A stretch of 39,174 bases of DNA from Verrucomicrobiota bacterium. Its GTDB lineage: Bacteria > Verrucomicrobiota > Verrucomicrobiia > Chthoniobacterales > Xiphinematobacteraceae. The notes under the pieces were generated by a model. That model worked only from the letters and a program-made list of their open reading frames with translations. It searched no databases and was not told the DNA's origin. Shown here piece by piece: positions 1-39,174 of this stretch (its first letter is position 1; the number at the start of each line of letters is the position of its first letter). The stretch covers positions 1-39,174 of the forward strand of contig JAHFTB010000019.1 in NCBI GenBank assembly GCA_023269545.1, given 5' to 3'. A program made the position numbers and the translations under genes.

Positions 1-2270
1 TTTCCTTTGACTAGGCTTTTAAGATATTCGATTTCCTGCCGCTGTTTTTGAATATAATCGCCCTGATGTTTCGATGCATGGGTCAGAAGTTTTACTTCTT
101 CTCCCAATGCGTCTCGCTGTTTTTCGACAGTGCGCAGGTAGTTCTCAGAGGATTGCGAATAATTTCTTGCAGGATGGTCCCATCGAATAGAGCTGCCATT
201 GATTGCTTGTAAAGCAGCCAATTCACCTCCCCATTGTCGATAAAGCTCAGGATGAGTTCGAACCATTAAATCGTATAAATAATGGAGTTGATTTTCTGTA
301 GCTAAGCGCAACATGGAGCCTGTTCGCATCCGATAACGAACCAGACACTCGGGGAGAGAGACGCCGAGCCATCCGTGTTTCAGAAGATTGATCCAGCATT
401 CATAGTCCTCGAGACTGTATTCGAACTGAGGATTATTCCCTCCCACTTCCAGAAATGCTTTTTTCCTGACCACGCAATTGGCGCAAAGCATATTATGACC
501 CAATAGATAAGGGAAATGAGCATTCCAAGTGGGCCAAACAGATGTGAAGTTGCCGAAGTGTTGAACCCAAGAATAAACAAAACCCACATTGGCGTAGGTA
601 TCGAGTACGCGAAGCGCTTTTTCAAAAAATTCGGGCTGTACTTCATCGTCCGCATCTAAAAATGCGATGAATTCACCTCGTGCTTGCTGCGCTCCCGTAT
701 TGCGGGTGGTGGCAAGGCCCTTATTGGTGGGATGGCGGATCACGCGTACGGAAGGATGCAGAGACTCTAATTCTTGAAGAATGGTGAGATTCTCCTCTCC
801 CGTGCTACAGTCATCTACGATCAGAATTTCTTCGGGGAGTTGGGTGCTGTGGAGGGTGGATTCGACGGCTTCTTTTACGTATTTTCCGAGGTTGAAATAG
901 GGAATGACGACTGATACTCGAGGGGGTTCTTGCCCCTTCGGAGAAGGGGCTTTCTGGGATTTTTGGGCTTTCTGAAGGGAAGCCGGTAAGCGATAGGTGG
1001 TCCAGGGAGCTGGAAAAAAAGCAGGTTTTTGATGTCGCTTAATAATATTCTCGAAGTGGTGGAGACGTTGAGTGACGATTTTTTCTTTCGAGCAATATTC
1101 TGCCGCTCGCGCGCGAGCGATTTTGCCCATTTGTTCCTTTTCCAAGGAAGACATTTTCAAGAGTTGGCTCAATTGAGCCGCAAAGTCTCCGGGAACTTCC
1201 CAGTCGAAAAGGATCCCCGCTTTTCCATCAAAACCAATGAGTTCCGCTTGCCCGCCGTCCTTGGAAGCAAGAACTACTCTTCTTAGGGACATGGCTTCGA
1301 TACAGGTATTAGGAAAATTTTCCCACAGGCTAGGAACAATTACAATTTGTGCGGAAGCGATGTGTTTTTGTAATTCTTCCCAAGCGCAGTTGTTCTGAAT
1401 CCGGATTCGTCCTGTCTGAATTTGATGAGCATAACGTGCTCGGATGAAGGCTTCCACGGTGGTTGCTCGTGGCATATAATTGGTATCGCTCCCTATGAGC
1501 ACGACAGAGAAATCTGCATGGCTTTCCCAGAGAGTTTCCATGGATTGAAGTGCTTTCAGAATGCCCTTGTGTATTTCTAAGCGACCAAAGTACAGGACCG
1601 TGGGTTTATTGGAGGGCGCGACAGGCGCAGAGGGAATGCCATCTTTCCTCGGGTAGGGAATCACCTCAAATTTTTCTCTGCAAAAAGTACGCTGAGCGAT
1701 TTGTTCTGCTACAAAATGACTGGGAGATAACAAGGCGTCCGCCGCCGAAATACAAAATTTTTCCATTTCGCCCACCCAATAGTCAGGAAAAGCTGCTGTC
1801 GGTTGGTGATTGGCCTCGGCAATCATAAAAGACGGGCCATGGCAATGGATCAGAATAGGGATGTTTTGTAGGCTCGGTTGTCCTATGAGCTTTCTTTGTA
1901 AGAGAAAATAGGCGAGAGCGCCGTGCTCCTGGCACTCAATCACATCTGGGGGCCCCAGGCGGGTGATGAGACTCTCCACCCAATCGGCCATCTGATAACT
2001 AAGTGCGGGCCAATAGGATAGAAGGTTGTAGGGAAATGCGCCGGAGCGAATGGCCGATTCCGCCGGATTTTCACCTTTGTTGTGATCGGAAACGAATCCG
2101 ACCAGAGAGAACCGGTCGGTGACTTGCTGGTGATAATCGCGAGTTGCTCGGGCAATGACCGTAATTTCTGCGTTTTGGGCCGTCAGGGCAGCAGTAATGT
2201 TTTCCACATAGCGACTAATGCCGCCTGTGAATTCTGTGGGATCTTCGCTGGTAAGAATCCAAACTTTCAT
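1..2270 (-). CDS. Two-domain glycosyltransferase (GT4 + GT2), C-terminus beyond window
   Basis: One uninterrupted frame runs from an ATG at 2270 to the window edge (756 codons plus two bases), so the stop lies outside. Residues about 1-400 are a GT4/GT-B glycosyltransferase: it opens MKVWILTSEDPTEFTGGISR, and has VLYFGRLEIHKG and the donor-site region SLWENFPNTCIEAM. After a linker (about 415-448) comes a GT2/GT-A domain: VSVVIPYFN near 451, a DDCS motif, and the metal-binding FLDADDE with Asp539-Ala-Asp541. The tail from about 715 is Lys/Gln/Glu-rich and looks coiled-coil. It probably adds two sugars in succession during surface-polysaccharide assembly, as polymerising tandem transferases do; acceptor and donors cannot be inferred. 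It is divergent from the ABC-export operon starting at 2705. No clear Shine-Dalgarno precedes the ATG. Confidence 0.88.
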   Translation of the reverse strand, partial: MKVWILTSEDPTEFTGGISRYVENITAALTAQNAEITVIARATRDYHQQVTDRFSLVGFVSDHNKGENPAESAIRSGAFPYNLLSYWPALSYQMADWVESLITRLGPPDVIECQEHGALAYFLLQRKLIGQPSLQNIPILIHCHGPSFMIAEANHQPTAAFPDYWVGEMEKFCISAADALLSPSHFVAEQIAQRTFCREKFEVIPYPRKDGIPSAPVAPSNKPTVLYFGRLEIHKGILKALQSMETLWESHADFSVVLIGSDTNYMPRATTVEAFIRARYAHQIQTGRIRIQNNCAWEELQKHIASAQIVIVPSLWENFPNTCIEAMSLRRVVLASKDGGQAELIGFDGKAGILFDWEVPGDFAAQLSQLLKMSSLEKEQMGKIARARAAEYCSKEKIVTQRLHHFENIIKRHQKPAFFPAPWTTYRLPASLQKAQKSQKAPSPKGQEPPRVSVVIPYFNLGKYVKEAVESTLHSTQLPEEILIVDDCSTGEENLTILQELESLHPSVRVIRHPTNKGLATTRNTGAQQARGEFIAFLDADDEVQPEFFEKALRVLDTYANVGFVYSWVQHFGNFTSVWPTWNAHFPYLLGHNMLCANCVVRKKAFLEVGGNNPQFEYSLEDYECWINLLKHGWLGVSLPECLVRYRMRTGSMLRLATENQLHYLYDLMVRTHPELYRQWGGELAALQAINGSSIRWDHPARNYSQSSENYLRTVEKQRDALGEEVKLLTHASKHQGDYIQKQRQEIEYLKSLVKG

Positions 2271-2704
2271 AAAAACATACAAGTCGCTCTTTATCTGAGT
2301 GTTGCATTCCGTGGCGGAAGAGTTTGATCAATAGGGTCGGGAGAAAAGTTATTTGGTCCCAGCCAGTTTTTACACAAACTGCAATACGTACAATCTACGC
2401 ATCCTAGTGCGCAAGTAAAGGGCGCTACTGCAGGACGAAGGTTTCCCGGATCATTTGGCCAAGAATAAAACTACTTCCTGTCTGGGCGAGATGCGCTTGA
2501 CTGTTATATGTTCCTCGTATTCATCGACATTGGATGAAAAAAAGAATAGAATGCATGGATGGTGATTTTAAATTTTTTGATCGGAGCGAGGCTCTTTTAT
2601 AGGAATTTCGTTATAGAGCGCATATGGACTATGAACTCCAGCATTTTTATATAAGCGGTTTGTGTTTAGTGTGTTCTGCTAGACGGGTCGCCAGTTAATT
2701 TCTT
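2271..2704. other. 434-bp divergent intergenic region
   Basis: This spacer separates two divergently read polysaccharide genes and should hold promoters for both. It contains a minus-strand Cys-rich open stretch without a start codon (2291-2470) and one copy of the recurrent GGAATTTCGTTATA motif (about 2599-2616). No -35/-10 pair stands out clearly enough to call, and no RNA gene was recognised. Confidence 0.5.
2291..2470 (-). pseudogene. Cys-rich C-terminal gene remnant
   Basis: An open frame of 59 codons lies between an in-frame TAG (2473-2471) and a TAA (2293-2291), with no ATG, GTG or TTG start. It has a compact cysteine cluster, CALGCVDCTYCSLC, suggesting a metal or Fe-S site or disulfides, followed by a Pro/Asn-rich tail. 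It ends 20 bp before the start of the GT4/GT2 gene on the same strand, a spacing typical of operon partners. I infer it is the surviving 3' end of a deleted upstream gene. Family not recognised; it could also be a chance frame. Confidence 0.3.
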
Positions 2705-3592
2705 ATGCACAAAATTGTTTCGTTTTTAAAACCGAAGGAGGTTTTTGCCTCATCTGAGCAAAATTGGACGGTGATTACTCCGGCCAGAGGACTTCTGCAT
2801 GTTCCTTGGAGGGAAATTTGGGAATATCGGGAATTAATCGGAATGATGGTGCATCGTGATTATAAAGCCCTCTACAGGCAGACTATCTTAGGATCCATCT
2901 GGCATGTGATTCAACCTTTGATACAGACTCTCATGTTTGTCTTAGTGTTTTCGAGGATTCTAAAAATTCCGACGGATGGGATTCCGCCTCTATTATTTTT
3001 TCTCTCGGGGATCGTTTGTTGGAGATATTTTTCGGAGTGCGTGACTAAGACGGCTACGACTTTTATTTCTAATCAGAGTATTTTCGATAAGATTTACTTT
3101 CCTCGGCTGATAGTTCCCATTTCTCAGGTGCTGGTGAATTTACTGGGTTTTCTCGTGCAGATAGGGCTTTTCCTTGTCCTATATCTCGTCTTTTTAATGA
3201 AAGGGGCGGCGCTTCAACCTGACTGGCGTCTGGTGGTATTGCCTGTGCTGATTTTTGAGTTAGCAGCATTAGGATTGGGAGTGGGGTGTCTCGTTTCCGC
3301 TCTGGCCACTCGTTACCGAGATCTTTCTGTGGGGGTGGGATTTGTGATTCAAATTTGGATGTATGGAAGTTGTGTGGTCTATCCTTTGTCGGAAGTTTCT
3401 CCGAACCTGCGGTGGATGATTCAACTTAATCCCATAGTTCCTATTATCGAAGCATTTCGCTGTGCTTTTATGGGAGTAGGCACCGTTACTTTTAGTCAGA
3501 TTTTGTTCGGTGCTATTATTAGCGCGATCATAGTGGTGATGGGAATTATGGTTTTTAATAAGGTGGAGCGTACTAGTGTGGATTCCGCGTAG
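2705..3592 (+). CDS. ABC-2 type polysaccharide/O-antigen export permease (Wzm-like)
   Basis: This 295-residue integral membrane protein matches the TagG/Wzm/RfbA permease family. After an N-terminal cytoplasmic stretch (about 1-60, including ITPARGLLHVPWREIWEYRE) there are six hydrophobic segments, and the family-typical LYRQTILGSIWHVIQPLIQT lies just before the first. Such permeases form a dimeric channel that, with the Wzt ATPase, moves undecaprenyl-diphosphate-linked glycan across the inner membrane. The ATPase gene begins 25 bp downstream (start at 3618) and glycosyltransferases follow. The start ATG has no convincing Shine-Dalgarno. Confidence 0.9.
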   Translation: MHKIVSFLKPKEVFASSEQNWTVITPARGLLHVPWREIWEYRELIGMMVHRDYKALYRQTILGSIWHVIQPLIQTLMFVLVFSRILKIPTDGIPPLLFFLSGIVCWRYFSECVTKTATTFISNQSIFDKIYFPRLIVPISQVLVNLLGFLVQIGLFLVLYLVFLMKGAALQPDWRLVVLPVLIFELAALGLGVGCLVSALATRYRDLSVGVGFVIQIWMYGSCVVYPLSEVSPNLRWMIQLNPIVPIIEAFRCAFMGVGTVTFSQILFGAIISAIIVVMGIMVFNKVERTSVDSA

Positions 3593-3617
3593 GGTCCCTT
3601 TGAGAAGGAGTGTTGAG

Positions 3618-4823
3618 ATGTCAAATGTTGTGATCCAAGCGGAGAACCTTGGGAAAAAGTATCGTCTCGGTACGTTAAACCGGAAGATGTTGGGGAAGGA
3701 AATTGAGAGCTGGTGGGCACGGCGTTGTGGGAAGGAGGATCCGCACTCTTATATTCACGATGGCTGCCTGAACAAGCCGCTGAAGGCATATGATTTCTGG
3801 GCATTGAACGGTGTAAATTTCAAAATTTATAAAGGGGATGTGATGGGCATTATGGGACGCAATGGATCCGGGAAGTCCACTCTCCTCAAGCTTCTTTCTC
3901 GTATTACTGCGCCCAGCATGGGAATGGCAAAACTTCAGGGGCGCGTGGCTAGCTTGCTGGAAGTGGGTACCGGATTTCATCAGGAATTGACTGGGCGGGA
4001 AAACGTGTTTCTTAACGGAGCCATTTTGGGAATGAAGCGGAGAGAAATCGAGGAACGCTATGCTCACATTGTGGAGTTTTCCGAAGTGGAAAAATTTATG
4101 GAAACTCCGGTCAAGCGTTATTCCAGTGGTATGCGTGTTCGGTTGGCATTTTCTGTGGCTGCGCATCTTAGTCCGGATATTCTTATTTTGGATGAGGTGC
4201 TTACTGTGGGAGATGCTAAGTTTCAGGAAAAATGTCTTAAAAAGATTGAGGATACTAAGAATCTCGGGACAACGGTCATTATGGTGAGTCATTCCACACA
4301 AAATGTCCTCGAGCAATGTAATCGTGCGATTATTCTCGAAGGAGGGCGTATAGTTGCGGATGCCCATGCGCGAGAAGCGGTGGAATTCTATATTAACTCG
4401 CTCGATTTAGAGCACCCTATGATGCAAATGGCGGGGCATGTGGGAGCACGGCACGGAGAGATCCTGGGTGCGCTGGGTACGCTCCTTCTTAATAATCTTC
4501 AGGGCGGTTCGATTGTGATGCATTGTCCGGTTCAAACACACGATGGAATTCGGCAAGTGGATGTAGGATGGATTTCGGAGGTACGGAAACGTACGTTAGA
4601 GCGGTCTTCCGCATATTCAGGCGCGCCTGATATCTGTGTGCATGTAGTTTCTATGGAGCGCTCGCTCACGGAAATTCATCAGTCCATACCGCTTCTTTTT
4701 AAAAATGGCGCCGTCGAAAATTGGGTCTGTGATATGCGAGGCAATCTCGTAGTCCATCGGAATCGTGCGGATGTTCAAAACAGCGGATTTTTTCGGGTGC
4801 CCGAAAATTTGAGACTCGACTAG
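3618..4823 (+). CDS. Wzt-type ABC export ATPase fused to a Uma2/DUF820-like domain
   Basis: The 401-residue product starts at the ATG at 3618, which has AAGGAG seven bases upstream; an in-frame ATG at 3576 lies inside the permease gene and lacks one. Residues 1-262 are a complete polysaccharide-export ATPase: Walker A GRNGSGKST (80-88), signature SSGMR (169-173), Walker B ILILDE (188-193), switch His225. A Wzt normally continues into a beta-sandwich glycan-binding domain. Here residues about 276-400 instead resemble Uma2 (DUF820, PD-(D/E)XK fold): GARHGEILGALG, IRQVDVGWIS, YSGAPDICVHVVSMERS, GAVENWVCD. The usual catalytic Glu of VEVLSP reads His342 and the following Lys is not evident, so nuclease activity is doubtful. 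The fusion is seen directly; its function (glycan or protein recognition) is unknown. Confidence 0.88.
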   Translation: MSNVVIQAENLGKKYRLGTLNRKMLGKEIESWWARRCGKEDPHSYIHDGCLNKPLKAYDFWALNGVNFKIYKGDVMGIMGRNGSGKSTLLKLLSRITAPSMGMAKLQGRVASLLEVGTGFHQELTGRENVFLNGAILGMKRREIEERYAHIVEFSEVEKFMETPVKRYSSGMRVRLAFSVAAHLSPDILILDEVLTVGDAKFQEKCLKKIEDTKNLGTTVIMVSHSTQNVLEQCNRAIILEGGRIVADAHAREAVEFYINSLDLEHPMMQMAGHVGARHGEILGALGTLLLNNLQGGSIVMHCPVQTHDGIRQVDVGWISEVRKRTLERSSAYSGAPDICVHVVSMERSLTEIHQSIPLLFKNGAVENWVCDMRGNLVVHRNRADVQNSGFFRVPENLRLD

Positions 4824-4831
4824 GGAGTGTC

Positions 4832-4906
4832 GTAGACCCCACGGCTTAAAGGAATTCCGCTATAAAAAAAGTCGCGAATGATACCTTCCACGAACCACGA
4901 ATTCAC
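4832..4906 (+). repeat. A-rich core repeat, copy a, with GGAATTCCGCTATA insert and heptamer array
   Basis: The stretch starting GTAGACCCCACGGC and continuing to AAAAGTCGCGAATGA matches a copy at 17142, but here about 16 bp (GGAATTCCGCTATAAA) interrupt the A-run. A short heptanucleotide array (CACGAAC CACGAAT) follows and ends just before the next gene's start. It fills the spacer between the ABC ATPase and the first glycosyltransferase. Confidence 0.65.
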
Positions 4907-4907
4907 C

Positions 4908-5753
4908 ATGCGAATTTCACTCATTACCCCTACATGGAATCAAGCGGAGTTTCTCGAAGAAACCATCCGAAGTGTCTTGGCTCAAAATTATCCGAATTTA
5001 GAGTGGATCGTCATAGATGCCCTTTCTACGGATGCGACACCGCAGATCCTTGCGCGCTATGCTCATCTTCCGTGGCTAAAAATCATCCGCGAAGCGGACG
5101 GAGGACAAAGTGATGCCATTAATAAGGGCATGCGATTAGCCACAGGTGAAGTGGCCGCTTGGTTAAATTCCGATGATTTGCTTGTTCCCGGGGCGCTTCA
5201 TCAAATAGTCGAAGCCTTTATCGCTTATCCTGAGGCGACTGCTATTTACGGACTTGGTGCAAAGATAAATCGAGAAGGCGAACTGATCCGTGTGGTTCCT
5301 TATCGTTCTTTTGATCGTAAGCGTTTAGCTACGGCCTTAGAAGCGGTGCAGCCAGCTACTTATTTTCGAAGAGATGCTTTTTGGGGGGTCGGCGGACTTC
5401 GCACTGATCTTTGTTATGCTATGGATTGGGATTTGCTCATTCGGTTGGCTGATCGAGGAAAAATCATTGCAATTAATGTGGTCATTGCAAAAATTCGTTA
5501 TTACGCAGATACTAAAACAGCAACCGGCGGCTGGACAAGAATGCGCGAAATCGCTCAAATTGGCAGAGAACACAATGGTTTTTTCGATTGGAACCACATT
5601 TCTTTTCTTATGCGCCAGGTAACTCCGCCATTGCGATTTGCGCGGAAAATTGTAGATGCTTTTTTTTGGTGGGTAACAAAGAGCCGCCCTATTATGGTGC
5701 AGAATTGGCCGAATTATAAAAGTGATGTGACGCAAAAAAGGGAAACCTTGTAG
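4908..5753 (+). CDS. GT2-family glycosyltransferase
   Basis: This GT-A fold transferase has 281 residues from the ATG at 4908, where the family N-terminus begins (MRISLITPTWNQAEFLEETI). A further ATG at 4878 would add ten residues encoded by the heptamer repeat and is disfavoured. Motifs are the donor-binding region LEWIVIDALSTDAT (31-44), GGQSDAINKG (65-74) and the metal site NSDD (87-90). It probably transfers a sugar during assembly of the glycan exported by the upstream ABC transporter. The last nine residues and the TAG stop are provided by a MITE inserted at 5722. Before that insertion the frame would have ended Lys-Lys-TGA, overlapping the next ATG. Confidence 0.88.
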   Translation: MRISLITPTWNQAEFLEETIRSVLAQNYPNLEWIVIDALSTDATPQILARYAHLPWLKIIREADGGQSDAINKGMRLATGEVAAWLNSDDLLVPGALHQIVEAFIAYPEATAIYGLGAKINREGELIRVVPYRSFDRKRLATALEAVQPATYFRRDAFWGVGGLRTDLCYAMDWDLLIRLADRGKIIAINVVIAKIRYYADTKTATGGWTRMREIAQIGREHNGFFDWNHISFLMRQVTPPLRFARKIVDAFFWWVTKSRPIMVQNWPNYKSDVTQKRETL

Positions 5754-5803
5754 GCTAAAATGGTTTTTTTGCTCCCAGAGCTCCTCAAAGTGCGTAACGT
5801 CAG
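5722..5803 (+). mobile_element. MITE-like element, copy A
   Basis: This 82-bp element has imperfect terminal inverted repeats (GTGATGTGACGCA at the left; the right end reads CTGACGTTACGCA on the other strand). It is flanked by an 8-bp direct repeat, TTATAAAA (5714-5721 and 5804-5811), a target-site duplication. It is identical over all 82 bp to copy B (18329-18410) and about 95% identical to inverted copy C (29182-29261). It has no coding capacity, so it would need a transposase supplied in trans; none lies in this window. Confidence 0.85.
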
Positions 5804-5812
5804 TTATAAAAA

Positions 5813-6649
5813 ATGATTTCTCAAGCATCTTGTGGCGTTTTGTATGTGGCCACCGGCAAGCGTCACACGGGTGAAGCGCTACGGTCTGCGGAGTCTGTTC
5901 GTAAGCACATGCCTGATTTGCCTATCGTTTTGCATACGGATCAACAGAATGTGACCTCGCGCCTTTTCGCAGAAATTCGAAAAATCACCTGCCCTCTCTA
6001 TTCTTTTGGAGATAAGATTGCCCCGCTGAAGGAATCCCCTTTTGAGCGGACGCTTTTTTTGGATACGGATACTTATCTGTGCGCGCCGATTCAGGATGTA
6101 TTTGAAATCTTAGATCGATTTGATTTAGCAGCTAGCCATGCGCCTTATCGTCCCTCGCGTCCGGCGGTCACGCCTCATTGCTTTTGTGAATTTAATTCCG
6201 GTGTGATTGCGTATCGTATGCGTCCGCAGATCATTGATTTTTTTGATAAATGGCTGGGTCTCTATCAAATTTTTATGGAAACTACTGGCCGGGCGGAAGA
6301 CCAGCCTGCTTTTCGTCAAGCTGTGTATGAATCGCCGATAGGAATATATGTTTTACCCACGGAATATAATTTTCGTACGGTCATGCCGGGTTTTTCGGGC
6401 CGAGGACCGATAAAAATTTTGCATGGACGCGGAATTTCTATGGAGCGAATGGAGGAGTGGGTCAATAAAAGCCGAAACATTCGAGTGTTTCTTGCTTCAC
6501 CTCGCCAACTTACTCGAGAGCACTTAGAAATTCTTTCCCCAAGCGGGAGGAGTATTACTGCGCTCCTGACCACTTTTATTCAACCTTTGATCAAAGCGGA
6601 AGCTGCTCTGCGGCCTTGGAAAAGACACTTTTTTAAAACCCACGAATGA
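5813..6649 (+). CDS. Nucleotide-diphospho-sugar transferase, GT8-like
   Basis: The 278-residue product has a GT-A style DxD metal/donor site, FLDTDTYL, at Asp84-Thr-Asp86, preceded by an ERTLFLD strand, and a later conserved-looking FNSGVIAYRM. The start GVLYVATGKRHTGEALRSAE fits glycogenin/GT8-like or related sugar-nucleotide transferases that lack a signal sequence. It lies ten bp after a MITE and overlaps the next gene by four bases (ATGA at 6646-6649), so it belongs to the polysaccharide operon. The donor sugar is unknown. Specific family assignment is tentative, transferase fold fairly sure. Confidence 0.72.
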   Translation: MISQASCGVLYVATGKRHTGEALRSAESVRKHMPDLPIVLHTDQQNVTSRLFAEIRKITCPLYSFGDKIAPLKESPFERTLFLDTDTYLCAPIQDVFEILDRFDLAASHAPYRPSRPAVTPHCFCEFNSGVIAYRMRPQIIDFFDKWLGLYQIFMETTGRAEDQPAFRQAVYESPIGIYVLPTEYNFRTVMPGFSGRGPIKILHGRGISMERMEEWVNKSRNIRVFLASPRQLTREHLEILSPSGRSITALLTTFIQPLIKAEAALRPWKRHFFKTHE

Positions 6650-7722
6650 AGATTGTTTTTTTATATTCAGGAGGGCGCGCCCAACGGGTGGGGGCTATTC
6701 GCGAAAAACGAGCTGCCACGGAATTCTTTTATGGTGCTATTGAGTTAGCGCAGCAGGGGCATGATATTAACTTCTTGGAAATACAAAAAGCGCCAAGTTC
6801 CTGGGTCACTGTTTATAATACTCTATTCGGATGGATGATGCCTATTCGTACCAGCGGGGACGATGTATTGGCGGTGGGCCAATTACTGAGTCGTCTCCGA
6901 GAAGCGGAATGTATCGTGGCTACGACGACGACGCTGGCTCTGGCTATTGCTATTTGGAAAAAAATAAATTGGATTCGTACGCCGATGGTGGGGATTCACT
7001 GTGGCCTTCTGAATTATCCTCCCCAAGGGATCAAACGCTGGATGACTCGTGCGCTTTTGAAGGGAAGTCCCATGGCATTTTTTGCGCGGCCGGAGGCCGA
7101 AGGGGTCCGTGATTTTTACAATCTTTCTGAGACGATCGAAGTTCCTTTCGGGGTCGACACGGATTTTTGGTCTCCCGCAAACTTTGAGGAAAGTTATGTT
7201 TTGTCTGTGGGCAACGATTCTCGCAGAGACTATGAGACCCTGATTGCGGCTGCGGAACAGTGTGCTTTACCAGTAAAAATCTTAACTTCTTGTTCTATGC
7301 CGCCGGCGCTTCCTTCCAATGTGTCCGTATTACGTGGATCATGGAAGAATCCTGTGTTAGACGACGCGGAGCTTCTCCACCTTTATCGCAAAGCGCGACT
7401 CGTTGTCATCCCTCTTCATGAGTGCATCCAACCCTCTGGTCAAAGTGTAGCGCTTCAGGCTATGGCCTGTGGAAAACCTGTGATTCTCACTCGGACGAGG
7501 GGACTTTGGACGGAACAAAAATTCAACGACAATCAGGAAATTGTTCTCGTTCCCGAGAGGAATCCCACCATTTTAGCACAACAAATGCTGAAACTCTGGA
7601 ATGATCCCGCTCAATGCTCAAGAATGGGAGCCCTTGCACGGGCAGCGGTGTTGCGTGTCGGAGATATTCATGCTTTTGCAAATGGCATTTTAGAATGCTG
7701 TAATAAGGCCATAGCTGCTTAA
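6646..7722 (+). CDS. GT4-family glycosyltransferase
   Basis: This 358-residue GT-B type enzyme has an N-terminal acceptor domain (MKIVFLYSGGRAQRVGAIRE) and a C-terminal donor domain with VPFGVDTDFW, YVLSVGNDSRRDYETLI, and the sugar-nucleotide region VVIPLHECIQPSGQSVALQA followed by MACGKPVI. These match family-4 glycosyltransferases acting on lipid-linked glycans at the inner leaflet. The start overlaps the preceding stop as ATGA, indicating translational coupling. Sugar specificity cannot be read from sequence. Confidence 0.85.
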   Translation: MKIVFLYSGGRAQRVGAIREKRAATEFFYGAIELAQQGHDINFLEIQKAPSSWVTVYNTLFGWMMPIRTSGDDVLAVGQLLSRLREAECIVATTTTLALAIAIWKKINWIRTPMVGIHCGLLNYPPQGIKRWMTRALLKGSPMAFFARPEAEGVRDFYNLSETIEVPFGVDTDFWSPANFEESYVLSVGNDSRRDYETLIAAAEQCALPVKILTSCSMPPALPSNVSVLRGSWKNPVLDDAELLHLYRKARLVVIPLHECIQPSGQSVALQAMACGKPVILTRTRGLWTEQKFNDNQEIVLVPERNPTILAQQMLKLWNDPAQCSRMGALARAAVLRVGDIHAFANGILECCNKAIAA

Positions 7723-7758
7723 AATGGGTTCAACTATTACGGGCTGAGATCTTCTCTA

Positions 7759-8748
7759 ATGATTTCTTTTCTGCGATCCGGAAAAAAGGTGCGTCCCACT
7801 TTGGCTGTGAGCATGGTCCCTACCCGTTCTTCTTGGGGGGGGAGCAGTCCGTTCGTTTCTCAACTATCGAACTTTCTTTGGCGCCGTGGATGGCGTGTCG
7901 TTTTTCATTTACAAGAAAAACCGGACATTATCCTAGTGATTGATCCTCGTACGGATAATCCTGCCAAGCGGTTCGGCTTGCAAGAACTCACCTCCTTTCG
8001 GCAAAAACATCCGGAAGTCCCCATTGTTTTGCGGGTCAATGATTGTGATCAAAGAAAAGGGACTCAAGACATCGACGAACTGCTGCGCCTTACTAATCAG
8101 CTGTCGGATTACACGATCTTCATTTCCGAGTGGCTCCGCGATTATTTTGTAGCTCAGTGGTTCGATCTTTCTCTGCCTCATTCTGTAATTTATAATGGTG
8201 CGGATTCGTCCATTTATCATCCTTTTGGCACACGTCTTCCGGGTCCCAATGAGCCGATTCGTATTGTGACTCACCATTGGTCAAACAATCTCCTCAAGGG
8301 ATTCGACAAATACCAAGAACTGGATGAGTGGATTGCTTCGGGTGGACTTCCCCGTTGCAAATTTCGGATCATGGGCCGTTGGCCCTCTGATATCACATGG
8401 AAAGCTGCCGAAACTATTTCACCTCTCACCGGGCACCCATTGGGAAGGCGATTACGGGAATGCCATCTTTATCTGACGGCTTCCCGTTGGGAGCCGGGAG
8501 GGATGCACCACGTGGAAGGTGCGCAATGTGGTCTCCCTCTCGTTTACCACGAGGATGGGGGAGGCATCGTAGAGGCAGGGAAAAAGTATGGGGTGAGCTT
8601 TCGCGCAAATTTAAGGGAAGCAATCTTGGAAGCTATGGAACGCTTACCGGAACTTCGTTCCCAAGTCCTGTGCTATCCTCCCTCCGGCGATCGCATGGTT
8701 TTGGATTACGCAACCATACTTCAAAAGTTGGTAGTGGCTGGTTCGTAG
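7759..8748 (+). CDS. Glycosyltransferase (GT-B fold)
   Basis: The 329-residue product has the pattern of a family-4-like transferase: VVFHLQEKPDIILVID, IVLRVNDCDQRKG, a FISEWLRDYF segment followed by VIYNGADSSIYHP at the domain junction, then RIMGRWP and a C-terminal donor-site region REPGG-like (SRWEPGGMHHVEGAQCGLP). It starts 36 bp after the previous gene and is followed 34 bp later by another transferase, so it is the fourth of five glycosyltransferases in the operon. The start MISFLRSGKK could be shifted to a downstream Met at residue 19. Donor and acceptor unknown. Confidence 0.82.
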   Translation: MISFLRSGKKVRPTLAVSMVPTRSSWGGSSPFVSQLSNFLWRRGWRVVFHLQEKPDIILVIDPRTDNPAKRFGLQELTSFRQKHPEVPIVLRVNDCDQRKGTQDIDELLRLTNQLSDYTIFISEWLRDYFVAQWFDLSLPHSVIYNGADSSIYHPFGTRLPGPNEPIRIVTHHWSNNLLKGFDKYQELDEWIASGGLPRCKFRIMGRWPSDITWKAAETISPLTGHPLGRRLRECHLYLTASRWEPGGMHHVEGAQCGLPLVYHEDGGGIVEAGKKYGVSFRANLREAILEAMERLPELRSQVLCYPPSGDRMVLDYATILQKLVVAGS

Positions 8749-8782
8749 CCTTCTTATGGAAATGTCGCTATAAGAGCTTACC

Positions 8783-10270
8783 ATGCGGATTGCGATCGTG
8801 CACTATCACTTGCGGAGAGGAGGAGTTTCGCGTGTCATTGAACTGGCTTGCCGAGCGCTTCGTGAATCTGAATTCCGCGTGGCTGTCTTAGCAGGGGATA
8901 TTCCTCACGATTCCGTGATTTCCCATCCTACAGCTTCCGTGTCGGGACTGGATTACAAGAATCCCTCATGGGGAGATGCTCGGACTCTACAGAGGGAATT
9001 GGAAAAAACGGCTTCTCGTCTTCTGGGAGGGCCTCCCGATCTCTGGCATGTCCATAATCATTCTTTAGGAAAAAATTCCGCGTTGCCGGAAGTCATCTCG
9101 TCCTGGGCTAAGGATGGCCAAGCTTTACTCTTACAAATCCACGATTTTGCGGAAAATCAGCGGCCGGAAAATTATCGGCGGCTGATAGCCGACGAAAATC
9201 TCGCATTCCTCTATCCTTCGACTTCTCGCATCGCCTATGCCTTGTTGAATTCACGAGACGAACAAATTCTCAAGCAGACGGACTTTCCAGGCCAACTTCT
9301 CCATCTTCCCAATCCGGTAGTTCCCCTTGTCGCCACTCGACAACTCGCTCCACAATTTTTTGGAGCTGAGACACTAGTGGTTTATCCCTGTCGGGCCATT
9401 CGACGGAAAAATATTGGGGAGGCCCTGTTACTTGCCTGCACCTTTCCCAAGGATCATGCCTGCGGACCACAAACTCAGCACCATCCACCTTTGCGAATTA
9501 CGAACCACCCACCACGAACTCAACTGGCTCTGGCATTAGCTCCGGATTCACGTCTTGCTTCCTATGAGCGGTGGAAAGCACTGGTCTGTTCCCGACGGCT
9601 TCCTGTTGAGTTCGATACTTGCACTCAGCGAAACATTTCTTTAGGCGACCTCGTCTCTGCCGCTGAATCTCTTCTGACTACCAGTATGGAAGAGGGATTT
9701 GGCATGACTTTTCTGGAGGCTTGGCTTTCCAATAAGCCATTGATTGGAAGGGATATTCCTTCGATTACTTCGGATTTTCGTTCGGCAGGACTGGTTCTGG
9801 ATTCGCTTTATGGCTTTTTAGGCGTACCCGTCTCTTTGATCGGAAAAGAAAAAATAAAACATTCACTTCTCTCTCGCTGGGACGAAAAGTTTTCGGCAGT
9901 GGGAATGCCCATCGACGAGCTGCTCAAGGAGAAGTTCCTGCACCGGGTGCTTCGTGAAGATCAAGTGGATTTCGGTGAGTTGGAACTCGATTTCCAAGAA
10001 CATATTGTGCGGATCGCCTCGGAATCTCCCCGAGTCGCAAGAGAGATCATTTCCTATCTGCCCGTCCTTCCTTCTTTGGAAACCATCCATCGTAACCGAC
10101 AGGTCATTGAAAGTAGATACGCGCTGCACCAATATGGACTTCAGCTAGTTTCAATTTATGAAAATTTAGTATCCGCGCCTTCCTCATCCGTGATTTTTGG
10201 GGACAGCCAGGCGATTTTGAAGGAATTTTTGAACTTTTATGCGCTGAAAATGCCCTATAATCAAAAATAA
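8783..10270 (+). CDS. GT4-family glycosyltransferase with repeat-derived internal insertion
   Basis: This 495-residue GT-B enzyme opens MRIAIVHYHLRRGGVSRVIE, a strong family-4 N-terminus with the glycine-rich acceptor loop. Further marks are DLWHVHNHSLGKN, LLQIHDFAENQRP and, in the donor domain, LTTSMEEGFGMTFLEAWLSN. Residues about 238-248 (RITNHPPRTQL) are encoded by a heptanucleotide repeat (TACGAAC, CACCCAC, CACGAAC) of the family seen between genes, so the peptide looks like an in-frame insertion between two donor-domain strands. The C-terminal 150 residues extend beyond the usual GT4 domain and are unrecognised. GGAAATGTCGCTATA lies just before the start. Last gene of the polysaccharide operon. 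Confidence 0.85.
   Translation: MRIAIVHYHLRRGGVSRVIELACRALRESEFRVAVLAGDIPHDSVISHPTASVSGLDYKNPSWGDARTLQRELEKTASRLLGGPPDLWHVHNHSLGKNSALPEVISSWAKDGQALLLQIHDFAENQRPENYRRLIADENLAFLYPSTSRIAYALLNSRDEQILKQTDFPGQLLHLPNPVVPLVATRQLAPQFFGAETLVVYPCRAIRRKNIGEALLLACTFPKDHACGPQTQHHPPLRITNHPPRTQLALALAPDSRLASYERWKALVCSRRLPVEFDTCTQRNISLGDLVSAAESLLTTSMEEGFGMTFLEAWLSNKPLIGRDIPSITSDFRSAGLVLDSLYGFLGVPVSLIGKEKIKHSLLSRWDEKFSAVGMPIDELLKEKFLHRVLREDQVDFGELELDFQEHIVRIASESPRVAREIISYLPVLPSLETIHRNRQVIESRYALHQYGLQLVSIYENLVSAPSSSVIFGDSQAILKEFLNFYALKMPYNQK
9494..9521 (+). repeat. Heptanucleotide array inside a coding region
   Basis: Consecutive heptamers TACGAAC, CACCCAC and CACGAAC, flanked by partial units, lie inside the glycosyltransferase gene at 8783-10270. 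They are read in frame as part of RITNHPPRTQL. The same heptamers form intergenic arrays at 4888, 14541, 17220 and 19588. Confidence 0.65.
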
Positions 10271-10284
10271 ACGTCGGTTGCCTC

Positions 10285-10313
10285 TTGACCGGGTTCGTTC
10301 CTGCACGCATACT
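10285..10313 (+). promoter_or_regulatory. Candidate sigma-70 type promoter for the nusA operon
   Basis: TTGACC (10285-10290) and CATACT (10308-10313) are separated by 17 bp, close to the -35/-10 consensus with ideal spacing. Transcription would start near 10320, leaving a leader of about 84 nt before the nusA ATG at 10404. This marks a break between the polysaccharide operon and the nusA operon. Confidence 0.5.
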
Positions 10314-10334
10314 TTTTGATTCCAGGTAGGCGAT

Positions 10335-10384
10335 TGCGGGCTTAAGGTGGAGTTTTATCTTCCGCTCTTGCACCCGCATTTTTT
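10335..10384 (+). terminator. Terminator-like hairpin in the nusA leader
   Basis: TGCGGG (10335-10340) pairs perfectly with CCCGCA (10373-10378), and six T residues (10379-10384) follow at once. The loop is 32 nt and may pair further internally. It lies downstream of the candidate promoter and 20 bp before nusA. It could be an attenuator controlling nusA or the terminator of the upstream operon. The long loop makes it weaker than a textbook terminator. Confidence 0.4.
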
Positions 10385-10403
10385 ATCTGGTGCCTAATTC
10401 GTT

Positions 10404-11666
10404 ATGAATGCCGAATTGATTGCGATGCTCGATTATTTAGAGCGTGAAAGAGGAATCCGCCGGGACGTCCTGGTGGAAGCTATTTCCTCCGCACTTCTTG
10501 CTGCCTCGAAACGTAGCTTTACCGCTGGAACCCGAGATTTGCGCATCGAAATCAATCCTAAAAACGGTAATATTCGTGCGATGGCTAAGTTGATCGTCGC
10601 GGAATCCGTTCAAAATCCCCACGATGAAATTGCTCTTTTCAAGGCTCGCGCCCTCAAGCCCGAGGCGAAAATCGGTGATGAAGTGGATGTTGAAGTCACT
10701 CCCAGAGATTTTGGTCGTATTGCGGCCCAGACTGCCCGCCAAGCTATTATGCAGCGTTTGCGTCAGCTGGAAAAAGACATGATTTATCAGGAGTTCAAGG
10801 ATCGGGCTGGCGAAATCGTCAGTGGAACGGTCCGCCGCTTCGAGCGTTCTGATGTCATCGTGGATCTCGGAAAATTTGAGGCCGTGATGCCAAGTCGCGA
10901 ACGAGTTTCCACCGAAGAGTATAGCATCGGGGATCGTTTGCGTGCCTATGTCGTTGCCGTGGAAAATGGTCCTCGAGGCCCCGAAATTATTCTTTCTCGC
11001 AGTCATCCCAATTTTGTCCGCAGACTCTTTGAAATTGAAGTCAGTGAAATCGCTGATCGTACTGTGGAATTAAAGGGTATTGCCCGGGAAGCCGGATATC
11101 GTACCAAAGTGGCCGTCCATAGTGCCGACGATAAGGTGGATCCAGTGGGAGCCTGTGTCGGAATGCGAGGTGCCCGCGTAAAAAATATTGTACGCGAACT
11201 CAATAACGAAAAAGTGGACATTATCCGCTGGCATCCCGATATCGAAGAATTTGTGAAGGAGGCTCTCCGCCCGGCCATGATCAAAAGTCTTGTAAGAGAT
11301 GAAAACAAAAAGGCTTTTCAAATCACTGTCGCCAAGGATGATCTTTCTTTGGCAATCGGCAAAAGAGGCCAAAATGCTCGCCTGACTGCCAAGTTGACGG
11401 GCTGGGATATTGATATTTATCAGGATAAATCCAAAGAAGAAGCTCTTGAAACGCAAAAGGCGCAGGCAGCTCATTCCCTGGCGGAATCTCTGCACTTGAG
11501 CGAAGCGGATGCCGCTCATCTTGCCGCCGGAGGAATGAATTCAGTGGAGGTAGTCGCTATGTCCGAAGCCGAAGATATAGCGGGAATTCTCAATGTGGAC
11601 CTAGAGCGCGCCGCCCAAATTTTGCAAACTGCAAGAAGTCTTCAACCGGACAATTCTGCAACTTAG
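10404..11666 (+). CDS. nusA: Transcription termination/antitermination factor NusA
   Basis: The 420-residue NusA binds RNA polymerase and nascent RNA and modulates pausing, termination and antitermination. Domains in order: N-terminal polymerase-binding domain (about 1-130, with the early RRDVLVEAISSALLAASKR), S1 domain starting near 135 (GEIVSGTVRRFERSDVIVDL), then two KH domains with DPVGACVGMRGARVKNIV and LAIGKRGQNARLTAKLTGW. A C-terminal helix-hairpin-helix unit at about 365-415 ends with ERAAQILQTARSL. Length is ordinary. It heads a run nusA-infB-rbfA-nrnA-truB-ribF; rimP, the usual upstream neighbour, is absent here. Confidence 0.97.
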   Translation: MNAELIAMLDYLERERGIRRDVLVEAISSALLAASKRSFTAGTRDLRIEINPKNGNIRAMAKLIVAESVQNPHDEIALFKARALKPEAKIGDEVDVEVTPRDFGRIAAQTARQAIMQRLRQLEKDMIYQEFKDRAGEIVSGTVRRFERSDVIVDLGKFEAVMPSRERVSTEEYSIGDRLRAYVVAVENGPRGPEIILSRSHPNFVRRLFEIEVSEIADRTVELKGIAREAGYRTKVAVHSADDKVDPVGACVGMRGARVKNIVRELNNEKVDIIRWHPDIEEFVKEALRPAMIKSLVRDENKKAFQITVAKDDLSLAIGKRGQNARLTAKLTGWDIDIYQDKSKEEALETQKAQAAHSLAESLHLSEADAAHLAAGGMNSVEVVAMSEAEDIAGILNVDLERAAQILQTARSLQPDNSAT

Positions 11667-11706
11667 ACCCACCCTGCGATGAACGCTCCAGGGAATTTCA
11701 ATTTAC

Positions 11707-13899
11707 ATGGCAACACGAGTCACCAGCAACAAGGCGAAGGGCAACAACTCCAATCGCAGCAGACGCCATCCCGGCGTTTCCCGTCCTACAGGGGGGGGAA
11801 CCTCTCAGACTAAATCCACCACCAAACCACCGGCAGAAAAGCCTGTCGCTGAATCCCCTGCCGCTCCTGCCCCGCCCGCCCCTCCTAAAGTTCCTCTTTC
11901 CCTGATCGAACCTAAAAAGAAGGCTAAAAAAGCTGACGGGGAAAAGGCCCCTAAAATACGTCCTTTTTTGGCTTCCATGGGCAAGCCGAAACCTCCCGTT
12001 GTCGCACCTGAAGAACCGAAGGAATCCGAGGAGCTGACCCCAATTTCTGAGGAAGTCATAGCACCACCCGTCGTAGAGGAGGTTTTGCCGTCTGTTTCTT
12101 CTGAAGTCATCGATTCGAAGACGATTCACATCAAGCCGCCTATTGTAGTTCGCGATCTTGCGCAACAACTAGGTCTGAAGCCATTTCAGATTATTCACGA
12201 CCTGATGGAGCTGAACATTTTCGCTGCCATCAATCAGAGCATCGAGCCCGATGTGGCAGCAAGGCTTTGCGAAAAGCATGGTTTTCATTTCGAACGTGAA
12301 AAACGCAAATCCGGTGAGGGACATCACAAATTAGAGACGGCCGTCGTCGCTCCGCCTCCGCCTTCCATTGAAAAAGTCGCTGACGAACTGGTGCCTCGCG
12401 CGCCCATTATTACTCTTATGGGCCATGTCGATCATGGAAAAACTTCTCTGCTGGACGCCATCCGCAAAGCCAAAGTAGCTGCGGGAGAAGCGGGAGGCAT
12501 CACCCAACATATTGGGGCTTATAGTGTCGAACGGAACGGGCACTGTATCACTTTCTTGGATACTCCGGGTCATGCTGCTTTTACTGCCATGCGAGCTCGT
12601 GGAGCTAATGTGACGGATATTGTGGTTCTAGTAGTCGCTGCTGATGACGGCCTCATGCCTCAAACGATTGAGGCCATCAATCATGCCAAGGCAGCCAAAG
12701 TCACTATCATGGTGGCCATTAATAAGACGGATTTGCCCAGTGCCAATATTGATCGTGTCAAACAGCAACTTCAAGAACGCGGCTTAACTCCGGAAGATTG
12801 GGGTGGGGAAACCATCTGCATGCCCGTCAGCGCTACCAAGGGAATTGGTATCAATGAGTTACTGGATATGATGTCCCTTCAAGCCGAAATGCTTGAACTC
12901 AAAGCAAGCCGACGCACTGCTGCCCGATGCACCGTAATTGAAGCTCAGCTGGAACCCGGCCGAGGACCCACCGCCACTATTATTGTTCGGATGGGAACGC
13001 TGCGAGTCGGACAGGCCTTTATTTGTGGCAATCACTGGGGCAAGATCAAACAGTTGATCGATGACAATGGCAAAGCCGTTCGTGAAGCGACGCCAGCGAC
13101 TCCGGTGAAAGTTTTAGGTCTGAGCGGACTGCCCAATGCCGGGGACGAACTCGTGGTCATGAACTCCGAGCGTTCGGCGAGAACACTCAGCGAAGAGAGG
13201 CTAGATGCCATCCGTACCCATAAGCTGACCGCTCCTCAACGTGCTACATTGGAAAATCTCTTCCAAAACATTGCCAATGATCAGAAAAAATCTCTGCAAA
13301 TTGTCATAAAGACAGACGTTCAGGGTTCCATGGAAGCTCTCATAACTTCTCTCAAAGAAATTCCCAGCCAAAAAATCTCTTTGGATATTATTCACGCTGC
13401 GGTTGGCCCCATCTCTGAATCAGATGTGCTGTTGGCCAGCGCTTCCAATGCGGTGATCATAGGCTTTGGCGTCAGAGTCGAAAATACAGCCTCTGGCATT
13501 GCGAAACGCGAAGGCATTCAAATCAAACTCTACAGTATTATTTACGAACTGATAGACCAGGTGAAGGAAGCCATGGCGGGCATGTTAGACCCTCAACTGC
13601 GTGAAACCGTCATTGGACATGCTGAAGTCAGACAGGTCTTTGCCCTTTCCAAAGGGAAGGTGGCAGGCTGTGTGGTAAAAGACGGACGCATTGCTCGAGT
13701 GGCACGTGCCCGACTCTTGCGTAAGCGCCAACCTATCTATGACGGAGGGTTGGCTACACTCCGCCGTTTCCAAGACGATGTGAAAGAAGTGCGCGTGGGA
13801 TTGGAATGCGGTATCAAACTGGGAGATTTTTCTGAATATCAACCTGACGATATCATCGAGTGCTATACTCTGGATAAAGTGCCCCAATCATTGGAATAA
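11707..13899 (+). CDS. infB: Translation initiation factor IF-2
   Basis: This 730-residue GTPase delivers initiator tRNA to the 30S subunit. The N-terminal 130 residues are low-complexity Pro/Ala/Lys/Glu and, as usual in IF-2, poorly conserved. An IF2_N-like segment follows (about 145-195, VVRDLAQQLGLKPFQIIHDL). The G domain has G1 GHVDHGKT (239-246), G3 DTPGH (285-289) and G4 NKTD (339-342). The C-terminal beta-barrel and IF2 domains run to the end (GSMEALITSL, GFGVRVE, VAGCVVKDGRIARVARARLL). It starts 40 bp after nusA; no strong Shine-Dalgarno is visible. Confidence 0.98.
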   Translation: MATRVTSNKAKGNNSNRSRRHPGVSRPTGGGTSQTKSTTKPPAEKPVAESPAAPAPPAPPKVPLSLIEPKKKAKKADGEKAPKIRPFLASMGKPKPPVVAPEEPKESEELTPISEEVIAPPVVEEVLPSVSSEVIDSKTIHIKPPIVVRDLAQQLGLKPFQIIHDLMELNIFAAINQSIEPDVAARLCEKHGFHFEREKRKSGEGHHKLETAVVAPPPPSIEKVADELVPRAPIITLMGHVDHGKTSLLDAIRKAKVAAGEAGGITQHIGAYSVERNGHCITFLDTPGHAAFTAMRARGANVTDIVVLVVAADDGLMPQTIEAINHAKAAKVTIMVAINKTDLPSANIDRVKQQLQERGLTPEDWGGETICMPVSATKGIGINELLDMMSLQAEMLELKASRRTAARCTVIEAQLEPGRGPTATIIVRMGTLRVGQAFICGNHWGKIKQLIDDNGKAVREATPATPVKVLGLSGLPNAGDELVVMNSERSARTLSEERLDAIRTHKLTAPQRATLENLFQNIANDQKKSLQIVIKTDVQGSMEALITSLKEIPSQKISLDIIHAAVGPISESDVLLASASNAVIIGFGVRVENTASGIAKREGIQIKLYSIIYELIDQVKEAMAGMLDPQLRETVIGHAEVRQVFALSKGKVAGCVVKDGRIARVARARLLRKRQPIYDGGLATLRRFQDDVKEVRVGLECGIKLGDFSEYQPDDIIECYTLDKVPQSLE

Positions 13900-14000
13900 C
13901 AGTTAACCTACTCAACTCGACAACCTATCATAGGAAAACTCCTTAAGCATGGTCCTCCCTTTTTTCATTCGGCGTCTCGCCCGAAGCAAGAATCCGGCCC

Positions 14001-14050
14001 TTCATGCTTATTTTATACGGGTTTCGCTATATATGGGAATTTCGCTATAT
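14001..14050 (+). repeat. 33-bp dispersed repeat plus tandem GGGAATTTCGCTATATA unit
   Basis: The 33 bases at 14001-14033 match 31 of 33 at 36867-36899, downstream of hrpB, and a more diverged copy lies near 28990-29022. Here the element's end (TTTCGCTATATA) is followed directly by a second GGGAATTTCGCTATATA. It ends 15 bp before the rbfA start, so it may carry rbfA expression signals or be a mobile repeat that landed there. Confidence 0.6.
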
Positions 14051-14065
14051 ATTCTTTTTTTAGAG

Positions 14066-14401
14066 ATGAAACATCGGCTGCAAAGAATTTGTGAATTGCT
14101 GAAACGGGAACTGGGAACATTGATTCTCAGAGATCTTCGGTTTGATGCTCCTTTAGTCTCGATCAACTCGGTCGATATCACCCCGGATCTTAAGAATGCG
14201 CATGTCTATGTGAGTGCACTGGGCAATGATCAACAAAGGAAAAGTGCTATCGCAACGCTTGAAGCGCATCGGTCACAACTCCAACAAGCGCTCTCCAAAC
14301 GCGTTGTTCTGAAAAATACTCCACACCTTCATTTTCAATTAGATGCATCAATCGAACGGGGGACTCGAATTATTAGTCTCATGGATGAGTTGGGCCTCTA
14401 A
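14066..14401 (+). CDS. rbfA: Ribosome-binding factor A
   Basis: This 111-residue protein has the RbfA KH-like fold used in 30S maturation and 16S 5'-end processing. It starts MKHRLQRICELLKRELGTLI and contains the conserved VSINSVDITPDLKNAHVYVS segment. The C-terminus has LKNTPHLHFQLDASIERGTRI, the family's L-x-F-x-D-x-S pattern. The ATG at 14066 fits the family; an ATG at 13949 would add 39 residues translated from the 14001-14050 repeat and is rejected. Position between infB and nrnA is the expected order. Confidence 0.93.
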   Translation: MKHRLQRICELLKRELGTLILRDLRFDAPLVSINSVDITPDLKNAHVYVSALGNDQQRKSAIATLEAHRSQLQQALSKRVVLKNTPHLHFQLDASIERGTRIISLMDELGL

Positions 14402-14410
14402 TGAGTGGGG

Positions 14411-14564
14411 AGTTCGTGGTTCGTAGTGGGCGGAAGTTCATAGTTCGTAGAACCCACAGCCTGGAAAAAAGCCGCAAATGGCCCCAAAGAACTGAATAGA
14501 GCGAAAAATATTCTCCTTAACCACTGATCACGAACTTGCCAGCACGAACTACGAACCACGAACT
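14411..14564 (+). repeat. 154-bp composite repeat with 17-bp perfect inverted ends, copy c
   Basis: The left arm AGTTCGTGGTTCGTAGT (14411-14427) is the exact reverse complement of the right arm ACTACGAACCACGAACT (14548-14564). Between them lie a second arm-like piece (14435-14450) and the A-rich core (14451-14505: CCCACAGCCTGG, AAAAAAGCCGCAAATGGCCCC, AAGAACTGAATAGA). The arms are made of heptamers CACGAAC/TACGAAC. The right arm supplies the first codons of nrnA. Confidence 0.8.
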
Positions 14565-15528
14565 AGCCACTATTCTGTCCGTCCTCCGCGGGGCTGAAAA
14601 CCTCTTGGTTACCAGTCATCTGAGGCCTGATGGAGATGCCCTGGGCTCCACTATTGCCTGTGTCCTCTGGCTTCGCAGTCTTGGGAAAAAAGTGACTGCT
14701 TGGAACGAAGATGGGCTGCCTGATAAGTTTTCTTACCTTCCTTGTCATTCCCTGGTGACTTTTCCCTCCGTAAAACCACTTTCTTTTGATGCTGTAGTGG
14801 CTCTGGATTGCTCCACTCGCAGCCGATTAGGAAAGGTACTCGATGGCATTGCCTCCCCCGGAGTATTCCTCAACATCGACCACCACGTGAGCAATCAGCG
14901 CTATGGGGATTTGAACTATGTGGACCCGTCCGCTCCGGCCACAGGGCAGATTCTTTTTGAGTTTTTACAATATGCCGGAGCTCAATTCACACCCGAAATT
15001 GCCACCAATCTTTACGCAGCCATTTCTACCGATACGGGTTCTTTTCAGTATGCCGGCACGACTTCTCGTACATTTGAAGCTGCTGCCAGCTTGATTCGTT
15101 CCGGAGTGCATGTTGCCGAACTTTCGCAGGCAATATATGCCACTCAGCCTCTTCGGCGCCTCAATCTCCTCCGGCATGCCTTAAATTACCTAGAATTTTC
15201 ATGTGGCGATACCATTGCCAGTTTTTCGCTGTCCATGGCAGATGTCCGGCAGCTTCAAATTCTCCCTGAGGACAATGAAGGCATTATTGATCACCTTCGC
15301 TCCATAGAAGGTGTCTTGGTTGCAATCTTCTTCGAAGAGCTACAAGATGGAAAAGTACGAGTCAGTCTTCGTTCGAAAGACCCTCGGATTGACGTTTGCA
15401 AAATTTGCGCCCAGTTTGGAGGGGGAGGGCATCCTGCTGCTTCCGGAGCACGAGTCCAAGGGACTCTCTCATCTGTTCGCCAACAATTTCTTATTGCTGT
15501 TTGTCATGAAATCGAAAGTTTCGCTTGA
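14536..15528 (+). CDS. nrnA: DHH/DHHA1 phosphoesterase, NrnA-type oligoribonuclease/pAp phosphatase
   Basis: This 330-residue protein degrades short oligoribonucleotides and may dephosphorylate pAp, as NrnA proteins do. DHH-domain motifs are TSHLRPDGDALGS (27-39), ALDCSTRSR, the signature IDHHVSN, and STDTGSFQYAGTT; DHHA1 ends with FGGGGHPAASGAR. The only plausible start is a TTG at 14536, inside the right arm of the 154-bp repeat, so residues 2-10 (PARTTNHEL) are repeat-encoded. The frame is closed upstream by TAA at 14518 and no ATG lies ahead of the first conserved motif. The 3' end overlaps truB by 23 bp. Confidence 0.9.
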   Translation: MPARTTNHELATILSVLRGAENLLVTSHLRPDGDALGSTIACVLWLRSLGKKVTAWNEDGLPDKFSYLPCHSLVTFPSVKPLSFDAVVALDCSTRSRLGKVLDGIASPGVFLNIDHHVSNQRYGDLNYVDPSAPATGQILFEFLQYAGAQFTPEIATNLYAAISTDTGSFQYAGTTSRTFEAAASLIRSGVHVAELSQAIYATQPLRRLNLLRHALNYLEFSCGDTIASFSLSMADVRQLQILPEDNEGIIDHLRSIEGVLVAIFFEELQDGKVRVSLRSKDPRIDVCKICAQFGGGGHPAASGARVQGTLSSVRQQFLIAVCHEIESFA

Positions 15529-16228
15529 TGGGGTCCTGCCTGTGGACAAAGCCCCTGGCATGACGTCACACGATGTCGTTGCCATCGTACGCCGTGCGTT
15601 CTCCACAAAAAAAGTAGGTCATTGCGGTACGCTAGATCCTCTCGCAACCGGTCTGCTCTTGATTACAATGGGGCGCGGCACTAAAATTCAGGATCTCCTC
15701 ATGAGTGAGGATAAAGAATATACAGGCACGTTACGGCTCGGAGAAATTACGGACAGTCAAGATGCGGATGGGAAAGTGGTGGAAAGCCGTTCCGTGGCTG
15801 ATTATTCCGCTGAAGAAATTGAGCAAGCATTCCATAAATTCATGGGTGATTTCTATCAAACGCCTCCCATGGTGTCGGCTATCAAGAAAAACGGCGTTCC
15901 CCTATACAAACTAGCTCGGCAAGGGAAAAGTGTCGAAAGGGAACCTCGGTTGGTGCATGTATATGCCTTTGAAATCAAAGCGATCCGTCTGCCGGAAATT
16001 GATTTTCGTGTGGTTTGCAGCAAAGGATTTTATGTGCGCACCTATGTGCATGACATTGGCGAAGTGCTGGGATGCGGAGCTCATCTTCAAACTTTACGCC
16101 GAACTCAGTCGGGGAAATTTTCTGTCGAAGGAGCTGTGACCATCGAAAAACTGAAGACCTCTTCTGTGGAATCTCTCACCGAGCATATCCTCAGTCTGCC
16201 TGCCGTATCCAAGCTGCGTGGGGCATGA
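15506..16228 (+). CDS. truB: tRNA pseudouridine-55 synthase
   Basis: The 240-residue TruB converts U55 of the tRNA T-loop to pseudouridine. Motif I is VDKAPGMTSHDVV (13-25); the catalytic Asp44 is in HCGTLDPLATGLL; other family signatures are GDFYQTPPMVSAIK and KGFYVRTYVHDIG. The start at 15506 lies inside nrnA (23-bp overlap), and the conserved N-terminus begins right there (MKSKVSLDGVLPVDK). An ATG at 15311 in the same frame would bury 65 residues in nrnA and is rejected. The stop overlaps the ribF start as ATGA. Confidence 0.96.
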   Translation: MKSKVSLDGVLPVDKAPGMTSHDVVAIVRRAFSTKKVGHCGTLDPLATGLLLITMGRGTKIQDLLMSEDKEYTGTLRLGEITDSQDADGKVVESRSVADYSAEEIEQAFHKFMGDFYQTPPMVSAIKKNGVPLYKLARQGKSVEREPRLVHVYAFEIKAIRLPEIDFRVVCSKGFYVRTYVHDIGEVLGCGAHLQTLRRTQSGKFSVEGAVTIEKLKTSSVESLTEHILSLPAVSKLRGA

Positions 16229-17145
16229 TTCTCCACTCGATTCCGGAGCTTAAGTCCCTGCTGAATCCGCTGGTGATCGCAGCGGGAGTATTTGACGGAG
16301 TGCATCTGGGGCACCAGACACTGATTCGTCGAGCTTTGGAAGATGCCCGCTCTTATGGTGCTTCCTGTGTCGTCTTAACATTCGATCCTCATCCGGCTCA
16401 ATTTTTGCGTCCTTCTCGCGCTCCTCATCTGCTGACATCCACGTCTCATAAGATTCGTCTTCTTCAGGATCTGGGGATACAATACTTCCTGATCCTTCCC
16501 TTTAATGCGGAACTGGCCGGTCTGTCGGCTCATCGATTTGTTGAGCTCCTCGTTCAAAATGCCCCTTCGCTTTGTGAAATTTGTGTGGGATACAACTGGA
16601 ATTTTGGGAAAGGCCGGAAGGGCAATGTCGATCTCCTTCGCCAACTTGGTCCTGAACTCGGATTTCAAGTGATCGAAATTGGGATGGTGGAAATGGAGGG
16701 GGAAGCTATCAGTAGCACTCGAATTCGGCATGCGATTCAAAGAGGCGACCTTTCCTCAGCTGCCAAGTATCTCGGGCGTGAATATACCATTTTGGGTACA
16801 GTCGCAACCGGCGAAGCCAGGGGGCGTTTCATCGGATTTCCCACTGCAAACCTTGCTGCTCACAACGAGCTATTTCCCCCAAACGGAGTGTACGCGGTGC
16901 ACGTTCTGCTTGAGGGTAAAGTCCACCGCGGAGTGGCTAATATTGGGATTCGTCCCACGGTTTCTTCCTCTACCCAACGCTTGTTAGAAGTTCATCTGCT
17001 GGATTTTTCGGCTGATATATATGGCAAAGATCTTGAAGTCCGATTTGAATCCTATCTCCGTGCGGAAATCAAATTTCCTGACATTCAGGCTCTTCGTATC
17101 CAAATTGAAAAAGACATCCTCCGCGTGCGGAAGATGAGTTGGTAG
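16225..17145 (+). CDS. ribF: Bifunctional riboflavin kinase/FAD synthetase
   Basis: The 306-residue RibF makes FMN and then FAD. The N-terminal nucleotidyltransferase domain has AAGVFDGVHLGHQTL and LTFDPHPAQFLRP, plus the ISSTRIRHAIQRGDL segment. The C-terminal riboflavin kinase domain has RFIGFPTANLAAHNELFPPN, GVANIGIRPTV and EVHLLDFSADIYG. The start ATG at 16225 overlaps the truB stop (ATGA). The TAG stop sits at the edge of repeat copy b (GGTAGACCCC). Last gene of the nusA operon in this window. Confidence 0.96.
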   Translation: MILHSIPELKSLLNPLVIAAGVFDGVHLGHQTLIRRALEDARSYGASCVVLTFDPHPAQFLRPSRAPHLLTSTSHKIRLLQDLGIQYFLILPFNAELAGLSAHRFVELLVQNAPSLCEICVGYNWNFGKGRKGNVDLLRQLGPELGFQVIEIGMVEMEGEAISSTRIRHAIQRGDLSSAAKYLGREYTILGTVATGEARGRFIGFPTANLAAHNELFPPNGVYAVHVLLEGKVHRGVANIGIRPTVSSSTQRLLEVHLLDFSADIYGKDLEVRFESYLRAEIKFPDIQALRIQIEKDILRVRKMSW

Positions 17146-17262
17146 ACCCCATGGCCTTAAAAAAGTCGCGAATGACCTCGAAGAATTGAATGGATTTACC
17201 CACGACGAGCCATCAATTGGCGCGAACCGCGAATCGCGAACTACGAACTACTCACTCATCTT
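17142..17262 (+). repeat. A-rich core repeat, copy b, with degenerate heptamer array
   Basis: The core GTAGACCCCATGGCC, then TTAAAAAAGTCGCGAATGA, then GAATTGAATGGA, matches copies a (4832), c (14450), d (21331) and e (33234). It is followed at about 17220-17260 by a heptamer run (CGCGAAC, CGCGAAT, CGCGAAC, TACGAAC). It occupies most of the 180-bp gap between ribF and the next gene. Confidence 0.7.
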
Positions 17263-17329
17263 GGTCAGTTCTCAGTTGTCATGAAGGCGGAGGGTGGGTT
17301 AGAACCAAATGGGTTGGTGGGGAAAAGAG

Positions 17330-18292
17330 ATGATGGAAACTTTTAAAAACTTAAACCCAATAAAGTATTCAATTCACATGCACACAATACTTCAAAAAAC
17401 ACTGGTGATTTGCATTTTTGCTATTGGGCTGAGTAGCTCGGCACGAAGTGCGCAAAGCTTCCTTGTGGCTGATCAGCAAACCGGAGCTATTTTGAAAAGC
17501 GACGATCAAAATAACAAATTACCGATCGGCGACTTAACTCAACTTGCCACCTCGATGGTGGTATTAGATTGCTTGCGAGCGAGCAATCAAAATCTCTCCG
17601 TGACGACCTCCGTGGCATCCGTTGCCATTCAGTCGACGGTGGGGTTGCAAGCGGGAGATCGCATTTCTTTGCGAGATCTTCTTTATTGCGTCGTCTTGTC
17701 CTCAGACCGTTTGGCCGCCTATACCCTGGCTGATTTTATGGGTTCGAATATCCCCAATCCCAGAGGACTTTCCGGAAAAGATAACTTTGTCAGCCAGATG
17801 AATGCATTGGCGAGCCAATTGGAAATGACTCGCACTCGTTTTACCAGTCCGGACGGTTCCGATCAAAGGAGGAAACCATCTTATTCAACCGCCACCGACA
17901 TGGGGCGCCTGGTGCGCTACGCTTATGCGCGGCCTGAATTTCCTTTTTACGCCGAACAAGCTTCAAGGGTCATCAGTTTGAGCCGTCAGGGCAAGCCGCT
18001 TTCTTTTCGTATCCGAAACACAAATTCACTTTTGGGCAAAGACCGAATCGATGGAGCAAAAGCTGGTTTCAGTTCTCGCATCGGCCAATGTCTGGCACTC
18101 ACGGCTGATCGCCCTTCCGAATCCGCTCGGCAGGGAAATCTGGTTATGGTTACGCCACGTCGCCTCATTATTATATTGCTGGGTTCCCCTAATGGCTTTA
18201 GTGAAGGTCTCGAATTACTGCAACAGGGGTGGGCTTTATATGATCAATGGGCTGCCAGTGGGCGGCCTAATCAAGAGCGCAATTCTCTCTAA
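17330..18292 (+). CDS. Secreted S11 (D-Ala-D-Ala carboxypeptidase) homologue, probable pseudoenzyme
   Basis: The 320-residue product has an N-terminal signal segment (hydrophobic about 25-36, LSSSARSA cleavage-like region) and the fold pattern of DacA-type peptidases, including the conserved FTSPDG and YSTATDMGRL blocks. All three catalytic motifs are altered. The SxxK site (normally P-x-A-S-x-T-K) reads PIGDLTQ with Asp68 and Gln71; SxN reads Ser124-Ser-Asp126; KTG reads Lys244-Ala-Gly246. It is therefore unlikely to form an acyl-enzyme and may instead bind peptidoglycan or a partner in the periplasm. The start is uncertain: ATGs at 17309, 17330 and 17378 are all in frame; 17330 has a GGGGAAAAGAG purine run upstream. 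Confidence 0.8.
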   Translation: MMETFKNLNPIKYSIHMHTILQKTLVICIFAIGLSSSARSAQSFLVADQQTGAILKSDDQNNKLPIGDLTQLATSMVVLDCLRASNQNLSVTTSVASVAIQSTVGLQAGDRISLRDLLYCVVLSSDRLAAYTLADFMGSNIPNPRGLSGKDNFVSQMNALASQLEMTRTRFTSPDGSDQRRKPSYSTATDMGRLVRYAYARPEFPFYAEQASRVISLSRQGKPLSFRIRNTNSLLGKDRIDGAKAGFSSRIGQCLALTADRPSESARQGNLVMVTPRRLIIILLGSPNGFSEGLELLQQGWALYDQWAASGRPNQERNSL

Positions 18293-18328
18293 TGTATTTT
18301 TACCGGTCTCCCCATACCTGTTTAATAT

Positions 18329-18410
18329 GTGATGTGACGCAAAAAAGGGAAACCTTGTAGGCTAAAATGGTTTTTTTGCTCCCAGAGCTCCTCAAAGTGC
18401 GTAACGTCAG
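18329..18410 (+). mobile_element. MITE-like element, copy B
   Basis: Identical over 82 bp to copy A at 5722-5803, in the same orientation. It is flanked by TTAATAT on both sides (18322-18328 and 18411-18417), a 7-bp target-site duplication in AT-rich DNA. It lies between the S11 homologue and the phosphofructokinase gene without disrupting either. Confidence 0.85.
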
Positions 18411-18488
18411 TTAATATTTCAAAATAGCGGCCTTTTAAAAGAAAAGAAGAAAAGGAGCTAGCTTTACATAAAATTTGATTACGGAATA

Positions 18489-19565
18489 ATGAAAAAAAAA
18501 ATCGGAGTTTTGACCAGTGGTGGAGATTGTCCGGGACTTAATGCGGTACTCAGAGCTGTCGCTCGCACTGCGGATCATTATGGAATGGAAGTGATCGGAT
18601 TTCGCGAAGGCTTTGAAGGCCTTCTTCCTCCCGGAGACTTTCTGAAACTGGATCGCAATGCCACTGCGGGGATTATGCACCTCGGTGGAACTATCTTAGG
18701 CACAACTAATAAGGGGCATTTCGTGGCAAAAGTCGGAGCTGGTGATAAAGCGACCATTCCTCAAGAAATCATTAACAAGGCACGCCAAACCTTTAACGAA
18801 TTGGGGCTCCATGCTGTGATTGTCATCGGCGGCGATGGCTCTTTGAGTACGGGGCTTCAACTTTCTGAAAACGGAATGCCCGTCGTCGGTGTTCCAAAAA
18901 CCATCGATAACGATCTTGAAGCTACAGCCATTACCTTTGGCTTCGATTCCGCGGTCGCCTGTGTTGTAGATGCCATGGATCGTCTCCACACCACGGCTAC
19001 GAGCCATCGTCGAGTGATGGTCTTGGAAGTGATGGGTCGCCATGCAGGCTGGATTGCTTTGTATGGGGGAATGGCAGGTGGAGCAGACGTCATCTTGATT
19101 CCTGAAATCCCCTTTAGTTTGGAAAAAATCGCTCAAGAAGTCCGACAAAGAGACCGCTTCGGAGCGAAGAGTACCATGATGGTTATCGCCGAAGGAGCGT
19201 CCTCCCGAGAAGGAAGACAACACCGCCACAGCGTTGCCAGCGGAGAATACCGTTTCGGAGGGGTGGGAGAGATGGTGGGACGTGAAATTGCTGACCGTAC
19301 AGGGAAAGACACCCGTGTTTGCGTTTTAGGTCATCTTCAACGCGGAGGTACGCCCACGGCAGTGGATCGTATTCTCGGTACACGATTTGGTATTCATGCA
19401 GTTGAACTGATTAATCAGGGTAAATTCGGTATGATGGTAAGTTACATGGGAAACCACATCACCGAAGTTCCTATTACGGATGCAGTAAATAAACTGCGTC
19501 GGGTCGCTCCGGATTGTCAGATGGTTCAGGATGCCCGTACTGCGGAAATTTCTTTCGGAGATTGA
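18489..19565 (+). CDS. 6-phosphofructokinase (group III / mixed-substrate type)
   Basis: The 358-residue kinase phosphorylates fructose-6-phosphate in glycolysis. It has the N-terminal phosphate loop TSGGDCPGLNA (9-19), GGDGS (114-118), PKTIDND (136-142), MGRHAGWIAL and the C-terminal LGHLQRGGTPTAVDR. At the two positions that discriminate phosphoryl donor (E. coli PfkA Gly104 and Gly124), this protein has Gly117 and Lys137. That combination occurs in group III enzymes; Gly at the first site favours ATP, while strict PPi enzymes carry Asp there. Donor use should be called undecided. The start follows a weak purine stretch. Confidence 0.92.
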   Translation: MKKKIGVLTSGGDCPGLNAVLRAVARTADHYGMEVIGFREGFEGLLPPGDFLKLDRNATAGIMHLGGTILGTTNKGHFVAKVGAGDKATIPQEIINKARQTFNELGLHAVIVIGGDGSLSTGLQLSENGMPVVGVPKTIDNDLEATAITFGFDSAVACVVDAMDRLHTTATSHRRVMVLEVMGRHAGWIALYGGMAGGADVILIPEIPFSLEKIAQEVRQRDRFGAKSTMMVIAEGASSREGRQHRHSVASGEYRFGGVGEMVGREIADRTGKDTRVCVLGHLQRGGTPTAVDRILGTRFGIHAVELINQGKFGMMVSYMGNHITEVPITDAVNKLRRVAPDCQMVQDARTAEISFGD

Positions 19566-19580
19566 GTAAGTTCGCATTTT

Positions 19581-20129
19581 GTGTCCTCTACGAACTCCGA
19601 ACCGCCCACTCCGAACTGCCGTTTACGGGCGGCTATCCGCGACATCCCCGATTTTCCAAAACCTGGTATCGGATTTAAAGATATTACGCCCGTACTGGGT
19701 AACGGTCCTCTTTTTCATGAGGCTGTACGCCAAATGGCGGAAGTTTGTAAAAAAGAACACATCGCAAAAATTGCCGCAGTGGAAGCCCGTGGCTTCATTT
19801 TTGGTGCCGCCATGGCTTCTTTGTTAGAAATTGGATTTGTTCCCATTCGGAAAAAAGGAAAACTGCCGTTTCGAACTCGTGGAACCCAGTATTCGCTCGA
19901 ATATGGGTTTGCGGAAATCGAATCCCATGAAGATGCCTTTCTTCCTAACGAACGTGTTTGCATAGTGGACGATGTCCTCGCCACGGGCGGCACGGCAAGC
20001 GCTGCCGTCCGTCTTGTTCTCGAATCCGGAGCCGATGTCGTCCTTTTGCAGTGCTTTATTGAATTATCCGCTCTCAATGGCCGAGCCGCTCTCGCTCCAC
20101 TGCCTGTGTCTTCACTCCTTCAGTTTTAA
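19581..20129 (+). CDS. apt: Adenine phosphoribosyltransferase
   Basis: The 182-residue enzyme salvages adenine to AMP with PRPP. It has IRDIPDFPKPGIGFKDITPV (19-38), AVEARGFIFGAA, the flexible-loop KKGKLPFRTRG and the PRPP-binding VCIVDDVLATGGTA (126-139). The only available start ahead of the domain is a GTG at 19581. Codons 4-13 (TNSEPPTPNC) are encoded by a heptanucleotide array (TACGAAC TCCGAAC CGCCCAC TCCGAAC), so the N-terminus is repeat-derived. It lies 16 bp after the phosphofructokinase gene and is convergent with the next gene. Confidence 0.92.
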   Translation: MSSTNSEPPTPNCRLRAAIRDIPDFPKPGIGFKDITPVLGNGPLFHEAVRQMAEVCKKEHIAKIAAVEARGFIFGAAMASLLEIGFVPIRKKGKLPFRTRGTQYSLEYGFAEIESHEDAFLPNERVCIVDDVLATGGTASAAVRLVLESGADVVLLQCFIELSALNGRAALAPLPVSSLLQF

Positions 20130-20180
20130 AACGCCGAAAATCCTTCAAATGGTTGAGCGGTTGGCGACCCGGTTGGGGAG

Positions 20181-20783
20181 TCAATTTTCGGTTGTCTTCA
20201 GCAATTTTTCCAAATGCAACGATCCTTCGCTCATTATGGGGAGTCCATGTGCGAATAAAAGGATGGGAATATCCCAACCACGTAAGCGAGACAAGGAACG
20301 ACGAGCTAGCTCCGAATTTTCACAGTATTTTTCTGGTAAAAGTTCCAAACGATCCGGCTCTAAGTGGATGAGAAAATCGCCGAATACCCCAAGCACATTC
20401 TTCTGAAGCACGGCGATTTCCCCTTTCCCTGCGCCAGGCAGATGCAATATCTGGAGGTTCTCCAAAATCGTCTGACCCTCCCTCAAGTATTCATCAGCAA
20501 CCAATTCCGCCCCTTCTCCTGCGAGTATGGGAATCTTCCACTTTTTTTGCATTTCAAGGGAGGCTCTTTGATGGTTCTCATTTGTGATCAAAATGGTGGT
20601 AGGAACCCCAAATGTCTCCAGTTGGCGAAGTGCTAATGAATCCATTGGCAAAGGATCCACCAAGAGGACTCCTTGCGCTGTTCGAATAGCGCAACAACCG
20701 GCGTTACAGCGTAGAGAAGGCTCATAGTGAGACCAATGGAGAACTTGATCGGTGAGCAGCCGCCCTGCGGATACCGCATTCAT
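20181..20783 (-). CDS. MBL-fold-like protein lacking the metal motif
   Basis: The 200-residue product resembles a small metallo-beta-lactamase-fold hydrolase: NAGCCAIRTAQGVLLVDPLP, LPGAGKGEIAVLQKNVLGVF and a C-terminal LLFAHGLPI. The position where HxHxDH should stand reads ITNENHQRAS, so at most one of the usual ligands is kept and di-metal catalysis is unlikely. The ATG at 20783 is preferred over an in-frame TTG at 20804 (MIFVRYS extension). TGCGCTATAG lies immediately upstream of the ATG. It is convergent with apt (51 bp apart). Function unknown; a sequestered-product or binding role is possible. Confidence 0.65.
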   Translation of the reverse strand: MNAVSAGRLLTDQVLHWSHYEPSLRCNAGCCAIRTAQGVLLVDPLPMDSLALRQLETFGVPTTILITNENHQRASLEMQKKWKIPILAGEGAELVADEYLREGQTILENLQILHLPGAGKGEIAVLQKNVLGVFGDFLIHLEPDRLELLPEKYCENSELARRSLSRLRGWDIPILLFAHGLPIMSEGSLHLEKLLKTTEN

Positions 20784-20792
20784 ACTATAGCG

Positions 20793-21020
20793 CACAAATA
20801 TCAATTGAGCATAGAAAACATGGTTCTGATGATGCTAGAATATATTCGTAAATGCCGGACATATTTTCATATCAGTCAAAGTTATGGGATAAGCAAAAGC
20901 GCAGCCTATAAGACGGTGAAGTGGGTAGAAGAGCCCCTGATCCAGCACCAGACTTTGCATTGCCTGGGCGCAAGGCACTCTTAAAGAATGATACTCAATA
21001 CGAAGTAGTCTTGATCGAAG
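20793..21020 (+). pseudogene. Remnant of an IS5-type transposase N-terminal region
   Basis: The translation KYQLSIENMVLMMLEYIRKC, RTYFHISQSYGISKSAAYKT, VKWVEEPLIQH matches the helix-turn-helix region (HTH_Tnp_4) that precedes the DDE domain of IS5-like transposases. A one-base deletion near 20949 shifts frame; in the next frame it continues DFALPGRKALLKNDTQYEVV, again transposase-like. Similarity stops near 21020, so most of the catalytic DDE domain is gone and no terminal repeats were found. An 85-codon frame spanning 20727-20984 is therefore not a real gene. Confidence 0.75.
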
Positions 21021-21040
21021 AAAATAAATTCAAGCAGTAC

Positions 21041-21068
21041 TTGAGATTAAATCTCATTTGGGTATACT
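21041..21068 (+). promoter_or_regulatory. Candidate feo promoter with Fur-like operator
   Basis: TTGAGA (21041-21046) and TATACT (21063-21068) form a -35/-10 pair with a 16-bp spacer. Overlapping the -35 and spacer is the perfect 7-1-7 palindrome TGAGATT-A-AATCTCA (21042-21056), the geometry of Fur-family boxes. Its place just upstream of feoA fits iron-dependent repression, which is inferred. The -10 ends only nine bases before the TTG start, so the mRNA may be almost leaderless. Confidence 0.6.
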
Positions 21069-21077
21069 AGCTCCGTT

Positions 21078-21437
21078 TTGAAAACCCAGCCAATAAGTTG
21101 GCCCGACACTTCTTTCACCCTGAGAAATGCACAAGTGGGTGAGGATCTTTGCCTTGTGCAGTTATCAGGGGAACCTTCCTTCTGTCAGCGATTGAGGGAG
21201 ATGGGGTTTTGCGAGTCCGCACCGTTGCGTAAAATATCAGATGGAGCCTGTCTGATTTGTTTGGTTTGTGGGGTTCGTCTCGCAGTGAATCGTCGATTGG
21301 CAGACAAAATCATTGTGACTTCTCAATCAAAGACTCCACAGCCTAAAAAAAGCTGTGAATTGCCCCCAAGAACTGAATGGATAAGCAACGATTTCTTTAA
21401 AGAAAGTCTGGTTCCCGGGCAGAAGTTGGGCGCCTGA
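21078..21437 (+). CDS. feoA: FeoA-family ferrous iron transport protein (first copy), extended C-terminus
   Basis: The 119-residue product has an SH3-like FeoA core at about 14-82 (LRNAQVGEDLCLVQLSG, RLREMGFCES, GVRLAVNRRLADKIIV). FeoA cores are usually about 75-85 residues. The extra tail (about 85-119) is encoded by copy d of the A-rich repeat (PQPKKSCELPPRTEWIS), so it looks acquired. Five cysteines (in FCQ, GFCES and ACLICLVCG) are more than usual. FeoA helps FeoB move Fe2+ across the inner membrane. The start is TTG at 21078; no ATG precedes the core. It is followed by a second feoA after 13 bp. Confidence 0.85.
   Translation: MKTQPISWPDTSFTLRNAQVGEDLCLVQLSGEPSFCQRLREMGFCESAPLRKISDGACLICLVCGVRLAVNRRLADKIIVTSQSKTPQPKKSCELPPRTEWISNDFFKESLVPGQKLGA
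21331..21394 (+). repeat. A-rich core repeat, copy d, inside feoA
   Basis: CCACAGCCTAAAAAAAGCTG followed by TGAATTGCCCCCAAGAACTG and AATGGAT aligns with the cores at 4832, 14450, 17142 and 33234. CACAGC and GCTGTG form a perfect 6-bp stem around the A-run. It is read in frame as the C-terminal tail of the first FeoA. Confidence 0.7.
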
Positions 21438-21450
21438 ATTTCCACATCTT

Positions 21451-21678
21451 ATGGCAAACACATTGGCAGATTGTCATCCCGGAACGAGTGTCGTAATCAA
21501 GGGTTTTGAAGGAGATGTTTCTTGGTACCAGCGCTTGTTTGAAATGGGGATTCTGAGTGGTACCTCCGTTCTCGTGATAGGGCGCGCCCCTATGGGCGAC
21601 CCGTTGCACATTGAAGTACGAGGGACTCGGCTGACTCTGCGTCTTGCTGACGCTAAGCGGATTTTGATTTCTTTATGA
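21451..21678 (+). CDS. feoA: FeoA-family ferrous iron transport protein (second copy)
   Basis: This compact 75-residue FeoA domain has GTSVVIKGFEGDVSWYQRL, FEMGILSGTSVLVIGRAPMG and the closing LRLADAKRILI. It is the length of a typical stand-alone FeoA and matches the cytosolic SH3-like partner of FeoB. The stop overlaps the feoB start as ATGA (21675-21678), so the two are translationally coupled. Paired feoA genes ahead of feoB are common in several phyla. Confidence 0.92.
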   Translation: MANTLADCHPGTSVVIKGFEGDVSWYQRLFEMGILSGTSVLVIGRAPMGDPLHIEVRGTRLTLRLADAKRILISL

Positions 21679-23720
21679 CTACTACTTTTTTGCCCCCTGC
21701 TTCCACTCAAAAAAAGCAACGGACTCTCGCCTTGGTAGGAAATCCTAATTGCGGAAAGACGACTCTTTTCAATGCCCTGACTGGGCTTCGTCAAAAAGTA
21801 GGGAATTATCCTGGAGTCACCGTAGAGAGACAGACGGGAGTTTTTCGAGGTCCCCATGGTGAATCCATTGGATTGATTGATTTACCTGGCACTTATAGTC
21901 TGAATCCCACCTCTCCAGATGAGCGCATTACGACCGAAGTTCTTCTTGGTTTGCATGCGGATACTCCTCCACCAGATTGCATTCTCTGTGTGATGGATGC
22001 CACCAGCTTACAAAGGCATCTTTTTCTAGTCAGCCAAGTTCTCGAACTCGACCTTCCTGTGATCGTGGTATTAACGATGATAGATCTCTTGGAAGATCAA
22101 GGGCAAGTGGTCCATGTTGCGGAACTGAGCAAGCTGCTGGGGTGTCCGGTCATTCCCTGTGACGTTCTTCGTCGTGAGGGATTGGTAGAACTGCGGCATG
22201 CGGCGGTGAGTTACAAAGGACCACCGCCGGCTGTGATGAGACAACTCTCACGGCACGATGCAGCTCTTCGCCTAGCTCTTTTCGAGCCTAATCCCGATCA
22301 AATTTCTCTCTATAAATTTTCGGAAGACTTCCTGGCGGAGGTCACAAAAAAGCGAGCTGCCCTGGAGCAAAAACAGTCCGAATGGCGACAAGAAGCAGTT
22401 GCAAACCGCTATCATAAAATTCAAGCAATTTGTTCCGCAGTGATTCAGCGGACTCCTCGGCTGAGTGCGGACATTACGAATCGACTGGACCAAGTGGTGA
22501 CCCATCCTATTTGGGGGTGGGTGACATTTGGCACGATTATGACAGCCATGTTCCTGTCTATTTTTGTCGTGGCTAACTATCCCATGGATTGGATTCAAGC
22601 CGGATTTACTGCGGCGCAAAACTGGGTGAAAGGGAGTTTGCCTCCGGGTGATTTTACCAACTTAATTTCGGATGGTGCTTTAGCGGGCTGCGGATCTGTG
22701 ATCACATTTTTGCCGCAAATTTTAATCCTTTTTTTCTTTATCGGCTTACTGGAAGACACCGGCTATATGGCGCGAGCCGCGTTTATTATGGACCATTTGA
22801 TGAGCCGAGTCGGCTTACATGGGAAATCCTTTATACCTCTTCTGAGCTCTTTTGCCTGTGCGATTCCTGGTATTATGGCTACCCGCACTATTCCGAGTGC
22901 TCGGGACCGGCTGGCGACTATTTTAATAGCTCCTTTCATGAGCTGTTCAGCGCGACTTCCAGTCTATACCCTCATGATCGCGCTTCTCTTTCCAGCCAAC
23001 ATGCGTTGGGCCCCCCTTGTCAAAGCCGGTGTCATGTTAGCTATGTATGCGCTGGGCATTTCGGCTGCTTTTTTCTTTGGTTGGCTTTTTAAAAAAACCC
23101 TCCTCAAAGGGGATCCGGTACCGATGGTGATGGAGCTTCCTCCGTATCGGCTGCCCTCTCTTTCTTCTGTGTTTCAGCAAATGTTTCGTCGTGCCATGGC
23201 ATTCTTGAAGCGTGCCGGGACGGTAATTCTTGGTGTCTCGATTTTGCTTTGGTTTCTCTCGACTCATCCCAAGACCAATACCTCGGATCCCGAAGTGGCC
23301 TTGGAAAAGAGTTTTGCCGGAAGAATCGGATTAGCTCTGGAGCCAGCGATTCAGCCTTTGGGATTTAATTGGAAAATCGGCGTTGGCTTGATCTGCGCTC
23401 AGGCTGCGAGGGAAGTGTTTATCAGTACTTTAAGTGTTGCTTATAGTGTCGAAGGAGGCGAAGAGGCGAGCAAACCTCTCCAAGAAGCACTCCGGAAAGA
23501 TCGCTGGCCGGATGGTCGCCCAGTCTTTACTCCTCTGGTCGGTGTGACTCTCATGGTGTTCTTTGTTCTTTCTCTTCAATGTATGAGTACGGTTGCCGTT
23601 GTACGACGGGAAACTAACAGTTGGCTTTGGCCTTCTTTCCAATTTGGCTATATGCTTGCCGTAGCTTATATTGCTGCATTGGCAGTTTACCAAACCGGAA
23701 GATTTCTCCACTGGGGTTGA
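21675..23720 (+). CDS. feoB: Ferrous iron transporter FeoB
   Basis: This 681-residue inner-membrane protein takes up Fe2+. The N-terminal G domain has G1 GNPNCGKTT (22-30), the VGNYPGVTVE effector-like region, DLPGTYSL (G3, near 69) and a Thr-Met-Ile-Asp variant of G4 (LTMIDLLED). A helical spacer follows, then from about residue 290 the membrane domain with Gate/nucleoside-recognition segments, GCGSVITFLPQI, SSFACAIPGIMATRTI and CAQAAREVFISTL. Length is near the family norm. Coupled to feoA; a small Cys-rich partner gene follows. Confidence 0.97.
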   Translation: MTTTFLPPASTQKKQRTLALVGNPNCGKTTLFNALTGLRQKVGNYPGVTVERQTGVFRGPHGESIGLIDLPGTYSLNPTSPDERITTEVLLGLHADTPPPDCILCVMDATSLQRHLFLVSQVLELDLPVIVVLTMIDLLEDQGQVVHVAELSKLLGCPVIPCDVLRREGLVELRHAAVSYKGPPPAVMRQLSRHDAALRLALFEPNPDQISLYKFSEDFLAEVTKKRAALEQKQSEWRQEAVANRYHKIQAICSAVIQRTPRLSADITNRLDQVVTHPIWGWVTFGTIMTAMFLSIFVVANYPMDWIQAGFTAAQNWVKGSLPPGDFTNLISDGALAGCGSVITFLPQILILFFFIGLLEDTGYMARAAFIMDHLMSRVGLHGKSFIPLLSSFACAIPGIMATRTIPSARDRLATILIAPFMSCSARLPVYTLMIALLFPANMRWAPLVKAGVMLAMYALGISAAFFFGWLFKKTLLKGDPVPMVMELPPYRLPSLSSVFQQMFRRAMAFLKRAGTVILGVSILLWFLSTHPKTNTSDPEVALEKSFAGRIGLALEPAIQPLGFNWKIGVGLICAQAAREVFISTLSVAYSVEGGEEASKPLQEALRKDRWPDGRPVFTPLVGVTLMVFFVLSLQCMSTVAVVRRETNSWLWPSFQFGYMLAVAYIAALAVYQTGRFLHWG

Positions 23721-23724
23721 AGTA

Positions 23725-23778
23725 ATTTTTGGGTGAAGCTAATTTTGAGGTGGAGGTAACTTTAGGGTGGAGGTAACT
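23725..23778 (+). repeat. Three imperfect tandem 17-bp units bearing Shine-Dalgarno-like cores
   Basis: Between feoB and the small downstream gene, units ending GGGTGAAGCTAA, GAGGTGGAGGTAAC and AGGGTGGAGGTAAC follow each other. The last two share GGTGGAGGTAAC, and the final GGAGG sits six bases before the ATG at 23779. Tandem copies could raise or tune ribosome loading on the small gene. Confidence 0.6.
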
Positions 23779-23934
23779 ATGAATCATCCATTATCAGCGG
23801 ACTTTCAGACACTGGCATCGTGGGGGATTGTGGTCATAACGGCCGCTTTCTTTCTTAAAGGAATTTTTAAAAAACGTAAGCAGTCCTGCGGAGGTGGCTG
23901 CGGCTGCCAGACGAAAAAAAATCTTAGAGCATAA
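23779..23934 (+). CDS. FeoB-associated Cys-rich membrane protein
   Basis: This 51-residue protein was found by reading downstream of feoB. It has one hydrophobic segment (about 13-31, LASWGIVVITAAFFLKGIF), then a basic stretch KKRKQ and a cysteine motif CGGGCGCQ. This matches the FeoB_associated family, tiny membrane proteins encoded next to feoB and thought to assist iron transport. A good Shine-Dalgarno (GGAGG, 23770-23774) precedes the ATG. The 3' end overlaps the convergent DJ-1-type gene by 11 bp. Confidence 0.85.
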   Translation: MNHPLSADFQTLASWGIVVITAAFFLKGIFKKRKQSCGGGCGCQTKKNLRA

Positions 23935-24487
23935 TGGAGACGGAAACTTCTTCCCTTTTTTGAGCCCCCAGTAAAACCTCTATCAGTGCGAGACCAAAGT
24001 CGAGAGCGGTACCGGCGCCTCGCGAGGTGATCAGGTTTCCATCGATTACCACGCGTTGAGGGTCCGGAACCTGAGGGAGCTCGCTCCACACGGAAAAATG
24101 TGCTGTGAACCGTCGATTAGCCAGCAAGCCAGCGTCCGCAAGAATCAATGGTGCCGCGCAAATAGCTGCCACCCAAGCTCCAGCTTGCCCGTAAGCGGTT
24201 GCTAATCGGATAGCGCGTCCGTCCTTTCGTAGTTCGCTGACACCCGGACCTCCGGGAATCATTAATACGTCAAATTCCGGTTTGCCTTCGGCGTTCAGAG
24301 GACAGATTTCGGATAAGACAGTATCCGCTCTCACAATGATTCCATTACGTCCTCTGACCTCCCGATGGTCCGCTACTGCCGCAAGTACCACTTCGCAATT
24401 TGCCCTTCTAAGCAAATCCACGGGGGCCAAAGCCTCGATTTCTTCAAACCCCTCAGCAAGCAAGCAAAGTACACGTGGATTTTTCAT
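23924..24487 (-). CDS. DJ-1/PfpI family protein
   Basis: This 187-residue protein has the glutamine-amidotransferase-like fold of DJ-1/PfpI: RVLCLLAEGFEEIEALAPVD with the conserved Glu near residue 15, MIPGGPG, and the nucleophile elbow VAAICAAPLIL with Cys110. Family members act as glyoxalase/deglycase-like or stress-protection proteins; the specific role here is open. The ATG at 24487 fits the family N-terminus; an ATG at 24511 would add eight residues. GAATTCCGCTATA directly abuts the chosen ATG, an odd position for a promoter. It is downstream of the GT-C gene on the same strand. Confidence 0.88.
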   Translation of the reverse strand: MKNPRVLCLLAEGFEEIEALAPVDLLRRANCEVVLAAVADHREVRGRNGIIVRADTVLSEICPLNAEGKPEFDVLMIPGGPGVSELRKDGRAIRLATAYGQAGAWVAAICAAPLILADAGLLANRRFTAHFSVWSELPQVPDPQRVVIDGNLITSRGAGTALDFGLALIEVLLGAQKREEVSVSIML

Positions 24488-24519
24488 TATAGCGGAATTC
24501 TTCTCTATCATGAATCAGC

Positions 24520-26265
24520 TTAAGATAGCTTTTTGTTTGCTTTCACTGGAGGTTGGCTCAGCTGCCGCCGAGAAAAATAAGTAATAATTAAGGCGATGAC
24601 GAAGAGAAATTCAAAGCCTTGCGAAAGCACGCTCATGGAAATTTGATTAAAGTGATATCGGCTGACACTCATCATATGTACCACGGAAATTGTCAAACAG
24701 TTGGAAAAATTAAAACTGGAAAGATAAAGAGAGCACAGAGCGGCCGGAAGCAATTTTCGATATAGGTCATTTCCAAAAAATACTATCGTGACTCCGACAA
24801 GAGAAAGAAGTAAGAAAGCGAGAAACAAATTGTTTAACAAGCGCATCAGCCATCGCATTCCATGTGGCAGGTGAGGATCGAGCGATGTGGCAAAATGAGG
24901 ATTTTGCAGACTTTTCTGATAAGTATCCAGCGGTTGCCATTTTGCATAATGGGTATCATGCATCGCTTTCAAAGAGATATGATATTGATCGAGTGGATCC
25001 AGTGAGTGATTCGGCGTATAGATATTTACTTTTTTTGGGGAATAAAAATATGCCATTTGTTTTTCCACTTTTTGGATCTGCGCCAATGGGTGTTCTATCC
25101 AGGAACGAAAATAGTAATAATAGCAAAATTTTTCGAGGGACCATTTACTGTTTTGGAGTCCGCTTGCCAGGTGCTCCAGTGGGCCTCTATACATAAGATC
25201 GTCCGGATTTAATGTCAGTCCATAACGTTTGTAGTGAGGGCTTTGTATTGCAGTTCGGATGTCCTGTGCAAATTGCAACATAGGTGCTCTTTCTGGAGAT
25301 TTCATAGGCAAGGAAAGAGCATCTTTTTGAATAATATCCTGAAGAAATTGTGCGTGGGTACAAAGAAGGGTTGTGGGTAAAAAAAAGTCTCCATTCACCT
25401 GTCTTTGAAGAATTCGTGTGGGAACAGCAAATAGAATGACCGATAAGAGTATGCCTGTCAGTGTAGACAGGGATTTCCAGACCCACTGATTAGGAATCCA
25501 TAGCCATGCTAGGGCTAAAGGAAGAAGAGATGCCCCCACGGCTAATCCCCATGCAGGCTTAAGATAGTACGTTCCTATCGCACCAATGATTAAAAGGATT
25601 GTCCAAGTCGAAGTGAGCCCATCCACACGTTGTTTAAGAAAAACTCGCCGAGAAAATTCCAAACCTATTAACATATTCATGGCGGAGGCGAATGGAAATA
25701 GCGCTTCCGGACGAATGCTGTGTTCCAGCATAATGGGAGATTGAGAAAGCAAATATACGTAGGCTCCAATCAGCGCAACAAGCCGTACCATCCCATCTAA
25801 GATCTTTCCCGTGGGAAGAAAGACTCGGGATCGAAAGAAAGTCAAAACTATGATGACTGCAGTCCCCAGCCCTATAATGTGTTGCACTTTGGAAATAAAC
25901 CCCAAATGCGGAAAAACCTGTAAGACGAGAATGAGAAATGAGGGATAAAGAAAATTACGCCAGGTAGAAACATAAGTGCCGTTTCCAAACAGATGTACGG
26001 CCGGTGAGAGGTATCCGTAGGTATCCGGATCCATGAAGGGTAGGGATGGGAGAGAGAACCGAAAGTGCCAGCCGGCTATGAATATGGCTCCCAATAGGAG
26101 CCAATAAAACGATGAAAAAAAAGTTAGGGTACGATCTTTCAAGGAAATAAATAAGGTGAGAGGTGGAAAAGACTTAGGCAGAAGGTGCCTGAGTGACCAG
26201 GACGTGGCTCCGGTTGCAAACAGGTGGACGGCTTGTGCGGGATCATCGTATGTGCCGGAATCCAA
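24520..26265 (-). CDS. Multi-pass membrane glycosyltransferase (GT-C/GT39-like), duplicated N-terminus
   Basis: This 581-residue product has about ten hydrophobic segments and an early acidic periplasmic-loop motif MDPDTYGYLSPAVHLFGNG (near 77-95), the layout of GT-C enzymes that use polyprenyl-phosphate sugars. Two long soluble segments follow. The frame opens with a TTG at 26265. Residues 1-33 (DSGTYDDPAQAVHLFATG...) repeat the same motif in diverged form, so the start of a decayed paralogue seems fused to an intact gene. The genuine start may be a TTG at 26142 (LKDRTLTFF). The next two genes encode a polyprenyl-phosphate glycosyltransferase and a deacetylase, pointing to lipid-linked sugar transfer. 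The acceptor is unknown. Confidence 0.68.
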   Translation of the reverse strand: MDSGTYDDPAQAVHLFATGATSWSLRHLLPKSFPPLTLFISLKDRTLTFFSSFYWLLLGAIFIAGWHFRFSLPSLPFMDPDTYGYLSPAVHLFGNGTYVSTWRNFLYPSFLILVLQVFPHLGFISKVQHIIGLGTAVIIVLTFFRSRVFLPTGKILDGMVRLVALIGAYVYLLSQSPIMLEHSIRPEALFPFASAMNMLIGLEFSRRVFLKQRVDGLTSTWTILLIIGAIGTYYLKPAWGLAVGASLLPLALAWLWIPNQWVWKSLSTLTGILLSVILFAVPTRILQRQVNGDFFLPTTLLCTHAQFLQDIIQKDALSLPMKSPERAPMLQFAQDIRTAIQSPHYKRYGLTLNPDDLMYRGPLEHLASGLQNSKWSLEKFCYYYYFRSWIEHPLAQIQKVEKQMAYFYSPKKVNIYTPNHSLDPLDQYHISLKAMHDTHYAKWQPLDTYQKSLQNPHFATSLDPHLPHGMRWLMRLLNNLFLAFLLLSLVGVTIVFFGNDLYRKLLPAALCSLYLSSFNFSNCLTISVVHMMSVSRYHFNQISMSVLSQGFEFLFVIALIITYFSRRQLSQPPVKANKKLS

Positions 26266-26313
26266 GATGCCATAAATACGACTCCAAGTCAGAAACCATA
26301 AAATCCAAATGAC
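26142..26313 (-). pseudogene. Fragment of a paralogous GT-C gene fused upstream
   Basis: Reading back from the TTG at 26265 the frame stays open to a TGA at 26316-26314. It encodes a membrane-segment-like WILWFLTWSRIYGI just before DSGTYDDPAQAVHLF. This mirrors the first transmembrane helix and loop of the downstream GT-C protein. No start codon precedes it, so it looks like the 5' end of a duplicated, decayed gene. Confidence 0.45.
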
Positions 26314-26415
26314 TCATCGGCAATTAGAAAATTGGGAAAATGATTGTTATTTTTCGAATTGCAATGCAAATGGGTTTAATATTTGTCTTTTTTGACTGGC
26401 TATAAAGCTAATAAG

Positions 26416-27378
26416 CTACTTCAGATAACTGCAAAGTGCTATATGAGGCTTATCTACGATATCCAAGACAATCGCTTGTAAAATAAGCTGGAACCCTAAG
26501 ATGATCGGTAATATGGCCAAGGCAATTGTGCCTGCTGGCTGACTCGTATTTTCATAGATGCTATCGGTCCATTTAAGAAAGCTAAAACCGCTGCCTCCAA
26601 GTAGTAATAAAGTGCCTATAACTAAAAAGATGGTGGTCATATTGACGTCGTATACAAAATATCTCCACCAGATTCTTCGGCAAATGGAGGTTAATAGCTT
26701 GGAAGGAAAGGTAAATAAAATTTTCAAAGGATTGAGACTGCTAATTTCGCTGCCGTATTGGGCAGGAATAGGAATATCCACTGCGACGGCGTGAATAATG
26801 TTGAGTTGCACCAAAATATCTATTTCAAAAAAATACGAATGATCAAGGAGTTGAATATTTAAAAGAGACAATGCTTCGCGGCGAATGGCAATAAAACCGT
26901 TAGTAGGATCAGAAATGTTCCAATAGCCACTGGAAAATTTAGCAAGAAAAGTGAGACCGAAGTTTCCGAGTCTTCGGATCCAAGGCATGGAAGGAAGAGC
27001 TAGGAGGTCATAAAAGCGATTCCCCTTGGAATAGTCAGCCTGATGAGCAAGAAGAGGCGCAATGAGTCTATTCAGATGCATGGCATTCATTTGGCCATCG
27101 CCATCCATTTTAATAATTATGGAGGCATCCGTCTTAAGGGCTTCTTGAAAACCTGTGATCATAGCTCCTCCGACACCTAGGTTCTTTTCATTCCGGACTA
27201 TGTTCAACTTACTGTTTTTTAAGCAGTTGTAGAGATGGCTGCCGCTTTCCTCCGGGCACGCATCATCTACTACAATGACGTAGTCGACTCGCGGAAGTAC
27301 GTCTTGAACCACTTGAACAATATGATTTTTCACCCGGTACGAGGGAATGACGACGGCTATTTTTTCAGGAAATGACAT
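26416..27378 (-). CDS. Polyprenyl-phosphate glycosyltransferase (DPM1/ArnC-like GT2)
   Basis: The 320-residue protein has a GT2 catalytic domain (KIAVVIPSYRVKNHIV, YVIVVDDACPE, NEKNLGVGGAMITGFQEAL, metal site MDGDGQM at about 91-97). After an amphipathic region it has two C-terminal membrane helices (about 240-265 and 280-312). This layout is that of enzymes charging dolichyl/undecaprenyl phosphate with a sugar. The ATG at 27378 is preferred to a TTG at 27387. It lies between a deacetylase and a GT-C transferase, forming an apparent sugar-carrier module. The sugar is unknown. Confidence 0.88.
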   Translation of the reverse strand: MSFPEKIAVVIPSYRVKNHIVQVVQDVLPRVDYVIVVDDACPEESGSHLYNCLKNSKLNIVRNEKNLGVGGAMITGFQEALKTDASIIIKMDGDGQMNAMHLNRLIAPLLAHQADYSKGNRFYDLLALPSMPWIRRLGNFGLTFLAKFSSGYWNISDPTNGFIAIRREALSLLNIQLLDHSYFFEIDILVQLNIIHAVAVDIPIPAQYGSEISSLNPLKILFTFPSKLLTSICRRIWWRYFVYDVNMTTIFLVIGTLLLLGGSGFSFLKWTDSIYENTSQPAGTIALAILPIILGFQLILQAIVLDIVDKPHIALCSYLK

Positions 27379-27422
27379 TGGAGGCAAATTCAGGAAAGTA
27401 TGGATCAGGACTTATGCGGATT

Positions 27423-28289
27423 CTAGAGAAAAGCTCTCTCGTTTCCCTCTGTTCTTGCATAAGTCCTGGTCTTTTTAAAATGATGATCGTATCGATCGAA
27501 TACGAATCCTATTTCGACTAACATGCGAAGACGCGGAATGGTTTGTTTACGGCCCCAATACAACAAAGGATTTAAATAAGGGGTACGAACCATTTCTTTA
27601 TGGAGGACATATTGTTGGTGAATGTCCGCATCATAGGGATGAAAATAACCCACGATAGGGGATGCTATTTTTTCCGAGCGCTCAAATTCTTTTAAGATCC
27701 ATCGCATGGGGAGACAGCGAAAATAGGTTCCCGCAGCAAAAGGCAGGCTCCGTCGCCAGCCGGAGCCTAATGTGATCGGTACTTCCCAGATGCCGTTGAT
27801 TTGGCGTGGAGTGGTCCCGAATCCCGGCCATCCGAAGAGGGGATTTGATGCGGGGAGGACTGAACTGGAGTATGCAAAACCTAAATCCGCTAAAATGTTA
27901 TAGGCCCACGAGGTTTGCGGGGTCAAAGACAGAAGAGGAGCTCGGAAACCTGTGACTACAGCCCTGGGGGCGGCACTCAATAGAGCTGCTCTATTGTGCT
28001 CTAAATCCACTCGAAATTTCGAAGGATCGAGTGTATTGAGGGTATTGTGCTGATCCGTATGACAAGCCAGTTCGTGCCCGGCATCAAAAATTGCGGAAAT
28101 GATATCCGGATATGCTCGGGCTACTTTCCCCACCACAAAAAAGGTGGTGACCATCTGAGACTTTTTTAGGAAATCCAAGAGGAGTTTCGCTAATGTGGGC
28201 AGTGGAGTCTGGCGGAAATTTTCTTGGGAAGGCAAAGTTTCGAATTCTTCAAAATCAATGCTAAAAAGGAAGGTTTTTTGAACGGACAT
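27423..28289 (-). CDS. Polysaccharide deacetylase family protein
   Basis: The 288-residue NodB-type carbohydrate esterase has a likely catalytic Asp12 in SIDFEEF, zinc ligands His77 and His81 in ACHTDQHNT, motif 3 GFRAPLLSLT, and later VPITLGSGWRRSLPF and VGYFHPYD, as in deacetylases from exopolysaccharide loci. It would remove acetyl or formyl groups from a sugar, perhaps the one loaded on the carrier lipid by the next gene, as ArnD does in the Arn pathway. The ATG at 28289 begins the family N-terminus; an ATG at 28376 would add 29 unconserved residues overlapping the opposite promoter region. Confidence 0.88.
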   Translation of the reverse strand: MSVQKTFLFSIDFEEFETLPSQENFRQTPLPTLAKLLLDFLKKSQMVTTFFVVGKVARAYPDIISAIFDAGHELACHTDQHNTLNTLDPSKFRVDLEHNRAALLSAAPRAVVTGFRAPLLSLTPQTSWAYNILADLGFAYSSSVLPASNPLFGWPGFGTTPRQINGIWEVPITLGSGWRRSLPFAAGTYFRCLPMRWILKEFERSEKIASPIVGYFHPYDADIHQQYVLHKEMVRTPYLNPLLYWGRKQTIPRLRMLVEIGFVFDRYDHHFKKTRTYARTEGNERAFL

Positions 28290-28387
28290 ACCTGTTTTGC
28301 TATATCCAGTGTGAATCGAAGGGAGAGTATTGGTGAAGCAATAAATTGACTTGGCCCGGTCCAGTAAAAATCCCATGTTTCCCTCTC

Positions 28388-28867
28388 ATGGAAATTGTAA
28401 TGGAAAGTAGCTCGGTCAAACTGGCTTACCGCCCGAATGTTGCTTTGATTCTGGAGGACTCCGCAGGGCAAGTGTTAATTGGCGAACGGCGGGATGCAGC
28501 CGGCAGCTGGCAATTTCCTCAGGGAGGCGTCCACGAGGGAGAGAGCCTGGAGGAAGCTTTGCATCGTGAGGTACAAGAGGAAGTTTTACTTTCTCCCCCA
28601 TGCTATCGTATCCGGGAAAGCAAAGGACCTTATCGGTATCAGTTTCCAAAAGGTGTGGAAAAATTCGGTTCCATAGGTCAGGAACAGTATTATTTCCGCG
28701 CTGAATTTCTCAAAGAAAAATCGCTGCTTAAGATGGAAGATCCCTCCGAGGAATTTCGCGTTCTTCGTTGGATTGCTCCTAATGAATTTAAAATCAATTG
28801 GTTGCATCCAATGAAGCGGGCCGTCTATACTTTGATCTTTCAAGATTTTTTTAATCTGACTATTTAG
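28388..28867 (+). CDS. rppH: RNA pyrophosphohydrolase (Nudix)
   Basis: The 159-residue Nudix hydrolase resembles RppH, which removes pyrophosphate from mRNA 5' ends, or diadenosine polyphosphate hydrolase. It starts near the family's YRPNVALIL, has GERRDAAGSWQFPQGGVHEG and the Nudix box around 47-69 with the key REVQEE. The C-terminal WIAPNEFKINWLHPMKRAVY is like RppH. The ATG at 28388 is favoured; 28346 lies too near the divergent gene. It is divergent from the deacetylase gene. Confidence 0.9.
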   Translation: MEIVMESSSVKLAYRPNVALILEDSAGQVLIGERRDAAGSWQFPQGGVHEGESLEEALHREVQEEVLLSPPCYRIRESKGPYRYQFPKGVEKFGSIGQEQYYFRAEFLKEKSLLKMEDPSEEFRVLRWIAPNEFKINWLHPMKRAVYTLIFQDFFNLTI

Positions 28868-29091
28868 CTTTGTTCGGATATAAGAGCGTAATTTCTATAA
28901 AGTGAGTACGACTATACCGTTATTTTTGCTCCCAGCTTTGTTAAAAAACAGGGTCTGTATCTTCAGATATGGCCTCTATTTTGTGCACATTCATGTTCAT
29001 TTTATAGGAATTGTGCTATCAATTCCTCCGGAAATTTCATTGCTTTTAGCATAAAATTTTGGACTCTCAGCCATTTGTAATTTTTGAGAAA

Positions 29092-29175
29092 ATGTTTACG
29101 CTGTCATTATTTGCTATTGTAGCCGCGATTCTCGTGGGGTGTGTTTGGTGGGTCTGTCGCAACGATCAAATATAA
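29092..29175 (+). CDS. Possible 27-residue single-pass membrane peptide
   Basis: ATG at 29092 opens MFTLSLFAIVAAILVGCVWW, followed by VCRNDQI and TAA. The whole peptide is one hydrophobic helix with a short charged end, like known tiny membrane peptides. There is only a weak GAGA purine run ahead of the ATG and it abuts MITE copy C. It may be fortuitous. Confidence 0.3.
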   Translation: MFTLSLFAIVAAILVGCVWWVCRNDQI

Positions 29176-29181
29176 GAATAA

Positions 29182-29261
29182 CTGACGTGACGCACTTTGA
29201 GGAGCTCTGGGAGCAAAAAACTATTTTAGCCTACAAGGTTTCCTTTTTTGCGTCACATCAC
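29182..29261 (-). mobile_element. MITE-like element, copy C (inverted)
   Basis: Read on the minus strand it matches copies A and B except for two single-base deletions and two substitutions (80 versus 82 bp). Its ends are GTGATGTGACGCA and CTGACGTGACGCA, better matched inverted repeats than in A and B. The flanks share TATAAGA but are not an exact adjacent duplication, suggesting an older insertion. Confidence 0.82.
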
Positions 29262-29412
29262 AGTATAAGATACCCCGGGAATTTTTTAAAAAATAAAAAC
29301 TAAATAATAATTTTTAAAGTCAATGAGTTATTTAATATCATTAAATTGAAAAACAGCGGAATAATTTTGCTATCAAGCTTTTCGCATAGTCAGGAATTTG
29401 TCACTTAAGTCC

Positions 29413-29562
29413 TTATGCAAGGCACGCCGCTGACATAGGGTATGGGGTGAATTTTTCGACGGAATGTTTGAATTGTGAGGAACGGCGCGTCCTCATTAGG
29501 AGCCCCTTTTTCATGCCTTCGCCATGGATGATGATAAGCAGGTGTGGGCCGAAGAGTTTCAT
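29413..29562 (-). CDS. Small ORF, possibly a truncated Smr-like fragment
   Basis: A 49-codon frame starts at an ATG 25 bp after the DUF1802 stop, on the same strand. It contains HLLIIIHGEGMKKG, reminiscent of the IHGxG motif of Smr domains, but it is much too short for that domain and the rest does not match clearly. Another frame at 29405-29590 (GTG start) overlaps it. It could be a gene remnant; low confidence. Confidence 0.2.
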   Translation of the reverse strand: MKLFGPHLLIIIHGEGMKKGLLMRTRRSSQFKHSVEKFTPYPMSAACLA

Positions 29563-29586
29563 CCGGGAGGCCCGAGAACAGGGAAT

Positions 29587-30135
29587 TCACTCGCAGAGAA
29601 TTTTTTCCAGCAATTTCTTGCGATGGTGGTGTATTTCATCGCTGAGTACCGAAACGAGCACGGACCCTTTATGCGAGGGGACATCGATCCATGACCGGCA
29701 GCCTCCGTACTTTTTCTCATAAGGAATGCGATGAGGAGGATCTAACCGAAATACGCGAACTAAAGCCACATGAACGCCTGGTCTTTCCTGGTATTGAAAG
29801 CGTTCGTGAACCACGGAATCCTGCAAAATGTGGAACTCACGAATCCGCTGTAGTTTCTCAAAATCCTCCACCAGTTGTATCCATTCTATCGAGGCCAGAT
29901 AGCAAATTTCCAAAGAATCTTCCTCCTGAGCGGGCAGGAGAGTGTCCGGCGATAATATCGTTTTTTCCAACTGTTCGTGAAACCAGGTGGGAAACAAAAG
30001 AAACTCTTGATGTAGGAAACGGAATCCGGCTTTCCCTTCGGCAATACCTCCCTTTCGAATCAGGATGCTTTGCCGCCCTTCGCCTAACGCTTTACAAACT
30101 AAGGCCCATTCTTTAAATGCGGGGAAGATATCCAT
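29587..30135 (-). CDS. DUF1802 family protein
   Basis: The 182-residue protein begins MDIFPAFKEWALVCKALGEG, then RQSILIRKGGIAEG, the recognisable N-terminus of DUF1802 proteins. These are known from cyanobacteria and other bacteria without an assigned function. Further marks are FLLFPTWFHEQ and IEWIQLVEDFEKLQRI. No signal peptide or membrane segment. The ATG lies just 28 bp from the divergent PHP gene, so promoters of both overlap or lie inside the opposite gene. Confidence 0.85.
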   Translation of the reverse strand: MDIFPAFKEWALVCKALGEGRQSILIRKGGIAEGKAGFRFLHQEFLLFPTWFHEQLEKTILSPDTLLPAQEEDSLEICYLASIEWIQLVEDFEKLQRIREFHILQDSVVHERFQYQERPGVHVALVRVFRLDPPHRIPYEKKYGGCRSWIDVPSHKGSVLVSVLSDEIHHHRKKLLEKILCE

Positions 30136-30163
30136 TTGATAAATTCTTTCAGATGTTAGAGTA

Positions 30164-30862
30164 ATGGAACAGATGCTTTATCGCTTTGATTTTCATACGC
30201 ATTCATTTTTTTCGGCAGACGCCTCCAGTAAGCCGGAGCAAATGGTGGCAGCCGCGAAGTCACGAGGACTCAATGGGATCGCCATTACAGACCACGATAC
30301 CTGCCGCGCCATGGATTATTGTCTCCGCAAGGGCATGATGCGGGAAGATGGACTCCCTGTGGAAGATTTTTTGATCATCCCTGGAGTGGAGATTTCCACT
30401 GCCGACGGCCATCTTTTGTGTATTGGCACCACTCTTCCCGATCGGAAGGGCGTTCCGGCGGTTCAAGTAGCGGATGAAATTCGAACTCACGGCGGAATCC
30501 CCATCCCCCCTCATCCCTTTGATCGCTGGAGAGCCGGTATCCGAGCGGATGTCATGGACAAAATGAACCTGGATGTAGTGGAGGTATTTAATGCGGCTGT
30601 TTCTCGGAGATCCTACAACCAGCGAGCGCGTGCGTATGCGGAACAACGTTCCCTCAGAATGATGGCGGGCAGTGATGCACATTATCCCACAGCCATAGGA
30701 ACTTGTTGGACCTCCTTGGAGTTAGAAACACTTTCCGTAGCTAATGTCCTCAAGCAACTGCCTCAAGCTACTCAAATTGAGGAACGCTATCTGACGTTTT
30801 TTGAGGGAATAAAGAAAAAATTCGGCAATTGGTTTCGAATTTTTAATAAGCAAGCACCTTGA
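30164..30862 (+). CDS. PHP-domain phosphoesterase
   Basis: The 232-residue protein has the PHP metal-binding motifs in order: FDFHTHSFFSADA, GIAITDHDTC, IIPGVEISTADGHLL, GIPIPPHPFDRWRAG and MAGSDAHYPTAIG. These give the His/Asp/Glu set for a trinuclear metal centre. Similar stand-alone PHP proteins hydrolyse phosphodiesters such as RNA 5' ends or pAp, but the substrate here is not determined. An ATG at 30164 is followed by another at 30173. Divergent from DUF1802; convergent with tyrS (27 bp between). Confidence 0.9.
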   Translation: MEQMLYRFDFHTHSFFSADASSKPEQMVAAAKSRGLNGIAITDHDTCRAMDYCLRKGMMREDGLPVEDFLIIPGVEISTADGHLLCIGTTLPDRKGVPAVQVADEIRTHGGIPIPPHPFDRWRAGIRADVMDKMNLDVVEVFNAAVSRRSYNQRARAYAEQRSLRMMAGSDAHYPTAIGTCWTSLELETLSVANVLKQLPQATQIEERYLTFFEGIKKKFGNWFRIFNKQAP

Positions 30863-30889
30863 TGACGGGCTGCACTAATAATGATAGGT

Positions 30890-32053
30890 TCATTGAACTC
30901 GAACTGCACGGGTCTTATCTAGCTTTAGAACTCCGGAGGAAGAGAGTTGGGCTTTGATGTCGGTGATCTTTTCTCCCTGCCACTGAATGCTTCCCTGTTC
31001 AATCAGACGTCGAGCATCGCCGCGGGATTTGGAAATGCCAAAGCAGTTGGCATAGGCTCCAGTGATGAGGGAGATGAGGTCCCGTATATTGGGTGTGGGT
31101 GAGTAGGTAGGCAAATCAGCATGAGCCAAATCTCGTTTGCTAAAACGGAGATCAAAATCCTCCAAAGCGCGTTTTGCATCGGATGCAGAGTGGTAGCAGC
31201 TCACGATTCGGACAGCGAGGTCCTTTTTGGCCTGCATAGGATGGACATCGAGCGGCAGGTTTTCGCATAGTAGCAGTTCGTAGTAACGGCTCATAATAGA
31301 ATCCGGGATGCTAAGAAGTTTGCCAAACATCATTTCCGGCGTGTCGGCAACCCCCACTGCATTGCCGAGACTCTTGCTCATTTTCTGGGTGCCATCGAGT
31401 CCTTCTAAAAGTGGAAGAAGCAGGGCCACTTGTTGTGGCAAGCCCTCTTCCTTTTGAAGATCTCTTCCCACTAAAATGTTAAAGAGCTGATCGGTGCCGC
31501 CGAGTTCGATGTCTGCTCGTATTTGAACGGAATCCCATCCTTGCATGATGGGATATTGAATTTCATGGGCTCGAACAGGTTGACCTTGTTCGATGCGCGA
31601 TTTAAAATCTTCTCGTTGAAGGAGTTGTTGAAGAGTTAGGCGGCTGTTCAGACGAAGGATTTCTTCGAAGGACATGGTTTGAAACCATTCGCCATTGAAA
31701 ACAATCTGTGTTTGGTCTCGATCCAAAATTTTAAAGGCCTGTTCCTGATAAGTCTGAGCATTGGAGAGGACTTCTTCATGGGTGAGGTGAGGGCGAGTCA
31801 CTGAGCGGCCGCTGGGATCGCCAATCATTGCCGTAAAGTCTCCAATAATGAGAATGGCCTGGTGACCCGCTTCCTGGAATTGACGCAATTTTGTCAGCGC
31901 AACAGTATGGCCGAGATGAATATCCGGGGCCGTAGGATCGACGCCTAGCTTCACTCGTAACGGCCGATTTTCCGCCAGCTTGGAACGTAGTTCGGTGGGA
32001 CTGAGTATCTGTGAGCAGTTGCGAGCCAGGATTTCAAAAGTGTCTGATTTCAT
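30890..32053 (-). CDS. tyrS: Tyrosyl-tRNA synthetase
   Basis: The 387-residue class I synthetase charges tRNA-Tyr. HIGH motif variant HLGH at 46-49 (DPTAPDIHLGHTVAL), IGDFTAMIGDPSG, LGGTDQLFNILVGRDLQ, and KMSKS at 224-228; the C-terminal S4-like RNA-binding segment is about 325-387 (SRGDARRLIEQGSIQWQGEK). The long form with DPTAPDIHLGH resembles the TyrZ-type subclass. TTTGCTATAG directly precedes the ATG. It is downstream of the ACT-domain gene but separated from it by a terminator-like hairpin, so it may have its own promoter. Confidence 0.96.
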   Translation of the reverse strand: MKSDTFEILARNCSQILSPTELRSKLAENRPLRVKLGVDPTAPDIHLGHTVALTKLRQFQEAGHQAILIIGDFTAMIGDPSGRSVTRPHLTHEEVLSNAQTYQEQAFKILDRDQTQIVFNGEWFQTMSFEEILRLNSRLTLQQLLQREDFKSRIEQGQPVRAHEIQYPIMQGWDSVQIRADIELGGTDQLFNILVGRDLQKEEGLPQQVALLLPLLEGLDGTQKMSKSLGNAVGVADTPEMMFGKLLSIPDSIMSRYYELLLCENLPLDVHPMQAKKDLAVRIVSCYHSASDAKRALEDFDLRFSKRDLAHADLPTYSPTPNIRDLISLITGAYANCFGISKSRGDARRLIEQGSIQWQGEKITDIKAQLSSSGVLKLDKTRAVRVQ

Positions 32054-32089
32054 CTATAGCAAATCTATGAACCGGCGCGGTCTTGTTGC

Positions 32090-32122
32090 AAAAAAAGAGA
32101 GATCTGCCCGATTCCTGGGCAG
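32090..32122 (-). terminator. Intrinsic terminator-like hairpin between the ACT gene and tyrS
   Basis: On the minus strand CTGCCC (32122-32117) pairs perfectly with GGGCAG (32109-32104) around a 7-base loop. A pyrimidine tract ATCTCTC and seven T residues follow (32103-32090). It lies just after the ACT gene stop and could end that transcript before tyrS. The U-tract is offset by seven bases, so efficiency is uncertain. Confidence 0.5.
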
Positions 32123-32139
32123 GAATAGAAATATTTCCA

Positions 32140-32604
32140 CTACCGCGAAATATCGGATTGATTGAGTAGTTTAAAGTGTTCTCCCATCAGCACTGAGCAA
32201 GCGCATTCCATATCATCAGGATGAATAGCGAGAACGGATCTTCCCCGGGGCCGAATCAAAAGAGGGTAGGCAAATGAGATATTAATCTCAGCCATAAGGA
32301 GTGAACCCAGGATGTGCGCGAGATCCGAAGAGCTTTGAGGAAGTTCCACTAGGAGTACTTCGCTGGTGGTATAAGCGATCCCGTGTTTATCGAAGAGGTA
32401 TTGAACACGATCGGGATCGCTTACAATGATCCGAGTAATGCCGGATTCCGAAGAATCCAAAATGCTGATGGCAAGTACTTCAACACTATGTTCATTGAGT
32501 AATTTTACTATTTTTAGTAAGGCTCCGACTTTATTTTCGATAAAGACCGAAAAGTGGAGAACGCCTGAGCCATCCAGTTTTTCCAAAGTTTTCTGTACAG
32601 ACAT
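32140..32604 (-). CDS. Two-ACT-domain regulatory protein
   Basis: The 154-residue protein consists of two ACT-like units: residues about 14-75 (LHFSVFIENKVGALLKIVKL, VEVLAISILDSSESGITRII) and 78-140 (VLLVELPQSSSDLAHILGSL, LLMAEINISFAYPLLI). ACT domains bind amino acids and regulate biosynthetic enzymes. Free-standing versions like this are sometimes labelled acetolactate-synthase-like, but the partner is not evident here. No enzyme domain is attached. Co-directional with two secreted-protein genes upstream. Confidence 0.82.
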   Translation of the reverse strand: MSVQKTLEKLDGSGVLHFSVFIENKVGALLKIVKLLNEHSVEVLAISILDSSESGITRIIVSDPDRVQYLFDKHGIAYTTSEVLLVELPQSSSDLAHILGSLLMAEINISFAYPLLIRPRGRSVLAIHPDDMECACSVLMGEHFKLLNQSDISR

Positions 32605-32609
32605 CGGTA

Positions 32610-33335
32610 CTATTTGTAAGTATAAAGGATACAGAAGTTTACGGGGTTTCCTTCCGATAGTTGAACGCTGAGATAATGTTTTCCGCTAGTGACGGGTTCG
32701 GCTCCGAGGGCAGCCGTTGAGTCGTTTTCGTAGGGTTGCGTCGCAATGAGTTCTCCATTTTCGTTGTAAAGTTTGAGGACAATACGGGAGGGTGGGGTAG
32801 CCGCGACACAAAACCAATATTGATTTCCAGCGAAAAGATTCACCGCTAAAAATGAAGCTTGCCCTATGGGCGGGCTCATGGAAAGCCAAAAACTATCGCG
32901 AATTTTATAGCCATCGTTAGAGAATGCTCCCGCGAGTTCCAAAGCTTTTGAACGCAAAGTATGGTGGTTGTCTTGGCTGAAAAAAGGCTGACGTTCAGGA
33001 CTGGGAGTAGGGGATGCCGGACTCGGAAAGTCGGCGGGCTTCAAATCGGATGAGTCCGAAGTGAGGGAGGATTTCGGACTAGGCGGTGGGTGAGCTGGAG
33101 GACTGGTGGGTGCCGGATTTGGGGCATTCGCAGTCGAAGATTCCGAAATAGAGGGGTCAGCGCTGGCGGATCCGGAAGGGGAAGGATGAGGGATGGGTGT
33201 GGTAGCCAGGGCGGTGTAAATACTCAGGAAAAACCCCAGGGCAAAAAAAGGGCTTCGAATTGCCCTCAAGAAGTGAATGGGGTGAAGAAATGTCATTTTT
33301 AAAAAGCCCAGTGCTTGGGCAGCTACAATTTTCAC
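32610..33335 (-). CDS. Secreted protein with Pro/Ser-rich linker, unknown function
   Basis: The 241-residue product has a signal-type hydrophobic stretch (about 28-45, SPFFALGFFLSIYTALA), a low-complexity Pro/Ser/Ala linker (about 47-115) and a C-terminal globular domain (about 118-241). That domain has FLAVNLFAGNQYWFCVAA, IVLKLYNENGELIA and GKHYLSVQLSEG, a beta-rich pattern like pre-peptidase C-terminal domains. The GTG start overlaps the previous stop (GTGA); an ATG at 33296 is a fair alternative. Codons for the signal region overlap copy e of the A-rich repeat. Function unknown. Confidence 0.7.
   Translation of the reverse strand: MKIVAAQALGFLKMTFLHPIHFLRAIRSPFFALGFFLSIYTALATTPIPHPSPSGSASADPSISESSTANAPNPAPTSPPAHPPPSPKSSLTSDSSDLKPADFPSPASPTPSPERQPFFSQDNHHTLRSKALELAGAFSNDGYKIRDSFWLSMSPPIGQASFLAVNLFAGNQYWFCVAATPPSRIVLKLYNENGELIATQPYENDSTAALGAEPVTSGKHYLSVQLSEGNPVNFCILYTYK
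33234..33290 (-). repeat. A-rich core repeat, copy e, in a signal-peptide coding region
   Basis: On the plus strand CCCCAGGGCAAAAAAAGGGC, then TTCGAATTGCCCTC, then AAGAAGTGAATGGGG aligns with copies b and d. Here it is read in the opposite direction as part of the signal peptide of the secreted protein. GGGC and GCCC pieces around the A-run can pair. Confidence 0.6.
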
Positions 33336-34165
33336 GGGGGTGAAGGTGATTGTTCCAGAATATGGTTCATCATCTCCGCAGCGATTTGATGTAATTCTTT
33401 TATAGTTTCCGGAGAAAGCGGCTTTTCTACGGAGGTATTTACCAGAGATTGGACCTTACTCAACTGAGCGGCAATAATGACTAATGCCGGATTTGCCTGA
33501 ATTTTTGGGGGAAGAGCGGCAATTTTTTTGAGTAGGTAATCTACAATGGCGGGCTGTCTTAACAATTTTGCCGCTCCTGGCGTATAGCTATTGGTGACTA
33601 TGGCGCTTGTTGCTTGAAGGCCCCGGATCCATGCACCGATCGTTACTAAGATCATCAGGTCCTGATCTTTTTGTTCAGCCATGGTCGCCTTGACTTCGTT
33701 TTGAGTAGCTTCCAGTTCTTCTTTCAGAGTGGTCCACTGATTTTTTTCCGCAAATTCGTTCAGACTGCTTCCGCGCGCAAGGAGACTTTGAGAGACATTG
33801 AGTTTCTTGGCGAGATTGAGGATATCTTTACCGATGTTCTTCACGCCTTGGCTATCCTGGGCCTCGATGGCAATATAACCGTCTGTGATTAAAGCACCTA
33901 AGCTGAGGGCAATTTGGGGCCGGGTACTGGTTTCGGAAATGGCATCCCGATTCATCGAAATCCAATTGGCTTTGCACTGCTTATCGATGGCGGCAAAGAT
34001 TTCTCCCGGTGTGGGAATGAAAAGATTTTCCGGTTCAGCAGCCGAAGCCATTTGATCGGCGGTCAGGACATCCGGTACCGCAAGCGATATTGCCGGACAA
34101 AAAAGAGAACTAATGCAAATAACGCAGAGTATTTTCACAAAACAACTTGGAAAAGAAAAATCCAT
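33332..34165 (-). CDS. Secreted helical protein of unknown function
   Basis: From the ATG at 34165 the 277-residue product has a clear signal peptide (MDFSFPSCFVKILCVICISS, then an ALA-type cleavage region near residue 30; an ATG at 34189 adds eight residues). The mature part is mostly helical with an IPTPGEIFAAIDKQCKANW segment, ALSLGALITDGYIAIEAQDS and a long helical C-terminus rich in Ala, Leu and Lys. No known catalytic motif. The stop overlaps the next gene's GTG by four bases, so the two secreted proteins are probably coexpressed and may cooperate. Confidence 0.78.
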   Translation of the reverse strand: MDFSFPSCFVKILCVICISSLFCPAISLAVPDVLTADQMASAAEPENLFIPTPGEIFAAIDKQCKANWISMNRDAISETSTRPQIALSLGALITDGYIAIEAQDSQGVKNIGKDILNLAKKLNVSQSLLARGSSLNEFAEKNQWTTLKEELEATQNEVKATMAEQKDQDLMILVTIGAWIRGLQATSAIVTNSYTPGAAKLLRQPAIVDYLLKKIAALPPKIQANPALVIIAAQLSKVQSLVNTSVEKPLSPETIKELHQIAAEMMNHILEQSPSPP

Positions 34166-34308
34166 TGGAATGGCAAGGCAGTGCGTCATTTTAGTGAGAA
34201 AACGCTCTCAATGTAAAACGCCCTAGGCTGCTTTACACGAGCAGACTTAATTTTTCCAGTGAGTTGTGCTGGAGGTGGAGGGGGGATTTTCGCCACTGTA
34301 GAGGACTC

Positions 34309-36834
34309 ATGTCCGTTATTGATACTAGTCATTTGCCAATTCATCAGCTGAGATCTGAAATAGAAGCCGCTTTGCGGCGAGCCAATCGTTTGATCTTACA
34401 AGCTCCGACTGGTTCCGGAAAATCGACGCAGATTCCCCAATTTGTAATGGATCTGGGTTTGACGGGGAAGGTGGTGATTTTGCAACCCAGGAGATTGGCT
34501 GCACGAATGTTAGCCAGTCGAGTGGCTGCGGAACGAGGGGGAGCATTGGGACAAGAAGTAGGTTATCAAATTCGGTTGGACAATGTTTCTTCTGCTGCCA
34601 CACGCCTTCTTTTTGTGACGGAAGGAATTTTATTACGGCAGATGTTGGCGGACCCCCTATTGAAGGAGGTTTCGGCCATCCTTTTTGATGAATTCCACGA
34701 ACGACATCTTTTTGGAGATTTGACACTGGCTCAAGCTTTGGAACTTCAAGAAAAGCAACGTCCCGATTTAAAATTAGTCGTAATGTCCGCCACCTTGGAT
34801 GGGACGACTTTACGAGAGTATATGGCTCCTTGTGAAGCACTTCAATCCGAAGGACGCACTTTTCCGGTAAATATCACATATAAAAATACCCCGGAGGGGG
34901 AGCCCATATGGGAAGCAGCTGCCAGGGAAGTGGCGGCCCGATTTCCTCAAACAAATGGAAACGCCCTGGTGTTCATGCCAGGAGCCTACGAAATAGGACG
35001 CACCATCCAGGAGATTCGAGCCGAGCTGGGGGGCTCCGTCCCCGTATTCCCTTTACACGGTGAATTACCAGCTGGAGAACAAGATATCGCCGTGGAAGCA
35101 GGCAGTACAAGAAAGGTGATCGTTTCCACGAATGTTGCGGAAACGTCACTCACGATTGAAGGAGTCACGCTCGTAATCGATTCCGGTTTGGCCCGAATGG
35201 CAAAATACGATCCTCATCGCGGAATCAATACTCTTCTGATCGAAAAGATCAGTCGAGCCTCCGCTGATCAACGTACGGGCCGTGCAGGCCGGACGGCTCC
35301 GGGAATATGCGTCAGACTTTGGAGCGAGAAAGACCATGCTCATCGTCCCGCCCGCGAATTGCCTGAAATTCTTCGCATGGACCTTGCCGAGACTGTGCTC
35401 GCTTTGAAAGCGGCGGGAGTTCGCAATCTCACTACTTTTCGCTGGATCGATCCGCCGAAACCCATCGTTCTGGAACGTGCCATCCATCTGCTGGAGGATT
35501 TGGGTGCCATTGCCGAAAATGGAGTTGAAATTACTGCCATAGGACGCCGCATGCTCGCCTTTCCCGTTCATCCCCGCTATGCCCGCATGTTTCTGGCCGC
35601 CGAAAAACTGGGCTGTGTGCGTGCCGTAGCTCTCATTGCCGCCTTGACGCAGTCCCGCAATCTTCTTCTGCGAACCGATCGCCGAATAGAAAAAGAACGG
35701 GAAGATTTATTCGGGTCGAACTTTTCTGATTTTAGTGTGAGGATGCGAGCTTACGCCTGGGCAAAAAGACAAGGGTTTCGAACCGATGTCTGCCGTCGCC
35801 TCGCTGTTCATGCGGATTCTGCCAGGCAAGTGGAAAAACTCTTTGGCCAATTTTTGCAAATCGCAAAATCACAAGGCCTTACGGAAGACAGCGGGCCTGC
35901 GGAAGACGAGAGTATTGCAAAATGCATTCTTGCAGGTTTTTCTGATCAACTTGCGTGTCGCAGAAGTATGGGCACTCTGGTTTGTGATCTGGTTCATGGT
36001 CGTTATGGAATGTTAACCCGCACTAGCGCGGCACAAACGGAACGGTTGTTGGTTGCGGCGGAAATTAATGAAATTGATTCCCGTCCTGGAGAGCCTCACG
36101 TTTTGCTCAGCCTGGCGACCATTGTACGTGAAGAATGGCTTAAAGAGTTATTTCCTCAACATTTGCGAGAAAAGAAAGAGGTGATTTTTGACCATTCCCA
36201 AAACCGCGTGATAGTCCGGCGCTCCACCTTATTTCGAGATCTCGTCATTGAATCTCAAAATCGGGATGCGGAACCCTCTCATGAAACCAGCCAATGTTTG
36301 GCCACCGAAGTGCTAAAAGGAGAACTCAAATTAGCAGGCTGGGGAGAATCAGTGGAGCAATGGATCCATCGTGTGAATCGACTTTCCGAGTGGATGCCAG
36401 AATTGAACTTACCTCCCATGGGAGATTTCGAACGTAATTTACTCATCACACAGATCTGTGAAAATGCCACGTGTTATCGGGATATTAAGGAACGTTCAGT
36501 GATCGAAGTAGTACGAGCCTGGCTTTCTCCGCATCAGCAGCACCAGTTGGAACGTTATGCTCCCGAACGATTGGAACTCCCCGGCGGTCGCAAGGTAAAA
36601 ATCATTTATGATGCTACGGCAGATCCGCTGCTGAGTGCGCGAATCCAGGATCTGTATGGGGTGAAATCCGCCCTCCGCATTGCAGAGGGACGCGTCCCTC
36701 TCACGATCCACATCCTTGCGCCGAATCATCGTCCTGTTCAAGTGACCACGGATCTGGGCACCTTTTGGAAGGAGACCTATCCTGGGCTGAAAAAAGAGCT
36801 GCAACGTCAGTACCCGAAGCACCTTTGGAAATAG
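34309..36834 (+). CDS. hrpB: ATP-dependent helicase HrpB
   Basis: The 841-residue DEAH/RHA superfamily-2 helicase has Walker A APTGSGKST (32-40), ILQPRRLAARMLA (Ia), DEFHERH (127-133, a DEAH variant), VVMSATLDG, STNVAETSLTIEG and the DQRTGRAGRTAPG motif VI. The HrpB-specific C-terminal domain ends TDLGTFWKETYPGLKKEL and QRQYPKHLWK. The ATG at 34309 begins the family N-terminus; a GTG at 34264 would add 15 unconserved residues. The cellular role of HrpB is not firmly established. Divergent from the secreted-protein gene at 34165. Confidence 0.96.
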   Translation: MSVIDTSHLPIHQLRSEIEAALRRANRLILQAPTGSGKSTQIPQFVMDLGLTGKVVILQPRRLAARMLASRVAAERGGALGQEVGYQIRLDNVSSAATRLLFVTEGILLRQMLADPLLKEVSAILFDEFHERHLFGDLTLAQALELQEKQRPDLKLVVMSATLDGTTLREYMAPCEALQSEGRTFPVNITYKNTPEGEPIWEAAAREVAARFPQTNGNALVFMPGAYEIGRTIQEIRAELGGSVPVFPLHGELPAGEQDIAVEAGSTRKVIVSTNVAETSLTIEGVTLVIDSGLARMAKYDPHRGINTLLIEKISRASADQRTGRAGRTAPGICVRLWSEKDHAHRPARELPEILRMDLAETVLALKAAGVRNLTTFRWIDPPKPIVLERAIHLLEDLGAIAENGVEITAIGRRMLAFPVHPRYARMFLAAEKLGCVRAVALIAALTQSRNLLLRTDRRIEKEREDLFGSNFSDFSVRMRAYAWAKRQGFRTDVCRRLAVHADSARQVEKLFGQFLQIAKSQGLTEDSGPAEDESIAKCILAGFSDQLACRRSMGTLVCDLVHGRYGMLTRTSAAQTERLLVAAEINEIDSRPGEPHVLLSLATIVREEWLKELFPQHLREKKEVIFDHSQNRVIVRRSTLFRDLVIESQNRDAEPSHETSQCLATEVLKGELKLAGWGESVEQWIHRVNRLSEWMPELNLPPMGDFERNLLITQICENATCYRDIKERSVIEVVRAWLSPHQQHQLERYAPERLELPGGRKVKIIYDATADPLLSARIQDLYGVKSALRIAEGRVPLTIHILAPNHRPVQVTTDLGTFWKETYPGLKKELQRQYPKHLWK

Positions 36835-36999
36835 TGGTATAGCGAAGTCCGTATACCCAGGAAAATTCATGCTCATTTTATACGGGCTTCGCTATATAGG
36901 CTGCTTATTTGAAGAATGAAGAATATTTGTGTTGTTTCGGGGCCTCCTATCAGCGCGAAGGGTATTGATTTTCGTACCCTTCTCAAATAAATCATACCC
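36835..36999. repeat. Inverted-repeat hairpin downstream of hrpB, contains the 33-bp repeat
   Basis: TATAGCGAAGTCCGTATA (36838-36855) pairs over 18 bp (one G-T) with TATACGGGCTTCGCTATA (36879-36896) across a 23-bp loop, only four bases after the hrpB stop. The right arm is part of the 33-bp repeat also found upstream of rbfA (31/33 identity). No T-tract follows, so it is a repeat-type hairpin rather than a standard terminator. The remaining 100 bp show nothing definite. Confidence 0.6.
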
Positions 37000-37330
37000 A
37001 TGAGCATCAGTACATTGGTCATCTCACGGCGATCGGAAGCCAAGGGGTTTACAGAAACCCAAGCAGAAGGCGTTGCTGAGGAGCTGGTGGATATCGTTGA
37101 AAATAGCGATCTTGGTAACAAAGGATTTTTTGAGGGCTGAAATGGGAGGACTGTGAGCTGAAATGGGAGAGTTGCGGGGAGAGCGGAGATCCGAAATGGT
37201 TTCCCTAGAAACGAAATTGATAGCCAAACTGGGAGACCAAAAAGTCGACATGATTAAGTGGTGAATCAGCTTGCAGTTTGCCTCACTCACTCTCTCAGTG
37301 GGATGGATCTATTTTTTGCTAAGACACTGA
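37000..37330 (+). pseudogene. Frameshifted DUF1640-like coiled-coil gene
   Basis: An ATG at 37000 opens MSISTLVISRRSEAKGFTET, then QAEGVAEELVDIVENSDL. A one-base insertion near 37121 shifts to a frame reading TKDFLRAEMGGL, then TGA, AEMGELRGERRSEMVSLETK, LGDQKVDMIKW, TGA, and ISLQFASLTLSVGWIYFLLRH with a final TGA. This is the DUF1640 layout (N-terminal helix, coiled coil, C-terminal membrane anchor). The last part matches the gene at 38890 (QWMIGLQF...GLIYFLLRH). One frameshift and two internal stops make it a pseudogene. Confidence 0.78.
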
Positions 37331-37460
37331 AGTGGTATGTGGATTTGACGGGAAAATAATCCCAACGCGTTGCCAGGTGGTCCCCATCTCAAAAAAATGA
37401 AAGAGGTTTAATTTTGCCCTGGAACCACATGAGGTGCTAGTTCGTGGTTCGTGGAAGTTC
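37331..37460. other. Intergenic spacer with a heptamer array fragment
   Basis: The first 100 bp show no recognisable gene or promoter. From 37438 onward AGTTCGTGGTTCGTGG resembles the left arm of the 154-bp composite repeat at 14411 and continues into the end of the GT9 gene. Confidence 0.4.
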
Positions 37461-37472
37461 TTAGTTCACAGA
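37438..37472 (-). repeat. Heptanucleotide array fragment at the GT9 gene end, copy f
   Basis: On the minus strand units TGTGAAC, TAAGAAC, then CACGAAC CACGAAC continue the YACGAAC pattern. The TAA stop of the glycosyltransferase gene (37463-37461) falls inside the array, so the repeat sets the protein's C-terminus. Confidence 0.6.
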
Positions 37473-38759
37473 AATGTTGAGTTCACCAAAATTTTGCTCA
37501 GGAACTGCGCTCTCTTTAAGGAGAGTACTTCTTTTCTGCAGGACTCGGTATAATGTTTCAAATACCAGATCTACCGAAAGCATTTGCATACAAACATTGT
37601 TATTGCATTTAGTTTGACGGTTATTAAGGGCGTTAATGCAAGGGCTACAGGCAATGCCAGCCCAGAGGTTATGATTACGAGGGGAGGGCGATCCAAAAAG
37701 CAACGGGGTTTCGGGACCAAAAAGCGTGATCACATCAATATTAGTAAGAGCTGCAAAATGTGCCGGACCGCTATCGTTAGTAATGAGCACCTCGGCGAGC
37801 TGATAAACAATGAGTAGCTGGTGCAATGTCGTCTTGCCAGCCAAGGAAAAGCAACGTGGAGACTGGACTGCCCTGGCGAGATGTTGGGATTTTTCCGCTT
37901 CATCGGGCGCACCGGTAAAAGCAACTTGGATGGATGGGAAAGTGGAAAGAATACGTTTCGCTAATTCTAAATAGTTCTCCAGTTTCCACCGGCGTAGAGG
38001 GAGGAGGTCGCTCGCATTGGCATTCAATAAAATGAGCGGGCCTGCACTCCCTTCGGAAGCAGTGGCAATAAGGTGTTCGACCTCGATACGTTTCTCATTG
38101 CTTATACGTAAGAGGGGAGGGGGCACATAGGGTTCGGGTTTGACATGGAAGGTGGGAAAATCCTGAGGGGAGATAATATCCAAAGCCTGTATCAGGCTGG
38201 TAAAGGTATCGCTGCAATGAAAGTAGGGATTGTAAATCAATCGGTGTGTCATGAGGTCACCGCGATACGGCCCTTCTCCAAAGTAGGCATGAAATCCAAC
38301 GCGAATACGGGCGCCGGTGAGGTAAGCAATTACAGCAGTGCTCCGTGCAAAGAATTCCATATCCACACAAGCATCAATACGACGTGCGCGAATCTGCCGG
38401 AGCCGCTGAAGGCAACTGACTGCCATTGTGAAAGCAGAGTGTGTACGGATGGTAAGAATATTGTTGGGAGGAACGAGCTCCAGCAGATCCAGAATGAAGC
38501 GGTTTTCCTCAAACAGAAGAAAATAGACGTTTTCTGCTCCCACTCTTTTCACTGCCTGCCGAATGGCTTCGTAGGCGAGTACAGTGGATCCCTGCTCGGC
38601 TAGTTTGAGCAGAAGAATGCTGCGAGGTTTGAAGTGGACTTTGGAAGAACTCCCTCCCCCGCTCAATTGACGCCAGGCCGTCAACAGGAAACAGAAAGTC
38701 GCCCCAACTGAACGGTCGATCTGGTTTAAAATGCGTGCGTTAGTACTGAGTTTTCTCAA
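37461..38759 (-). CDS. GT9-family glycosyltransferase (heptosyltransferase-like)
   Basis: The 432-residue GT-B protein of the ADP-heptose:LPS heptosyltransferase family has RSILLLKLAEQGSTVLAYEA, NVYFLLFEENRFILDLLELV, LILLNANASDLLPLRRW, the donor-site ITNDSGPAHFAALTNI, then ITLFGPETPLLFG and the Cys motif ACSPCINALNNRQTKCNNNV. It has an N-terminal extension with a hydrophobic patch (IDRSVGATFCFLLTAW). A TTG at 38759 is the only visible start. Acts at the inner membrane on LPS or another surface glycan. The stop lies in a heptamer repeat. Confidence 0.85.
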   Translation of the reverse strand: MRKLSTNARILNQIDRSVGATFCFLLTAWRQLSGGGSSSKVHFKPRSILLLKLAEQGSTVLAYEAIRQAVKRVGAENVYFLLFEENRFILDLLELVPPNNILTIRTHSAFTMAVSCLQRLRQIRARRIDACVDMEFFARSTAVIAYLTGARIRVGFHAYFGEGPYRGDLMTHRLIYNPYFHCSDTFTSLIQALDIISPQDFPTFHVKPEPYVPPPLLRISNEKRIEVEHLIATASEGSAGPLILLNANASDLLPLRRWKLENYLELAKRILSTFPSIQVAFTGAPDEAEKSQHLARAVQSPRCFSLAGKTTLHQLLIVYQLAEVLITNDSGPAHFAALTNIDVITLFGPETPLLFGSPSPRNHNLWAGIACSPCINALNNRQTKCNNNVCMQMLSVDLVFETLYRVLQKRSTLLKESAVPEQNFGELNISVN

Positions 38760-38862
38760 TGTTTAATCCACGTGTTCCAACCAAGGGCAGCAAACTTTCA
38801 CGTACTACTTCCGTAACAGTAACGCATTCTGCAGTGGCAATTTGCTGCGCTGGCTGCTCCAT
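38740..38862 (-). CDS. Possible 40-residue ORF overlapping the GT9 gene start
   Basis: ATG at 38862 (purine-rich AGAGAAGAACAA just upstream) opens MEQPAQQIATAECVTVTEVV and ends 20 codons later at TAA 38742. It overlaps the glycosyltransferase TTG start by 20 bp and could be a leader peptide coupling its translation. No family recognised; it may be chance. Confidence 0.3.
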   Translation of the reverse strand: MEQPAQQIATAECVTVTEVVRESLLPLVGTRGLNIEKTQY

Positions 38863-38889
38863 TTGTTCTTCTCTCAGTATCCCGAAGAC

Positions 38890-39174
38890 TCAGTGCCTCA
38901 AGAGGAAATAGATCAGGCCGACAACCAGGCCGATAGTAGAAAACTGTAGACCGATCATCCACTGGATCACTCTGGTTTCAAAACCAGCCATCTTTGTTTC
39001 AAAACCAGCCATCTTTGTTTCAAAACCAGCCATCTTTGTTTCAAAACCAGCCATCTTTGTTTCGAGTGCGGCTATATCACTTTTCAGCTCCATCTTGAGC
39101 TCCATAAGCTCCGCTTTGAGATAATCCTTGGTAACCAAGTTTTTGTTGTCGCTCTCAACAGCCTCGACGATGGT
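38890..39174 (-). CDS. DUF1640-like coiled-coil membrane protein, 5' end beyond window
   Basis: The frame is open from the window edge (TIVEAVESDNKNLVTKDYLK) to a stop at 38892-38890, so the N-terminus lies outside; an internal ATG at 39138 is unlikely to be the start. Residues follow the DUF1640 plan: helix, coiled coil (LKAELMELKMELKSDIAALE), then four exact ETKMAGF heptads, then a membrane anchor (VIQWMIGLQFSTIGLVVGLI, YFLLRH). Such proteins resemble mitochondrial CCDC90/MCUR1-type coiled coils; the bacterial role is unknown. The broken copy at 37000 lies on the other side of the GT9 gene in opposite orientation. Confidence 0.75.
   Translation of the reverse strand, partial: TIVEAVESDNKNLVTKDYLKAELMELKMELKSDIAALETKMAGFETKMAGFETKMAGFETKMAGFETRVIQWMIGLQFSTIGLVVGLIYFLLRH
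38979..39062 (-). repeat. Four perfect 21-bp tandem repeats encoding coiled-coil heptads
   Basis: The 21-bp unit CAAAACCAGCCATCTTTGTTT-like (plus strand; key words AAACC, AGCCATC, TTTG) is repeated four times without a mismatch. Each unit encodes exactly one heptad, ETKMAGF, so copy-number change keeps both frame and coiled-coil register. There are no spacers, so it is not a CRISPR. Confidence 0.9.

Follow-up and report, generated by a model that had tools for sequence, protein, structure and literature searches.

What is the short sequence at positions 5722-5803 that runs across the end of a glycosyltransferase gene, and how did it come to recur nearby? The window (the whole stretch analysed, 39,174 nucleotides) belongs to contig C31 of the source assembly, an uncultured Verrucomicrobiota genome of 2,546,662 bases in 59 contigs. 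An earlier note on this DNA had described a MITE-like family with three copies of 80-82 bp in the window, here called MITE-1, and all three were found. The first two are indeed identical across 82 bp, and the third is inverted with about 95% identity. The copies and their flanks are as follows.

4878-5753, plus strand: glycosyltransferase family 2 gene; copy 1 supplies its final codons and its stop (SDVTQKRETL-stop)
5714-5721, no strand: left target duplication of copy 1, TTATAAAA, a perfect match to its right partner
5722-5803, plus strand: MITE-1 copy 1, 82 bp, 100% match to the copy at 18329
5804-5811, no strand: right target duplication of copy 1, TTATAAAA
18322-18328, no strand: left target duplication of copy 2, TTAATAT, a perfect match to its right partner
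18329-18410, plus strand: MITE-1 copy 2, 82 bp, in the interval between the genes for a D-Ala-D-Ala carboxypeptidase and a phosphofructokinase
18411-18417, no strand: right target duplication of copy 2, TTAATAT
29175-29181, no strand: target duplication of copy 3, AGAATAA (read on the plus strand), with 1 mismatch to its partner
29182-29261, minus strand: MITE-1 copy 3, 80 bp, inverted, about 95% identity to copies 1 and 2
29262-29268, no strand: target duplication of copy 3, AGTATAA (read on the plus strand), the partner of AGAATAA

The terminal inverted repeat (STGAYGTKACGCA) is imperfect, as had been stated. The AT-rich duplications of 7-8 bp were likewise recovered: TTATAAAA and TTAATAT are perfect, and the pair AGAATAA/AGTATAA is an addition to the earlier list. 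A fourth copy lies just beyond the window, at position 43518 of the same contig.

Other repeats are also present in the window. A second dispersed repeat has the core TTTTATAGGAATTTCGCTATA and the palindrome TATAGCGGAATTCCGCTATA, and a AAATCCCAGGCACATTCGTTCTCA module is often found upstream of it. The repeat has eight matches in the window (2595, 4844, 8752, 14011, 14029, 28882 on the minus strand, 29000 and 36876), compared to 1 with the reversed pattern as control. Several of them lie directly before start codons, and the repeat also occurs at L062 and L066 (congener). A tandem array of about five copies of a 21-bp unit (GTTTCAAAACCAGCCATCTTT) occupies 38975-39079, and a 24-bp inverted repeat (AGTGGGGAGTTCGTGGTTCGTAGT) with arms 120 bp apart lies at 14404-14571.

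MITE-1 itself is abundant throughout the genome. With at most one mismatch allowed, the 13-mer of its left end, GTGATGTKACGCA, matches 174 sites genome-wide (84 forward and 90 reverse), compared to 0+1 sites for the reversed-pattern control. Further copies, which the earlier note had proposed to count, are thus plentiful, and they are dispersed in both orientations. Since a few of the 174 matches are right ends, the number of copies can be estimated at about 170. By BLAST, at least 44 copies were obtained, with 40 of the 180 candidates scored. The set examined below comprises 110 distinct copies, each with at least 86% identity to the window copy. The element starts with GTGATGTKACGCA, while its opposite end, read inward, is CTGACGTKACGCA. 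The imperfect terminal arms of 12-13 bp are kept across the copies, although the conservation of the left end is inflated because this end was used to find them. The interior is conserved as well; translations of the copies showed that it is non-coding, 80-82 bp being too short for a gene.

The target duplications were analysed in the first 105 of the 110 copies, with shuffled pairings of left and right flanks as control. Perfect duplications of 7 bp flank 40 copies (1.44 in shuffled pairings), those of 8 bp 10 copies (0.26) and those of 6 bp 2 copies (0.21). Altogether, 52 of the 105 copies carry a perfect duplication of one of these lengths, and perfect flank matches of 9 bp or longer do not occur among the 105. 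In the 7-bp frame, 65 of the 105 copies match with at most one mismatch. The earlier claim that the copies are flanked by duplications has therefore largely held up. As for their length, given before as 7-8 bp, both values are seen, but the picture is refined to mainly 7 bp, with 8 bp rarer. The perfect 7-bp duplications follow the consensus TTANTAA and represent 28 distinct sequences among 40, which indicates that the targets, rather than the element, are their source. Matching is weakly tied to divergence: it is perfect in 13 of 22 copies with at least 98% identity to the window copy and in 6 of 13 copies at 86-91%. The former fraction is lower than expected for young insertions, which counts against the reading as a MITE. 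In the mismatched duplications, the excess of transversions is only mild.

The insertion sites were also reconstructed in their empty form. Only 9 of 67 copies lie within reading frames of 120 codons or more, compared to 53 expected from random nearby positions, and some of these nine may be artefactual, with 7 bp taken out at a site duplicated over 8 bp, as is the case with copy 1 in the window. When copy 1 is removed together with one 8-bp duplication, the glycosyltransferase ends in PNYKK-stop, and its stop codon and the start codon of the following gene overlap within 4 bp (ATGA). The restoration of this normal gene overlap supports the insertion.

Taken with the short non-coding length, the inverted termini, the copy number, the diverse AT-rich duplications and the intergenic location, MITE-1 is very probably a non-autonomous DNA transposon, i.e. 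a bacterial MITE, moved in trans by a transposase. Bacterial MITEs are delimited by a length under about 600 bp and the lack of coding capacity, which fits MITE-1. It also displays terminal inverted repeats, target duplications of variable sequence (perfect at 7 or 8 bp in 50 of 105 copies vs fewer than 2 expected) and dispersed copies in both orientations. The Correia, ERIC, RUP and Nezha elements are all bacterial MITEs, with TA as their target. Bacterial MITEs in general, such as MITEAba12 (PMC6382973), are likewise short, non-coding, high in copy number and mostly intergenic, with inverted termini, and their mobilisation in trans is attributed to an IS transposase. Compared to these MITEs, MITE-1 has its own sequence and ends, the 7-bp TTANTAA duplication, and no parent IS in the searches run. 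That MITE-1 adds a new family to a well-known kind of element, without being a new kind itself, is well supported.

In the proposed mechanism, the terminal repeats of 12-13 bp would be recognised in trans by a transposase, which would cut or copy the element of 80-82 bp. Staggered cuts in AT-rich targets resembling TTANTAA would then receive the element, and duplications of 7 bp and sometimes 8 bp would be left behind. The enzyme is presumably of the DDE type. The claim that no transposase bearing MITE-1 ends is encoded in the window holds, and by the searches run it extends to the whole genome. When the end pattern was searched outside the MITE context, only MITE-1, MITE-2 (see below) and chance matches were retrieved, and no full-length element with these ends. 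The DDE_Tnp_1 matches that could be typed were rejected as parents: they are ISAs1 and IS5 elements whose ends differ. These resident elements are DNA transposons of the source genome like MITE-1, several of them at contig ends, but their ends (CAGGGCTGCCTCATTAAAAA for ISAs1 and CTAGAGCGTGTTATGAAC for IS5) differ from GTGATGTKACGC of MITE-1, and no terminal sequence is shared with either. The rve matches were rejected as well, being IS3-like or lacking matching ends of their own, and members of the IS256-type (Transposase_mut) or IS1595 families had no match in the source genome. The search covered part of the families and end variants, ISL3, IS66, IS982, IS1 and IS6 lying outside the family searches. 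The enzyme may now be lost, have diverged at its ends, or reside in unsearched or unassembled sequence. As a side observation, the ISAs1-family element with ends CAGGGCTGCCTCATTAAAAA is multi-copy (L075 and the contig ends L077, L201, L213, L215, L216, L239 and L247), and its copies break the assembly at many contig ends.

One class of junctions does not follow from a simple 7-bp duplication. Of the 110 copies, 11 (about 10%) have TGA at the right junction, mostly without the same triplet on the left, where TTA, GTA, TGG, TTC, TTG, ATA and TGA were seen; in most of them the next 4-5 bp match across the flanks. A simple duplication of 7 bp would not yield this pattern, which counts against the preferred explanation. 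The right flank of this class could be partly element sequence, or a second mode of joining could be involved. The former corresponds to a sub-variant of the same explanation: a DDE-type MITE of 85 bp, the right end of which includes T(T/G)A, with a duplication of 4-5 bp and TTA merely preferred to the left of the target. It would account for left triplets that vary while the following 4-5 bp match, but is unlikely, as the left and right triplets are correlated in the way of a true duplication: the left triplet is also TTA in 51 of 54 TTA-class copies vs 4 of 10 TGA-class copies (Fisher p = 2e-4). Moreover, two copies carry the triplet TTT on both sides (TTTAAAA/TTTAAAA and, with 1 mismatch, TTTATAA/TTTATCA), and by eye the TGA-class copies do not form a single lineage.

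MITE-1 copies are also arranged in tandem, with exact spacers of 7-8 bp, at five places. Three copies occur at L014/L017 and two each at L023, L095, L096 and L107, and the spacers are mostly common to neighbouring copies. In the four array pairs measured, neighbours are 1-6 edits apart, compared to a mean of 7.8 over all pairs, which fits local duplication between flanking repeats. A rarer second family, MITE-2, has the ends of MITE-1 and a similar length with a different interior (GTGATATTACGTACCCTGCGCCCC...), as expected if the ends alone are recognised. It was seen three times (L053/L078, L071 and L079), each time no more than about 250 bp from a MITE-1 copy. At L079 the two are adjacent and share a duplication, as TTATTCA-[MITE-1]-TTATTAA-[MITE-2]-TCATTCA, its versions being 1 or 2 changes apart. 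This mixed case suggests that existing duplications are used as insertion sites as well. A separate arrangement was seen at L030 (C20:24618-25464), where two MITE-1 copies with reciprocal 1-mismatch duplications (TTACTAA/TTAATAA) surround tsf. A composite transposon was rejected here, as what lies between the copies is native tsf, the neighbour of rpsB.

Two further explanations draw on these junctions. It is quite improbable that the enzyme or its mode is unlike known IS families, with two ways of joining (a duplication of 7-8 bp at TTANTAA, or a TGA right junction with a duplication of 4-5 bp) and a preference for re-inserting into the duplications of copies already present, thereby building arrays. 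Very unlikely, too, is a cassette of a site-specific (tyrosine) recombinase. The junction between array copies, TGCGTMACGTCAG-TTANTAA-GTGATGTKACGCA, resembles two 13-bp arms around a crossover of 7-8 bp, so that insertion beside an existing copy would be favoured; the array spacers are exactly 7-8 bp and mostly shared, MITE-2 adjoins MITE-1 with the same spacer, and mismatched flanks exist. However, 28 different 7-mers among 40 are faithfully duplicated, whereas a spacer-tolerant enzyme would give unlike flanks and an enzyme requiring identity would give one spacer everywhere.

A dispersed structural RNA, terminator or REP-type palindrome retained for its function is extremely improbable: one strand does fold better than its shuffled versions (z -2.6 and -4.3) and the copies are intergenic, but the arms lack covariation, Rfam has no match, and the precise target duplications argue against such an origin. 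At positions 8 and 75, the only strongly variable pair, the combinations (28 G-C, 53 G-A, 17 T-A and 7 T-C) are independent (Fisher p = 0.81), so that pairing of the arms is not maintained, and this absence of covariation makes a structural RNA unlikely. RAYT tyrosine transposases are not known to leave target duplications when they mobilise REPs. The GTAG- and CGTC-tagged REP/RAYT palindromes (PMC3733652) are, like MITE-1, short, dispersed and intergenic bacterial repeats that are sometimes clustered. REPs are, however, single palindromes of 20-40 bp (PMC3733652), whereas MITE-1 measures 80-82 bp and has two separate terminal arms; a single palindrome devoid of target duplication is not what was found. 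A secondary role for single MITE-1 copies is possible.

MITE-1 has an apparently narrow distribution. Of the 213 genomes of the order, only two gave matches, namely the source genome and a single congener. Three further genomes of the source genus measure 0.9, 0.9 and 1.9 Mb: the 1.9 Mb congener contains four degraded partial matches (81-90% identity), and the two 0.9 Mb congeners contain none. Scanning public contigs, both genomic and viral, for the exact core yielded nothing, nor did searches for distant matches in plasmids and phages; some of these collections may omit the source genome's own records. No matching description was found in the literature searched. The earlier designation of the family as new thus stands within the collections searched (Rfam, the genomes of the order, public contigs, plasmids and phages). 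By IF-2, the closest named relatives of the source genome are Verrucomicrobia/Spartobacteria MAGs (best 81% identity). The family is apparently restricted to one genus of Chthoniobacterales-like Verrucomicrobiota.

This distribution, with a 2.5 Mb genome full of copies, remnants in the 1.9 Mb congener and none in the two of 0.9 Mb, makes MITE-1 a possible marker of element gain and loss around genome reduction. Within the source genome, MITE-1 copies change gene ends and operon spacing: copy 1 has provided the glycosyltransferase with a new C-terminal tail and broken its overlap with the next gene, and a gene on contig C20 carries a near-identical tail, SDVTQKKETL, derived from another MITE-1 copy.
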